Assembly: GCA_949316235.1 (NCBI GenBank)
Contig: OX438751.1
Location: forward strand, 2,090,413-2,154,412
Direction of reading: 5' to 3'
DNA length: 64,000 nucleotides
Source of the DNA: Oegoconia quadripuncta
Taxonomy: Eukaryota > Arthropoda > Insecta > Lepidoptera > Autostichidae
The notes beneath the pieces are model-generated. The model ran no database searches and was not told the DNA's origin. It saw nothing but the letters and a program-made list of their open reading frames with translations. The position numbers and the translations under genes are program-made. Shown piece after piece: positions 1 through 64,000 of the stretch; within the stretch, counting starts at the first letter, position 1, and each line of letters opens with the position of its first letter.

Positions 1-66
1 TTTCCAGAGTAACTGGTTGGAAGCGGACTGCATCCAGCGATTTCCCGCGACCTTCATCAGGTCGCA
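1..66 (-). mobile_element. 3' fragment of RTE-like non-LTR retrotransposon
   Basis: On the minus strand this reads as the end of an RTE-type element: a stretch about the Trp-Met/Leu-Gln region followed by GGTCGCGGGAAATCGCTGG. The same block recurs at 18560-18590 (+) and 48400-48450 (-). It is cut by the window edge. The class is inferred from the shared 3' block. Confidence 0.45.
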
Positions 67-660
67 AATTTTGTACAAACCAATATGTGACTACCTATCA
101 GCCCTCAAGAATATACATAAATACGAACCAGCTAACCAGCTTTTTTTGTGGAGCAGTGATCAATATGTATCCCAAACAACCGAATAATCGATATTTTTCA
201 CGTGGTGCAACTTAATGTGGAGTTGGAGACAGTTCGCAATGACGCTGACGTAAGCATTTGAAGTTCGGATGGCGGAAGACATATCGAAATGCTAGAGACC
301 CGAGATTGTAAAAAGGGAGCAAAGTAATATTTTACGGTTAAGATGTATTTTCATCCTTTATGTAACAATCTACTTTTTTTCTGGGAACACGATCACTAAT
401 AAAATTATATCGTCCAGGTAGACTTAGTGTTAAAAGCTAAATATCTTCGAAACGGCTTAAACGACTTCCATCAAATATAGCTAAGACCTTATCTCTTGGT
501 TTAATCTTAAATATTTATAAAAAAATTGAAAATTTAGAAAACCCTCGAAAGACTATGATAACATCGAAATCACCAAAAAACTGTGTTAAGAGCTCAAATC
601 TTCGATACGGCTTACCTAAATGATCATCAAACATGACTGGAAACTGTCCCTTCATTTAGA
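67..660. other. Unassigned non-coding stretch
   Basis: No gene is seen. Two loosely similar blocks, at about 438-478 and 590-632, share a pattern of 'aaatcttcga-acggctta' followed by 'atcaaa'. This suggests an old internal duplication in an unrecognised repeat. Confidence 0.4.
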
Positions 661-670
661 CAAAAGCTGG

Positions 671-728
671 ACACGCACCCACACACACAAACATACGCAC
701 ACACTCGCACACACACGCACACACACAG

Positions 729-820
<92 letters not shown>

Positions 821-943
821 GCGCGCACACACACACACACGCACGCACACAAGCACACGCACGCACGCACACACACACACACACGCACACAAGCACACGC
901 ACGCACGCACGCACGCAGCCACACACACGCGCACACACACACA
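671..943. repeat. (CA)n microsatellite, long and partly impure
   Basis: About 270 bp of nearly uninterrupted CA dinucleotides. There is a pure core of about 50 units (roughly 729-818) flanked by CACG/CACA-variant repeats. All ORFs across it (His-Thr or Cys-Val runs) are artefacts of the repeat. Confidence 0.97.
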
Positions 944-1011
944 AGAGGGCGCTTCAGTGGTCAAGAAAGAACGTTAAAAAATAATACAAACAAATGTACC
1001 TTCATCATCTC

Positions 1012-1155
1012 AGCCTGTAGACATCCCGCTACAGGGATATCGGCCTTCCCTCGTATAATAGTCCACAACGCTGGCCCAATGCGGGTTGGGGACTTCTCAT
1101 TTCCTTCACCATTTATGAGCAGTCGGATGTAAGAAATGTACCTTAATTCCGACAT
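1012..1155 (-). mobile_element. Fragment of tRNA-derived SINE, family D
   Basis: Matches the internal part of the fuller copy at 43661-43958: the CAATGCGGGTTGGGGACTTC block and the 'gagcagtcggat' block are shared. The tRNA-like head is missing. Confidence 0.6.
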
Positions 1156-1489
1156 AATTTAGTGTTTTTCATTCTACATCAACCTGTTCCGTCTGAATCG
1201 GCACTGCACCCAACGTCATGAAACACATGGTACCCGTCGTTTTTTTTCGGGTGTTACTTATAAAGTGTAGGTAACACCAAATCATTAAGTAGGTACAATT
1301 AATATTTCTTATTTCCAGACGACGGCGAGCCCTTCTGTAACAGCTCGTATATTTGCGCAATGTACTTTACAATGACCACCTTTACGCACAAGGGTGTCGG
1401 CGACATCCTACCGAGGAAACAGAAGGAGGTGAGATGGTCTTTGGTTTAAAAGGAAACGGTAGTAACAAATTTTCATACAAGTTCGACTC

Positions 1490-1665
1490 TCCATTCAATA
1501 GCCAATGCATGGAACTCCCTTCTGGCGTCAGTCTTTCCTGAATCCTACAACCTTGGGGTCTTCAATAGCAGAGTGAGTAGGCATTTACTGGGATCGCATG
1601 CTTCATCTTCGACCACATCGTCACTTTCCATCAGATGAGATTGTGGTCAAACGGGAATCCAGTCA
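1490..1665 (+). mobile_element. C-terminal remnant of a non-LTR reverse transcriptase
   Basis: One frame reads W-N-S-L-L-A-S-V-F-P-E-S-Y-N-L-G-V-F then S-R-V-x-R-H-L, the usual C-terminal tail of jockey/CR1-type elements. The sequence is repeated in inverse orientation at 56060-56190. It is truncated at the 5' side and has stops. Confidence 0.6.
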
Positions 1666-1787
1666 ATCATAAAAGAAAGCTATTAATCAACCACATGTGA
1701 AAAAATTTACAATATTTTACCCACCTGATGAGAGAATACACGAAATGGATTTCAGCTATTTTTGTAATGTAAAAAATGTAAAAAAGA

Positions 1788-1940
1788 AACGAGCCTACAC
1801 CTCCCTCAAAGGCCGGCAACGCATCTGTGATCCTTTTGGTGTTGCGGGTGTCCATGGGCGGCGGTGATTGCTTTCCATCAGGTGACCCGCATGCTCGTTT
1901 GCCGCCCTCCCATATAAAAAAAAAAAAAAAAAAAAAAATG
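1788..1940 (+). mobile_element. 3' tail of non-LTR element (same family as 20.6-21.5 kb)
   Basis: Encodes the end of a reverse transcriptase ([13 protein letters not shown]), then the 3' UTR block containing CATCAGGTGACCCGCATGC, and a poly-A of about 20 bases. Severely 5' truncated. Sister copies lie at 21410-21548 and 28308-28445. Confidence 0.8.
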
Positions 1941-2120
1941 AGCTTTTGTGCCAAATAATGCTTCAAGGGAAAAAATTACCACAGAATTAATATAGTACTA
2001 ACGTACTACAGTAGTTTCAATATTTTAAGTAGGTAAGCATTCTGGCAATCCTCATTCTCATACGCAGAGACTGCTTTACTTATGATTATAATTTATATGC
2101 AAAAAGCTGTGCTTAAATAG

Positions 2121-2547
2121 TAATAATAATAAATATTTCTGACACTTACTCCAATCATCTTGTCCCAACTGATAAACATTAATTTTTTTTTTTAATATAC
2201 TTAAACATATGTATACACAGCGCCATCTAGTTCCACAATAAGCAACTATATGCTTGTGTTGTGGATACTAGATGGGTGATATACTACATAAATACATTTT
2301 TTTTTTGTAAATAAACACTTATTATAAATAGAAAACATCCATAACTCGGGTACACATGTCCGTATTCATCACACAAACATATGCCCCTAGCGGGATTCGA
2401 ACCCGCAACCTTTTAGTATAGTGGTCAGAGTTGCTAACCACTACACCAAACATACATGAGTTATATAAACATCAATGACTCGGGAATAAATGTTCGTAAT
2501 CATCACACAAGTTAGCTTCGCTGTTAGAGTCACTATCCACTACACCA
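2121..2547 (-). mobile_element. SINE family C copy, split by a SINE family B insertion
   Basis: The AT-rich tail (2121-2192) and the body with its partial tRNA-like head (2453-2547) belong to family C. They are separated by the complete family B copy at 2193-2452. The family C consensus can be read from 22326-22570. Confidence 0.65.
2193..2452 (-). mobile_element. tRNA-derived SINE, family B
   Basis: On the minus strand: a tRNA-like head with A box (TGGTGTAGTGGTTAGCAACT) and B box (GGGTTCGAATCCCGC), a body, then the end block CTAGATGGCGCTGTGTGTA. One of at least nine family B copies in the window. Confidence 0.85.
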
Positions 2548-2574
2548 AGAACTATTCAAACCCCATAGTTCGCC

Positions 2575-3345
2575 AAAAAAGAACGAACGTTTGGGGTGGC
2601 AGCGTTGACATAAATAGAGTGTTTATTGCTCAAAAGAAATGTGTTCGGGCAATAATAGGTAGATCACCGCGAGAGTCATGCAAGCCATTGTTCAAGTCCC
2701 TAAAAATACTACCCTTGCCATGCATGTATTTTCTCGAAGTGGCTAGTTTTGTTAAAAATAATATACATCTTTTCAAAAAAGTTAAGGACCTGCACTCCAG
2801 AAATCTGAGAGATACCAACAGGTTGGTATACGAGAGTATTCCCAGGTTAACTCAGTATCTAAAGCAATGTAATGGAATGTGTATCAAAATCTATAATGCT
2901 GTACCTGACGACATAAAACTATTACCCAAAGATTTATTTAAATGTAGATTAAGAGCATGGTTACAACAGAAAAATTGCTATTCAATAAACAGTATATTGA
3001 CTTTAAGAAACGTATGACATGTAAATTTTAACATCTATGAAATTAAAAATCGTGAGAATGACATTTGAATTATATAAATACTATTTACCGACTGACCCGA
3101 ATGTAATATTTGTACGTATGACTATTTTGACGTTAAATCGAATTTAATTGACAACTTGCATAAATTATTTAGATATTATTATATTTTACTAACTTATAAA
3201 TTTTGTTTTTGGAAATAATTATTAAAAATGTATATTTGCATGCCACATAAGGTAAAATATGCGAACTTTATATAATAATGTATTGTTACCATCTTGTTCA
3301 CCATATTTTCAGCAAATAAATGATTGTGATTATGATTATGAAGTC
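2575..3345 (+). mobile_element. Non-LTR retrotransposon, reverse-transcriptase C-terminal remnant
   Basis: The frame from about 2620 to 3017 holds the typical tail of jockey/CR1-like reverse transcriptases: Q-K-K-C-V-R-A-I-I-G, then C-K-P-L-F-K-S-L-K-I-L-P-L-P, and near the end Y-N-A-V-P-D-D-I-K. A 3' UTR of about 330 bp ends in a short ATTATG-like simple repeat. The catalytic domain is absent, so this is a dead-on-arrival 5'-truncated copy. Confidence 0.8.
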
Positions 3346-3492
3346 ATTTATGTCTTTTGAAAATCAGCAGCGTGCGTCGGATTTTTTGTCCATCAGTGTT
3401 TTGTTCTCCGTGTGTGCTTGTATAGAATACCATACATGGTCCATTTGGATCTTGTCGTGTGGCCGACAAAAGGCCGTCGTCTTCACTGCCCC

Positions 3493-3792
3493 ATAATAAT
3501 AAATAAATAATAATAAATAAATAATAATAAATAAATAAATATCCTTAGACATACACACAGCGCCATCTAGTTCCACAGTAAGCAATAGTTCCACAGTAAG
3601 CAACTATATGCTTGTGTTGATGTAATACATAAATACATTTTTTTGTAAATAAATACTTATTATAAATGAAAACATCCATAACTCGGGTACACATGTCCGT
3701 ATTCATCACACAAACATATGCCCCTAGCGGGATTCGAACCCGCAACCTTTTGGTATAGTGGTCAGAGTTGCTAACCATTACACCAAACAGGT
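3493..3792 (-). mobile_element. tRNA-derived SINE, family B
   Basis: Full family B copy with an expanded (ATAA)n tail at 3493-3540. A 17-bp stretch of the body (TTCCACAGTAAGCAA...) is duplicated at about 3570-3603. The head with A and B boxes lies at 3725-3790 on the minus strand. Confidence 0.85.
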
Positions 3793-3983
3793 CGTCGATA
3801 ATGATGAACGAGTTTCTTGAAATAGAAATTTGACCCATTTGAATGGCTGATACGATGATAAACTTTTTCAAAGCTATTTTAATTTGCGAAACAAACATTT
3901 ATCTCGATGATTACATCAGAAAGCACATCAGTTTGTCGTAGGAAACGTATAAACTACAGCTTGCCCACTAAAAACTACTAAAA

Positions 3984-4311
3984 CTCCGTGGCTCAATGTG
4001 AACAATATGGGGTTTACGAATCGGAGATCGAGGGTTCGATCCCCAGCGAGGTACATGTTTAGTACTCGCTTTGGTTCGTGGTAGGGCATTTTAAATGGCT
4101 GGGTAGCTACCACCATCTTATCTAAGTCTGCCGCCAAACAGCAATGTTAATTTAATAGTATTGCTGTATTCCGGCTGTCGGAGCTAAGATAGCCAGTCCC
4201 CCAAATAAGATGTGGTTTCCGGGTTAGTACACTTCCACCTTCGATCTCATCTTCACTTAACATCAGGTGTAATTGAGATCAAGTGCTAACCCGTTGTATG
4301 CATAAAAAAAA
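3984..4311 (+). mobile_element. tRNA-derived SINE, family A
   Basis: Head CTCCGTGGCTCAATGT with B box GGGTTCGATCCCCAGCG, body containing TAAGATAGCCAGTCCCCCAA, and 3' block CATCAGGTGTNATTGAG followed by poly-A. It lies just upstream of the first visible exon of the left channel-like gene and is therefore intronic. Family A is the commonest repeat here (at least eleven copies). Confidence 0.9.
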
Positions 4312-4412
4312 GTTGTAGGTACTTGTGATTAGCTTTATTAGTATGTATGAAGCGAATAATGATGAAATTGCTTAATATCTCCGCTTGGTTGATTGATTAT
4401 ATTATCCGACAG

Positions 4413-4544
4413 GTGGTATTTGCTGTGATCCTTCAAGTGATATCCACGATGGTCTACATGATATACGTGGGCGAGTTCTCCAACATCATCCAGTACCAGT
4501 CGTTCAGATCCTTCGGCTACTTCTGCAAGCACTTGGAGCTGCAG
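4413..4544 (+). CDS. Left channel-like gene, visible exon 1 (end of S6, start of C-linker)
   Basis: 44 codons, phase 0 at both ends, acceptor TTATCCGACAG and donor CAG/GTCATT. Encodes a hydrophobic helix (F-A-V-I-L-Q-V-I-S-T-M-V-Y-M-I-Y-V-G) running into F-R-S-F-G-Y-F-C-K-H-L. This is where HCN channels have the end of S6 and the A' helix. The matching exon of the paralogue is 60629-60760, also 132 nt. Confidence 0.85.
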
Positions 4545-7500
4545 GTCATTTCGATAATAAATTATAACCATAGACTCATATATTACTGCGTATAATCCGG
4601 CTCAAACAATCAAAATTGCACCACATAATTGGTGTTATAACGCGAGTTTGGAACGATGACGGACGGACAGATAGACAGACGGACGAAGACATGAGCGACA
4701 GCAATAGGACTCCGTTTGGCCTTCGGGCACGGAGCCCTAAAAATGAACACTTTTGTAAATCACCACAGGAGTTCCTGAAAAACAACCGCGTGGCAAAGAA
4801 CTTGGTGTCGATGGTGAAAAGGTACTCTCTGCACCTGTGGAAGCAATCGCGAGGGGTACAGGTGCCCCACTTTCTTGTCAAGGCCCCGATGTGCTTCAAA
4901 TTGAAGATCATGTCCGCGGCCTACCTGAAGCACCTCACGCAGGTTGGTTTAATCTGAAAAAAAGTCGCAGGCCACAACATGCCATACTAATCTGTTCGCT
5001 AAACAAATTTAGCTAGCATACACACGCTTGTGTGAATGTGTGTCCCATACACGCGAGCAGTGAGCTGCCGCCAGGCATTTGTATTAAATTGACTGGGGTA
5101 GTGTCGCTTCTTCAGTTTTATTCCTTGGCTGTGCTAGTTTGGATAATAATATACTGACTGACGAATAAAGACGATACGATATATCGAAGAAATTTTTTTT
5201 GTGTGAGGAGAATTCTTACGGTCGACTGGGAAGGGACTGGGCCCAGCCAGTGCCAAATTCGTACCGGCTAAAAACCTCATTTTGTCATTTCCTTTTTGTC
5301 TTCCAGAGAACTTATTTCTCTATTTATTTATTTTTTGACAACAATTTTACAATTCCTTATCTTTCTAATACAATGGTATACTACTTGTTATTGCTAGTGC
5401 TAGAAGATCGAAGCTATTACATTCATTAGACTTAAGTTCCATTATCATATGAATCATCAATATGTGTTACCATTGATGGAATAGGGCACTCTAACGTAGT
5501 CTCTCACTATGAGTGTCTTAAGGAAACTCAAGATCATTCAACAATTTGTGGACTGGGTCACTCCGGTCGTACTGGGAATCTATGGCATATCAATAATCTC
5601 ATGACATGGTTTATATTTTTTTGTTTTATTTCATTAAATTATTCAAAAATAGTATGACGTTGACGTAACAATGGTTACATACTTATACTTTATTAATTAA
5701 TTTTGACATACATTATAATAATACGTATAATGCTATTTTATATATGTGTTTTTCATGTTTGACCTGGACGCAACAATGGTGTCGATTCTGATGTACAACG
5801 AACTAACTAAATTTAAAGCAGATACATCCTTTTCTAACACTATTAACATGAAAGGGACGACTATAAATTAAGGCCTGTCAAATTAAGTTAAGAGCTGTCA
5901 AAACAAGTCGCTCCATAGTATTTTAATCGTGACGTCGCTAGGTGTACACCTAATATTGATAAAGAAGTGCTTGTTTTGATCCTTTTACTTAATTTGACAG
6001 GACTTAATTATATGTCGTCCTTTTCATGTATTAGTGGTTAGAAAAGGATACATATAATTTAAATTTAGTTAGTTCGTTGTACATCCGAATCGACACCAAT
6101 GGTTACAATTTTTAAGACTCTAACGACATACTTATTGAAAATATGGCAATAGGTTTAATTTCTTTCTTACTTTGTTCATTTTGTGACTTAACAATATTTT
6201 AACATTATATTTATATTAAAAAATCTAATAATTCTACAAATCTTTAAGATGTATGTGTATAGTTATTATTTTATTATTTGACAATCACTTTTATTTTAGA
6301 AATCATAAATTTACGGAACTGTATGTATGACATGATATTGTAAAAGTGAACTAAATAAATCTAATCTAATCTAATCTATGACGGAGCCCTATGTTCAGCA
6401 GTGGATGTGCTGTGGATGAAATAATGCTTTATGTTGTAAGTAGATATGGAGATCTACAACATCAGAATGAAATACTTCTTAGCCGATAGATTCCAGTTCT
6501 ATGCCCTAGAACTATCTACGCATTGGAGTCAGCCTGACAGTTGTTTGGATTTAAATCTCTGTTCCAGCACCCTGCCTTCAAAAACTGCGAGTCGGCGTTC
6601 CTTCGACAACTTGTCGGCTGCTTGCATCATTATACCTACAGTCCAGGTATTGTAGAACTCCTTACCTTCACCTCAAGAGCGTTAGATACCTGGACCCTAA
6701 TTCTCGTGCACACGACATTTAATTGTCGATAGACATCGATAGATTTGTCACAGAAAGTGATAGACATGGCAAAGTCTATCCACAGTTAAATGTAAAGTGA
6801 GCGACAATTGGGATCCAGATTCGTCATCACCAGCCTCATACGTCCCCTCTGTTGTGGCACAGCCTTCTTTCAGGGTATGGGTTATATTCCATCATGTGAG
6901 CCCAGTACGGATTAATGAATTTGTATCAGTGTTTTTAAGTTGCCCTTATAGACCATCGACATAGCTGAACGATTGATTTTAATACTATCCAACGTGACCT
7001 CTGAAGCAGGGAATCACTCGTATTGAGATGCCACTGCGAATGCGACTGCGCGACGTATGCTTCTAGATATCTGATTACGGGGGGAAATTGATGATGAGGT
7101 TGTGTTATGAATGCAAGGATAGTGTAGACCCAATATTTTCATAAACATGTGAAAAAATAAGTAAAAAGAATGTTTTTTATGCATAACGGGTTTGCACTTT
7201 ATCTCAATAAGTGAAAATGAGGCCGAAGGTGGAAACGTACTGACCCGGGAACCCCATCTTATTTGGGGGACTGGCTAACTTATCTCTGACAACCGGAACA
7301 CAACATAACTTATAACATTGCTGTTTGGCGGCAGACTTAGATAAGATAGTAGTAGCTAACACATTTAAAATGCCCTACCGCCAACTAAATCGAGTACTAA
7401 ACATGTACCTATCCCGGCGGGGATCGAACCCGCGACCTCCGACTCGTAAACCCTATGTTGTTCATATTGAGCTACGGAGGCTGTTAAATACCTACCTATA

Positions 7501-10500
7501 AAAAAGCATAAACAAGACGACATTACTCAACAGATTTAGCCCTGTTTATCTAAATGTATATATATACAATGTGATAGGGGTGGTACTTCTAACCCATTAA
7601 GGCTAAATACTACATCCAAAAAAAATAATATGGGGGGTCCAGCCCTCTTCCCCCTAAATTTATGACCATTTTTATTTTATTTTCAATGTACTGCGGCGCG
7701 CTCGATACTTTATGCGATATCAAAGGTTTCATACGTCGTAGAAACATGAAAAAAATGGCAAACGGTACCTAATGATACTGGCTAACTAATCAATTACTTT
7801 GTTTTGTATGTTTGAGATTATTTTGGTAAGAAAAAAAAATTATTACTTAATTATTTTGTGATTTAAAATCACTTTTTTTATGTTTTCACGGATTGCTCAA
7901 AACTAAGTAATATTATTTTTTTTGTCGATGATTTTGGATGTAGTACTGAGCCTTAACGGGTTAGAAGTACCACCCCTATCACATTGTATATACTGCCGCG
8001 CGCCAGTATATATACATTTAGATTCGCGCCATCTATCGGATTGTCCTGGAACCCGTGAGAAAGGTACACTTGTACCTATTGAATTGTTTAGAGATGGGTT
8101 CACGGGTTCGCCGATAAATGGCGCCAGTCTTTACATAATTGTGCCGACAGCGTCAGGTGAAGTTCTATACTGAACACAGCTTTATGTAACTTGTATAGCG
8201 GCATATCTTTCAAACTATGCTCAAGCGCTGATCCATGCTTGGGCCACATTCTGAAATACGGGCCTTAGACTGGAGTCCGAGGTTGACTTGAGTCCGAGGT
8301 TGACTTGAGCCCGAGGTTGACTTGAGCCCGAGGTTGACTTGAGCCCTTCTGTGTAATTCGATTAATTCGTAATTGGTGTTTTGGGGTAAATTTTATTGCG
8401 CGAACTCAGTAGTCGGACACAGTTATTATTAATAATCATGTTTCTAATTTCAACAGATATATTTGTCGTAAGAGAGAGCGAGATAACAGACACCATGTAC
8501 TTTATGCACATGGGACGAGTGTTTGAGATCGACGAAGATATGGATGATACAATAAGTCAGTTTGACTCCGGTGAGCACTTTGGCATGGTGAGTATTTATT
8601 TTTGTTACATGCAAAACATTCTTTTTTTGATATAAGCTTATTCTCTAACCATAGTGATAGCCACGATGTTAATACAAGGAACAATATTGCGTCATCTGCT
8701 AATGTTAGCAGACTTCTCAAAGTTTGTAAATCCTTCAAAGGCCAATGAGAGGAGGCTATACCTCAATGGTGAGGACGTGTAAGGCTGCTTATGAGTGAAC
8801 TAATCTATCACAGGAAGTATCGCTAAAGCTACCATACATACCATACATACTCTACACTATCCAAGATGCACCCTCGCTTCGTCACAGCGTCTTTGTCGAG
8901 CTTACATAAAATAAAGACGTTTACGACGATGGTCAGGGATTTACTTCTAACAGTTATAATTTCTTGAAAGTTTTTAAATCGAACTTAAGGACTTGTATGA
9001 CGTATGGTTATAATTTTCCGTGAAACCCCGCTGAGGTGATAATATGATGAGGACATCAAAGTCTGTTACTTGACGTAGTCAATCAAGGTACCTGTCTATT
9101 GTTTAACGCTTGCAATTGCACATATAACGGTACTGAATATATTATTCATGTGTGTTTCATTTGATAAGCAATTCAACAATGGGTCTAGTTTAGTCTATAG
9201 GCTAGACTTATATTGTCAATGGCCAATCATGTTCAAAGCTTGAGTTCGTATGTTAGGTACTTTAACTATCTAAATTATAATATAAATTCAGTTGCAGGGT
9301 TTGGTACGAGATACGCCTTTTACATACTCTTATAAAGTCATGAGGAAATCTGAGGTCCTCAGTCTTCATCTGGACGACTGGGAGCATCTTTTGGCACATT
9401 TCCCAAAGAGCAGGTACGCCATTTACAAGAATATTCCTGATCATCCACCCAGTAATCCTCCTGGTGAAGACATCGGTTCGACAAAACCATCCAAAAAAGA
9501 TATGACGACCTCTGCAACTTCAGGTATAACGATACCTGCTAATCAGTTTGATAAGTCTACAGACGCTCTATCCCTGCCAGCAGTAGTTTCGGCAGCTCCA
9601 CAAGGCCCACCGACTGCAGCAGCAGCAGCCGCAGCATCCAGGAAACTGGCAGTCGCCGCGGCAGCTGGCGCAGGAGCAGCTGCAGCAGCAATAGAACAAA
9701 CTAAATCAAAAGGCAAAATAGAAACCCGTGATTTGAAGTTAAAAGAAATTCCCAGCCGTCTAGATACAGGCCCTCATGTAGAGCTAGACTCGTATCTTTG
9801 GCCGGTTGATAGCAGGCGTAAATCTGAGGAAATTGAAATAGACGCAACAGGTAAAAAGAAAACGGAGACGAGCAAACTTGCAACTCTTAAAGAAGAAACA
9901 AAAAAAGCAGAACAAAAAGAAAGTCTTGCAGCTATTAAAATCTCGACAAAAGACGAAACGAAAGAGATGAAGAGTAAATTTGCAATGCGTGAAGAGGAAA
10001 GTAAAATAGTAGAACCAAAAGAAAGTCTTGCAATTATTAAAAGCGCTCCAAGTGTTTCGGAACACGTTCAAGCATCAGATATTTTACTTGTACCTAAAGA
10101 AGAAAAACTACGCAGAGTATCATCGGACACCTCAGTTGCACACGAAGAAGAAGATGAGAAACCGCCACCATCAACATTCCTAAGAAGAATGACGCAGTCT
10201 GCAAAGAAATTTGTAAAATCGCAAGTAGATATTAATGATATCGAAGATTCTTTGCAAATGGAAGAAGACATGAAAACTACATCAGCGCTTTTAGAGAAAT
10301 TTGAAAAGAAGGCTAGACAGTCAGGTAGTCAGGCCAAACAAGGTTTTAAAGATGAAGACAAAGAATCTGTGAATAGAGATGCAGAGGAATTTAATGATTT
10401 AAGAGCACCTACTCATTCGAGCATCCCAGGACTTGTAGAAAAAGTTGACGCAAATGATGATGCCACCACTTCAAAAATGCCGCCTTTACCCTTTGATCGA

Positions 10501-11934
10501 AAAGCTGAACATGAACCGTCAACATCTATGAGTACTTTGGCTCCTAGGCGTTCAGTCATGCTCGAGATTCCTGATAAAATCTCCGAAGAGAAACAACCGC
10601 CCAAACTACCATTCCGAATACCTTCAGGAAGAGAAGATGAAGATCAGCCACCAAAATCTGTCCTAGCTCCTAGACATTCAGTTATGATAGAGCTTCCGGA
10701 ACAAAGTACAGAAGATGAAGACAGGAAACTGCCTTTCCAAAGACCCAGAGCCGAAGAAGACGAATATAACGTGCCAAAGGCGACATTGATGCCTAGACGT
10801 TCAGTTCTTATAGAAATACCTGACGATGATACATCTGCGCCATCTCTTCCAATTTATATTGGGCGAGATGACGACGATGAAGTGACAAGGGTACCAACGG
10901 TACCTAGACGATCAATTATCGTAGAACTTCCAAGCAGGCCATCTCAAGGTATAGCGACGATTCCAGAACTACGACGACACACACTTAATATAGATAATGA
11001 AAGTGACGATGAATCTATTGAAAACCAAAATATCACCCAAGCGCAGCGTGGACGTAGGCAATCATTACATTCAGCGGCCCTCAATGAAGATGTTGATGAT
11101 AAGACATTTACAATACGAATGAAACGAAGGCAGACTATTCCAGGTGTAGAGGATGACGTGGATGATGATGACGAAGAAGAGGAGGAAGTAGTTGTGCAGC
11201 CCACTAGAGAACGTAGACAATCTGTGCACCCGGCAGCCTTCGGTGGCGACCAAGACGAGGAGGAGGAGGACGCACCTCCACCGGCCCTAAGAGGCCGCAG
11301 ACAGTCGGTCCATCCAGGAGTCAATGTCGATGAGGAAGGGGAAACTATAACTGGACCTAGACGTTCTTACATCACATACGGTGAAAATGTAGACACGAGT
11401 GAAGGTACATCATACAAGTTTGAAGATAATAATGCTTCATCTAGTATGAAAGGGAAAAAGCGTAAGGAACCGCGCAAATCTGAACTTTACGACGATGCGA
11501 GTACCGACGATCTATTGAGAAGCGAGTCGCAAAGAAGTGTCGAGGGCTACATGCGGGAGAAACAGGAGGAATTTTATGAATCATCGAAATTGGCTGCGTA
11601 CGATAGAAGGCGTCAGAGCAAGCGGCGCACGGACGCCGGTGTGAATCTGCCGAGGCGATCGGTGCGTATTCACTATGGCGGTGAGGACGGTGAAGAAGAT
11701 GACGAACAAGCGCTTGTTCCACAGATGCAGCGTCAATCGGCGGTGCCGTACCCAGGGACACTGGAAGAGCGTGGTATGTCGGACGAGTTTAGACCGGCTA
11801 TGGATTTAACTGCAGATGAGAGGAATCTAATGATGATGGACAGCGATGCTGACCCGACGGTGATGCCACCTCAGTACCCTGCCAGACCAGGCACCGCCGA
11901 CAGATCGACGTCTCCGCCACCACCTCGTCACTGA
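4413..11934 (+). CDS. HCN/CNG-like channel protein with degenerate CNBD and long tail (left paralogue, 3' part)
   Basis: Five visible exons: 4413-4544, 4769-4942, 6568-6646, 8457-8587 and 9292-11934. They join in phases 0, 0, 1, 0 and encode 1052 residues; the N-terminus with S1-S5 and the pore lies upstream of the window. In order they give the end of S6 (M-I-Y-V-G-E-F), a C-linker with basic and aromatic residues, a CNBD (about residues 115-225 of the visible part), then about 830 residues of low-complexity tail. The fold order matches HCN/CNG channels of the plasma membrane. However, the CNBD lacks the phosphate-cassette Glu and Arg, so cAMP/cGMP binding is doubtful. The tail has an Ala-rich run, a four-fold repeat of about 40 residues, many R-R-x-S/T sites and Asp/Glu clusters. 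A paralogue lies at 51273-60760 (-). I do not recognise a specific named orthologue. Confidence 0.85.
4769..4942 (+). CDS. Left channel-like gene, visible exon 2 (C-linker)
   Basis: 58 codons, phase 0 to 0, acceptor AATCACCACAG, donor CAG/GTTGGT. Encodes K-R-Y-S-L-H-L-W then K-I-M-S-A-A-Y-L-K-H-L. It corresponds to the B'-F' helices of the HCN C-linker (there R-I-x-x-Y-Y-E-x-R-Y). The paralogous exon 59695-59868 is also 174 nt and clearly homologous. Confidence 0.85.
5778..6097. mobile_element. MITE with long terminal inverted repeats (family M1)
   Basis: Begins GGTGTCGATTC and ends GAATCGACACC. The arms extend about 55 bp (TGTACAACGAACTAACTAAA on both sides). The 320-bp body has no coding capacity, and AAT flanks both ends. 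It lies within intron 2 of the left channel-like gene. Related copies: 26032-26167 and 56404-56541. Confidence 0.8.
6346..6425 (+). mobile_element. Retroelement tail fragments: (ATCTA)n and an RTE-like 3' end
   Basis: A short AATAAATCTA-type pentanucleotide run closes one non-LTR tail. It is followed by 'ggagccctatgttcagcagtgg', a block also seen at 62752-62775, next to the ATG/GAT-rich end of an RTE-like element. Confidence 0.4.
6568..6646 (+). CDS. Left channel-like gene, visible exon 3 (start of CNBD)
   Basis: 79 nt, enters in phase 0 and leaves in phase 1; acceptor CTCTGTTCCAG, donor CCAG/GTATTG. Encodes H-P-A-F-K-N-C-E-S-A-F-L-R-Q-L-V-G-C-L then Y-T-Y-S-P-G. This is the A helix of a CNBD up to the P-G-D turn that opens the beta roll. 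The same-length paralogous exon is at 58328-58406. Confidence 0.85.
6691..6818. mobile_element. Hairpin MITE, family M2
   Basis: Imperfect inverted repeat with ends of the GGACCC-(C/T)-ATTCTCG type and an internal TGTCGATAGACAT block. It lies in intron 3 of the left channel-like gene. Family members: 29994-30354 (double) and 59394-59543. Confidence 0.6.
7173..7481 (-). mobile_element. tRNA-derived SINE, family A
   Basis: Antisense full-length copy within intron 3 of the left channel-like gene. Poly-T leads into ATGCATAACGGG, and the tRNA-like head ends at 7481. Confidence 0.9.
8274..8346. repeat. 17-bp tandem repeat, about 4 copies
   Basis: Unit AG(T/C)CCGAGGTTGACTTG repeated head to tail, 110 bp upstream of the fourth visible exon of the left gene. 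It probably arose inside a fragment of the 'cttgag' MITE (family M6); the flanking ACGGGCCTTA matches that element's end. Confidence 0.85.
8457..8587 (+). CDS. Left channel-like gene, visible exon 4 (CNBD beta roll)
   Basis: 131 nt, enters in phase 1 and leaves in phase 0; acceptor TTTCAACAG, donor ATG/GTGAGT. Encodes D-I-F-V-V-R-E-S-E-I-T-D-T-M-Y-F-M-H-M-G-R-V, the hallmark CNBD segment (compare G-D-x-I-x-x-x-G-x-x-x-x-x-M-Y-F-I-x-x-G-x-V). It ends S-G-E-H-F-G-M, where a canonical CNBD has F-G-E. Paralogous exon: 57386-57516. Confidence 0.9.
9292..11934 (+). CDS. Left channel-like gene, last exon: end of CNBD and 830-residue tail
   Basis: 880 codons plus TGA; acceptor AAATTCAG before TTG (L-Q-G-L-V-R-D-T-P), in phase with the previous exon. 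The paralogue starts M-Q-G-L-V-R-D at the same point. Residues 1-55 finish the CNBD (S-E-V-L-S-L-H-L then F-P-K-S-R-Y-A-I-Y-K). Then follow an Ala-rich run (about 109-136), W-P-V-D-S-R-R-K-S, K-E-S-L-A-I-I-K-S-A-P-S, S-T-F-L-R-R-M-T and E-E-D-M-K-T-T-S-A-L, all shared with the paralogue. At 10470-10940 there are four repeats of about 40 residues, each ending P-R-(R/H)-S-x-x-x-E-(I/L)-P, then four R-R-Q-S/T repeats with acidic spacers. The C-terminal D-L-T-A-D-E-R-N-L is also shared. The tail is predicted to be disordered and cytoplasmic. Confidence 0.88.
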   Translation: MQGLVRDTPFTYSYKVMRKSEVLSLHLDDWEHLLAHFPKSRYAIYKNIPDHPPSNPPGEDIGSTKPSKKDMTTSATSGITIPANQFDKSTDALSLPAVVSAAPQGPPTAAAAAAASRKLAVAAAAGAGAAAAAIEQTKSKGKIETRDLKLKEIPSRLDTGPHVELDSYLWPVDSRRKSEEIEIDATGKKKTETSKLATLKEETKKAEQKESLAAIKISTKDETKEMKSKFAMREEESKIVEPKESLAIIKSAPSVSEHVQASDILLVPKEEKLRRVSSDTSVAHEEEDEKPPPSTFLRRMTQSAKKFVKSQVDINDIEDSLQMEEDMKTTSALLEKFEKKARQSGSQAKQGFKDEDKESVNRDAEEFNDLRAPTHSSIPGLVEKVDANDDATTSKMPPLPFDRKAEHEPSTSMSTLAPRRSVMLEIPDKISEEKQPPKLPFRIPSGREDEDQPPKSVLAPRHSVMIELPEQSTEDEDRKLPFQRPRAEEDEYNVPKATLMPRRSVLIEIPDDDTSAPSLPIYIGRDDDDEVTRVPTVPRRSIIVELPSRPSQGIATIPELRRHTLNIDNESDDESIENQNITQAQRGRRQSLHSAALNEDVDDKTFTIRMKRRQTIPGVEDDVDDDDEEEEEVVVQPTRERRQSVHPAAFGGDQDEEEEDAPPPALRGRRQSVHPGVNVDEEGETITGPRRSYITYGENVDTSEGTSYKFEDNNASSSMKGKKRKEPRKSELYDDASTDDLLRSESQRSVEGYMREKQEEFYESSKLAAYDRRRQSKRRTDAGVNLPRRSVRIHYGGEDGEEDDEQALVPQMQRQSAVPYPGTLEERGMSDEFRPAMDLTADERNLMMMDSDADPTVMPPQYPARPGTADRSTSPPPPRH

Positions 11935-12262
11935 TTTTTTTTTTATGTATAACGGGTTGGTACTTGACCTCAATCACACCTGATGTTAAGTGAAGATGAG
12001 GTTGTAGGTGGAAGCGTACTGACCCGGAAACCCCAACATTTGGGGGACTGGCTATCTTATCTCTGACAATCGGAACACAAGAATATTATTAATATTGCTG
12101 CTTGGCGGAAGATTTAGATAAGATGGTGGTAGCTAGCCAGGCGGACATTTAAAATGCCCTACCACCAACCAAACCGAGTACTTAAACATTTACCCCGCTG
12201 GGGATCGAGCCCGCGACCTCCGAATCGTAAACCCAATGTTGTTTACATTGAGCCACGGAGGC
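11935..12262 (-). mobile_element. tRNA-derived SINE, family A, inserted at the stop codon of the left channel-like gene
   Basis: The antisense SINE starts with its poly-T directly after the TGA stop. CACTGAT occurs at 11929-11935 and again at 12262-12268, a target-site duplication that contains the stop codon itself. The mRNA 3' UTR must therefore begin with this element unless it is spliced. Confidence 0.85.
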
Positions 12263-12388
12263 ACTGATACATGCGGTGTGCGAAAAGATATTTATAGGTG
12301 CAATGAACAGTCAGCATCGGAAAAAGATGATTTAATGAAGCTTTCCTGAACCGTTTATGAAGGAAAAGTCTCAGTATCGTTGCACATT

Positions 12389-12394
12389 AATAAA
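12389..12394 (+). terminator. Candidate polyadenylation signal of the left channel-like gene
   Basis: AATAAA, 455 nt after the stop codon and 120 nt after the intervening SINE, in otherwise single-copy sequence. No closer AATAAA is seen. Later candidates stand at about 14320-14360, beyond the minisatellite. Confidence 0.4.
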
Positions 12395-12619
12395 TAATAG
12401 AAAAACACTAAACACATTTTGTAACAATTGTTTAGGTACCTTTGTATGGGTAGTCGAAAAAAATTTTTGCATATGAGACAATGGTTTGGTAATGTTTTTA
12501 TACATTACGGTCCCTTTACGGGCTTAAGTAGGTAATTCAGAGTTTCTTGAATAACAATGTTATTTGTCTGAAGTTTAACGTAATCAAGAGTTGCGTCACA
12601 AGTTAATGGGAAAGTTTAA

Positions 12620-12914
12620 CCGCCTTCGTGGCTCAATGTAAACAACATTGGGTTTACGATCCGGAGGTCGCGGGTTCGATCCCCAGCGGGGTACATGTTT
12701 AAGTATTCGATTTGATTGGTGGTGGGGCACTTAAAATGTCCACCTGGCTAGCTACCATCATCTTATCTAAATCTGCCTCCAAGCAGCAATGTTAATAGCA
12801 TTGTTGTGTTCCGGTTATCAGAGATAAGATAGCCAGTCCTCCAGTTGGGGTTTCCGGGCAGTACGCTTCCACCTTCGACCTCATCTTCACTTAAAATCAG
12901 GTGTGATTGAGGTC
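12620..12914 (+). mobile_element. tRNA-derived SINE, family A (3' truncated)
   Basis: Complete tRNA-like head and body. It ends at 'gtgtgattgaggtc' without the ACCAACCCGTT/poly-A end and runs directly into a unique 50-bp spacer and the 47-bp minisatellite. Confidence 0.85.
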
Positions 12915-12966
12915 CCCTGTATGGAGCAAGCTTCAGATTGCTCCATTACTATTGCAACAGTCGCCG

Positions 12967-14236
12967 ATCTATTATTGCGAGTTCAGCGCGGCTGTAATAT
13001 GCGTGCGGCTTACCTCTATTGTTGCGAGTTGAACGCGGCTGTAATATGCGTGCGGCTTACCTCTATTATTGCGAGTTGAGCGCGGCTGTAATATGCGTGC
13101 GGCTTACCACTATTATTGCGAGTTGAGCGCGGCTGTAATATGCGTGCGGCTTACCTCTATTGTTGCGAGTTCAGCGCGGCTGTAATATGCGTGCGGCTTA
13201 CCTCTATTGTTGCGAGTTGAACGCGGCTGTAATATGCGTGCGGCTTACCACTATTATTGCGAGTTGAGCGCGGCTGTAATATGCGTGCGGCTTACCACTA
13301 TTATTGCAAGTTGAGCACGGCTGTAATATGCGTGCGGCTTACCTCTATTGTTGCGAGTTCAGCGCGGCTGTAATATGCGTGCGGCTTACCTCTATTGTTG
13401 CGAGTTCAGCGCGGCTGTAATATGCGTGCAGCTTACCTCTATTGTTGCGAGTTCAGCGCGGCTGTAATATGCGTGCGGCTTACCTCTATTATTGCGAGTT
13501 CAGCGCGGCTGTAATATGCGTGCGGCTTACCACTATTATTGCGAGTTGAGCGCGGCTGTAATATGCGTGCGGCTTACCTCTATTGTTGCGAGTTCAGCGC
13601 GGCTGTAATATGCGTGCGGCTTACCTCTATTGTTGCGAGTTGAACGCGGCTGTAATATGCGTGCGGCTTACCACTATTATTGCGAGTTGAGCGCGGCTGT
13701 AATATGCGTGCGGCTTACCACTATTATTGCAAGTTGAGCACGGCTGTAATATGCGTGCGGCTTACTTCTATTATTGCGAGTTGAACGCGGCTGTAATATG
13801 CGTGCGGCTTACCTCTATTATTGCGGGTTGAGCGCGGCTGTAATATGCGTGCGGCTTACCACTATTATTGCGAGTTGAGCGCGGCTGTAATATGCGTGCG
13901 GCTTACCACTATTATTGCGAGTTGAGCGCGGCTGTAATATGCGTGCGGCTTACCTCTATTGTTGCGAGTTCAGCGCGGCTGTAATATGCGTGCGGCTTAC
14001 CTCTATTGTTGCGAGTTCAGCGCGGCTGTAATATGCGTGCGGCTTACCTCTATTATTGCGAGTTGAACGCGGCTGTAATATGCGTGCGGCTTATCACTAT
14101 TATTGCGAGTTGAGCGCGGCTGTAATATGCGTGCGGCTTACCACTATTATTGCAAGTTGAGCGCGGCTGTAATATGCGTGCGGCTTACTTCTATTATTGC
14201 AAGTTGCAGCACGGCTGTAATATGCGTGCGGCTTAC
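12967..14236. repeat. 47-bp minisatellite, 27 copies
   Basis: Unit: (C/T)(T/A)CTATT(A/G)TTGCGAGTT followed by (C/G)A(G/A)CGCGGCTGTAATA and TGCGTGCGGCTTAC. Copies are nearly identical except at four variable positions. The variants recur in the same order every nine units (about 423 bp; compare units 4-8 with 13-17). Period 47 is not a multiple of 3 and every frame has stops, so it is non-coding. The GC content is well above the surroundings. Confidence 0.97.
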
Positions 14237-14409
14237 CTTCTTCACAATTTAAGTAAGCCGGCTTCATGTAGAACTAGATTAATGTTATCATTATAATTTT
14301 GTGTTATTTTTCTCATTCACTAATAAACTTTTATTGCAATGTTGTTAAAACTAAATAAACTATGTACTAAACATGTGTGTGTCTTATTTAAAACTACCTA
14401 CCTATAAAT

Positions 14410-15055
14410 GCCGCTGTACACATTGAGGCAAGGTATTCGGACTGGGCCAGTATATTGGGCCAATATACAGACTGATCATTCTGCATTGGCGCTTTGATAA
14501 AGATGGATGTGGAACCTTTTACAATTTATTTATATAGTACATTTGTGTAGTGGTTAACACCTCTGACCACTATACCAAAAGATTTGGGTTCGAATCCCGC
14601 TAGGGGCATATTGTTAGTGTGATGAATACGGACATGTGTACCCGAGTTATGGATGTTTTCATTTATATTAAGTATTTATTTACAAAAAAAAACGTATTTA
14701 TGTAGTATATCAACCATCTGGTATCCACAACACAAGCCTATAGTTGCTTACTGTGTAACTAGATGGCGCTGTGTGTATATCTAAGGATATTTATTTATAT
14801 TTAATTATTGCCTAAATGTGCAGCAAAGTGGAGAGCTAAAAAGAAATGGTGAAAAGTAGTTGGTGGATGGTGACTTTTCATCGGAATAGAACGAGAGACG
14901 CCAACGTGTTAACACTGTTTGCGGAGCACGCCAACATCCTTTGATGTGTGCACGATAAACCGACACACTACCGGGCATCTACCAACCGCCAAGTAGTCTC
15001 ATACACGTTGGTCCAACATGCTAGCCCAGTCCCTTGACCCAATGTGTACAGCGGC
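14410..15055. mobile_element. DNA element with inverted ends, carrying a SINE insertion
   Basis: The left end GCCGCTGTACACATTGAGG is mirrored at the right end (15019-15055, CAATGTGTACAGCGGC). Both have an adjoining (G)ACTGGGC block. A family B SINE (14542-14798) sits inside. No transposase is present; non-autonomous. The class is unknown. Confidence 0.55.
14542..14798 (+). mobile_element. tRNA-derived SINE, family B
   Basis: Copy with tRNA-like A/B boxes (slightly shortened head) and end block CTAGATGGCGCTGTGTGTA, followed by TATTTATTTATA. Confidence 0.85.
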
Positions 15056-15338
15056 CTCAATCCATCAGGCATGTAACTAGTTTTTTAAATATTTACTATT
15101 ACTAAATTTTAACGAACGTTGGCGGCATAATTTTAAATTCTAAAGTGTGCACACATAAACGTTAAACACGACCTCCAAACAGCAATAAATTTTGTACTGT
15201 ATTTGAGAGACATAGATAATAAAAACAAATTTATTTCACGGCGCGAGATGCCAAGGTATAATATTTTAATAAATATCCGCTTATAACCGCCGGTGTTAGG
15301 CTAGGCGCAAACAGACGGATCACAGATAATAATATTAG

Positions 15339-15752
15339 GTCCTTACCTATGAAATTGGCGTTTTGTATGAAGAATTTCATTAAGACTGTTTTCTCCATAC
15401 AAACATTTTGATTTTTTTTTTGGGAACGGCAAATCCAAATTTAGCTAAACTTTGTGTGTATTATCGGATAACATTAAGTTAAGTATAGGCAGCGTTAATT
15501 TTTAAAAGTAATCGCTTTATAAAAGTGTCAGCGAATCTAAGAAATGATTATGGGAAGCACATGAAAAGAGCCTGTAAATTTTTTTTTTATTATGTTAAAT
15601 AGACCAGAAATTAAAAAAACATTTCATGTGAAACCTTGAAATAATATTCCATTTTCCAAATAAAAAGCAAATTTGGATATAGCTTTGAAAATCGCAGGAA
15701 TTGGTACATATGATTAACGAAGAAAAAACTCCAACTTCATAGGTAAAGACCC
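15339..15752. mobile_element. MITE with inverted ends GGTC(C/T)TTACCTATGAA (family M5)
   Basis: The left end GGTCCTTACCTATGAAATTG is mirrored by the right end CAACTTCATAGGTAAAGACC. The body is AT-rich and non-coding. A single end of the same family is seen at 57615-57645. Confidence 0.7.
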
Positions 15753-15839
15753 AATATATACAGATTTAGATATTAGACAACTATAGATGGTAAAAAGTTA
15801 GTTAATTTCTATTGCCTGCGATATATACAGTTCCCACCT

Positions 15840-15955
15840 CCACACTCCTCCCACTGTAACTCCTGTAAGCCAGGATCAATAGTGGTACTCTGTACAGCGC
15901 CTACTGAAAGTAGGCGGTGCCATGTGACTCTATTGCTACCTTGGAACCCAGACTA
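15840..15955 (+). repeat. Dispersed repeat also present at 63035-63130 (-)
   Basis: Contains CACTGTAACTCCTGTA and CTACTGAAAGTAGG blocks that match the minus strand at 63035-63130 over about 90 bp. The nature is unknown. Confidence 0.5.
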
Positions 15956-16150
15956 ATTAAATAATTTAAGCGACATACAAACTGATCAACGAAGTCACCT
16001 TTCATTTATGCGCGACGGATCAGCCATTGAACTCAAGATGAGGCCGAATGTGGAAACGCGCTTACCCGCAACTCATATTATTTGGGGAACCAAATACCAA
16101 CAAACCGATTATTAAATATTTATATAACATTTTATGGATTTTGTGGATTT

Positions 16151-16304
16151 TGTGGATATTTTACATTTATATATGTATTTATTTCCAAAAAAAAAAATGT
16201 ATTTGTGTAGTGTATCAACCATCTGGTATCCACAACACAAGCCTATAGTTGCTTAATGTGGAACTAGATGGCGCTGTGTGTATGTCCAAGGATATTTATT
16301 TATA
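16151..16304 (+). mobile_element. SINE family B, 5' truncated
   Basis: Keeps the 3' part only (from the TTTATTTCC-A run to the CTAGATGGCGCTGTGTGTATG end). The tRNA-like head is lost. Confidence 0.75.
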
Positions 16305-16988
16305 ACTACATTTGGAGCATATTGGTAAGGCTACTCGGTAAAAATACTGGGAACCTTTTACCGAGTTCAAAAAAGGAGCAAACTCTCAGTTTGCCTGATT
16401 TTTTTTTGTATGTTCTTCGACTTAGCTACTTAGCTAGTCGATGGTAAAAACTTCAAATTTGTTTCTCCAAATGTAATATTTATATATTCGTTAACAATTA
16501 ACCGAATTAGATCATTATTTTTTATTTGAAAGCGTATACCGCGAGACTAGTCTCATACATATATTTAGTGAAGATCTGACACCGGAAAGGAGGGAAGGGA
16601 GCTCATGCCTGAGTTACTTATCGTAAATGCTGTTGGTGTATAATAATATATAAAATATATAATGAATATACAATACTCACTTTATCGCATCTATAATATT
16701 ATTAATTAATTAATATACATCGTACTATATTATACGTACGTATAACTATATGATTATGAACACTGAGGTATTAACTATTTTCTTTCAACATTAAGATGAT
16801 ATAATATTGCACACTGCAAAAAAGAAGGAGCTATTTACGAAGAAAGTAAAATATAAACATTAAAAGGGAATACAAAAGCACGTTAACAGACTGGAATACA
16901 CATTCTCCATCAGTATGATTGGTAGAAAACACGTTCGAGATACGTACCGTGTGAGTGCCCAAAAGACTGATAACGTTACCTCGTTATA

Positions 16989-17361
16989 CAGGGTGAAATT
17001 AAATTCGTGTAATTCCTGTTTACTGGTGACTCTACTCCTGATTACGAACAACTTTCCCCAAGGGGCCATAGTCGAATTCGATCAAAAAAAATTCGATTAT
17101 CCATACAAAATAAACTTTTCTGAAACCACCTTCAGTATGGAAGTCGAACAATTTTCGGCTGGTGACTCCACTCCTGATTACGAACAACTTTCCATTAGGA
17201 ACCATAGCCGAATTCCACCGAAAATTATAGGAATTGCATACTAAAGGTAATCGAAATTTTTTTGATCGAATTCGACTATGGTCCCTTGATGGGGAAAGTT
17301 GTTCATTATCAAGAATGGCGTCACCAGTTAACGGGAATTACACGAATTCAAATTCACCCTG
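16989..17361. mobile_element. Foldback MITE with CAGGGTGAA ends and TATA target duplication (family M3)
   Basis: Begins CAGGGTGAAATTAAATTCG and ends CGAATTCAAATTCACCCTG, with TATA flanking both sides. Inside, the arms repeat the 'ttacgaacaactttcc' block three times in both orientations. A 5'-truncated copy is at 41075-41249, also ending CACCCTG-TATA. Confidence 0.8.
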
Positions 17362-17880
17362 TATAACAATGGTAATACGCTACCCGATGTAGCTGCCAGC
17401 TCTTCTTGTTACCAGAGATCTCAAATTAACCCGTCGTCGCGCTTCCGGACCTCATAGACGTAAGGTCCACACCAAAGGACACAAATACGTAACTTGTACC
17501 CAGAGTTGCGTATTCGCGCCGCTTTGGAGTTCTCAGCAGTAATGGTAGCCGCGCTCGCCCAGCTTAGATTTAGTTTCAAAATCTACAGAGACTTCAGGCC
17601 CTGGTTCGATTGGTATAGTATGCCAGCAGTTTGCAGTGTTTAGTCCTTAACGTTTGATCACCACTGGTTGAAAAAATTGCGATTTGAACTCAAGTTTTTG
17701 GAATAATTCCAGCGCACTGCGCCTCGGGCTCGGCACTCGAAATGTTTCCTTGGGTTGACGACTCGAGGTTTTAAAAATAAAAGCGAAGTGCCACAGCGAA
17801 GTACGTCGCAGTCCGCGGCTTTGTTTACGCATCTTTGGATGTTATTTTTAGATGTTGTGACAAAATTCTGTAAACAAGGT
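17362..17880. other. Unassigned non-coding stretch
   Basis: No gene, repeat match or long open frame recognised. A GC-rich patch lies at 17710-17820. Confidence 0.4.
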
Positions 17881-17899
17881 GGTCAACCGCTTACTGATA

Positions 17900-18600
17900 A
17901 ATTTATCTGCACAAATGTTGGTTCTTGAGCCGCCGCAAATCAGCTACAAGTCAAACAGCCTCATGGATTCCGTAATCTACCATATAATCAACAGCCTTGC
18001 ACGTCCTCACTGTTATGGTCCAGTGCAGATTGGTAGATTTATGTCAGACTAGTGGCCACTTGACAGTGTTTTTAAGTCCGGGTGACATAGGTGTAGGACA
18101 CCAAGAGCCTTCAATTGAAAACATTTACTGTTTAACGTATCCTCCGAAGCACGGAAATACTTGTATTAAAATGATAGTGGTCATCCATCCAACGACTGAC
18201 CTCGCCAGACATTGCTTAACTTCGATAATCGAAAACGGATAGCCAACGCAACTGCGCCACGAGTGCTTTATCACATGCAATTGAGGCCTCGTCCACCGTT
18301 ATTGTTACCAGTGATGACTTATATGGCACTGCAACGTGGTCTCAATATGGGCCTCATAAGAAGCTCAAGTCAGGCAACGGGCTATGAGAGGGTTTCACTA
18401 CGTGATCGAATCAGGAATAAAGGAATCCGTAGGCGAACGAAAGCGGATAGTACCTACGTTGAAGTTGCAGTGGGCCCGGCACAACTGGACGAGCTAATGG
18501 CAAAAGTTCTCTATTGGAGACTACGCACCGGCATGCGCGCAGCAGGACGTAGTACAGATACAGGTCGCGGGAAGTCGCTGGGTGCAGGCCATTGATAAAG
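17900..18600 (+). mobile_element. RTE-like non-LTR retrotransposon, decayed 3' part
   Basis: The frame near 18385-18595 reads L-R-D-R-I-R-N-K-G-I-R-R-R-T-K, later a W-R-x-R-T-G-x-R-A-A-G-R stretch. This is the usual C-terminal tail of RTE-type reverse transcriptases (R-N-x-x-I-R-R-R-T, then W-R-P-R-T-G-K-R and G-R-P). Upstream blocks (17960-18190) resemble 6930-7040. Multiple breaks; no catalytic motif remains. Confidence 0.65.
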
Positions 18601-19025
18601 TCTTTCCAAATATAGCCTCTTTCTTTACCCTGATCACAATTTATTTGCGTCGGCGTAGTTCCTCTTTTTCTTACTGAGACTCACATGGCCCTTTCTTAGT
18701 TTTTATTCACCTGTGTATTGATATCTTGTATTAGATTATTTTTCTATTTTCACACATGAAAATAAATGGTTTAAAATGGTAAAAGTTTCCTTTCTAATAA
18801 GAAACCAGACCTGACCGTTGAACTTGACATCAATTTCCGCCACTCTGACAGTTCCAGGTCAGCGAACACAAGAATAGCCCGATGATGATAGGCGTGTGTC
18901 AACAGCCAAGGGTAGGAGTGGGTGAACTGGTTTACTAGTTATTAAGAAATTGGGTAACTGACGAAAGTTTGGTTCCTGTGGATGATGGTATGATATCAAA
19001 GTCAAAGTTGTTTTCTTTTTTTTTT

Positions 19026-19120
19026 AAATAAATATTTCGGACACTTACACCAATCATCTAGTCCCAAACTAAATGTTCGTATTCATCACACAAACATTTA
19101 CCCCTCGCGGGATTCGAACC
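19026..19120 (-). mobile_element. SINE family C, fragment
   Basis: Keeps the tail, a deleted body and the B box, then stops at GATTCGAACC. It is followed by a 30-bp direct duplication (TTGATAATTTACTATTTGTC at 19121 and 19151). Confidence 0.7.
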
Positions 19121-19150
19121 TTGATAATTTACTATTTGTCAGTCAGTAAA

Positions 19151-19338
19151 TTGATAATTTACTATTTGTCAGTCTTTATACCTCGAATCTCATAAATCTT
19201 CTCCGATCTATCTAAGCTCAGACAGAACCTAAACTTTTCCTCATTGTCTGATCCTCGTAGATGATAAACATTCATGGACATGAACAGCCCGTTCGCGTAA
19301 CCAGGCTATTTCACAATTAATAATGAAATAATATAATT
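19151..19338 (+). mobile_element. 3' fragment of the 23.4-kb non-LTR family
   Basis: Shares the AACATTCATGGACATGA and CAGCCCGTTCGCGTAACCAGG blocks with 23745-23800. It is interrupted at its 3' side by the family A SINE at 19344. Confidence 0.6.
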
Positions 19339-19343
19339 TTTTA

Positions 19344-19669
19344 TTTTTTTTTATGCACTACGGGTTGGTACTTGGCCTCAATCACACCTGATGTTAAGTG
19401 AAGATGAGGACGAAGGTGGAAGCTAACTAACCAGGAAACCCCAACACATTTGGGGGACTGGCTATCTTATCTCTGACAACCGGAACACTACTCTATTAAC
19501 ATTGCTGCTTGGCGGCAGATTTAGATAAGATGGTGGTAACTACCCAGGCGGACATTTAAAATGCCCTACCACCAACCAAACCGAGTACTTAAACATGTAC
19601 CCCGTTGGGGATCGAACCTGTGACCTCCGAATCGTAAACCCAATGTTGTTTACATTGAGCCACGGAGGC
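19344..19669 (-). mobile_element. tRNA-derived SINE, family A
   Basis: Full-length antisense copy; tRNA-like head at 19590-19669. Confidence 0.9.
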
Positions 19670-19679
19670 GGCGGCGGAG

Positions 19680-19960
19680 AGAGAGAATTCTCCCCTGAGA
19701 AGAATAAGTAAGGAATTAAGGGGTTGCTATTTTTAAAAACAGACCTGGTTATGCGAACGGGCTGGTTATGTCCATGGATGTTTATTATCTAAATAGTCTG
19801 ATATTTTATAATATGCTTTCTTAATAAGTTTCTTTTATAGTATCTTTGAATTTATTGTAAGGAAGATTTTATACCGGATGAGTATTTTTACCGTAAGGAA
19901 AAAAATAGGACATATTAGGTAACTGAAATAGAAGTTATTGGCATAGGAAGTTTAGTTTTT
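19680..19960 (-). mobile_element. 3' fragment of the 23.4-kb non-LTR family, antisense
   Basis: On the minus strand it repeats the block before and after the 'gcccgttcgcataaccagg' motif and the 'cccctgagaagaa' motif of 23880-23920. The stretch 19858-19955 is itself mirrored at 20458-20560. Confidence 0.6.
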
Positions 19961-20078
19961 TTTTTTCCAAAACCATCATCGACCCCCGCCCCAGCTGGAG
20001 ATTGATATGCGACTGGCGGGATTCGCATGGTTCCTACCTATCATGCGAAATTAATTTGGCACTCATATTTTCTTCAAG

Positions 20079-20319
20079 TTTTTTTTTTTATGCATAACGG
20101 GTTGGTACTTGACCTCAATCACACCTGATGTTAAGTGAAGATGAGGTCGAAGATGGAAGCGTACTGACCCGGAAACCCCAACGCATTTGGGGGACTGACT
20201 ATCTTATCTCTGACAACCGGAACACAACAATGCTATTAACATTGCTGCTTGGCGGCAGGTTTAGATAAGATGGTGGTAGCTAGCCAGGCGGACATTTAAA
20301 ATGCCCTACCACCAACCAA
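20079..20319 (-). mobile_element. SINE family A, head missing
   Basis: Antisense copy ending at ACCAACCA, before the tRNA-like head. It sits in the middle of the inverted arms 19858-19955 / 20458-20560. Confidence 0.85.
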
Positions 20320-20599
20320 TTTTTTTTTAATTTATTTAGTTTAATGATGTAATTATGTAGAAAAGGCTACAAACGCGACCGTCAAATGCACGTTTTTACT
20401 GTTCCGTGGTGAAATGACAGAATGTTTTATTATATTTTATGGTTTTGAAGAAAAAAAAAATTAATTACCTATGCCAATACCTTCTATTTCACTTAATAGG
20501 TCCTATTTTTTTCCTTACAGTAAAAAAACTCATCCGGTATATCAACGGGAACCTCATAGAAATGTAGGGATGATGTAGATATATTCTTAGTCTTTTTAA

Positions 20600-21548
20600 C
20601 TACCGACGGAAAAGGGCGAGTGACTGTGTTATGCGGATGACAGTACGGGTGATGCCTTATATGCCGGCCGTGCTAATATTTCTCGGGCGCACGTTGATAA
20701 GTTTCGGGACAAGCTTGTGTCTGAAATCGAGACCTCACTAGACCAAGTCTCTAATTGGGGCATTCTCAACCTAGTTAAGTTTAACCCTAAAAAGACACAA
20801 GTTTGCGCATTCACCGCAAAGAAGATTCCATTTCTCCTGTCTCTTCAATTTCAGAGCACTCCCCTTGACGTTAAGCTGAGTATTGGGATTCTCGGAGTTA
20901 ACATCTCTAGTAACGTTCAATTCCGCGGTCATCTGGAGGATAAGGCCAAGTTGGCCTCCAAAAAGTTAGGTGTCCTCAGTAGAGCGGCTCGTTACTTCAC
21001 GCCGGCTCACCGCCTCCAACTTTATAAGGCGCAAGTTCGGCCGCACGTGGAGTATTGTTCTCACCTATGGGCTGGGGCACCTCAGTACCAGCTTCTTCCT
21101 TTTGACCGCGTTCAAAGTCGCGCAGACCGACTGGATCCCCTGGCGTTGCGAAGAGACGTCGCGTCCCTCTGCATTCTCTATCGCATATTTCATGGGGAGT
21201 GTTCTGAAGAACTGTTCGAGCTAATACCCGCTGCTCAATTTAACCGATACACTTCTCGCCGAAAATTAAATTTCCATCCACATCACCTGGATGAGTGGAA
21301 GTCTACCACTGTACGTTTCTCAAGAAACTTCTTACCACGTACGATCACCCTGTGGAACGGACTTCCGGCAGCGGTATTCCCGAACGAGTACGACATTGGA
21401 ACATTCAAGAAACGAGCCTACACCTTTCTCAAAGGCCGCCAACGCATCTGTGACTCTTTTGGTGTTGCAGGTGTCCATAGGCGGCTGTGATTGCTTTCCA
21501 TCAGGTGACCCGCATGCTCGTTTGCCGCACTCTCATATAAAAAAAAAA
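20600..21548 (+). mobile_element. 5'-truncated non-LTR retrotransposon with reverse-transcriptase palm motif
   Basis: The open frame starts just after a TGA at 20612 with C-Y-A-D-D-S-T-G-D-A-L-Y, the Y-A-D-D catalytic box of non-LTR reverse transcriptase. It then continues through the thumb/C-terminal region (L-G-V-N-I-S-S-N-V-Q-F, A-R-Y-F-T-P-A-H-R-L-Q-L-Y-K-A, V-E-Y-C-S-H-L-W) for about 290 residues to 21490. A 3' UTR of about 50 bp ends in poly-A. The frame is intact but lacks everything before the palm. Jockey/CR1-like; clade not certain. Shorter sister copies: 1788-1940 and 28308-28445. Confidence 0.88.
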
Positions 21549-21654
21549 GACTTGTGTTTGGCGGCGTTGTGTGTGTGTCCAGTCTTTATTCGCATTTATC
21601 TCAGTAAGGCGTGGTTCGATTTGAGTGCGGTTTTCTTTATTAATCTAATGTTAC

Positions 21655-21805
21655 TAAGGCCCGTATTAATAAATCGTTCTTGAGTTTGAGATCGCGTCTC
21701 AGTCTCAAGACCATTTTTTGTGATGCTGTTTTAATATGCAGCAGATTCTCAAGTGTCAACTTGAGGCCATGTCAATCTTGAGAACGGTTTATTATGCGGG
21801 CCTAA
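21655..21805. mobile_element. MITE with ends TAAGGCCCGTATTAATAAA (family M6)
   Basis: Inverted ends (AGGCCCG...CGGGCCT) and internal CTTGAG/CTCAAG motifs in alternation. Other copies: 60130-60467, fragments at 39140-39295, 42640-42745 and 8255-8275. Confidence 0.75.
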
Positions 21806-22325
21806 GAGAGTGATCAAGTTTAAAATATTTTATTCAATGTATGAATTCAAAAATATCACTTATAAAAGTTAACGTGTTATTTTTTAAAACTATATCGCTT
21901 CACAAGGGGCTGTGGTTAGGGAGAAGAGATGACAAGTAACTCCGTAACAACACATCGTTTAAATATACTGTCCTTATACCCAAAGGTTGCCTGGAACAGA
22001 TCGCCTTTAGTGATAAGGTCGCCAAATTGTACATTCTATTCTTATCACTTTTCTGAAACTGTATTTTCTTTGCTGTTGTGCAATAAAGTGTATTTGTATC
22101 TTTTAAATTGGATTCCATCTTATTTTATTACAATTTATATTACATATTACAAAACAAAAGCAAATAACATAGGTAGCGTAACCTGGAATTGGAAATCTGC
22201 TAACACCAGACCTATAATCATCTATCACGTAATAAGCCTTTTTCGGTTATTCCACCTATTGCTACTGATTCTCCCAGGGGAAATAGATTTCCTTTCATTT
22301 CTACTACTCTGATACAACATGCTTT

Positions 22326-22570
22326 ATAATAATAATAATAATAAATATTTCGGACACTTACACCAATCATCTAGTCCCAAACTAAGCAAAGCTTGTGCTA
22401 TGGATACCAGATAACGGATAAACATACATAAATATTTATATAAACATCCATGACTCGGGAATAAATGTTCGTATTCATCACACAAACATTTACCCCTCGC
22501 GGGATTCGAACCCGCAACCGTTGGTTTCGCTGACAGGGTCACTATCCACCACTACACCAATCGGTCGTCA
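22326..22570 (-). mobile_element. tRNA-derived SINE, family C (full length)
   Basis: Minus strand: head with A box (TGGTGTAGTGG-TAG) and B box (GGGTTCGAATCCCGCGAGG), body and (ATT)n tail. The best copy for reading this family. Confidence 0.88.
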
Positions 22571-22599
22571 ATGTAGTAAAAATCACAAACAAGTCTTTG

Positions 22600-23215
22600 T
22601 TTAAAAACAAACATTTATTTATATAAACTAAAAACGAATTCCTTTCATAACTTAAAAACTACAACTACAAAAACCGAGTAGTACTTTACTAATAAAATTG
22701 TAGTAGGTATTAATGAAATTAAAAACTTATTCATTATTAATTCTGCTCACACACATCTGTATGAGCACATGTAAAGCTTTCGTGAAGCCTATGAATTCTG
22801 GGTATTGCAGTATACATTACGTGATATTATTATGTGTTGATTGTCGACATGACGGTACATAACTAAACAGGATGTTCTGATAATGTAGTAGCAATGAATG
22901 GAAATCTATTTCCTCTGGGAGAAATACTTTGGTAGAAATAGGTGGAAGCACCGGCCGTTTTACATAGAGTTTGTTTAATGTGACGTATAAATTTCTGCTC
23001 TGTCAAACTCAATACATGTTCTGGTATTATATTGTAAAAGCGTATGCTGTGCAAAAGCTTTTGTTGGGCAAAAGATGTGCTACCCTTGCTAAATCTAAAT
23101 TGTGGAATTTCAATTTTATTTTTGTTTCTAGTATTGAAATTATGATTATTCGGCTGGTAAATCGATCGAATGAACTCCTCCTCCATAGTGTTGGGGACGT
23201 CCTTCATCAAAATCA
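22600..23215 (-). mobile_element. Non-LTR reverse-transcriptase C-terminal remnant
   Basis: A frame of 115 codons at 22863-23210 on the minus strand includes N-F-N-T-R-N-K-N-K-I-E-I-P and F-Y-N-I-I-P-E-H-V. This is the typical tail of reverse transcriptases of this type (N-T-R-x-K, then Y-N-x-I-P). No catalytic region. Confidence 0.65.
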
Positions 23216-23369
23216 GTGGTTGTCTTCCCTTCGGCTTTTCAAGACGTATTTTAGACGTATTTTCTTATAAGATTCTTATTCACAGAACCGTCCGGCCTCG
23301 GCCCACCACCATCTTTAATATCACATACTTATTTCTTCAAACAAATCTCTTGCCGCGGATATAAATACA

Positions 23370-24003
23370 ATCTTTGTTTTACAAAAACGAGCCGTTCGCG
23401 CAATTTATCAATTGAGACCTGCAGCGTCACTTAGAGACAGATTTAAAGAGTATATAATATTCTAACCTTTTCGTCACAGTACATTTTTGAAAATCTAATA
23501 TTATGTCAAAAAAATATAGCATCATTTAGGAAAAATAGTGATAAACATGATGTCAATACAAGAAATAAAGATAAACTTGCAGGTCACATAAGTCGCCTCC
23601 ACAAAGTCAGTAATTCATTCAAAGGGTTATGTATACGCTTTTTCAATAAAGTTCCTGTTGATATACAAAATCTTCCTTTCAATAAATTTAAAGATACTAT
23701 AAAACAGAAACTTATTAAGAAAGCATATTATAAAATATCAGATTATTTAGATGATAAACAATCATGGACATAACCAGCCCGTTCGCATAACCAGGCTATT
23801 TCACAATTAATAATGAAATATTATAAAATAATAATTAATAATTTTGTAACATAAACGCCTTTTTTTAAAAGAGCAACCTCTCTAGTTTCTTGCTTGTTCT
23901 TCTCAGGGGAAAATTGCCTTTTGAATAAGCAGTAATTTTAAAAATGTAAAATCTGACCCTATGTACCTACAAAATAAAGCATTTTTGAATTGATTTGATT
24001 TGA
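23370..24003 (+). mobile_element. Non-LTR reverse-transcriptase remnant with (TTGAT)n tail
   Basis: Fragments read L-Q-K-R-A-V-R-A-I-Y-Q-L-R-P, N-T-R-N-K-D-K-L, F-F-N-K-V-P-V-D-I-Q-N-L-P and Y-Y-K-I-S-D-Y-L-D-D-K. At least one frameshift (about 23460) separates them. The 3' UTR ends AATAAAGCATTTTTGAATTG then TGATT repeats. Its 3' part recurs at 19151-19338, 19680-19960, 25420-25520, 30825-30890, 35010-35215 and 35775-35955. Confidence 0.8.
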
Positions 24004-24642
24004 TTTAGAGATCGAAAAAGGTGAATATTGTGGATAATAAATTAGGACCAGCGCAAGAAGATGACGATATTTTTTTATAGCATAAGTTACTAACCATTCA
24101 TAACACTCATTGCTCGAGTCCGGACTCGCACTGAGCGAGTTTTTTATTATTGACACAGGTGATTTTTGAGATTTTCTGTGCGTAGGATGTCTGCGTAGGT
24201 TACACCAATCTAAAAATCGTAGCGTCATATCGCAGCAAACTGAGAAAATTCAACACTGTCACGTTTTTGTGTCGTTATTTGTATCATTATAGTCCTCTGT
24301 ACGAGTTATAGGTATATGCTTAATCGGTAATGTGGCGACGTTCCAAGGAAAATGCTTGCGATCGTTAGGTGTGACGCTGGCCGTGATAGACGGCGCGTTG
24401 TTTTAAAAAGAAATGCATTTAAACATGGAATAGAGATTCATTCGTGAGTGACCTCGCACCGTGAGCGGTCTCATATCGACCTTTTTTCTAATAAACCTCA
24501 GAATACAGAACACCCCAGAAGCCATCCGCGCGTTTTAAAGTGACGCAAGGCAAACTACGCTAATCAGCGTACTAACACTTGTGGTTGATTAGTCACTCTG
24601 TGGACATGACGGGCAGAAAGCAGTATCTATTTTAATTAAATT

Positions 24643-24768
24643 ATGCCGTCTTGTGTCGTTCCCACCTGTAAAATTCCTGTTGAGCATACGAAGAAACAGA
24701 ATGAGATCACATTCCATATGTGTACAGCATTCACATATCATTTAATTCTAATATTGATTTTGTTTTAA
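24643..24768 (+). pseudogene. Possible first exon of a THAP-domain protein (partial)
   Basis: ATG opens M-P-S-C-V-V-P-T-C-K then K-K-Q-N-E-I-T-F-H. This matches the start of a THAP zinc finger (C-x4-C near the N-terminus, then I-(S/T)-F-H). The remaining zinc ligands (C-x2-H) are not found in the same frame. A GTGTAC after F-H-M may be a donor at about 24718, or the copy is simply broken; the frame stops at 24768. THAP domains occur in P-element-type transposases and in host factors. No second exon could be identified downstream. Confidence 0.45.
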
Positions 24769-24914
24769 CTATTTTAATTGTCATATAAAATGATGCGTCC
24801 ATTTTGTTAGTGTGGCCAGTATGATGGAATATATCACCCTATAGTTTTTTATTACTAAACATTTAGAATTGACATTATTTATTCTATAATAAGTATTGGT
24901 ATAGACAACCGATT

Positions 24915-25345
24915 ATTGTAATGGATAAGGGTCACTATCCACGACGAATTGTTACTGCAGAGTTGTACACTAACAATTGTTTGCCACTTGTCTTAGAAAA
25001 AGATCGGAAGAAACGACGTCGCAGTAGGATCCTCCTTCACCACGACAACGTCTCGTCGCATACCGCCAAGCAAACGATCAACTATTTGGCGACGTCAGAC
25101 GTGGAATTATTGGGTCACCCGCCGTATAGCCCCGACCGACCGACTTGCGATTTTTATTTATTCCCGAAAATAAAAGAAAGACTTCGAGGAAAACGTTTTA
25201 TGGATGCCGAGGAAGCAGTGCTTGGCTACGTTTCAAAGGCCGTCGAAGATACCCCTAAGGACGAGTGGGCAAAGTGCTTTTCCCAGTGGTTCCATCGATG
25301 GATGTGAATGGACGCTATTTTGAAAACATATAATAAAACTAATAA
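24915..25345 (+). pseudogene. mariner transposase C-terminal half (D,D34D), decayed
   Basis: The frame at 24921-25307 contains L-H-H-D-N-V-S-S-H-T-A-K and G-H-P-P-Y-S-P-D-R-P-T-C-D-F-Y-L-F. The two aspartates are separated by 34 residues, the mariner signature (first catalytic Asp missing). Usual S-P-D-L-A-P is changed to S-P-D-R-P-T. K-I-K-E-R-L-R-G-K-R-F and W-A-K-C-F-S-Q-W-F-H-R follow. A one-base frameshift near 25300 puts the expected D-V-N-G-R-Y-F-E-N ending out of frame. The 5' half and the terminal inverted repeats were not found. Confidence 0.88.
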
Positions 25346-25414
25346 CTTGCTAGTTTGTTTAGTTTTTTTATTTTCTAAGAACTTTGAGTGTCGCCCTCGT
25401 ATCATATCGAATAA

Positions 25415-25520
25415 TAAGACAGCTATGTCCATGCTTGCCTATCATCCAAATAGTGATTTTATAATAGCCTTTTGCTAATAATTTCTGTTTTATGATTTCT
25501 TTAAATTTATTTAAAGGCAA
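25415..25520 (-). mobile_element. Fragment of the 23.4-kb non-LTR family
   Basis: Minus strand reads Q-N-L-P-L-N-K-F-K-E-I-I-K-Q-K-L then G-Y-Y-K-I, matching 23660-23745. Confidence 0.65.
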
Positions 25521-26031
25521 ATTCTGAGTACATTGTGGAGCTGGTTTTAATCAAAAAATTTAACAATGAACAAATTCCGCAATGTACTCTGCTTTCGATC
25601 AAACGTTTTTTGGGGTAGTGTAATTCGATATACCATTATAAGTACATTCGATCGTGTGTTTCAAAAACACGATTCCCTTAAGTTTGTCCATAGAAACAAC
25701 CCAAATTACCTACGTCTGAAAGTACGTCAATGTTTTAGGTAAAATCATGAAACTTTAAGTGATAATTAAATCAAATATTATTTATGGAGTGGACTGTACC
25801 ACAAAATAATATCAAATAGATACAGCTTATAGAAACACAAACATAGATCAAATAAATATTTAGCGACCAATCAGGTGCAAGCCTTAATTTCTTTGTAGCA
25901 GGAAACAAGCTTTATACGTTTCAGTTAATTGCGTCCCAGAATATGTTCAATACAAACAAATTCCTGTTAAATGTCGAGTTGAGTAATCAATTCAATTCTT
26001 TATTCAATGAAATATAACATTGGTGTCGATT

Positions 26032-26167
26032 CGCATGTACACCAACTAAACTAAACTAAAACCAGTTTTGGAGTGATGCCGTCGCATTGTACTGTACCAG
26101 GGAGAAAGAGACGTACTCTAAAACTGGTTTTAGTTTAGTTTAGTTGGTGTACATCCGAATCGACACC
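26032..26167. mobile_element. MITE family M1, short member
   Basis: Ends GGTGTCGATTCG / CGAATCGACACC with arms continuing through TGTACACCAACTAAACTAAA and AAAACCAGTTTT. Total 136 bp, almost a perfect hairpin. The closest relative is 56404-56541. Confidence 0.85.
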
Positions 26168-27120
26168 AATCAAGACAAATTCTTGGTTTGTTGGCATTCG
26201 GACTAATTACTGTGTAATGCCCCAGCAGTGGACGTAAACCAACCTTCACTTGGCACGAAGCCAATGCATAGGTCAGGTAGAAAGCAAGAACGTTGGCAAT
26301 CACGTCGTAAACACAGAATTTAGACGGCTTTGTGTTAATGTTAGAAATAGAAACTAAAGAAATTCTTTATCACAAAATATTGACTGTTAAATTATTTCTG
26401 ATGGTGAAAGTTTTAAGCTGAAAGCAAGACTGTAATACAGAAACTAACACTATGATATATGATTATTCATCATTGATTAATATCATAGATTTTCCGTTTG
26501 AGTAGTACAATGTTCGATCTTCCATTATCGTGACGCGTTCAGAAATTGGCAGCTGTTTTGTAAACTTCGTGAGTTCCGCGTTGCTTTCAAAGGATTTTAA
26601 AACGTCTATCATGTTTTTCAACGATTATGTATAAATTTTATCTATTACCTACAACTCCGAGGCCTATAATGGTAAAAATGTTAAACTTTATACTATGAGT
26701 TTGACCTATTTTCCGCCGGTAGCTCCAAATCCCCAACGCGTGTATCTGCGTGCGCGTACGCAAGTATTGTTGCTAAAAACGCTACGGAGCTCCAGCATCG
26801 GCGCAAATAGCACGCGTTATCATTCTCCAGAAATGTAAATCGAGAGCAGGGCCGCATTCAGAGACCGCTGGAGAATTCCAGGCGGAAGAAATCCAAAGAT
26901 TATCGCTGGAATCCTGTCATGATTGATCACGAAAAATTTCTGTTTAATTTTGTTGTACCTACATATTTAATAGTCATTATCAATGGATGTAGCAGAATAC
27001 ATGTAAACATCTCAAAGCGTTGATCTTGATCTTTGTCGCCGGATTCCGCCGCGAGACGCATAATTAATCGTGACGCGTCACTCTCGCGAAATAGATTTTT
27101 GAATGGTGTGGTTACTTTAA
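26168..27120. other. Upstream region of the micropeptide cluster, mostly unassigned
   Basis: No ORF or known repeat except a possible RTE-like 'cagcagtggacgt' trace at 26224. The last 250 bp has several CG-containing words (GACGCGTCACTCTCGCG, CGCCGCGAGACGC), unusual for the AT-rich surroundings, and abuts the TATA box at 27126. It may contain regulatory sequence. Confidence 0.4.
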
Positions 27121-27125
27121 AACAA

Positions 27126-27160
27126 TATATACGAAGCGGCTTCTCCTAGTTCCATCAGTT
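27126..27160 (+). promoter_or_regulatory. Core promoter: TATA box and arthropod initiator
   Basis: TATATA at 27126-27131 and initiator TCAGTT at 27155-27160. The putative +1 A at 27157 lies 31 nt after the first T of the TATA box, the canonical distance. It drives toward the first micropeptide ORF, whose ATG is 41 nt downstream. A clear DPE was not seen. Confidence 0.7.
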
Positions 27161-27197
27161 GCCTGTAGACTGTCGGGACTCTCGGGGCGGATTCACA

Positions 27198-27287
27198 ATG
27201 ACTTCCGAGGGTACTAACCTGGTTGCCACCTACTGCATCCTCCTGTTACTCCTGATATCCCTGTGGTTGCTGTATTCAGCGTTTTAA
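27198..27287 (+). CDS. Sarcolamban-like micropeptide 1 (29 aa), SERCA regulator candidate
   Basis: ATG at 27198, TAA at 27285. Seven polar residues (M-T-S-E-G-T-N) are followed by a single hydrophobic helix, L-V-A-T-Y-C-I-L, a leucine run, then S-L-W-L-L-Y-S-A-F at the C-terminus. Drosophila sarcolamban peptides (28-29 residues) have the same plan: N-L-x-x-T-(F/Y)-x-I-L, a Leu/Phe-rich core and L-x-x-Y close to the end. They sit in the sarco/endoplasmic reticulum membrane and inhibit the SERCA calcium pump in muscle. The ORF lies 41 nt after a TATA/initiator start and is followed 11 nt after the stop by a consensus splice donor (GTGAGT, 27299). The whole peptide thus fits in one first exon (about 27157-27298). 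Recognition is from sequence pattern and memory, not alignment. Confidence 0.82.
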   Translation: MTSEGTNLVATYCILLLLLISLWLLYSAF

Positions 27288-27298
27288 CAATGACAACA

Positions 27299-27304
27299 GT
27301 GAGT
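27299..27304 (+). promoter_or_regulatory. Splice donor after micropeptide 1
   Basis: A/GTGAGT, a near-perfect 5' splice site 11 nt after the TAA. The 3' UTR of this micropeptide therefore probably continues in downstream exons. Confidence 0.6.
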
Positions 27305-27702
27305 ACTATTTCTTTTAGTTTTATTATAATAATCCGTGGTAGCTGAGGTTTTTAGAATATCTTACATCAACTACTATAATATTCACTGTGCAATTTTCTC
27401 AACGTGTTGTACCAATATCGAGATAGATAAATTTTTGTATTTAATATAACCGTATCCTCCTATTTTCCAAATGGAATTCGCTTTTAAATTTAAGTAGGTA
27501 GATATTTATATGATGTAGCAAGTCAGGAAACCATTGATGTTAAGCAATTAAATAGGTTGAAATTTTGTCGAAAATTCCAAAATTTCAAACTGGAAATATC
27601 CTTCCATCGAGTCAGTCCCTGTGCTCTGACGTACAAATGCTACTGAAGGCGAATCGAGGACCAAAACTCGATCAGTACTTGGTGCTCCGTTCCGTTGCAA
27701 CC

Positions 27703-27801
27703 ATGCCGATCAACGCAGAGACTGTGAACCTCGCCGCCACATATATGATCCTGGTGATCCTGCTCTTCTTCCTCTGGCTACTCTACTCTGTCGTCTTCTA
27801 G
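27703..27801 (+). CDS. Sarcolamban-like micropeptide 2 (32 aa)
   Basis: ATG at 27703 in the good context GCAACCATGC; TAG at 27799. The frame is open upstream to 27565, but homology to copies 1 and 3 begins at M-P-I-N-A-E-T. The helix has N-L-A-A-T-Y-M-I-L, then F-F-L-W-L-L-Y-S and a V-V-F end. The N-terminus is three residues longer than copy 1. A consensus donor GTGAGT follows at 27813, 11 nt after the stop, just as in copy 1. The two exons therefore look like tandem duplicates that kept both ORF and donor. Its own promoter or acceptor is not certain; a TCAGTA initiator-like word is at 27672. Confidence 0.82.
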   Translation: MPINAETVNLAATYMILVILLFFLWLLYSVVF

Positions 27802-27812
27802 CGCCAGTTCCT

Positions 27813-27818
27813 GTGAGT
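27813..27818 (+). promoter_or_regulatory. Splice donor after micropeptide 2
   Basis: T/GTGAGT, placed at the same distance after the stop codon as the donor of copy 1. Confidence 0.55.
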
Positions 27819-28005
27819 GTATATACGGCTTAATTTCATAACGCTGAAAAATAACCGGTTCAAAATCAACACCTGTCAACCGAATCTATTATTGAAACTT
27901 GGGTATTGGCGTGGAAGGCGTGGCGTGTGGGCGATAACGTCGGCGCGACATTCGCGGCGGTCCTCCCAGTTCCCTGGAGCCAGTTGTCCAGTGCAGGTGA
28001 CCAAG

Positions 28006-28101
28006 ATGCCGAACCACGAGACGACGAACCTCATCGCCACCTACATGATCCTCGTTTTGCTCCTGGCGAGTCTGTGGCTGCTCTACGCGGGAATGTTCTG
28101 A
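28006..28101 (+). CDS. Sarcolamban-like micropeptide 3 (31 aa)
   Basis: ATG at 28006 (CCAAGATGCC), TGA at 28099. Begins M-P-N-H-E-T-T-N-L, continues I-A-T-Y-M-I-L-V and ends S-L-W-L-L-Y-A-G-M-F. It is closer to copy 2 at the start (M-P-x-x) and to copy 1 at the end of the helix (S-L-W-L-L-Y). A plausible acceptor (TTGTCCAGTGCAG, ending 27996) lies 9 nt before the ATG. After the stop only a weak GTGCTT is seen instead of GTGAGT, so this may be the terminal exon of the cluster. The coding stretch and its 5' flank are GC-rich compared with the neighbourhood. Function is inferred from the family: single-pass SERCA-binding peptide. Confidence 0.82.
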   Translation: MPNHETTNLIATYMILVLLLASLWLLYAGMF

Positions 28102-28307
28102 GGTGCTTCTTTCTAGGGTCCATCTAGTGATTTCAAAATGGTTTTTGAGTGTATTGGTCAGCAAATTTCTAGTATTTGATATTTTCGGCTTCGTATAAAA
28201 AAATGTCCTGATTTTTCTGTGTTGTGTCAATGTTCTACGAACTTTATTAGTGGTCGTAAAAACTTCGATCGGAGCTTTAGTGCTAACCCTTTTTCAAATA
28301 TCATTCA

Positions 28308-28445
28308 AATGCCTACACCTTCCTCAAAGGCCGGCAACGCATCTGTGACCCTTTTGGTGTTGCGGGTGTCCATGGGCGGCGGTGATTGCTTTCCATCAGG
28401 TGACCCGCATGCTCGTTTGCCGCCCTCTCATATAAAAAAAAAAAA
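28308..28445 (+). mobile_element. 3' tail of non-LTR element (20.6-kb family)
   Basis: A 138-bp tail copy: the end of the RT frame, CATCAGGTGACCCGCATGC and poly-A. Located 200 bp after the third micropeptide ORF. Confidence 0.8.
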
Positions 28446-29990
28446 TCATTCAAATCAAATTATTTTAATGAAGTTTTTGAAGATAGATATTATTTCCTTC
28501 CTTTACTATTTAGTTTATCTGAGCACAAATTTTCGCGATTGTTTTATCATTTGTTCAATCGATAGTCCATTTGTTCCACGTGTTTCTACTACTGTATATG
28601 CAAGTAGAGAGAAATCCACTGCTTGACAACAAAAAGGCACTTTCTTCTAAACTGTGATATCACTAACAGACACATGCACATTCTTATTAAGTGCCATGAA
28701 ATTACCTTTTAATACAATAATGAGGAGTTGCAGAACGAAAGGTCACACGGCTAGTCTCTGAAACTATCGGAAAACACATAAAACAATATAAATCTATAAC
28801 TGTACACTCCACTATAATTTTGCTGGCCCATTTAAACGAACACCTCCGAAACGCAATCCGATATTTTACTACTTCCTATATCCTTTTAAAAGAACTGTAA
28901 CTGACAGTGATCAAGCTGTAGTCAAGAACAATGCCGTCAATAACAACATGTATTATTTTATGAGCGCCATGTTGGATTTTTTTTACTTTAAAATATATCC
29001 TAGTACACTCAGGTAATCACTACGAATCGAATGACACCTTGCACGTGGGTTACAGGAGGTAACATAGACATCTACATACATAGACCCGAACAATATTATT
29101 ATCCTTCCTGTCATGGAACCGTCGCCGTCGAGAAAAAAATCACAACAGACCGCCTCCGGACATGTTGTCAGGTCACCTAAAGTTCGTCCACTCCTCAATT
29201 AGTGTGATTAATGTCAGATTAACATTAAATCCCATTACTCCATAAACATTCCTCTACTAAGTACATGCTATTTTACTTTTTTTTTTATTTGTAGTTTTTT
29301 ATATCGTGCTCTTCTAGCACAATAAATTCTGCCAATGACAACATAGGTAGAGGAAAAATCACGGGAAAGATTTTTAGAACGGGTTTTAGAGAAGAGATAT
29401 ATTCATTTGGTCGGTTATTCACTTCTCCATCTGAACTAGAACAAAATAGCTTTCATGACGGCGCCTTAATAGACCCGCGCATAACTACCGCTCACAACGG
29501 ATTTGTGGACATTCTGCGGCTTATTTATTTTAAGAACATAATAAAACTATTATTGAGTCATGAAAAATCAAGTTTTTCTTAACGTAAACCACGCACAATA
29601 TTACCATCTCAAAAAAGAAGTCATCATAACGAGATATTTCGCGTTCACGCCCACTGCTTGTTACCATTACGTATCTCGCAAGTAGCTATATTATTTTTAT
29701 TACGTGTAGGTGTTATTGGCGCCGGTTCTAAAATTTCCTAATTGCATATTATCGTACTCCAGTAATAAATTCATGTTATTTTCGTCTTTGATCTCAACTA
29801 AGTAAATAAACTAAACACTCCATGGAATGAAGATGTTTGAAATAGCTATATATATCTAATAAATAAATAAATCCGTATTCCGAATAGTACAATCCGATAC
29901 CTTTTTTTACTTCTGTAAACGAGGTATAACAATGGTCTAAGTATCGTTTTTCCACTATGCCTAATAATAGGTCACTAAGGGTGTTGTCGC
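28446..29990. other. Unassigned non-coding stretch
   Basis: No gene recognised. It could include introns or 3' exons of the micropeptide transcript, but nothing in the sequence shows this. It has only short open frames and ordinary AT-rich sequence. Confidence 0.4.
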
Positions 29991-29993
29991 ACT

Positions 29994-30354
29994 GGACCCC
30001 GATTCTCGCGCGTTCGACATATCACTGCCGATAGACATTGGTAATTGGAATTGCGGTCCTGGACCCCAATTCTCGCGCATTCGACATTTCTCTGTCGATA
30101 GACATCCATAGATCTGTCGCTTTTGCACATGCATGTAAGTGTGAAAGAGATAGACATACCAATGTCTATCGGCAGTGATATGTCGAACGCGCGAGAATCG
30201 GGGCCCTGGACCCCTATTCTCACATACTCGAGATTTCAATGTCGAACGACATCAATAGGTTTGTCACTTTTACACACGTATATAAGTGTGAAAGAGATAG
30301 ACATGCCAATGTCTATCGATAGACAAATGTCGAGTGTGCGAGAATAGGGGTCCA
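29994..30354. mobile_element. Two adjacent hairpin MITEs, family M2, one nested in a third
   Basis: Several ends of the type GGACCCC(A/G/T)ATTCTCG(C) occur at 29994, 30061, 30206 (inverted) and 30347 (inverted), with TGTCGATAGACAT blocks and a GTGTGAAAGAGATAGACAT arm repeated twice. The pattern fits two hairpins side by side, with a second left end duplicated inside the first. Confidence 0.7.
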
Positions 30355-30824
30355 GGCCATTTGCGAGCGAATTTTAAGTCGAGATGAGAGCGCAGCGAAC
30401 ATTTCGTTGACTACGCAATCATTGCGCCTGGCAAAGCGTCCATACGTTATTCGCGGGGTTTTCGCTACGCGTTCGCTACGAATTCGCTGCGCTCTCGCCG
30501 AGCTTTGAACTCGCTCGCAAATAGCCAGTGTGTGAAAACACCCAAATGTTTTATAATTAATTTGAAATTGAAAGAAAATTAATAAACTACTGCTCAGCTG
30601 TAGCTCCCCAGCCCCAGAAGAGAATGAAAACACTGGCATTTGACTATAAATACAAAATATATCACTTATCCTTCATGTAGCCTAAATCTAAGCTGTAGTT
30701 CGTTTCGCCTTGATCTATGACTTATAGTATTAACAGACGTTCCGATTTGGCTGGCGCCGACCACCCAACCACGACCAAAACGGAACATGTGTAAGGTGGT
30801 CGGTCCAACATAATTATTATTAAT

Positions 30825-30890
30825 AAATGAGCAAGAAACTCGTGGGGTTGCTCTTTTAAAAACAGGTGTTTATATTACAAAAACATTTTT
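30825..30890 (-). mobile_element. Fragment of the 23.4-kb non-LTR family 3' UTR
   Basis: 'gagcaagaaactcg-ggggttgctctttt' and the following block match 23850-23895 in reverse. Confidence 0.55.
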
Positions 30891-30924
30891 GGCTACAGAC
30901 CTCAAAAAAGGAATCTAAGATATA

Positions 30925-31749
30925 CAGGGCGTCCCAAAGTTATGGGACATGAAGGGGAAGTACCTTAAATATCGTAGATAGTGAATTTTGCTCAAAGAAG
31001 ACTTTATGTTATTTTTAAAAGTTAGTAATTCTGCATTCATAGATTTTCTAAAAATTATTTGCTTCGGCTGGGAATCGAACCGACTCAAATGTGAAAAAAA
31101 AAACACCCTACTTTTATGATGCCAATCGAAAGAATAGCTAAAAAATAATAACTCTGCCTAAGTAACATAGTATTTTAAAAGAAAGGAACAACGTGAAATT
31201 AATCATTTTAATCAAATAAAAAACATACATGAAACTGCCGTAGTCAATTAAGTAGGTATTTTTTTGTAAATTAATTAATTAAATGCTCAAAATGTGATCC
31301 CTCTTGTTATCATTTCATCTACACGTGCACTTATAATAAGGAAAACTATGTTAGTACCTATTTTATGAAGTGGGTACTTATTTACGAATAATCAATGCTA
31401 TCTTTGGAATGATAATATCGCTACTTTTCGAACGTCGTCGGCAATAAATAACTTTCTTGAAATTTGACTCAATCATTTTATGTTGTTCCTTTCTTTTAAA
31501 ATACTATGTTACTTAGGCAGAGTTATTATTTTTTAGCTATTCTTTCGATTGGCATCATAAAAGTAGGGTGTTTTTTTTTTCACATTTAAGTCGGTTCGAT
31601 TCCCAGCCGAAGCAAGTAATTTTTAGAAAATCTATGAATGCAGAATTACTAACTTTTAAAAATAACATAAAGTCTTCTTTGAGCAAAATTCACTATCTAC
31701 AATATTTAAGGTACTTCCCCTTCATGTCCCATAACTTTGGGACGCCCTG
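30925..31749. mobile_element. Large foldback transposon with about 265-bp inverted arms and TATA duplication
   Basis: Starts CAGGGCGTCCCAAAGTTATG and ends CATAACTTTGGGACGCCCTG, with TATA on both sides (30921-30924 and 31750-31753). Arms 30925-31190 and 31485-31749 are almost identical in inverted orientation. Both therefore show the same spurious 62-residue open frame. The central 290 bp is unique and non-coding. CAGGG ends and a TATA target site are shared with family M3 at 16989. Confidence 0.9.
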
Positions 31750-32143
31750 TATATAAACCAATGTCAACGAACTTTGAAATGCTAATGTGAATTATGTAAT
31801 TTTCAAATGAAAATTCAAAAGCGAACGACCGATGTATTAACATCATTGATGAGTAAATCTATTATGACGATAGGACTCTAGACTCACTCTCACTCACTAA
31901 GCTTGTCTTTTATAAACAATATTAGCAACGTTGGTATTTGAAGTCTTTTCTTCATTTTACTATCAAAACAATTATAAACAAAGATTCTCTTACCGTTACT
32001 ACAGGCCGTAGATTCTATAAGGTTGTTTGTGCGGCTCGTGTCCAAATCTGCGTCGAGATTGCCAGTGGCTATGGACTGTAACCCTAAAGTTCGATGTGGT
32101 TTGGAAACTCACCGTTAATTCTGATGCGAATTGTGGGCTTACA

Positions 32144-32222
32144 TTGTTGTGTTCCAGTTGTCAGAGATAAGATAGCCAGTCCCCCAAATGCCAACACATT
32201 TGGGGGACTGGCTATCTTATTT
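32144..32222. repeat. Small palindrome of SINE family A body sequence
   Basis: GATAAGATAGCCAGTCCCCC is followed within 30 bp by its own reverse complement: two family A body fragments joined head to head. Confidence 0.6.
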
Positions 32223-32384
32223 ATCTTTTTATTCTATCACTGACAGGTACTCTATCCATGTGCAAAATTTTAAAATCACGGCTTTTAAAATTACAGAAAG
32301 TTAAACGTGTATCCTTACTGAACTATTTGGGATAAAAGTCGTGACGTTATGTGTGTATGTTAAATCTACAATTAATATCAAAAA

Positions 32385-32914
32385 TTGTGGTAGGGCATAT
32401 TAAATGTCCGCCTGGATACCACCATCTTATCTAAATCTGCCGCCAAACAGCAATGTTTTTATTTTATTTTATTTTATTTTCTTGGGAAAACCAACAGCTG
32501 TTTTACAAATTATCACTTAAACTAAGAAACTGAAAGCCAATTAGAGGTTTCCACTGATAGAACCTACTTAAACTTGATAAAAAATAAAAAACTATACATT
32601 GCAATCAGAGAACGGTTGGAAAAATTAATCTAATTATAAACAATCTATAGATAGGATAACCTTGCATCGCCAATCCAAAAAACGACCGAGTCACAGCAGT
32701 ATTAGGTTACTTTCTGACCAAAAAAAAAAAAAAAAAATCTCTAAATCTCATCAATGTTAATAGCATTATTGTGTTCCGGTTGTCGAAATAAGATAGCCAG
32801 TTCCCCCAAATAAGATGGGGTTTCCGGGTCTGTACGCTTCCACCTTCGACCTCATCTTCACTTAACATCAGGTGTCATTGAGGTCAAGTACCAACCCGTT
32901 ATGCATAAAAAAAA
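32385..32914 (+). mobile_element. SINE family A, head missing, split by an insertion
   Basis: Body 32385-32455 and 32752-32914 (ending in ATGCATAAAAAAAA) are separated by about 296 bp that begins TTTTTATTTTATTTT and ends with an A run. The site CAATG is present on both sides (32451-32455 and 32752-32756), consistent with a target duplication. Confidence 0.75.
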
Positions 32915-33088
32915 GAAAACGCAATATTATAGCAATTCAAGCAAATTCAGTTGAATGTTCCGAAGCTCTATTTTTCGAACTTTCATGTTTTGATCTTCGA
33001 TTTACGCAAAGTAGTCCAGTAAGGATATACTTTTAAATTCCTATAATCCTAAAGGACGTGATTTTTTGCACACGAATAGAGTAGGTAC

Positions 33089-33486
33089 GGCTTTTTGGCG
33101 GGAACTCGGCGAGTGAAGCAGCATTTTTCTTTATAGGTCTTAAAATTTGTGCATTCTAACTTTTGAAGCTTAATAATGGCAGAATATTGTGCAGCAAACG
33201 TTAGTGTTGGTGTACAGGTGAAGGGAAGTGTAAATTAAAGTGCGTAACGGAGCTTTCGAGTTCCCACAAGAAGCCGCCAAAATCTTTTGTAAAGCATTCT
33301 GCCACTTTACTGAAGAATGACTTGACCGTGACTAGACTCTGTATACGACGAATTACTTGTTTTGATTGAGACTGACCTATAAACTGAAGAATTAAGATAA
33401 ATAAAAATTTTCACTCGAAAGTGGCAGTAATGTCCCTCGACAATGAGGTTGACTGGTTGCCATCCTCAAAAATAAGAAGAAGAAGA
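33089..33486 (+). mobile_element. Retroposon of unknown origin, head type GGCTTTTTGGCGGGAACTC, copy 1
   Basis: Flanked by an 11-bp direct duplication AGAGTAGGTAC (33078-33088 and 33487-33497). Begins GGCTTTTTGGCGGGAACTC and ends with an AAG-rich tail. It contains no tRNA-like A/B boxes and no long frame (the ATG at 33176 opens only 20 codons). About 300 bp of its head matches copy 2 at 35233-35628. After 'gaattaagataaata' the two diverge. Confidence 0.75.
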
Positions 33487-33774
33487 AGAGTAGGTACCTG
33501 TCTGTGATAGAATAAAAATGTTTTCTAATAAATCGGTAGCTTGCTTTATTTAGTATACCTAGATATTCTTTAGTAATAAAACATAGACTATTAGATCAAA
33601 GGAGTTGGCTAAACTACTGCCCTTAGCATGTATAGAAATGTGTCACTTGCAGATAATGATGAAATATTGAGTAATTAATTATTACGTGTTTATTATTCTC
33701 CTAGAACTTTCGTGAATTTATCAAAAAATTAAAGGTTTTCACTTTGACCTCAGTTACCTGACCCAATGATGAAG

Positions 33775-33845
33775 CATAGATGTTTTTTAGTTCACTCTTC
33801 TCGGGGAAGGCAAAGGAACCTAACTCCATACTCACTAACTGTTAA
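33775..33845 (-). mobile_element. Fragment resembling the tail of the 35.2-kb retroposon
   Basis: Contains 'ttctcggggaaggcaaagg-a-ctaactcc', similar to the 35245-35290 tail of copy 2. Confidence 0.4.
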
Positions 33846-34519
33846 TAATTAAATATCGATTAATGAATTATAACGTATTTATTATTTCTCTAGAACTTTC
33901 GTGAACTAATAAAAAAATTAAAAGTTTTCAATTCTCTTTTCCGGTTTTTTGTGTGCAGTTTAGTCTTTGACAAGTGGAATATATGATTATGATGTTCGAT
34001 TTTACGAAAAATGTGGACAAGAAACCTACTTTTATGGATGGGTAAACTTAAATAAACCTTATTAATAAACTCGTGCAAAAATATGCGTCACGCGCTTGTT
34101 TCCCAGAGGTGTAAGCAGTTACGTTATGTTTCTCCATTTATAAATGCATGTACCCACATTATATAAATGTGATAGTTGTTGTTTTATTAACGACGACCTA
34201 AATGCTTGTTTAATGGGTGCGTGTAATATGTATGTATAGGTTGACTTTCCTAGCAAAATCTTTTTTTACCTAGTTCTTGAAGTGTGTATACTAACGCCTA
34301 GCTAAAAGTTCATATCAAAATATTCTAATTTAAGTTTTATATACCAATTGATTTAGGAGTTTCTACGATTTTATTTTCAGGATTGTAACGGTGTGAAAAG
34401 TTCTTGGAACTTTTTTCACACGAAATATCAATATAGAGCTAATCAGCAATATAATATTACAAAGTACAATGTTTATACATTGCTAGGGCAGTAGCCCATA
34501 CTTCTATTTAGCCATGTCT

Positions 34520-34765
34520 TTTACCAATGTGAATTTCATTGCGTCGGGGAATATACTTAGAAGTCCTGTAACTATTTTAAAAAAAAAATCGATCAATAAG
34601 TACCTACTTTATATTTATGAAAAATTTCACCGAGGGCAAATATCGCGACTTAACAAATAATTTAAAAAAAAAATACCTATAAAGTAGGCATTAATAAATT
34701 TTTTAGAAAATTGTTTTAGGAGATCGTTGCATCTTCTACAACGCAATGAAGTTCACAGTGGTAAC
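34520..34765. mobile_element. MITE-like inverted repeat (family M8)
   Basis: Left AATGTGAATTTCATTGCGTC, right GACG-free mirror ACGCAATGAAGTTCACAGT; the arms continue with 'aaagtaggtac/ctataaagtagg' blocks. A related single arm is at 37440-37540. Confidence 0.55.
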
Positions 34766-35009
34766 TTTAATTTATTGTAGGTTTTATAACTAAATATCTA
34801 CTATACCTAAAGCAAGCTGACCTAGAAAATATTTTTCTTCTATTAAGATGGGTACTGTATACAAAAAATCAGGAACTTTAAGATTATAGGAAGTTACACC
34901 ACAAAAATTGCTTATTTTCACTGGATTATAGATCGGTTGGGGCGTGTAGGCTGCAGATCGGGTAAAAAAATTTACATGTAGGTACATCATCGCATCCGAT
35001 CCGACAAAA

Positions 35010-35232
35010 TCAAATCAAAATCAAAAAATGCTTTATTTTGTTGGTACACAGGGTACACTTAAAATAGTCGGATTTTACATTTTATAAGCAAAATTTTTTA
35101 AAAAAATTTTTCGTTGAAAAGCCAATTTTCCCCTGAGAAAAACAAGCAAGAAACTCGAGAGGTTGCTCTTTTAATAAAAAAGGTTTTTATGTTACAAAAT
35201 TATTAATTAGACATCAGAGACAAACCCTCTGT
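35010..35232 (-). mobile_element. 3' UTR fragment of the 23.4-kb non-LTR family
   Basis: Minus strand ends with ATCAAATCAAAATCAAAA-type simple repeat and AAAGCATT, as in 23950-24003; it includes the 'cccctgagaa' block. Its sequence continues beyond the retroposon inserted at 35233-35628. Confidence 0.65.
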
Positions 35233-35628
35233 TTTTTTTTTTTTGGTTTCATTCTCTCCTTTAGGAGAAGGCAAAGGGATCTAGCCCATAACAGCCATGT
35301 CTTATTTCTCTTATTTCTTCAGTTTGTAAGTCAGTCTCAGTCAAAACAAGTAATTCGTCGCAAACTTGGCGTATACAGAGTCTAGTCACGGTCAAGTCAT
35401 TCTTCAGTAAAGTGGCAGAATGCTTTACAAAAGATTTTGACGGCTTCTTGTGGGAACCCGAAAGCTCCGTTACGCACTTTAATTTACACTTCCCTTCACT
35501 TGTACACCATCACTAACGTTTGCTGCACAATATTCTGCCATTATTAAGCTTCAAAAGTCAGAATGCACAAATTATAAGAATTATAAAGAAAAATGCTACT
35601 TCACTCGCCGAGTTCCCGCCAAAAAGCC
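35233..35628 (-). mobile_element. Retroposon of unknown origin, head type GGCTTTTTGGCGGGAACTC, copy 2
   Basis: Flanked by a 12-bp direct duplication CAAACCCTCTGT (35221-35232 and 35629-35640). On the minus strand it starts GGCTTTTTGGCGGGAACTC, exactly as copy 1, and ends in AATGAAACC plus poly-A of 12-13. The 5' 300 bp matches copy 1; the 3' 90 bp does not. Non-coding in all frames. Confidence 0.8.
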
Positions 35629-35774
35629 CAAACCCTCTGTGTTTCTTGCTAGCTCTTCTCAGTAGTGGTCGCGTTCCGAGCTAGTGGTTGTTTAAAAAAC
35701 AAATGACGTTCATAAGTGCATATTGTATTGCCTACATGAATAAATGATTTTCATTTCATATTATTTTATATTAT

Positions 35775-35955
35775 AATATTTCATTATTAGTGAAATAGCC
35801 TGGTTACGCGAACGGGCTGTTCATGTCCATGAATGTTTATCATCTACGAGGATCAGACAATGAGGAAAAGTTTAGGTTCTGTCTGAGCTTAGATAGATCG
35901 GAGTAGATTTATAGAGATTTGAGGTATAAAGACTGACAAACAGTAAATTATCAAA
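35775..35955 (-). mobile_element. Fragment of the 23.4-kb non-LTR family
   Basis: Shares the GGTTACGCGAACGGGCTG and 'tccatgaatgtttatcatcta' blocks with 19240-19310 in reverse. Confidence 0.6.
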
Positions 35956-36059
35956 GACGCGTGCAAACCGTATGCCAATAAATAAATTACACTGACATGC
36001 AGACGTCTTTTTCAACACATACGAAAATAAATATCGCGCAGTTTTATTATTCGGATCCA

Positions 36060-36287
36060 ATTTGGATCATGAACGAATTGTGTTTCCGGCCGGCACGCTA
36101 ATTGAGGATAGCTGACAAAAAATTCCCGAGATCGCTGCTATTTTGATTCAAGATGCAGTAAGAACGAACATAATTGTAGGTAAATATTTGTAGGTAATGA
36201 TTTCTCCTCAGTATTATAGTAAATATTTAATTATTTATCATAATATCAGTATTGATAATGTATAAATACTTGTTTATACTTCGTACT

Positions 36288-36326
<39 letters not shown>

Positions 36327-36640
36327 AGGTTATGTGGTATATTTATTTATATATATTTTTTTATAAAATAATTTTCAATTGTTGTGTACACTATTTTCTG
36401 CCCAATCTAATAAACACTATGTATGTCTAAGGTTTGCTGGTAGAAAACTCTATCGGAGTTAAGCTCGCCTTTGTACATTTTATATACAATGCATATTTCT
36501 GTAACAATTTTGTGTACAATAAAGATATTAAGATAAGATAAAGTAATTTGGACTGGGGATCTATAATTTTAGGTAATTTTTCTAATCTTGCCGTTTTTAG
36601 AGCAAATTATATCATACTCTGTTAGCAAAGTACAAAGAGA
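36060..36640. other. Unassigned stretch with a TA microsatellite
   Basis: AT-rich, with (TA)n at 36291-36321. No genes. Confidence 0.5.
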
Positions 36641-36656
36641 CGGATCTATACGGAGC

Positions 36657-36720
36657 GTTCGAGATATGGGGCATTCGAGAAACGAAGCATTCGGGATACG
36701 GCCCATTCGGGATATGAGGC
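36657..36720. repeat. 16-bp tandem repeat, 4 copies
   Basis: Unit (A/G)TTCG(A/G)GA(T/A)A(T/C)GGGGC in diverged form at 36657, 36673, 36689 and 36705. Confidence 0.75.
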
Positions 36721-37639
36721 TGCTTATAAATTGAAAATACAATGTTATATTTTGGATACTAAAAAGCCGATACACCCCAATTAGGCCATAGATTTGGTAA
36801 TATGGCTAGAAAAAATTAAATTAAAATAAAATATTGTTACAATTTCAGTTACTGTTATGTTGCTACTTGTTGTGTGTTTTTCATTCCTTGATTAGATAAA
36901 TAATTAAGGAAAAAAATATAAAAATATGGTGTATTTTTATAGCCCGAATCGGTTTTATATGGGTGCTTCTGACCAGACTAATACGTTTCATTATTGTATA
37001 CACAATAAATAACCTTGTATATAAAGCCGCCAAAAGAACAAATGATACACCAACTATATTCAAAATTACCTTCAAATCGGTTCAGCCGTTTTGGCCCGAC
37101 AATGCCACAAACAGATATAGGGTTCAAAGTTAAAATTAAAGTTACCGCGGTGAACTTCATTCAGTCCTGTTCACGGGAGGCTCGACACCTTGCAGCATCT
37201 CCCTCAGCCTCCAGTAGTGGCAGTTGTAGTCCTCTGGTGGAGTGGTCCCCCGGGGACGAGGGAAATCGGCAGGGGGAAGTACGCCATACAAGGAAAATTT
37301 ATTTTTGGGGCAGGTGAAGAATATATGGTCTAGAGTGCCTTCATCTAGTCCACATTCACATATGGAATTGTAGAAGATGTTATAATCTCCTAAAATAATA
37401 TTCGAGAAAAAAAATTATCAATGGCCACTTTATATTTCCTAAAAATAGTTTGAGTTATATTTGCCCTTGGTGAAATTTTTCATAAATATAAAGAGTTATT
37501 GATCGATTATTATCGACGCAATGAAATTCACATTGCTAAATATGATCTAATACGCACACTAATATAACAATAATAATGACGTTGCGACACCGACAATTAG
37601 ATGGCAAACACATGTCATTTTTTTTTTTTTTTTTAAGTT

Positions 37640-37740
37640 TTAACCGGGGATACTTTTGCTTTATATGTATAGCATAACATAACTGTGTGTGTATCTGTAA
37701 TGCCAATAAAGTTTTTATCTATCTATCTATCTATCTATTT
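37640..37740 (+). mobile_element. 3' tail of a non-LTR element with (ATCT)n
   Basis: AATAAAGTTTTT followed by ATCTATCTATCT repeats. A similar tail closes the element at 61174-62465 and another stands at 54340-54375. Confidence 0.5.
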
Positions 37741-38732
37741 TTTGTATGTGTCTCGACTGTGTAATATTTGTACCTGATTGTTTGTGTCATGAGATGGGTT
37801 TAAATAATTTTTTCTTTCTTTCTTTCTTCTTTCTAATATCTAGTCTATGTTTTATTACTAAATAAATACCTATACTATATCTAAACCAAGTTACCGATTT
37901 GTTAGAAAACATTTTTATTCTATCTCAGACAGGTACTCTATCTATGTGCAATAATTAGGAACTTTAAGATTATAGGAAATAAAAATCGTTCGCTTACTGG
38001 ACTATAACACAAATAAGGTGTCGTTAGATTCGTACATAATCCTGGACAATCTATGAATGGAAATATGAGTAGCTATATCCATTGGGGTATGCACTCTCCC
38101 GACAAAGCCCTCGGAACAAATCTGCTCATAGTCACAAAAAAAAAAAAGATTCGTACAAGTCCCGGGAATGTCATCATAATGTATGACGTTATGATAAATC
38201 CAATATGGCAGACAGTAGCCGACATTATGTCATACTTGAAAAAAATTATTGCAGCACCCCATCAAGATAGGTACCTAACAGATGATAATACCTATTTAAG
38301 TGTTTAAATGTGAAAAAATAAGCCGTCCATCTAGCGCTATTGCCCTGATGAATGCATAAGCTCAGCTGCTGAGCAAAGTAGGCAACAGCTTTCACATCTC
38401 CAGAGGCGTAGACCAGTCTAACGGATAAATCCTTTACAAATTGTTTCGTGTCAGAAGACCACGGGCCCAATGTCTCCACTGCAAGCGCCGCAAACTCATG
38501 GTTTATAGAGATTGACGCATATTTACGGCGCTTGCTACTTAGTGCTAACTTAGTAAGTTTATACAATAGCCTAGCATTATCCGACAGTGGATATGCTAAG
38601 CTAATGGCTACACCCACCCACGGAATCAAATATGTGGCTTTGGAATACAATTTGTCTTCTGTAGGCTTCGTTCCGCAAACACTCCATCAAAACATGATAT
38701 ACATCCTCCACTACATCACACATCTGCATTAA

Positions 38733-39059
38733 CCGCCTCCGTGGCTCAATGTAAACAACATTGGGTGTACGATTCGGAGGTCGCGGGTTCGATCCTCAGC
38801 GGGGTACATGTTAAAGTACTCGGTTTGGTTGGTGGTAGGGCATTTTAAATGTCTACCTGGCTAGCTACCACCATCTTATCTAAATCTGCCACCAAGCAGC
38901 AATGTTAATAGCATTGTTGTGTTCCGGTTGCCAGAGATAATATATCCAGTCCTCCAAATTTGTTGAGGTTTCCGGGTCAGTACGTTTCCACCTACGACCT
39001 CATCTTCACTTAACATCAGGTGTGATTGAGGTACCAACCCTTAGTGCATAAAAAAAAAA
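38733..39059 (+). mobile_element. tRNA-derived SINE, family A (full length)
   Basis: Head CCGCCTCCGTGGCTCAATGT, B box GGGTTCGATCC, body and poly-A. One of the best preserved copies. Confidence 0.9.
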
Positions 39060-39139
39060 TTAAAAAAAATGTTAGAAATTATTGATGATTTTGCCTTTTA
39101 TTGTTGTATAAAACCTCACTCCACACTATATTTCAAGAA

Positions 39140-39380
39140 CCATTCTCAAGATTGAGAACAGTCTTGTGATCGGTCTCAAGTGAACGTGTTGGTTAATAAA
39201 CCTGACTTGAGACCTGTAAAGCACGTGCATACTCAAGCAGTACTCACTTGAGAGGTGCGCCGAGTATCATGTATTAATAAACGAAACTCAAGACTATGCC
39301 AAGACCTTCCATTTCACTTACATAATATACTCAAATTTATTCCTTACCGTAAAAAACTCATCCTGTATACTACTGCCGTG
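39140..39380 (+). mobile_element. MITE family M6 fragment joined to a piece of the 20.5-kb repeat
   Basis: 39140-39295 matches the interior of 60130-60330 (CTTGAGA motifs, AAGCACGTGCATACTCAAG). 39296-39380 matches 20460-20550. Confidence 0.6.
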
Positions 39381-39957
39381 ATTTTTTTCAAGTTATTCAA
39401 AACCAACCAATTAGCTGGCAGAAAAGGGAGAGACACTAAAAAAATTAACGCTTTAAAGCTTAATATTTCCCAAACGAATCCATGAATCGATAAACAGTTC
39501 AAGATGATCTCTAATATTTTTGATCGACCTATCCAACGACATCCCTTACGATGGAGTTCATCCCCACCACAAAAGTCTCAGAGCTAAACTGCGGGCAAGC
39601 AGACAGGTATGGCGAAACGATAAGGGTTTCTTGTTGACTACGGAACCCTAACAAGGGTCTTGATGGTCCACAAGCGGACCCCTAAAAAGTGCAAAATGTT
39701 TAATAACTCTATTAACGTAACTATAAATCGCAGCTGTAATGTTTTTATTGCTGGAAATCAATTTCATCGGACGCGCGGCTGCCAACATTTAATCTCGTCC
39801 GTCCGTCAAATCAAATGTAGAGATAAAAATAATTATGACTCCCGGTCCAGATGTTGACATGAATCTCAGCTGGAACCGAGTTACTCTTATAACTAGCAAT
39901 ACATTATGATACAAAGTTGACACTGTCTTGGGCTCGACTGCACTAATCATTTTATTT

Positions 39958-40696
39958 CACGTTAGCTTTCCGCCCGCGGTTTCGCCTGCGTCGGTTAACT
40001 TTATCGCGGAAATGTATTTATCCCATGGGAATTAGTCCCTTTATCGGGATAAAAAATATCCTATGTCTCAATTCTATGCCGACCTGTTTGGTGTAGTGGT
40101 CAGCAACTCTGACCACTATACCAAAAGGTTGCGGGTTCCCTTTGCTCGCTTCCGCCATACCCTTCGAACCTAACCTATCCATGTCGGGCGGGGTGCCAAA
40201 AACTCCCGTGCTCGCTTCGCTCGCACTCGAATTAGAACTCTTCTTAGACTTTGACTTTGACTTTGACTTTGAATCCCTAGTACCATTTGTTCTGTTGATA
40301 GAACTAGTGAGACAAAAATTCCCATTAGTTCGGCCAACAGAACTGTCCAACAGAACTACTGGGAACATAAGGCGGGTTCGAATCCCGCTACGGGCATATG
40401 TTTGTGTGATGAATACGTACATGTGTACCCGAGTTATGGATGTTTTCATTTATAATAAGTATTTATTTACAAAAAAAATATTTATGCAGTATATCAACAA
40501 TCTGGTATCCACAATACAAGCCTATAGTTGCTTACTGTGGAACTAGATGGCGCTGTGTGTATGTCTGAAGATATTTTATTTTAGTTTTTAATTCAGGGTA
40601 CATTCTACCTATATACCAAATTTCATCCAAATCCGTTTATCCGTTTCGCCGTGAGTGCGCAACAAACAAACATCCAAACTTTCGCATTTATAATAT
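39958..40696 (+). mobile_element. Non-autonomous element interrupted by a SINE that is itself interrupted
   Basis: Outer parts are 39958-40080 (CCGCCCGCGGTTTCGCCTG ... TTTATCGGGATAAAA) and 40582-40696 (ACCAAATTTCATCCAAATCC ... TATAATATTAGT). Together these form a very common lepidopteran repeat type, possibly Helitron-like (from memory). A reverse copy of the same ends lies at 50658-50830. Between them sits SINE family B. Confidence 0.6.
40083..40580 (+). mobile_element. SINE family B split by a 235-bp insertion
   Basis: The head up to GCGGGTTCC (40138) and the rest from GCGGGTTCGAATCCCGC (40372) flank an insert. The insert contains GACTTTGACTTTGACTTTGA and a GC-rich CTCGCTTCGCTCGCACTCG block, also seen in part at 46858-46965. 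Confidence 0.75.
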
Positions 40697-40745
40697 TAGT
40701 TAGAAGACGTGGTTGCAGGAACATAATATTTTTATAGCTGACGAC

Positions 40746-40984
40746 AATAAATAATAATAAATAAATATATGTCTTTGCACAAACACACAACGCCATCTAG
40801 GTCCACAGTAACCATCTAGGATTGTGTTATGGATACCAGAGTTATGGATGTTTTTCATTTATACATGTATTTATTTACAAAATAAAAATGTATTTGTCTA
40901 GTTTATCAACCATCTGGTATAAGCCTGGATGCTTACTGTAGACCTAGATGGCACTGTGTGTTTGTGCAAAGACATTTATTTATC
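40746..40984. mobile_element. Head-to-head pair of family-B-related SINE 3' ends
   Basis: 40746-40839 (-) and 40840-40984 (+) are inverted copies of the CTAGATGGC-CTGTGTGT end, forming a hairpin of about 240 bp with 'gtctttgcac' in place of the usual 'gtctaagg' end. Confidence 0.65.
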
Positions 40985-41074
40985 GTCCGTGGATTCGTCT
41001 TGATCTACAGAGTTTCATAGCATATATCCTATTACTCTCTGGATTTTTACCATAAAAAAAAAGATTAAGAACAA

Positions 41075-41249
41075 CTTTCCACTAGGAACCATAGCTGAGT
41101 TGGACTTCCATACAAAAAGTGGTTTCAGAATCGTTGACTTTGTATGAATGATCGAAAATGTTTTGATCAAATTCGACTACCTATTTGGTTACTTGGAGAA
41201 AGTTGGTCGTAAAGTTAATGGGAGTTACACGAATTCAAATTCACCCTGT
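41075..41249. mobile_element. MITE family M3, truncated
   Basis: Shares the 'aacaactttcc' arm and the CGAATTCAAATTCACCCTG end with 16989-17361, followed by TATA. Confidence 0.7.
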
Positions 41250-41999
41250 ATATATGTATCATTAGTTTATAAGCTATTTTAATATAGTATATCACCAAGG
41301 GCGGATCCAGGTTTTTTTTCTGGGAGGGGCACAAGAGGCGGACGGGCAAAAAAATCAACAACAACAATCAACAATAACTGTTTTTAATTTCTACATGTTA
41401 CATGTATATATAGGAAGGTTTATGAAAATGTCAAAACAATAGAAAAATTAAATATTTAATAAAGACAGTTTTCTTTTATGTTTCCTGCTAAAGATGTTCA
41501 GCACTTCATTAGCGTCCATTTCTGCCGCAACGTCTTGATGGATGCATTAAAGCCAATCCATTCAAACGCCAAAAATTTGAATTTCAAAAAAATCCATCCA
41601 GAAATAGACAAGGGTTTCACTTACGTTCTTTCTGTTATTTTAACAACTCTGATAATTTGATTTGCTTCTACGTATGTACTGTGATGGAATCTCCACAGTA
41701 CACAGAAATACCGTCTGGGGGGGGCACGTGCCCCCGTGCCCCTCCCTTAAATCCGCCGATATAATATCACTATACAGCTGTAGTGGAGTACAACGAGAAG
41801 ACACTGATTTGCGTGAACTTAAGACAAACTCACTGTACTGCAATCCGGCTGCTAAAATCGTACGCGCCAGACTCGTCCAGCAATCATAACCGTCTAAAAT
41901 TACTCACATAATTGAATCGAAACCGACTCGTCCGTAAAATATTAAAGAATGCGAAGCGAAACAGAAATATTTTTCAAAAAAAAAAAAATTGTACAGTTG

Positions 42000-43640
42000 C
42001 CAAGGATTCTCTTTCAATGGATCAGATCGAGACGGAACGGCCGCTGTAAACATGTCACGGGACGACACAAGTTTCACCTGCTTTAACAAAAGGAGGTTTG
42101 AAATATTCCACGCGTTGGACTGGCATGTAGACTAAACATGATTGTCGGTAATGCCAAAAGCAACATCAGTAACGAGCTATCTACGAGTATCGTTCAAGTA
42201 ATAACCCTATCTATCCCCGTGTTAAATCAACTGGTCAAGTTTATTTTCGTTTGCGCAGTTACATCAGTCAGCTGATAGTATCAATCTGCAACTTTCGTAA
42301 TGCCCTGGCCTACTTTAATAAATATGTGTAAGTGAATCTCCGCCGTGTTACGTTTGTAGCTTCGTTCGCCGCCGAGTGATTTTCAGTAATAAATCATTTA
42401 ATTTTGACATTTAGCACGCAGTGTTATATTTGACAAATTTTTGACAAGCGGTGATGTGGATATTAAAATTTTAATGTTGTTTTTGTTTCTGCTCGTTATT
42501 TTGTACAAATCTGAAATAGTTCTCTACGTCTATTACTAGCCGACCAACCACTCTGTCCACCTGATTGGACGGTTAGTAATTTTTTTTCTTAACCGTCAAC
42601 CTGGTTGGTGCTAGTACCTACGTTAGCGACAACATAGGGCCGTATTAAGAAATCGATCTTGACATTGAGATCGCGTCTCAATCTCAATACTATATATTTT
42701 TTGCCACAGATTCTCAAGCGTGCCCTTAAGATCATCTCAATTTTCCTTTTTTTTCGCGGGGAAATGCGTTACGCATACTGCAAAACTTCGAATCAATTAT
42801 TAGGTAACCCTGTCAGCCTATTGCACTCTGGCCCTGTCAAAGACATAGTCAAGCTACCCCGCATGCCTCATACCGCAGCTTATTGACAGAATAATTCAGT
42901 ACAGTAAAACTTTAGGCGTTCATGTCTTGTCTAGTCGATATAGGTTAATCTCAAGTCTAGATACACTAACATTTTGCATTCGCGTCATAACTTTTTGTAA
43001 TTAAATTGTAGCGTCGGCTTTGCTACTTAGAGAATAATGGTACGAGCTCTATCTAACGTTGTTAAAATTCTAAATCTTATTACGTGTATCCAAGAATGTT
43101 GTGTAACGCTCGAGGGAAGACCAGATTTACGTTAATTTATGCTTTGTTTACACCACATGCTTTCGGAATAGCACGTCGAAAGCTGTGTGCATTTACTAGA
43201 TGTATTTTGAGACTGTGAACAAATCTATTCACGACTCGCTGTGAAACAACAATTGTATTACCTACCTACTTAAATTGACGGCATTCGGATTATTTGCGAT
43301 AAAAACGATTGTGCATGTTTCTCAAAAATTTACGAGCGCAGATGGAATGCGAAGCAGATTGGTAACTCTTGTCTTCTCATACAAAGAACGCCGGACTTAA
43401 GCCAAAAGATATATCAAACCGTTCTAAATTTTAGTGACAATAAAGAGTCGCGTGCGCAGTGTCTGAATAAAAACGGCAATAGATCATTAGACCGGGGCGG
43501 GAGCACTGACATCGACAGATTTAAATTAATGGTTGCGGAGGTTAATGAAGGCCAAACAAACGATAGATTTAAAATAAACAATAAGTATTTCACTAATTTG
43601 GCTAGGGAAAGTGAATTTAGATATAAAGCGGTTGTTTTTC
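42000..43640. other. Unassigned stretch with one MITE M6 fragment
   Basis: Only 42640-42745 is recognisable (GGGCCGTATTAAGAAATCG with CTCAA motifs). No gene is supported; the longest open frame (42659-42886) lies across the MITE. Confidence 0.45.
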
Positions 43641-43660
43641 ATTGACTAGTAGATTCTCGA

Positions 43661-43958
43661 CGGGGATGGGGTTTCTGCAGGGATATAGGCCTTTCCTCGA
43701 ATAATGAGGGACTATGAGCCATAGTCCACCATGTTCGCCCAATGCGGGTTGGGGACTTCACATGCCTTAGAGTTTTTATTTCTCAGGCATGCAGGTTTCC
43801 TCACGATGTTTTCCTTTACCGTTTAAGAGCAGTCGGATAAATGTGCATAAGTAAATAAATTAAAATTATAAACTCATTGGTACATGGGCTGCCTGGGAAT
43901 CGAACCCGGACCTCCCAAATTGTGAGACCGCGTCTTAACCGCTGAGCCACCGACGCTC
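43661..43958 (-). mobile_element. tRNA-derived SINE, family D
   Basis: Minus strand head: GTCGGTGGCTCAGCGGTTAA (A box) with GGTCCGGGTTCGATTCCCAG (B box), a near-complete tRNA cloverleaf sequence, then a body with TCGTGAGGAAACCTGCATGC. A fragment is at 1012-1155. Confidence 0.8.
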
Positions 43959-45022
43959 TCTGCATATTTTTGCATATCTACCTATCCGGTAACTGGACTA
44001 TAAAATAAACTGAGATAAGATGGGATGAACTGAGATAAGAAAAGAGTCCATGATAAAGTAGTCGCGGACGGAAAGCTATTAAAATATAATACATAAAATG
44101 CCTCTCCATACCTGCCCTATCTACACACGGCAACGTCGGTCGCCGTACTAAATGAGCGAGCCGATCGAGAGCAGTGTTTCTACATTCCCACATGACTAAA
44201 ATATGAGTCTGCCACAATATTAATTGAACGCGATTCACATAAAATCTGTAATATTATATTTGAAAAAAAATTAAGAATTTTACCTAGTAGATGCATTGCT
44301 TAAAAGTGGCCTTTTAGACCCGTACACGTGCTGATTGAGGTACCTACTGTTTTTTCTAAACATAAACCTGAAGCATAGTAATCTGTGGCTGAAGGCCGTA
44401 CCTCTAATAGACCAAACGAAACGAGACTGTCGTCCGAGGTAATTTTTTTTAGTGTATGGTCGAGAGCATTCGATCGCGATGAACGATGAACTATTTTCTA
44501 GCTCGAGGAGACAGCAAATGTCAAAAAATGTCAAAGTAGTAAAGAAAAGAATGCACATTTAAATTTTTAGACATGTTGATAGCTGGCCGTTTACACGCAG
44601 GCGAGTACTCGCCCACTCGACGATGAATTATACTCGTCCGCCGAGAAGATTCAGTGCGTCACTAAAGAAAAGCAAATAATAACTGAAATCTCTAAAAATG
44701 TAATTAGATAAATGATATTTCTGATACTTTTGTTAATTGGATGGGGAAAAGACTGGTTACCCACAACACAGGGAATCCTAGTGTGGGGAGCAGGGCTACC
44801 TCGTTGCTTATATTGTAACTCGTTTTTGACAAAATGATTTTTACACATTTTTTTTACATTTTTTTACATACCGTCCTTTTCATAAAAGAGATGCTACTCT
44901 ATACTAATCTACTTACACGATAAATATGCAAGTAATCTAATTATTCTCAGGCGACTAATCACCATATCTATAGATTAGAAAAGTTGGCCAGTTATTTCAC
45001 GGTAATTCTTTATGAAGTGAAG

Positions 45023-45385
45023 TGACCTTACGATGGATCATATGATCCACTTTCCTAGAACAAAATAGCAATTGTTTTATTATTTTGTCAGTTTCTACTA
45101 CTACATTAAATAAGGTATTTTTAAAGGCAGCTTTGGTGCAATACATTTTTTTAAACACAGGGGCCAAACTTATCTGCTGAAATTACGTTGGCTAATTTAT
45201 ATTTGACCTTACGATGGATCATATGACCCACTTTCCTAGAACAAAATAGCAATTGTTTTATTATTTTGTCAGTTTCTACTACTACATTAAATAAGGTATT
45301 TTTAAAGGCAGCTTTGGTGCAATACATTTTTTTTAAAAAAGGGGCCAAACTTATCAGCTGAAATTACGTTGGCTAATTTATATTT
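45023..45385. repeat. Tandem duplication, 2 x 181 bp
   Basis: Copies 45023-45203 and 45204-45385 are about 95% identical (TGACCTTACGATGGATCATA at the start of each). Single-copy sequence otherwise; probably a recent local duplication. Confidence 0.92.
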
Positions 45386-45389
45386 AAGT

Positions 45390-46270
45390 ATTTTTTGACG
45401 TTATGGTAAATGTTTTTTAATTAAATTTGATGCGCAGTCGTCAACAGGTCGTCAACAACTCAGGAATATAAATAAAAAATGTCCCAATTTGCAGAACTGA
45501 GTTAAAAACTTTTGAAACCTTTGTCATATGGAAGGTCAGGGCACCTACACCACCTTAAAGGATCATCGTCAACGTACAGAACGATGTATATATATAAAGA
45601 ACGATAGATATAATCAAAGAAATTTCATTTAAAAAACAGTGGAGTGGAGATATTTTGTATATCTTGGCTGTTAGACGAAGAATCAATAGACTCGCTTTCT
45701 GCTGCTTTAATTTTGCTCGCTCAATTTGTCACTGACCGTATGTCACAGCTGCCGGTTGTCATTCTTGTTTGAGACTTCCCGACATTCCAGTGCCACCAGG
45801 TGAAGAGCATTATCCTAAGGATATTCACTTATTTATTTTCGACATAGTTCGTTCTAACACGTTTTTATAAATAACTGTGAGCGAATCAGTAATACTTATA
45901 CCGAAATTTCGTGATAAAACACTATTTTTAGTTTAGCACTCCTCTATATTAATAATGACCATGCTGACGTCGGTTTCAAAGAGGTTTTTTATTTAGATCA
46001 TTTATTATCTCCATTTCCTTTTCTTATTGTTTTTCCTTGGATATATTTTATGTGGACCGTTAGTTAGATGTTCATTTCTTTTTGTTGGAATATAAATCTT
46101 TCTAAATCTTACGAAAAACATTAAATTACAACTGTGTATTTAACTGTACAGCCATATCCCTGGCCAAGACCAATCCGTATCTTGCTGTAAGTGTTGTAAA
46201 AGGCGACTAACGAATCATGAATAACAAATAACAGCAGTGATGAGCAGCAGTCATGATTGCGGAGATGTGT
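45390..46270. other. Unassigned non-coding stretch
   Basis: No gene or familiar repeat seen. Confidence 0.4.
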
Positions 46271-46274
46271 AATG

Positions 46275-46507
46275 ACGACCGGTTGGAATAGTGGATAGTG
46301 ACCCTGTCAACGAAACCAACGGTAGCGGGTTCGAATCCCGCGAGGGGTAAATGTTTGTGTGATGAATATGAACATTTTATTCCCAAGTCATGGATGTTTA
46401 TATAAATATTTATGTATGTTTTATATCTAGTATCCATAGCACAAGCTTTGCTTAGTTTGGGACTAGATGATTGGTGTAGGTAAGTGTTCGAAATATTTTT
46501 TTTTTTT
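46275..46507 (+). mobile_element. tRNA-derived SINE, family C
   Basis: Head GACCGGTTGGAATAGTGGAT with B box GGGTTCGAATCCCGCG; ends in a poly-T-rich tail. Confidence 0.85.
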
Positions 46508-47900
46508 AGGTATGTCTAAGTATGTAAACATGCCATTCGCCATGGGAGATATGGTTCTCTGCCCTCTCGCCAAAAATTATTTGCCAGATTTTCACTTGCA
46601 ACTAAGGTTTCGCAGAATTTTATTTCGGCGAATAATCATTTGCCAACTTATCATATCATTTTGTTTTACTACCTAACCTCACAGTTACCAACTGTACGTT
46701 TGGTCTGCTTTTCATAATGACAATTTTTAAAATGCCTACTTTCAAGTAGCAGAATGTTTTAGTTTGCGTAATATTCCTTTAGTTGTTTATTGTTTACCAA
46801 ATATTGAATTAAATAGGGTTTCATTTCTCTATGTATACATGTCAACCTAACAGAAGGGTATGGCGGTAGCGAGGTGGGCGAGCAAAGCGAGCTTCCAACC
46901 TAACCAACAGAGGTCGGGGTGCTCCGAACTCCCGTGCTCGCTACGCTCGCACCCGCCCTATAAACATTTTCTATAGTACTTACCTACATTCATCTAAATT
47001 ATTGTTATTCCTTTTTAGGAGGCAGTTTAGATCATTCAGTATGAAATGGGAACTGTTACACTGACAAAACGTCATTCGTCTAATAGTAGGGTGGCCTAGT
47101 GAAATGTTTGAAAAATTATAAATGTTCCAAACGTTTTGTGTCATTATAATAATCAGCTTATCAATAATTCTCTCAGGCACCCACAGCTATTGAAAATTTG
47201 TAGATCGAAGGTTATTTTCAGTAGTCCTCTTACTTCTAGACGAACTTGACAATATTTTCTATTTGTTTCAGATATGGTCGAAATAAACCAACTCAAGATG
47301 TGAGACCAAAGCAAAGGACGAGGGGGGGTGGGGGCTAGTTGAGGCGCTATGAAAATTTTAATATTAAGAAACCGTAATTTTAGATAATAAGTTAGAAAAT
47401 ATAAGTTAAGAAATGTCGTTATAGACCCGAGCATTTAAACTTAAGACCGGGAAAAGTCCACAGAACGCTATGGAGGAGCAGAGTCAAGAACCCATCCAGA
47501 CGCCAAAAGTTCGTAAAAATTCAGTGCTGGGCATTCCAATTTAAGTGAAGTCTAAAGTAAATTTTTTTTAAATGTAATGAAAGACAGCTAAGACAAGAAC
47601 AATGCCAATGCGAATGTGGTTTTAGCTTATAATTGTTGCTGTTTGGTGCAAAAACATTATTTCAACGTCGTTAAAAACCAAGAGAGTTTTATAATAAAGT
47701 TTTTTTTTAAGAACAACATGTATTTTCTTGAATGTGTTCTGTAAGATAGCGCCGGGGATTTGTTCTGCCTTGGTTCCGGGACGCAACGTACAGAGTTGTA
47801 ACCTCAATCTACAACCAAATTAACACAATCCGTGGCTCAATATAAATAACATTATTCAAATACCTGACCTCGCACTTGCAGGTGTGATAATGTTTGGGAA
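46508..47900. other. Unassigned stretch
   Basis: No gene. 46858-46965 contains a GC-rich 'GAGCAAAGCGAGC ... CTCGCTACGCTCGCAC' palindromic patch related to the insert at 40139-40371. Confidence 0.45.
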
Positions 47901-47907
47901 ATTCATG

Positions 47908-48210
47908 TTTTTTTTTATGCACGACGGGTTCATACTTGACCTCAATCACACCTGATGTTAAGTGAAGATGAGGTCGAAGGTGGAAGCGTACTGACCCGGA
48001 AACCCCATCTTATTTGGGGGACTAGCTATCTTACCTCTGACAACCGGAACACAACAATGCTATTAACATTGCTGTTTGGCGGCAGATTTAGATAAGATGG
48101 TCGTAGCTAGCCAGGCGGACAAACCGAGTACTAAACATGTACCCAGCAGGAGATCGAACCCGCGACCTCCGATTCGTAAACCCAATGTTGCTTACACTGT
48201 GCCACGGTGG
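47908..48210 (-). mobile_element. tRNA-derived SINE, family A
   Basis: Antisense copy with a 40-bp deletion of the 'atttaaaatgccctaccacc' block. Confidence 0.88.
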
Positions 48211-48224
48211 TACATCATCATCAT

Positions 48225-48470
48225 CACATCAGTCACATGACGTCCACTGCTGAACATAGGCCTCCCATATAGATTTCCAGAATCGCCTGGAAGCGGCAGG
48301 GCACATAGCTCGAAGAGCTGATGGCCGGCGTGGCATTAAAGTTTTCGAGGAAGACCACGTACCGCCAAGCGCAGCGTAGGACATTCACTCACAAGGTGAG
48401 CGGACGACCTGATGAAGGTCACGTGAAGTCGCTGGATGCAGGACGCTTCCAACGTATATACATACACCTG
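48225..48470 (-). mobile_element. RTE-like element 3' end
   Basis: Simple CATCAT run, then 'cgtccactgctgaacataggcctcc', the usual 3' end of RTE-type elements in insects (from memory), and the 'ggtcacgtgaagtcgctggatgcagg' block shared with 18555-18590 and the window start. Confidence 0.55.
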
Positions 48471-48604
48471 AAGGCAGTCGGGTAAAGAGTGTGCCCCTCG
48501 TTCCTATTTTAGCGTGTTGACAACAGCTGTTGTACATACGAGGTGAAGGCAATTCTTCGGAAAAATTAAATAAGAAATATAAATTTAAATCCTCACGTAT
48601 AATT

Positions 48605-48840
48605 GACGACCGATTGGTGTAGTGGATAGTGTCAGCGAAACCAACGGTTGCGGGTTCGAATCCCGCGAGGGGTAAATGTTTGTGTGATGAATATGAACAT
48701 TTATTCCTGAGTCGTGGATGTTTATATAAATATTTATGTATGTTTATCCGTTATCTAGTATCCATAGTATAAGCTTTGCTTAGTTTAGGACTAGATGATT
48801 GGTGTAAGTGTCCGAAATATTTATTATTATTTATGATTAT
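48605..48840 (+). mobile_element. tRNA-derived SINE, family C
   Basis: Head CGACCGATTGGTGTAGTGGA, B box, body, (ATTATT)n end. Confidence 0.88.
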
Positions 48841-49640
48841 TATAATATTATCTTGCTAGCTAGTATGTAGCCAATTTGTATTTACTATTTTAGAAGTATT
48901 AGTAAAAAAATTCGTCGGTTCTCAATCTTTCATTTGCCAAGAAAACAAACTGTTCGAGCAGTTGTAGGCCTGGCTGTGAGCCAGAATGTGCGCATGCGAT
49001 TGATAAAACCACACTCCACTCCCTACGCCGCCCGTGAATGAATATTATTTTAGCAGACTGATCCGCCGATAAACTCGTTCGAGTAGATAACTATTGTCTT
49101 GTATATTTGCCAAAATTGAATCAATGGTTGGTCCTACAGGTTTACGCACGCGCCATACGTACCATAGTCAGAATGCTCAACACAAATGCGGGGGCCAATC
49201 GCGTTACAAGGGCTTTACAAACGGAATGTTTTTGGATTTGCTTTGGGCAGCGCAGATGGACGTTTTGTCGGCCGTACAAGAAAAATTATTTAAAATTCGG
49301 CGACCTGTTTGGTGTAGTAATTGTTCTCAGATTATTATTACTAATTTAACAAATTTAAATCATATCCGAATCATACTGACCTAATCATAATTAATATACA
49401 GAGCCCCCTAATACCGTTTAATAATAATTTTCAACGGAAAATACATTTTGTAAGATTTTCGACTATCACTCATTAACTTGTGAAGACTTAGCGGTGATAG
49501 ATTTCTTTATTAGTTGATGTAGGTATTACTACTATGAATTTTTCCACGTATCCAGAAACAACTGTTTAGCTGGCAGGCGGAGGGGGACACTTGACTATAA
49601 CAACAACTGGTACAGGAATATGCATTGTATAAAAAAATTA

Positions 49641-49888
49641 CCTGTTGTAGTTGTTAGCAACTCTGACCACTATACCAAAAGGTTGCGGGTTCGAATCCCG
49701 CTAGGGGCATATGATTGTGTAATGAATACGGACATGTGTACCCGAGTTATGGATGTTTTCATTTATAATAAGTATTTATTTACAACAAAAATATGTATTT
49801 ATGTAGTAACACAAGCCTATAATTGCTTACTGTGGAACTACATAGATGGCGCTGTGTGTAGTCTAAGGGTATTTATTTATTTATTATT
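49641..49888 (+). mobile_element. tRNA-derived SINE, family B
   Basis: Head and B box intact, short internal deletion of the 'tatcaaccatctggtatcc' block, end CTACATAGATGGCGCTGTG. Confidence 0.85.
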
Positions 49889-49889
49889 T

Positions 49890-51170
49890 CATTTATTTGT
49901 ACTAAAACCATGGAGTGTCGTAACGTAAGGAGTTCCACATCTATCTATTGAGGGTTCAGCGTCATGGTACGCCATGGAACGACGTTTTGCCGTAATGTTG
50001 AGGGTGAGAGATTTTGAGTTGATTTAAATGAAAGAAAGAAAGAAACTGTTTATTCGCCACTTCGACACATATACGAGTACAACAATTGTTAGGCAAATAA
50101 AATAATAGAACGCTCAGATAAGTGTCGCAGCAGCGAAAGGGAAACGACTCAGCTATATGCTAAGTTTATAAGAGCTCAGCGCATAGTGCTGGTTTACTGT
50201 CGCACCCAGAGCGTTACCGTCGCTTGTTGCATAAAAACAGGACATTCCTGTCAAAGGAATAAAAATGTGCTATGTAAATTAAATATATACATAAAGATAC
50301 TTGTTATGTGATATAAAACTGAATATAAACTACCCTTGAAGAACGATAAATAGAAATTCAATTCCCAGCGGTCTTGATTTAGTTTGTATATAGTAGTATG
50401 TATTATCACATATTGCGTCTACCTTGTCATCTGCTATGTTATTTCGAAAGCCCACGGGCCCAATCAGGATCCAAAGTGGGACCCCAAACGACCATGTCTT
50501 ACGGTCATAGCTTTCACGTTGTTTTATCCATAAAATATGAGTTCTACCTACTAAGGTGCACCATTCAAATTTGAACTGTGTATAGTCGAGACTGAGATAC
50601 TCCCACAGACAAACCGATCAATTTGGTTTTGTGGGGTTAGCATTATAACCACCTATCTAACTAATGTTATAAATGCTAACGTTAGGATGTTTGTTTGTTT
50701 GTTTGTTGCTCAATCACGGCCAAACGGCTGGATTAAGACAGGATACTTTTTATCCCGATAAAGTCGGTAGTTCCGGCGGGTTAACAAATTTCCGTGATAA
50801 AGTTACTCCACGCAGGCGGAAAGCTCCTATGTAATAAAGATAAATAAATAAAAAAATTAGACTTATAAGTAAAGAAATACAAGATGCCCTAGAATACGTT
50901 CAGCAGCAAAAGTTGTGATAAAGGGATCGAAGTGTCATACGTGTAACACATATCTCGTCTCGTGCCAGCGTTGATTTCCAACGAGGTCCTTTCATACCAG
51001 AGTAACATTCAACTGAAAATAACCAAGGATCCATCCTTCCAAAGACTGAAGGTGTGATACGTTGCTTATCGTCGCTAGTCGAACACGAATACCGATGCGC
51101 GTGCGCCAGGAGTGGTTCATGGGGATAATCTAAGGTTTACTTAGTTACAACAACCTTTTATAATTAGTTA
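49890..51170. other. Unassigned stretch with one dispersed-repeat fragment
   Basis: 50658-50830 is the reverse of the Helitron-like ends seen at 39958-40696. The rest shows no gene or repeat I recognise. Confidence 0.45.
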
Positions 51171-51172
51171 TT

Positions 51173-51178
51173 TTTATT
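51173..51178 (-). terminator. Candidate polyadenylation signal of the right channel-like gene
   Basis: AATAAA on the minus strand, 95 nt after the final TAA at 51273. The short, clean 3' UTR supports the distal stop as a real translation end. Confidence 0.55.
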
Positions 51179-51272
51179 AACGAGTAAAACATCCTGCTAT
51201 AAAATTATGATAATCATTAAGTACGTTGATAATAAACAATTAATTGTAGGCGTTATCTAAATAGTGACATGA

Positions 51273-52955
51273 TTAATCTTCATCACGCTTTTCAGGTTTG
51301 GGTGGTTGGGTACCGGGTTTGGATCCTGGAGGCGGGAGCTCAGCAGCCACGTCGCTATCTAACATTATTAATTTCCTCTCTTCAGCAGTCAACTCGTTTA
51401 CTGGCTTCCCGTCATCACTAAGCTTACGTTGTTGCTGGAATGGTCCAACTGGAGCTTGACTTTCAATCACATCTTGATCCTCTTCATCGTCTTCATATCG
51501 GATGCGTACAGATTTTCGTGATAAGCGAGACAAATCGTGAACATCTTGTCCTTCATCTAGAGCATCCGTCCCTCTTAAATATTCTTCAACGCTTTGGATT
51601 CTTGTAACCGATGTAAGACTAATTCTGTCATGGCCTTCCTGATCTCTCAGTCCCACTATTCGTTTCAGTCTTTCAAGCTCCGATTTCAAGTCTTCACCTT
51701 TCAATGTAGCATAAGTTTCTGGAGGCTTTTCCTCAGGAAAAGGCGGAGCTTCTAGTTCTTCTTGTTTAACAAGACCTGGTACAACAGAACGTCTGTGTCC
51801 ACTACCCACAGCGATTGAACGCCGAGGCGTTCTTATAGATTTTGAATCTCCTTCGGTGTCTTCGAGCCCTGGAAGAACCGACCGTCTAGGTGTCCTATTA
51901 CCAATATGTTCTGGAAGTTCTATCATAACTGATCGTCGCGATAGTTTCGGAATCTTAGATGCTTCATCATCATCATCTCTACCGGGAGGAATTTGGAAAG
52001 GTAGTTTTGTAACGTCTTCATTTTCATCTTTAGGCCATTTAACTGGTAATTCTATCTTTATATGTTTAGAAGCTTCTAATGGTTCGTCAACTTTATCTGT
52101 GAGAACCGGGATCGTTGAAAGTGTGAATGCTCTCAGATCAACTGGCTCATCATCAGCAGCTGCTATTTCTAAAGGTTTTGGTGGAGCTATTACGGGCATT
52201 TGTACACTGGTCTTAGATCCATGATCGATTTGAACTACTAGGTCTGTTGGTTCATTGCCACTAGTTGCAGCATCTTCGTCCTTATTAAAATATTTATTTA
52301 GTAATAATTTTTCACCACCCGCAGTGTCAGTAGTTAGGATTGTTGAAGCTGATCTCTTAATTTTTTCAATAAGTGCCGACGTAGTTTTGATATCTTCTTC
52401 TATCTGAAAAGCATCTTTGTCTTCCCCACCATATTGTAACATTTCTTTACTACTAATCTCACCTGCACGTTGATCAATACCCGCATTTTTACTCATAACT
52501 CTTTTAGCAGTATCAGTCATTCTTCTAAGGAACGTACGAGAATGTTCATTTTCTTCTTCTTTTGGCTCAGGTTTTGTTTCATCTTTAAGTGATATAACTC
52601 TTTCTAGGGGAATATCATCTTCGTCAATTTTAGACCGAGAGTAAACTTTATCAAACTGTTGCACACTGGGAGCACTTTTAATAATTGCTAGACTCTCTGT
52701 GGAAGATACACCTTTCATTCTTTTATCTAATTCAGAGGGAAGAAGCGAAGGATTGCTTTTTACTTCCAAACCTTTATCAGGTTCTGAATCTTTCATACTT
52801 TCAACTGATTTGCGTCTGCTATCTAAAGGCCATTGGAAAACATCAGTTTTTGAACGTCCGTATGATTTATCCATTGTTTCACTATCAGGAATTGCCAGTT
52901 TTGTTACGTCAATAACTGAACGCGAACGTGTTTTTAACTTTATATCAGACAGTTG
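51273..52955 (-). CDS. Right channel-like gene, last exon beyond the UGA (conserved tail)
   Basis: 560 codons in the frame of the upstream part. Residues shared with the left paralogue appear in the same order: W-P-L-D-S-R-R-K-S, E-S-L-A-I-I-K-S-A-P-S, T-F-L-R-R-M-T, E-E-D-I-K-T-T-S-A-L, D-L-R-A-F-T-L-S-T-I-P, K-L-P-F-Q-I-P-x-G-R-D-D-D-D, S-R-R-S-V-M-I-E-L-P, S-V-R-I-R-Y-E-D-D and near the end E-L-T-A-E-E-R-K-L-I-M-L-D-S-D. Only one copy of the 40-residue P-R-R-S repeat is clear, against four on the left. A Met at 52874 could start a separate product, but conserved-like sequence begins before it, so I favour a continuous protein. Confidence 0.8.
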   Translation of the reverse strand, partial: QLSDIKLKTRSRSVIDVTKLAIPDSETMDKSYGRSKTDVFQWPLDSRRKSVESMKDSEPDKGLEVKSNPSLLPSELDKRMKGVSSTESLAIIKSAPSVQQFDKVYSRSKIDEDDIPLERVISLKDETKPEPKEEENEHSRTFLRRMTDTAKRVMSKNAGIDQRAGEISSKEMLQYGGEDKDAFQIEEDIKTTSALIEKIKRSASTILTTDTAGGEKLLLNKYFNKDEDAATSGNEPTDLVVQIDHGSKTSVQMPVIAPPKPLEIAAADDEPVDLRAFTLSTIPVLTDKVDEPLEASKHIKIELPVKWPKDENEDVTKLPFQIPPGRDDDDEASKIPKLSRRSVMIELPEHIGNRTPRRSVLPGLEDTEGDSKSIRTPRRSIAVGSGHRRSVVPGLVKQEELEAPPFPEEKPPETYATLKGEDLKSELERLKRIVGLRDQEGHDRISLTSVTRIQSVEEYLRGTDALDEGQDVHDLSRLSRKSVRIRYEDDEEDQDVIESQAPVGPFQQQRKLSDDGKPVNELTAEERKLIMLDSDVAAELPPPGSKPGTQPPKPEKRDED

Positions 52956-55900
52956 TCATGATAATGGTTTTGTAGATGGAATTGCTGTTTCTATTTCTGC
53001 AGCACGGGCTGCTTCAGCTTCAGCTAATGTTATCAATTGTTTTGTTATGGATGGTAATGGTTGATCTGGTACTATTGGTATTTGTTCAGATGTTGGTAAT
53101 ATGGCCGGCGCTTTTGGTGGAGGTTGCCTTGTTGCTATTTTTGGCTCAGCTGCCGATGGCTCGGTTGGTACAGATGGTGCCGGAGGTGCCACGGATGGTA
53201 CGACAAATGGTACAGGCATACGCGGTACCGAAGGTGTTGCAAGGGGCGTAAGTCTCACTTGTGATGGACTTGGGGCTCCTCCCTTTTCAGACATTTGTTG
53301 TGTACTTGGAAATGGATACGGAAGTGGGAATTGTGGATATGGATAGGGATATGGTGGTGCTCCCGATGACGCAGTAGGCTGAGATATTCCAGCTGTTGGC
53401 TGTGGTGCTCCAGCTGGCGAAGGCGGAACTCCTGGTGGCATATAATAAGGAAATGGGAACGGATATGGATACGGTGGCTTAGGTGCTCCGGTTGTCTCCT
53501 GTGCCTCGGATAGCCGTGATTCATCTGTATCTCGAGATGGCGGAGGTGGTGGAGGCATAAATGGGTATGGAAATGAATACGGATATGGGTATGGAGGACG
53601 TGATTCTGCAGCTCCAGGTGCCCCAGGAACTGCTGGTGGTGTAGACCCTCCTGGCGGCGGGGGCGGGAAAGGAAACGGAGGATATGGGTATGGAGGGTAC
53701 GGATATGGGTACGGTCCTTGTGGAGCTGTTATAGTATCGCCCGGAGGTGGAGGTGGAAAAGGAAATGGCATGAAAGGTGGGAATCCGTAACCACTATAAT
53801 CGAAGCCTTTTTTGTCTTTTTTATCATCATCCTGATCAGGTGGCTTACTGTACGGGTGGCCGGAGATGTTTTTATAGATGGAGTATCGGCTTTCAGGGAA
53901 CAGTTTCAGTAGGTATTCCCATGTGTTGAGATGAAGGGTGAGCACCTCAGATTTCCTCACCGTCTTGTAGGAATAATTGTACGGTGTATCACGCACCAGA
54001 CCTTGCATCTGTAAGTAAATACAAAAAAAATAATACGCGGGGTTCTTTTTTTTATTCATACTAGCTGTTTCATTCATTTTACATCTTTTGTCGTCTGTAT
54101 CTTCTCAGTGCTTGCTCGTTCTTTGAGCATTTTTAATGCACTGAGCTATGACCTTGTTGCATGACTGTTGCACACATGCCCACATATAATGAATCGGCAG
54201 GTCTTGAAGGTATTGGGAAAAATTTAATTATTATGATATATTTGTTTACATCTGTTTGTATTTGTTAAATTGTATGTCTCTTGTTGTTTTCATGAATGTT
54301 TATTTCTTGTTTGTTAATGTAGTATTTATGTTTCTCTCTGTTTATGGAATAAACTTTTTATCTATCTATCTATCTGTATGTTTACTACCACTGTACACTA
54401 CCTAGTGACATTAAATTGGGTTTGCAACATTAATGTTGTTTCGTCCATTATCTTTAATCGATGTGTTTTGCTTGCTTGGAGCTTTGTTTAAACGAATGTT
54501 AATTCAGTGATAGTTCGATTTCTTAAAAAATCTACCCATCGACTCATTGATAAATTTAAAATCGCCTCAAGTGTCAACTCCTTGACACTAGACTTTGACA
54601 TAAGTGGAACAAAAGCGCACGCAACAAGTTGTGACGCATGTCGCAAAGCGACACTCCATGCTAGACGGAGGATTAGGTATTGTCGCATTGCCCTCGAGAG
54701 GTTCAGCGTATGTTAATTCTGTGATAGTTTAGATTTGTTTTTCTTTAATTCTGTAAATTACAATTAAATTTGAGAAAAACCACGTCACTTCTCAATGTCA
54801 TGTAGATTACTACTTTTTTTTTTCAATTCTTTAAAGTGACATAGTTAACGTAAAAACTGCTTACCATGTTAATTAGGTTCACTTTATATTAAGGAGAAGC
54901 TTTAACTTACGATAATATAGTCAACACATCCCTAATTATCATCAAAGATTTCTCACTTTTATCACTTTCGCTTTTTATTTACTTATTTTAATTTTCAATA
55001 GAGGATAGCATTGGTATTTTAAGCAGGGTATCTTGTTCACTTTGTCCCATTCCTCTCTGGCCATAGGAAAATTTAAAGTATTTGTATTTTATAATGATAA
55101 TAATATCAATTGTTTTTCTTCAAGTGGGCGATTTTCTGATCGCTTAGTGAGGTAGTTCAAAGTGGCTCGAAAGATGGCGCTAATAGATGGGGCCTTTTAT
55201 TTCTTACATTTTAATTTAATTTCTACACTGTCCAGAGCCACGCATAAGGATAAAAACAAAAAAAAATTTGTTAGCCATTGGAAAGTCGCCCATACTTTCT
55301 TTGATGGCAGCAACTACTCTGCAGGGGGGGACTGAAAATCAGCAACACTGCCGAGTCCCTACCCATTCATCACAATACTGTGGTTCTCGATTCTATGTAT
55401 GCTTGTGTTTTCTTTTTTGTGATGAATAAATACCTTTTATTTTATTATTATAATGAAACAATTGGTTGGTGGTAGGGCACTTAAAATGTCCACCTGGCTA
55501 GCTACCATCATCTTATCTAAATCTGCCGCCAAGCAGCAATGTTAATAGCATTGTTGTGTTCCGGTTGTCAGAGAAAAGATAGTCAGTCCCCCAAATGTGT
55601 TGGGGTTTCCGGGTCAGTACGCTTGCACCTTCGACCTCATCTTCACTTAACATCAGGTGTGATTGAGGTCAAGTTCCAACCCGTTGCGCATAAAAAAAAA
55701 AAAAAAACAACATTCGATTTAGCGTCTCGAAGTCATGTAGCAAACCCCATTTAATGGTTTTTGCCGTTGACAGTAAACAACCATGTCATGGAATTTGATT
55801 GATCGTGTGTGTCAGACAAAGCGGGTGAAAAAGTACAGACAGTCACGCGTAATAAAAAAAGCCACCGAAAACATTAATGTAAAAAGGGGCCAATTTGTAT

Positions 55901-58900
55901 TCAGCTGTTACTGTTTGTTGTGTTGTTACTGTTGTTGTTACTTAAACCTACTTGTTGAATATGTACTTGATAAATTCCAAATTTTTTACAACTTCTATTG
56001 TGCCGACCGAGATAACCACTGTCTTTACAGAAATATCATTTTTGTTATGATGGACTGGATTCGCCTTTGACTACAATCTCATCTGATGGAAAGTGACGAT
56101 GTGGTCGAAGATGAAGCACGCGATCCCAGTAAATGCCTATTCACTCTGCTCTTGAAGATCCCAAGGTTGTAGGATTCAGGAAATCATGTCATCAGATGCA
56201 AATATATCGAAATTCATTTGATCGGTTGCGAGTAATCGAACGCTTAACAGTACACGACATATAATCGAAAGATGTTTTATTATTAATTCTTTGAAAATAT
56301 TCTTTTTATGGAATCCAAAAGAAATAATTGACGTCCCGTAATATCAGTTTAAAAGACAATACCGACAAGAGCATAGTTCTTATATTTAAGAAAAAGAGAA
56401 TAGAGTCGATCGGATGTACACCAACTAAACAAAACCAGTTTTAAAGTAGTACTGTCTCTTTCTCCCTGGAACAGTACGATGCGACGGCACCACTCCAAAA
56501 CTGGTTTTAGTTTAGTTTAGTTGGTGTACATCCGAATCGACAACATTATCGTTTGACAAATCCCTGTTTGCTATTAGGTAATGTCGAGAGAGTAAATACA
56601 AAAATAACAAGTAATTTCAGTATTTATTTTATTTTATTTATTTGGGACAGTTAACAACAGTGTACATAGTTACATTATTAACATTTTCTGTAGGTGTTAA
56701 GTATATACACAGTCCACGACACTATCCACAAGGTAAGTAATACAGTATTTCACAAGACTTACAAGTTATGAAGTTTACAATAAGTACATCCGTATCATTA
56801 CAATGTTACAATGTGCTGCCACACAAAACGAACAATATAAATATTACCCGTGCAATAACTCTCCAATAACAGAACTCCTAAATCTGTGGTATGATAGTGA
56901 AAATATGTCGAAATCTAAAAAATGTTCATTATACGTGTTTACTAAGCGTCACACCAGCATTTGTCCTACATGGACTAGTAAGGAATATTTTGTGAAGATT
57001 CAATAAGCGTTGGCCCTTACTAGGAACCCGATAACCCGATATTTGGACTGTACTTGCGTTTATTAATAAGCACACTACTAGTACTACTATTTTAATAAGC
57101 GTAACATCCACGACATTACACTTCTCGATATAATGGCACATCGATATGTTGAATTTCGATTTATTTAATTTTCCATCTAAGGACACATCGATCTGTTGAG
57201 TGTTCGATTACTCGTTACCGATTAAATTAATTTCGATGTATATTCGATCGATATTGCGTATAGGGGGTAGGCAGGTATAATATTAAATACATACATGGAG
57301 TAGTCATACAAAGTAATCTTATAAGATGATCTTGGATAAGGCCTGAAACGCTATCTCTATAACAAATAATAATAAAAAATCTCACCATCCCAAAGTTCTC
57401 TCCTGCATTGAACTCGTCTATCTTCTCGTCCATGTCTTCGTCGATCTCATTAACGCGACCCTTATGTATCAGATACATGGAATCTGTAATCTCACCTTCC
57501 TTTACAATAAAGATATCTGTGGAAATTAAATGGTCAATACTAAAAAAGTGGCGGTAGTAGTAACGCACTCACCGACAAGAGAAACTGTACTGGGCAAGCT
57601 CAAATAAACGTAAAAAAAAAACTCCAATTTCATAGGTAAAGACCTATTATTAATCTGAAGCTATTTACTACACCTGTGACTACGTTTAAAATATTGATTG
57701 CTTGAAATTACAGGCTCCTCTCAGTGTGAGACCGCATTATTTACTATAAATTTATCGCGTAATAATCATCTTCGATCAGAAGAACTGCACGCTAGTTAAT
57801 TATCTATGACCTGTCACTCTGTATTCACACAATTTTCCTATCTCACATTGAATCACTAACCGTTTTATATTCTGTTTAGCTACAACTGATTAAATGTATC
57901 AACTCTATGGAAAATTAAGTAATTTTAAGCAGCATATAGTTTCTTTAGGTTTAGGTGATCGACTTTTTATTGACATGAATCTACATCATGGTATCTTCGG
58001 CATATGACAACCTGTTTGGTGTAGTGGTTAGCAACTCTGGCCAGTATACCAAAAAGGTTGCGGGTTCGAATCCCGCTAGGGTCATATGTTTGTGTGATGA
58101 ATACGGACATTTGTAGCCGAGTTATGGATGTATTAATTTATAATAAGTATTTATTTACAAAAAAAAAATGTATTTATGTAGTAAGTATATCAACCATTTG
58201 GCAGCCACAACACAAGCCTATAGTTGCTTACTGTGGAACTAGATGGCGCTGTGTGTATGTCTAAGGATATTTTATTTATTTATTATTTATTCAGGTGATA
58301 GAAAAGAAAGTGATTTGTGCGAGTTACCTGGACTGTAGGTATACAGGAGCAAACAGCCAACGAGTTGTCGAAGGAAAGCTTGTTCACAGTCTCTAAAAGC
58401 AGGATGCTGTAACAGAAATTCAACAAATAACTAGGATTCGAGATTCCCGCCAGTTAATTCGTTAAGTGAATTGCGGATAAATGCCGCGTGCCTTGTATCT
58501 CTGTCCCTCGTTAACATGTGGATCGGAAAAAGATGTAAATAGTAGGGCAAGCGTGTTTTTAAGAACTTGCTAAGTTATCAGCTTCTTGATAATTATTTTT
58601 AGATAATGGAGTTTTCTTGTTAAACGAAAAACGAGCAAGCAGCTCACCTGAGGAACAATGATTAGAACTATCCATGACATCTGCAAAGTTATATGTGACG
58701 ACATGTTTGGTGTAGTGGTTAGTAACTCTGACCACTATACCAAAAGGTTGCGGGTTCGAATCCCGCTAGGGGCATATGTTGAAGAACCTCTATGTAGGTC
58801 ACTATACCAACAGGTATGTCTAAGGATATTTATTTATTTATACTTTCGACTTCAAATAAAGGGATTATACATAATGCGTTCACAAGGTTGAGAAAATATC

Positions 58901-60760
58901 CTTTCGATTTAATAGAATCCTTCCTAAAGAGTATGAAGACTACACCGCCCGTCTTCCCACCGGAACACAACAATGTGGGCTTTGTACTTAATTACTTAAT
59001 GGCAGATACAGATGAGGTACAGGTCTGCTTCAGGCGTCATATATCCGGGGGCGTCTCGGGAATAAAAGATAAAAAAATCCTGGCTGTATTTCATACAATG
59101 AAAGACCCCATACCACAACAATCTATCTACTTAACTACTACATAACAACTTATCTAAATCTGCCGCCAAGCAGCAATGTTAACAGCATTGTTGTGTTCCG
59201 GTTGTTAGAGATAAGATAGCCAGTTCCCCAAATGTGTTGGGGTTTCCGGAGGTTCCGGGTCAGTACGCTTCCACCTTCGACCTCATCTTCTTAACATCAG
59301 GTGTGATTGCGGTCAAGTACCAACCCGTTGTGCATAAAAAAAAACAACAATGTTTGCGTTCGATCACTACACTTTTTACGTAGTACGATGGCTGCACCCC
59401 GATTCTCGTGTAGAGGATATTTCACTGTCGATAGACGTATCTCTTTCACACTTATATGCGAATTTTGCACTTGCCCCTAGGTGTGAAAGTGACAGACATA
59501 CTACATCAACATTAAAATCTAGAAAGCAAGAGAATCAGCCCCCATCTGTAGTTGAGTTGTGCGCAGATTGAAAGCGGATGGGACGCCACTCCTTGGTGCT
59601 TGGCGTCTGACAGTAGGGTTGCCGCTGTCGTTTTGGTTGGCGAGTCGATGTATAAAACATAAGTAGGTACCAGGTATTACAAGCTTTCTCTTACAATTTG
59701 GAGATGCCGTAGGTACGCTGCAGACATAATCTTCAGTTTGAAGCAAGTTGGTGCCGCTTCCAAGAAGCAGGGAACTTGGATACCGCGCTTCTCTCTCCAG
59801 AGATGGAGCGAGTACCGATTCACCCTCTTCACTAAGTTCATAGACACCTTATTATTCTTCAGGAACTCCTGTGGATCATGAAATAGATTATATACTCCTG
59901 AAGATATTTGTAGTTCCATAGATGCAGGCTGAGTGGATTTTAGAGCTTAACTACACTAGAGATGAGTCAGCTCTCAAAACTCTGCGATCGTCCACCCACC
60001 AGCCCAGTGTAGCGATTAGAGAAATTCCTTCCAGGGAAACCGATACAGGCTTCACATCCAGCTGTGTGGCAGATCTTATCTAACATAATAATAATTCCAT
60101 GCATGATCATTTAATGTGCAACTCGATACTTAGGCCCGTATTAATAAACCATTCTCAAGATTGAGAACAGTCTTGTGACCGGTCTCAAGTAAACGTGTTG
60201 ATTAATAAACCTAACTTCAGACCTGAAAAGCACGTGCATACTCAAGCAGTACTCACTTGAGAGGTGCGCGTATTAATGAACGAAACTCAAGACTGTCATT
60301 CATTCGCCGCTGAGGCGAATACTTGAGAAGTGATCTCAGCTAAGTAGACCTCAAGATTGGTTTATAAATTAGCACAGAGCTTGAGACAGCGTCAATTGCT
60401 TAAGACGCATCTCGATTGATACAGCCTCAAGACTTGTATTGAGATTGATTTATTTATACGGGCCTTAAGCTCCCAAGCATGTATTTGCGTAATGTCATGA
60501 CTTCCCCTACAAAAATCCCTCCATAACAAATGTGCACATGGAAACAAAGAAAGCACTATGTACACCTCTTAAGATACTGCCGGAAACCCCAAGATGAATG
60601 ATGAGACCGATAAAACTACCCGAATTACCTGAAGTTCCAAGTGCTTGCAGTAATACCCGAAAGACCTGAACGACAGGTAATGGGTGATGTTGGAGAACTC
60701 GCCCACGTAAATCATAAAAAGCATCATCGTAGATATCGCCAATATTATCACGAAAATTAC
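51273..60760 (-). CDS. HCN/CNG-like channel protein (right paralogue, 3' part) with in-frame UGA
   Basis: Visible exons in transcription order: 60760-60629, 59868-59695, 58406-58328, 57516-57386 and 54008-51273. Lengths 132, 174, 79 and 131 nt and phases 0, 0, 1, 0 are identical to the left gene. The first four encode the end of S6, the C-linker and most of a CNBD (D-I-F-I-V-K-E-G-E-I-T-D-S-M-Y). The last exon finishes the CNBD, then has a Pro/Tyr/Phe-rich stretch, then a TGA at 52958-52956. It then runs another 560 codons in the same frame to TAA at 51273. That distal part carries all tail motifs shared with the left paralogue. The protein would be 522 visible residues if the UGA stops translation and 1083 if it is read through. 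As in the paralogue, the phosphate-cassette Glu and Arg are missing. Confidence 0.83.
52956..52958 (-). promoter_or_regulatory. In-frame UGA-C: candidate readthrough stop codon
   Basis: TCA-TGA-CAA-CTG on the minus strand. UGA followed by C is the leakiest eukaryotic context and the one enriched among Drosophila readthrough genes. The next 560 codons are free of stops and homologous to the paralogue. No convincing donor/acceptor pair was found that would splice the codon out. Alternatives: a sequencing error, an allele with a nonsense change, or an unnoticed intron. Confidence 0.6.
52956..54008 (-). CDS. Right channel-like gene, last exon before the UGA (CNBD end and Pro/Tyr/Phe-rich region)
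   Basis: 350 codons plus TGA. Acceptor TTACTTACAG just before ATG at 54008, joining in phase 0 to the CNBD exon; this Met is internal, not a start. Residues 1-52 complete the CNBD (Q-G-L-V-R-D-T-P-Y-N-Y-S-Y then S-R-Y-S-I-Y-K-N-I). About 53-260 is extremely rich in Pro, Tyr, Phe and Gly (P-Y-P-Y-P and P-F-P-F-P-P-P-P-P runs). This has no counterpart in the left gene, where an Ala-rich run occupies the place. The last 25 residues are Ala/Glu-rich (L-A-E-A-E-A-A-R-A-A-E). Confidence 0.85.
   Translation of the reverse strand: MQGLVRDTPYNYSYKTVRKSEVLTLHLNTWEYLLKLFPESRYSIYKNISGHPYSKPPDQDDDKKDKKGFDYSGYGFPPFMPFPFPPPPPGDTITAPQGPYPYPYPPYPYPPFPFPPPPPGGSTPPAVPGAPGAAESRPPYPYPYSFPYPFMPPPPPPSRDTDESRLSEAQETTGAPKPPYPYPFPFPYYMPPGVPPSPAGAPQPTAGISQPTASSGAPPYPYPYPQFPLPYPFPSTQQMSEKGGAPSPSQVRLTPLATPSVPRMPVPFVVPSVAPPAPSVPTEPSAAEPKIATRQPPPKAPAILPTSEQIPIVPDQPLPSITKQLITLAEAEAARAAEIETAIPSTKPLS
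54080..55460. other. Intron of the right channel-like gene, partly retroelement tail
   Basis: Contains a non-LTR 3' tail with AATAAACTTTTT and (ATCT)n at 54340-54375. No coding sequence is evident. Confidence 0.5.
55462..55707 (+). mobile_element. SINE family A, head missing
   Basis: Body from TTGGTTGGTGGTAGGG to poly-A; antisense to the host gene, in its last intron. Confidence 0.85.
56060..56190 (-). mobile_element. C-terminal remnant of a non-LTR element
   Basis: Inverted match to 1535-1660, including 'caatctcatctgatggaaagtgacgatgtggtcgaagatgaagca' (partial blocks). Confidence 0.6.
56404..56541. mobile_element. MITE family M1, short member
   Basis: Hairpin with AAAACCAGTTTT arms and the GTTGGTGTACATCCGAATCG end; partner of 26032-26167. 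The left end is slightly eroded. Confidence 0.8.
57386..57516 (-). CDS. Right channel-like gene, visible exon 4 (CNBD beta roll)
   Basis: 131 nt; acceptor AATTTCCACAG, donor ATG/GTGAGA. Encodes D-I-F-I-V-K-E-G-E-I-T-D-S-M-Y-L-I-H-K-G-R-V and ends A-G-E-N-F-G-M; the expected F-G-E glutamate is replaced by Met. Same length and phase as 8457-8587. Confidence 0.9.
58006..58290 (+). mobile_element. tRNA-derived SINE, family B
   Basis: Full copy with head, B box and CTAGATGGCGCTGTGTGTATG end; lies in the intron just downstream of the CNBD A-helix exon, antisense to the gene. Confidence 0.88.
58328..58406 (-). CDS. Right channel-like gene, visible exon 3 (start of CNBD)
   Basis: 79 nt; acceptor TTTCTGTTACAG, donor CCAG/GTAACT. 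Encodes H-P-A-F-R-D-C-E-Q-A-F-L-R-Q-L-V-G-C-L then Y-T-Y-S-P-G. Too short for simple ORF detection; found by homology with 6568-6646. Confidence 0.9.
58696..58842 (+). mobile_element. SINE family B with internal deletion
   Basis: Head and B box at 58705-58775, then a jump to the AAGGATATTTATTTATTTA end. Confidence 0.75.
59143..59344 (+). mobile_element. SINE family A, 5' truncated
   Basis: From TTATCTAAATCTGCCGCC to poly-A, with a small duplication 'tttccggaggttccggg'. Confidence 0.85.
59394..59543. mobile_element. Hairpin MITE, family M2
   Basis: Ends CACCCCGATTCTCG / GAGAATCAGCCCC, with internal GTCGATAGAC and a GTGTGAAAG(A/T)GA-AGACATA arm. Confidence 0.65.
59695..59868 (-). CDS. Right channel-like gene, visible exon 2 (C-linker)
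   Basis: 174 nt, phase 0 to 0; acceptor CATGATCCACAG, donor ATT/GTAAGA. Encodes E-F-L-K-N-N-K-V-S-M-N-L-V then R-Y-S-L-H-L-W and K-I-M-S-A-A-Y-L-R-H-L. About 65% identical to 4769-4942 by eye. Confidence 0.88.
60130..60467. mobile_element. MITE family M6, long member
   Basis: Ends TTAGGCCCGTATTAATAAA / TTTATTTATACGGGCCTTA. The interior is a mosaic of CTTGAG/CTCAAG words. It lies in an intron of the right channel-like gene. Confidence 0.8.
60629..60760 (-). CDS. Right channel-like gene, visible exon 1 (end of S6, start of C-linker)
   Basis: 132 nt, phase 0 to 0; acceptor TTGTTCATCAG, donor CAG/GTAATT. Encodes V-I-F-V-I-I-L-A-I-S-T-M-M-L-F-M-I-Y-V-G then F-R-S-F-G-Y-Y-C-K-H-L-E-L-Q. Same length and register as 4413-4544. 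The preceding exons (pore, S1-S5) are beyond the right edge or too diverged to see. Confidence 0.88.
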
Positions 60761-61173
60761 CTGATGAACAAAATCACGAAATTCGTCTACCGAATGCGGG
60801 GAACGACCATCTCACTTCACACTTGGTCGTTCGCAGTATCCGGCCAACTGACAGAAATGCGAGGAGAGCTATTACCTACATACATTATAATCCTTTACCT
60901 AATGAATAATTAGTTACGTATAAGCACAGAACAGTGGGATTTACTGGCAGCTTACTTAGCTCGCATTTAGGAAACTATTAAAAATGGCAATCCTTCAGTT
61001 TCAAAAGTTAAATATTCCAAAGAGACGTCGCGAGGCGGTGGCGGTTGCTGTAAGACGGTAAACTGCTATTTAGCGGGCATATACGATGGATAAACGTGTA
61101 AGTCCATAACTGTTTAATAAAAGTATTATACTTACATCTATAAATCTAAAAATCATTTGCACCCAAAGAGACT

Positions 61174-62470
61174 TTGTCTTCAATAACTAATTATAATAAG
61201 GACCTGGAGAATATTACTAGTTGGTCCACTAAGAACAGCCTCGTACTTAACCCCTCGAAATCTAAGTATATGATTATTGGTTCTAAGAAACAAGTAGGTG
61301 ACATTTCAAACTATAACCCGGACGTTATTGTGTTGAACAATAGTATCGAGAGGGTTGAGGAGGCAAGAAATCTAGGTATCCTGATGGATGATGGTCTGAG
61401 ATTTGAGAATCACATTGTGCGTTTAGTACAAAATTGTTTCTTCCGCCTAACGGTTCTTTACAAAATTCGTCACCTTTTAAAAGAAGAAGTACGTATTAAG
61501 CTGTGTGAGTCGTTAGTCCTCTCAAAACTCAACTATGGGGATTTAGTATTTGGACCGCGACTGCTCTCTAAAACCCAACGACTCATTCAACGTGTACAGA
61601 ATGCCTGTTATCGCTACTGTTATACTATTCCACCACGTAGTCATATTACCCCGTATCTGAATAATAATGCTACTTTAAACATGAAGTCTCGCAGACAGTT
61701 TCATCTGGCCTGCCTAATGTTCGATATTATGAATAACCGGAGTCCGGGATATCTATATAACAAGCTACATTTATCTCCCTTCCACCGCAGGTACAATACC
61801 AGACCTACTCGGACTCTGTTGGCAGGTTATCAACACAAAACCGTCGCGTTCAGAGGTTGCTTTCGCTATCAGGCTACAAAGTGTTGGAATAATCTGCCCC
61901 CACCTCTCCGATGTCCAATGACGAAACTGACCTATAAAACTCATGTCAAACGTGCAATACTTGATAAGCAAGAAATTGGCATACCTGATAGATACATCAC
62001 ACCCTTTTGAAAAGTACCCACCTATCTAATGCATTACATTTTAGAATATCCATTATTTATTAATCTATGCACCTGTTTTACAATGTTTACGATATATTTA
62101 TTTACATCTACTTAGATATTTATTCTAGTATAAATATATAATAATATATACTTAAATATGATTTATTGTTTATAATAACTTGTATAATATCAATATACCT
62201 AATCATGTGTATTTCATATCCATTTGCGTTCTCATACCGCTCACTAGTTCCAAACTGGTCCCAACAGAATACCAGCGCTCCATCCGTCCGCGGGCGGAGC
62301 ACCATGCTGAGTTGGAACCATTTTGTCCCTACAGCACATAATAACTGATATTTTAGAATTTTTATTCCTGTAATACTGCTATACTGTTCTGTTCTGTATT
62401 ACCAATTGTTATAATTGTGCAATGTGCTTAGAGGCAAATAAACAAATTATCTATCTATCTATCTACATAC
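61174..62470 (+). mobile_element. 5'-truncated non-LTR retrotransposon, intact RT C-terminal frame, (ATCT)n tail
   Basis: An intact frame of about 278 codons begins near the thumb region: L-V-L-N-P-S-K-S-K-Y-M-I-I-G, N-L-G-I-L-M-D-D, K-I-R-H-L-L-K-E-E-V-R-I-K-L, L-V-L-S-K-L-N-Y-G. It ends C-W-N-N-L-P-P-P-L-R and Y-K-T-H-V-K-R. These are standard C-terminal motifs of jockey/CR1-like reverse transcriptases. The Y-A-D-D box is lost by truncation. The 3' UTR of about 450 bp closes with AATAAACAAATT and an ATCT repeat. It sits upstream of, and antisense to, the right channel-like gene. Confidence 0.87.
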
Positions 62471-63320
62471 CTGCTTCTATTTAAATTTTTATTTGTTCCG
62501 TAATACTAATATAATTACCTACATACAACACGTATACAAAAACATATTTCAAATCTATATTATTTATTTATTATTTATATTATTTACATTAATCCGGCAA
62601 TATTGATTTTTTTGATTAATGTCGCAACTGTACCTATGATTCTCCTCGGGTAATAGCTGAAAATCAGTGTTTTGTTCTTTGAACAATCTCATACACTGAC
62701 CCATTTGTCCTGTTGCAGCACATATATGCGTCACTCAGGAACTCTATGGGGGAGCCCTAAGTTCAGCAGTGGACGTCCTGCGGCTGATATGATGATGATG
62801 ATGACAGTCTGTTTATTTCTGGATGATATATTCATTGATTTTCTCGGGGGATTTCTGTAATATTACATTGTAGATACATATTACCTAACCATAACGAGCA
62901 TCACTCAGCCCCCTTTTCCCATTAAATTTTAACCTTGAGCTAGTCACTTTTGCATTTAATTTGAAGAGAGGAGGAAATCATATCTTTTCCTTGTTAGACT
63001 AATTTTGGAGCCCAAAGTAGAGTGGTTTTCACGGAACCCGCTTACCTACTTCCAGTAGGTGATGTTCAGCTGTACCGTTGTTGATCCTTGCTATACAGGA
63101 GTTGCAGTGCGAGGGTGTGGAGGTCATGTAACCATAACTTATGTATTGGCCATGTGTAGGAACCACTCTGGACCTATCCATCTCTTCCGGTGAGTGCCGC
63201 AAAAGGCGACAATAGACCAATAAGAGGCAGCAGTGTCAATGGTGCGGAGTTCCCAAAAAATTTGGGATCGTCAATCCGCTTGCCCAGCATGGCTATTAGA
63301 GCAAAACCTCACATGGAAAG
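62471..63320. other. Unassigned stretch with retroelement ends
   Basis: 62715-62805 carries the RTE-like 'ggagccctaagttcagcagtgg' end with GATGATGAT. 63035-63130 is an inverse copy of the repeat at 15840-15955. No gene is supported. Confidence 0.45.
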
Positions 63321-63328
63321 CGATTCAA

Positions 63329-63449
63329 ATGTCTTGCCAGTTCAAAATGAATGAAGCTGGATTCACAGTTGTCATGGCCCCAACGAATCGTGGCTCGTTT
63401 GCAGTTATTGATGACTCACACTTGACTAACTGCCAACTGAGTTCGCAGG
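63329..63449 (+). other. Weak exon candidate
   Basis: An open stretch (M-N-E-A-G-F-T-V-V-M-A-P-T-N-R then S-F-A-V-I-D-D-S-H-L) is bounded by a plausible acceptor (TGTCTTGCCAG, 63339) and the donor TCGCAG/GTAATG. The family is not recognised; no neighbouring exon found. Confidence 0.2.
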
Positions 63450-64000
63450 TAATGCATGTTATTTTAAACATAATGGCGCTTGACCTAAAATTCATATGAA
63501 TAGAAAGATTGTATAAATCTCTCGATAGAAACAATCGGAATCGCGATGCTATAATACAGCAATGGAATTCAGCTATATTGATAATGTTCGAAAATTGCGG
63601 TTCCTCGTTGTTGAATTATTCAGTCTTGTTTTTGTCTTTATATGATTAGATTTTTATAATGTAGTCGGATTTTTATAACTTTTTAAAGACTTTATTTAGA
63701 CATAAAAAAAAAACAATATATTTTTGAATTTCTTTCGTCGGACTGGTCATTTGATAATATTCTCGATGGGGTGCTGGAATTATTATTGTGAAGTGTATCA
63801 AAATGGCTGTTTGTGTCAGCCATATTGGTTTTATCGTAACGACTACCCTATGGCACTCCAGGAACCAGTACGAATTTAATGACACCTCATTCACATTTAA
63901 AAAATAAGTGAGCCGCCAATCTGACGTCAGCAGTGGCGGGTGTATTCTAAATCTGAACAAACTACAAACAATCCAAATGTGAAATGGCTCCCCCAGCAAT
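63450..64000. other. Unassigned right edge
   Basis: 63750-63840 resembles 38180-38270 ('ccaatatgg-tgaca' and 'cagcaccccatc-aga' blocks), so it is a dispersed repeat. The minus-strand open frame over it is not a gene. Confidence 0.4.

Follow-up and report, generated by a model that had tools for sequence, protein, structure and literature searches.

Three tandem sarcolamban-like micropeptide reading frames in the moth Oegoconia quadripuncta

The genome of Oegoconia quadripuncta contains three short open reading frames (ORFs) of 29, 32 and 31 codons, arranged in tandem on the forward strand within 904 bp, counted from the first ATG to the last stop codon. They very probably form a tandem array of three sarcolamban genes or exons, whose products would be tail-anchored single-helix peptides that lower SERCA activity. 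The family itself is known already, as a Pfam family with lepidopteran members in the databases; the set described here adds three tandem copies to it. The ORFs lie in a stretch of 64,000 nucleotides (the window; C10:2090413-2154412 in the 622.6-Mb assembly of 45 contigs). Their number, lengths, common strand and overall span had been given in a preliminary description of this DNA and were confirmed here (Table 1).

Table 1. Location of the three ORFs and of candidate features around them, numbered from the first nucleotide of the window
Feature	Position	Strand	Basis or remark
Candidate ORF1 core promoter	27126-27159	+	TATATA 27126-27131, initiator-like TCAGT 27155-27159, spacing 31
ORF1, sarcolamban-like peptide, 29 aa	27198-27287	+	PF21898 below cut-off; no database relative found
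Candidate 5' splice site GTGAGT	27299-27304	+	11 nt after ORF1 stop; rank 75 of 3715 GT sites
Upstream ATG in frame with ORF2, and the 22 codons it would add	27637-27702	+	Relatives diverge here; the next 32 residues are nearly invariant
ORF2, sarcolamban-like peptide, 32 aa	27703-27801	+	PF21898 above cut-off; four relatives
Candidate 5' splice site GTGAGT	27813-27818	+	11 nt after ORF2 stop; rank 51 of 3715 GT sites
ORF3, sarcolamban-like peptide, 31 aa	28006-28101	+	PF21898 below cut-off; Plutella xylostella relative

Homology, selection and copy number

The three ORFs are homologous to one another beyond chance. Each peptide, used as the sole query against the window, found the other two at E values of 2.1e-6 to 1e-8, and the next-best match of any of the three was at 0.36 or weaker. 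With ORF2 as the query, the other two scored 26.3 and 30.8 bits, and the best of 20 first-order Markov shuffles of the window, which were run for this query only, scored 11.8 bits. The motifs N-L-x-A-T-Y-x-I-L and L-W-L-L-Y are common to all three peptides, as first described, and no further segment carries both among the 2,793 six-frame stop-to-stop segments of at least 15 residues in the window. The coding sequences align pairwise at z scores of 6.0, 8.9 and 10.4 relative to shuffles. Their flanks had been called diverged, and the 90-bp flanks showed no similarity in five of six comparisons; the weak exception was the region upstream of ORF1 and ORF3 (z = 2.5, equalled by 2 of 300 shuffles). 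All three ATGs have an A at position -3.

The differences between the paralogues fell at codon positions 1, 2 and 3 in the numbers 25, 20 and 51, so that 51 of 96 lay at the third position (89 codon comparisons). The Nei-Gojobori dN was 0.303, 0.31 and 0.276 for the three pairs. The dS was saturated for ORF1-ORF2, 1.583 for ORF1-ORF3 and 1.269 for ORF2-ORF3. This pattern supports the original suggestion that the peptides are under selection and points to purifying constraint, with the reservation that some 30 codons are a small sample and that dS is high.

Whole-assembly searches with ORF2 and ORF3 returned three places each, all in the cluster (three candidates each; both counts are lower bounds), and a fourth copy was rejected on these results. 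In the six-frame genome search with the Pfam Sarcolamban profile (PF21898), nine places were listed. ORF2 came just short of the cut-off with 26.3 bits and ORF1 reached 17.3 bits, ORF3 was not among them, and the E values of the other seven were 0.086 or weaker. The profile also gave weak matches in 2 of 14 prokaryote control genomes, all below the cut-off, so that chance alone should produce hits of this strength. On inspection by eye, six of the seven other places held short, broken or partial frames. The best of them, an ATG-initiated frame of 24 codons at C15:18451334-18451393 (minus strand, E = 0.086), has an Asn inside its hydrophobic stretch and is probably a chance match. The proposal of an expanded three-member set in this genome is thus supported by the three places found in the ORF2 and ORF3 searches, but this does not set the genome apart, since peptides of the ORF2 and ORF3 types occur in other Lepidoptera as well.

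Family assignment and relatives in other Lepidoptera

For each peptide, a Pfam search at E values up to 10 returned PF21898 and no other family. ORF2 reached 28.1 bits (E = 1.7e-6), above the curated cut-off of 27, whereas ORF1 (19.5 bits, E = 8.4e-4) and ORF3 (18.6 bits, E = 1.6e-3) stayed below it. These matches support the sarcolamban-like character proposed from the sequence. The Sarcolipin (PF05366) and Phospholamban (PF04272) profiles gave no match for ORF1-ORF3 at E values up to 10. The sequences that we take to be human sarcolipin and phospholamban, used as positive controls, matched their own families, and each other's weakly, but not Sarcolamban. Those that we take to be Drosophila SclA and SclB, also run as controls, scored 68.8 and 65.4 bits against PF21898. 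Their C-termini agree with those quoted in the accessible part of PMC9338278. A search of solved structures with ORF3 returned ten rhodopsin sequences at E values of 1.5 or weaker, which were taken as chance matches.

The database query with the 54-codon form of ORF2 returned four proteins out of four candidates: one of Spodoptera exigua (64 aa, HW555_012239), one of Leptidea sinapis (59 aa) and two further records of 67 and 32 aa. Over the 32 residues of ORF2, the S. exigua and L. sinapis proteins show 97% identity, with 19 of 19 core positions the same, but they have different leaders. ORF3 with 12 upstream codons returned one protein, from Plutella xylostella, in which 28 of 31 residues are the same (90% identity). 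Its core agrees with ORF3 at 17 of 19 positions and with ORF2 at 14 of 19, and its N-terminus is of the ORF3 type. Conservation of the reading frame in related species was therefore seen for the ORF2 and ORF3 types. No relative was found for ORF1, queried with 13 upstream codons, in a search that needs shared exact words and similar length, so that this negative is weak evidence. No relative of the ORF2 form was found in the viral and prokaryote collections.

The four ORF2-type relatives (P0001-P0004) scored 24.2, 25.4, 26.5 and 26.6 bits against PF21898, all below the cut-off. The Plutella relative (P0005) scored 14.2 bits, also below, and matched the unrelated DUF2189 slightly better (16.6 bits, again below the cut-off of that family). 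The precomputed annotation of the database assigns PF21898 to P0002-P0004, three of the five relatives. The preliminary description had expected such ORFs to be missing from gene sets. This holds in part only: the relatives are annotated as hypothetical or unnamed proteins, with no family name in the titles, and a Pfam family exists.

The hypothetical proteins of S. exigua and L. sinapis (ORF2-like) and P. xylostella (ORF3-like) have cores nearly identical to those of the window peptides. Their gene models differ from the window peptides in N-terminal extensions of 27-32 residues, which vary between species and are probably spurious. The ATG at 27637 would give a 54-aa form of ORF2. By eye, in an alignment on LCSD, this ATG is a different codon in P0001 and P0003, and we judge 27637-27702 to be a leader rather than peptide. 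Conservation begins at MPINAET in the ORF2 type and at MPNHETT in the ORF3 type while the extensions of the relatives vary, which favours the starts at 27703 and 28006. The short LCSD match, seen by eye just 5' of the 27637 ATG, may reflect a conserved leader. Because peptides of both the ORF2 type and the ORF3 type occur in other Lepidoptera, their duplication looks old. It would predate the divergence from Plutella if the relatives are orthologues.

No description of lepidopteran sarcolambans was found in the literature searched, which was itself partial. The founding scl paper (Magny et al. 2013) lies outside it, and its alignment may cover Lepidoptera already. Neither sarcolamban nor SERCA occurs in the main text, as far as accessible, of a survey of small ORFs in Bombyx (PMC9841908).

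The lengths of the three peptides and their best 19-residue hydropathy (2.46, 2.65 and 2.32 for ORF1, ORF2 and ORF3) fit a peptide of about 28-32 residues with one membrane helix that ends near the C-terminus. For ORF2 this is joined by an AlphaFold2 model, made with seven relatives, of one helix at residues 5-31 (mean pLDDT 93.4, pTM 0.53). A 19-residue core was compared over ten sequences: the three window peptides, the five database relatives and the two fly peptides in the sequences assumed above. Eight of the 19 positions are invariant over all ten and shared with SclA and SclB, which answers the call for an alignment to the fly peptides; six (0, 3, 7, 11, 14 and 18) form a helix face and the other two are 6 and 10. 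The 11 positions invariant in the first eight sequences cluster on one side of the helix (permutation p = 0.0024). Positions 0, 3, 7, 11, 14, 18, 6 and 10 presumably correspond to phospholamban 31, 34, 38, 42, 45, 49, 37 and 41. Phospholamban has an Asn at position 34, where it is essential according to the available text of PMC8396278. The aligned core position 3 is a Thr in ten of ten sequences.

Drosophila SclA and SclB (gene scl, formerly pncr003:2L; PF21898) share with the window peptides the length (presumably 28 and 29 aa in the fly, and 29, 32 and 31 aa here), the single hydrophobic helix, the clustering of small ORFs and a tyrosine close to the C-terminus. The fly gene has two ORFs, whereas the window has three. 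On the fly sequences as assumed, F-T-T-F is replaced by x-A-T-Y and a Y by W in the window peptides, and the core identity to them is 8-12 of 19. Core position 1, an F in the fly, is occupied by A, V or I in ORF1-ORF3 but by F in the Plutella peptide. The assumed fly A and B peptides agree at 14 of 19 core positions, and the lepidopteran types agree among themselves at 12-15 of 19, more than with fly A or B, which hints at separate duplications in flies and Lepidoptera, with 19 columns being too few for a tree. Vertebrate sarcolipin and phospholamban are likewise single-helix SERCA regulators. The phospholamban-like cytoplasmic domain is absent from the window peptides. Sarcolipin also has W-L-L near its C-terminus, as seen in the luminal peptide quoted in the accessible part of PMC9338278. 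Taken on sequence comparison, the prediction that ORF1-ORF3 encode sarcolamban-type single-helix SERCA regulators is well supported.

Candidate exons, promoters and neighbouring sequences

A GTGAGT stands 11 nt behind the stop codons of both ORF1 and ORF2. Given 23 GTRAGT on the plus strand of the window, the probability that two of the three ORFs would be followed by one at a distance of up to 30 nt is approximately 3.5e-4, a post hoc figure. The GT sites were ranked with a donor matrix. A weaker donor-like site follows the ORF3 stop directly (28103, rank 171 of 3715), and sites that score equal to or better than the GTGAGT pair lie at 27997, just before the ORF3 ATG, and at 28400. In a simple acceptor scan, no site close upstream of ORF2 had a good pyrimidine tract, and those before ORF3 were only middling. 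A separate exon for each ORF is plausible on this arrangement.

The candidate core promoter would place the transcription start (A+1) at 27157, 41 nt before ORF1. Three TATATA/TCAGT-type pairs occur on the plus strand of the window and 1.41 are expected, so that only the position is suggestive. A block of weak similarity is common to the ORF1 and ORF3 leaders. It is equalled by 6 of 1000 shuffles at 120 nt and by 34 of 1000 at 200 nt, and 26 of 1255 other blocks of the window match the ORF1 leader core as well. The similarity of the ORF1/ORF2 and ORF2/ORF3 leaders is at chance level. Promoter sharing was rejected with two leader pairs at chance and the ORF1/ORF3 pair just suggestive. MEF2-like sites were uninformative, with 34 in the window and one inside the cluster (27484). 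A separate promoter for each ORF is a guess.

Instead of separate promoters or alternative first exons, one tricistronic transcript, spliced or unspliced, could encode the whole set and so extend the arrangement of the fly gene, which is bicistronic according to the accessible part of PMC11475943. We regard this as a serious possibility, though short of a probable one. The ORFs are close together on one strand, and the GTGAGT after ORF1 and ORF2, with the weaker site after ORF3, fits an ORF1 exon, an ORF2 exon and a terminal ORF3 exon. The acceptor scan before ORF2 and ORF3 speaks against it, and the weakly similar leaders of ORF1 and ORF3 would be in keeping with separate promoters instead.

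Between 23001 and 32402, a six-frame Pfam scan with E values up to 0.01 reported ORF2 only; it missed ORF1 and ORF3 and could also miss short exons of other genes. Two long open frames, at 9286-11931 (plus strand) and 54104-51276 (minus strand), contain a related block of 54 residues with 70% identity, which on the minus strand lies in the frame 54104-52959. A cyclic-nucleotide-binding domain, below its cut-off, lies at 57568-57230 (minus strand), upstream of the 54104 frame. The two frames look like paralogous channel-type genes that face each other approximately 39 kb apart, with the cluster between them. A pair of inverted arms, each about 55 bp long, was seen by eye around a short spacer upstream of the cluster (26020-26169), like a miniature inverted-repeat element. 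A repeated block that ends in an A-run occurs at 28320-28445 and in frames at 21270-21680 and 1670-1975, and presumably resembles a dispersed element common in Lepidoptera. At 20624-21487, 61150-62007 and 24873-25304 (plus strand) lie open frames that appear retroelement-like by eye, with no Pfam match at E values up to 0.01, and a DDE_3 transposase fragment below its cut-off.

Predicted action on SERCA

The SERCA family model TIGR01116 gave 16 matches in the genome, none over the cut-off, because the genes match exon by exon. The model matches all 14 prokaryote controls, two of them over the cut-off, and so lacks specificity at this level. The best of the 16 matches (E = 1.7e-174) extends across an apparent intron and forms, together with several others, a multi-exon gene at C11:19132917-19140114; weaker matches lie on C3, C8, C15 and C18. 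The frames of the C11 gene read FVEPF...VWQ, which we take to be SERCA M2, and a stretch of 20 residues that keeps DGLPAT, which we take to be M6. The contact residues of SERCA are widely conserved, so their presence does not discriminate. The contacts of vertebrate regulins in SERCA include F88, F92, Q108, G801 and T805, some of them from models, in the available text of PMC8396278. The C11 gene covers all five in our own numbering, which is consistent with the spacing in that paper.

In Drosophila, binding of Scl lowers SERCA activity and mutants have impaired calcium handling (PMC9338278, accessible part). By analogy, each ORF would be translated into a tail-anchored peptide of 29-32 residues, which would form one helix in the sarco/endoplasmic reticulum membrane. 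The conserved helix face would lie against SERCA and occupy its groove, and pump activity would be lowered as by SclA and SclB. We hold this sarcolamban reading with high confidence, although ORF1, ORF3 and all five relatives score below the PF21898 cut-off and the core identity to the assumed fly peptides is limited.

The peptides could also belong to the Scl family by descent while at least one of them has a changed role, either as a non-inhibitory displacer or as the regulator of another pump. Vertebrate DWORF is such a non-inhibitory peptide and displaces an inhibitory one. Regulins of opposite effect are described in the accessible part of PMC8396278, four core positions (1, 9, 12 and 13) set ORF1 and ORF3 apart from ORF2, and their PF21898 scores are lower than that of ORF2. 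The invariant Thr and a core without proline count against a changed role, and we consider it improbable. Short leucine-rich ORFs are common and ORF1 had no relative in the database search, but we give next to no credence to the idea that the three are hydrophobic ORFs that arose by chance, or decayed copies that have no function, which was rejected on their mutual homology, codon-position bias and intact frames and on the relatives in other species, and is already contradicted for ORF2 and ORF3.

As an enlargement of a known family, the sarcolamban array is genuine but modest. To a micropeptide family of proven function it adds a set of three tandem copies in Lepidoptera, and both types that could be compared, ORF2 and ORF3, show constraint between species. 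Vertebrates divide the control of SERCA among phospholamban, sarcolipin and myoregulin. We speculate, tentatively and with more doubt than belief, that the lepidopteran set of three paralogues arose apart from fly A and B and that each peptide has its own exon, and perhaps its own promoter, which would let the moth choose its SERCA regulator by tissue, along the lines of the tissue- or stage-specific tuning of calcium uptake that was first suggested. If so, the moth would pick the regulator in flight muscle, heart or larval body wall. Being compact, the cluster lends itself to the question of whether paralogous peptides share out the control of SERCA in insects as they do in vertebrates.
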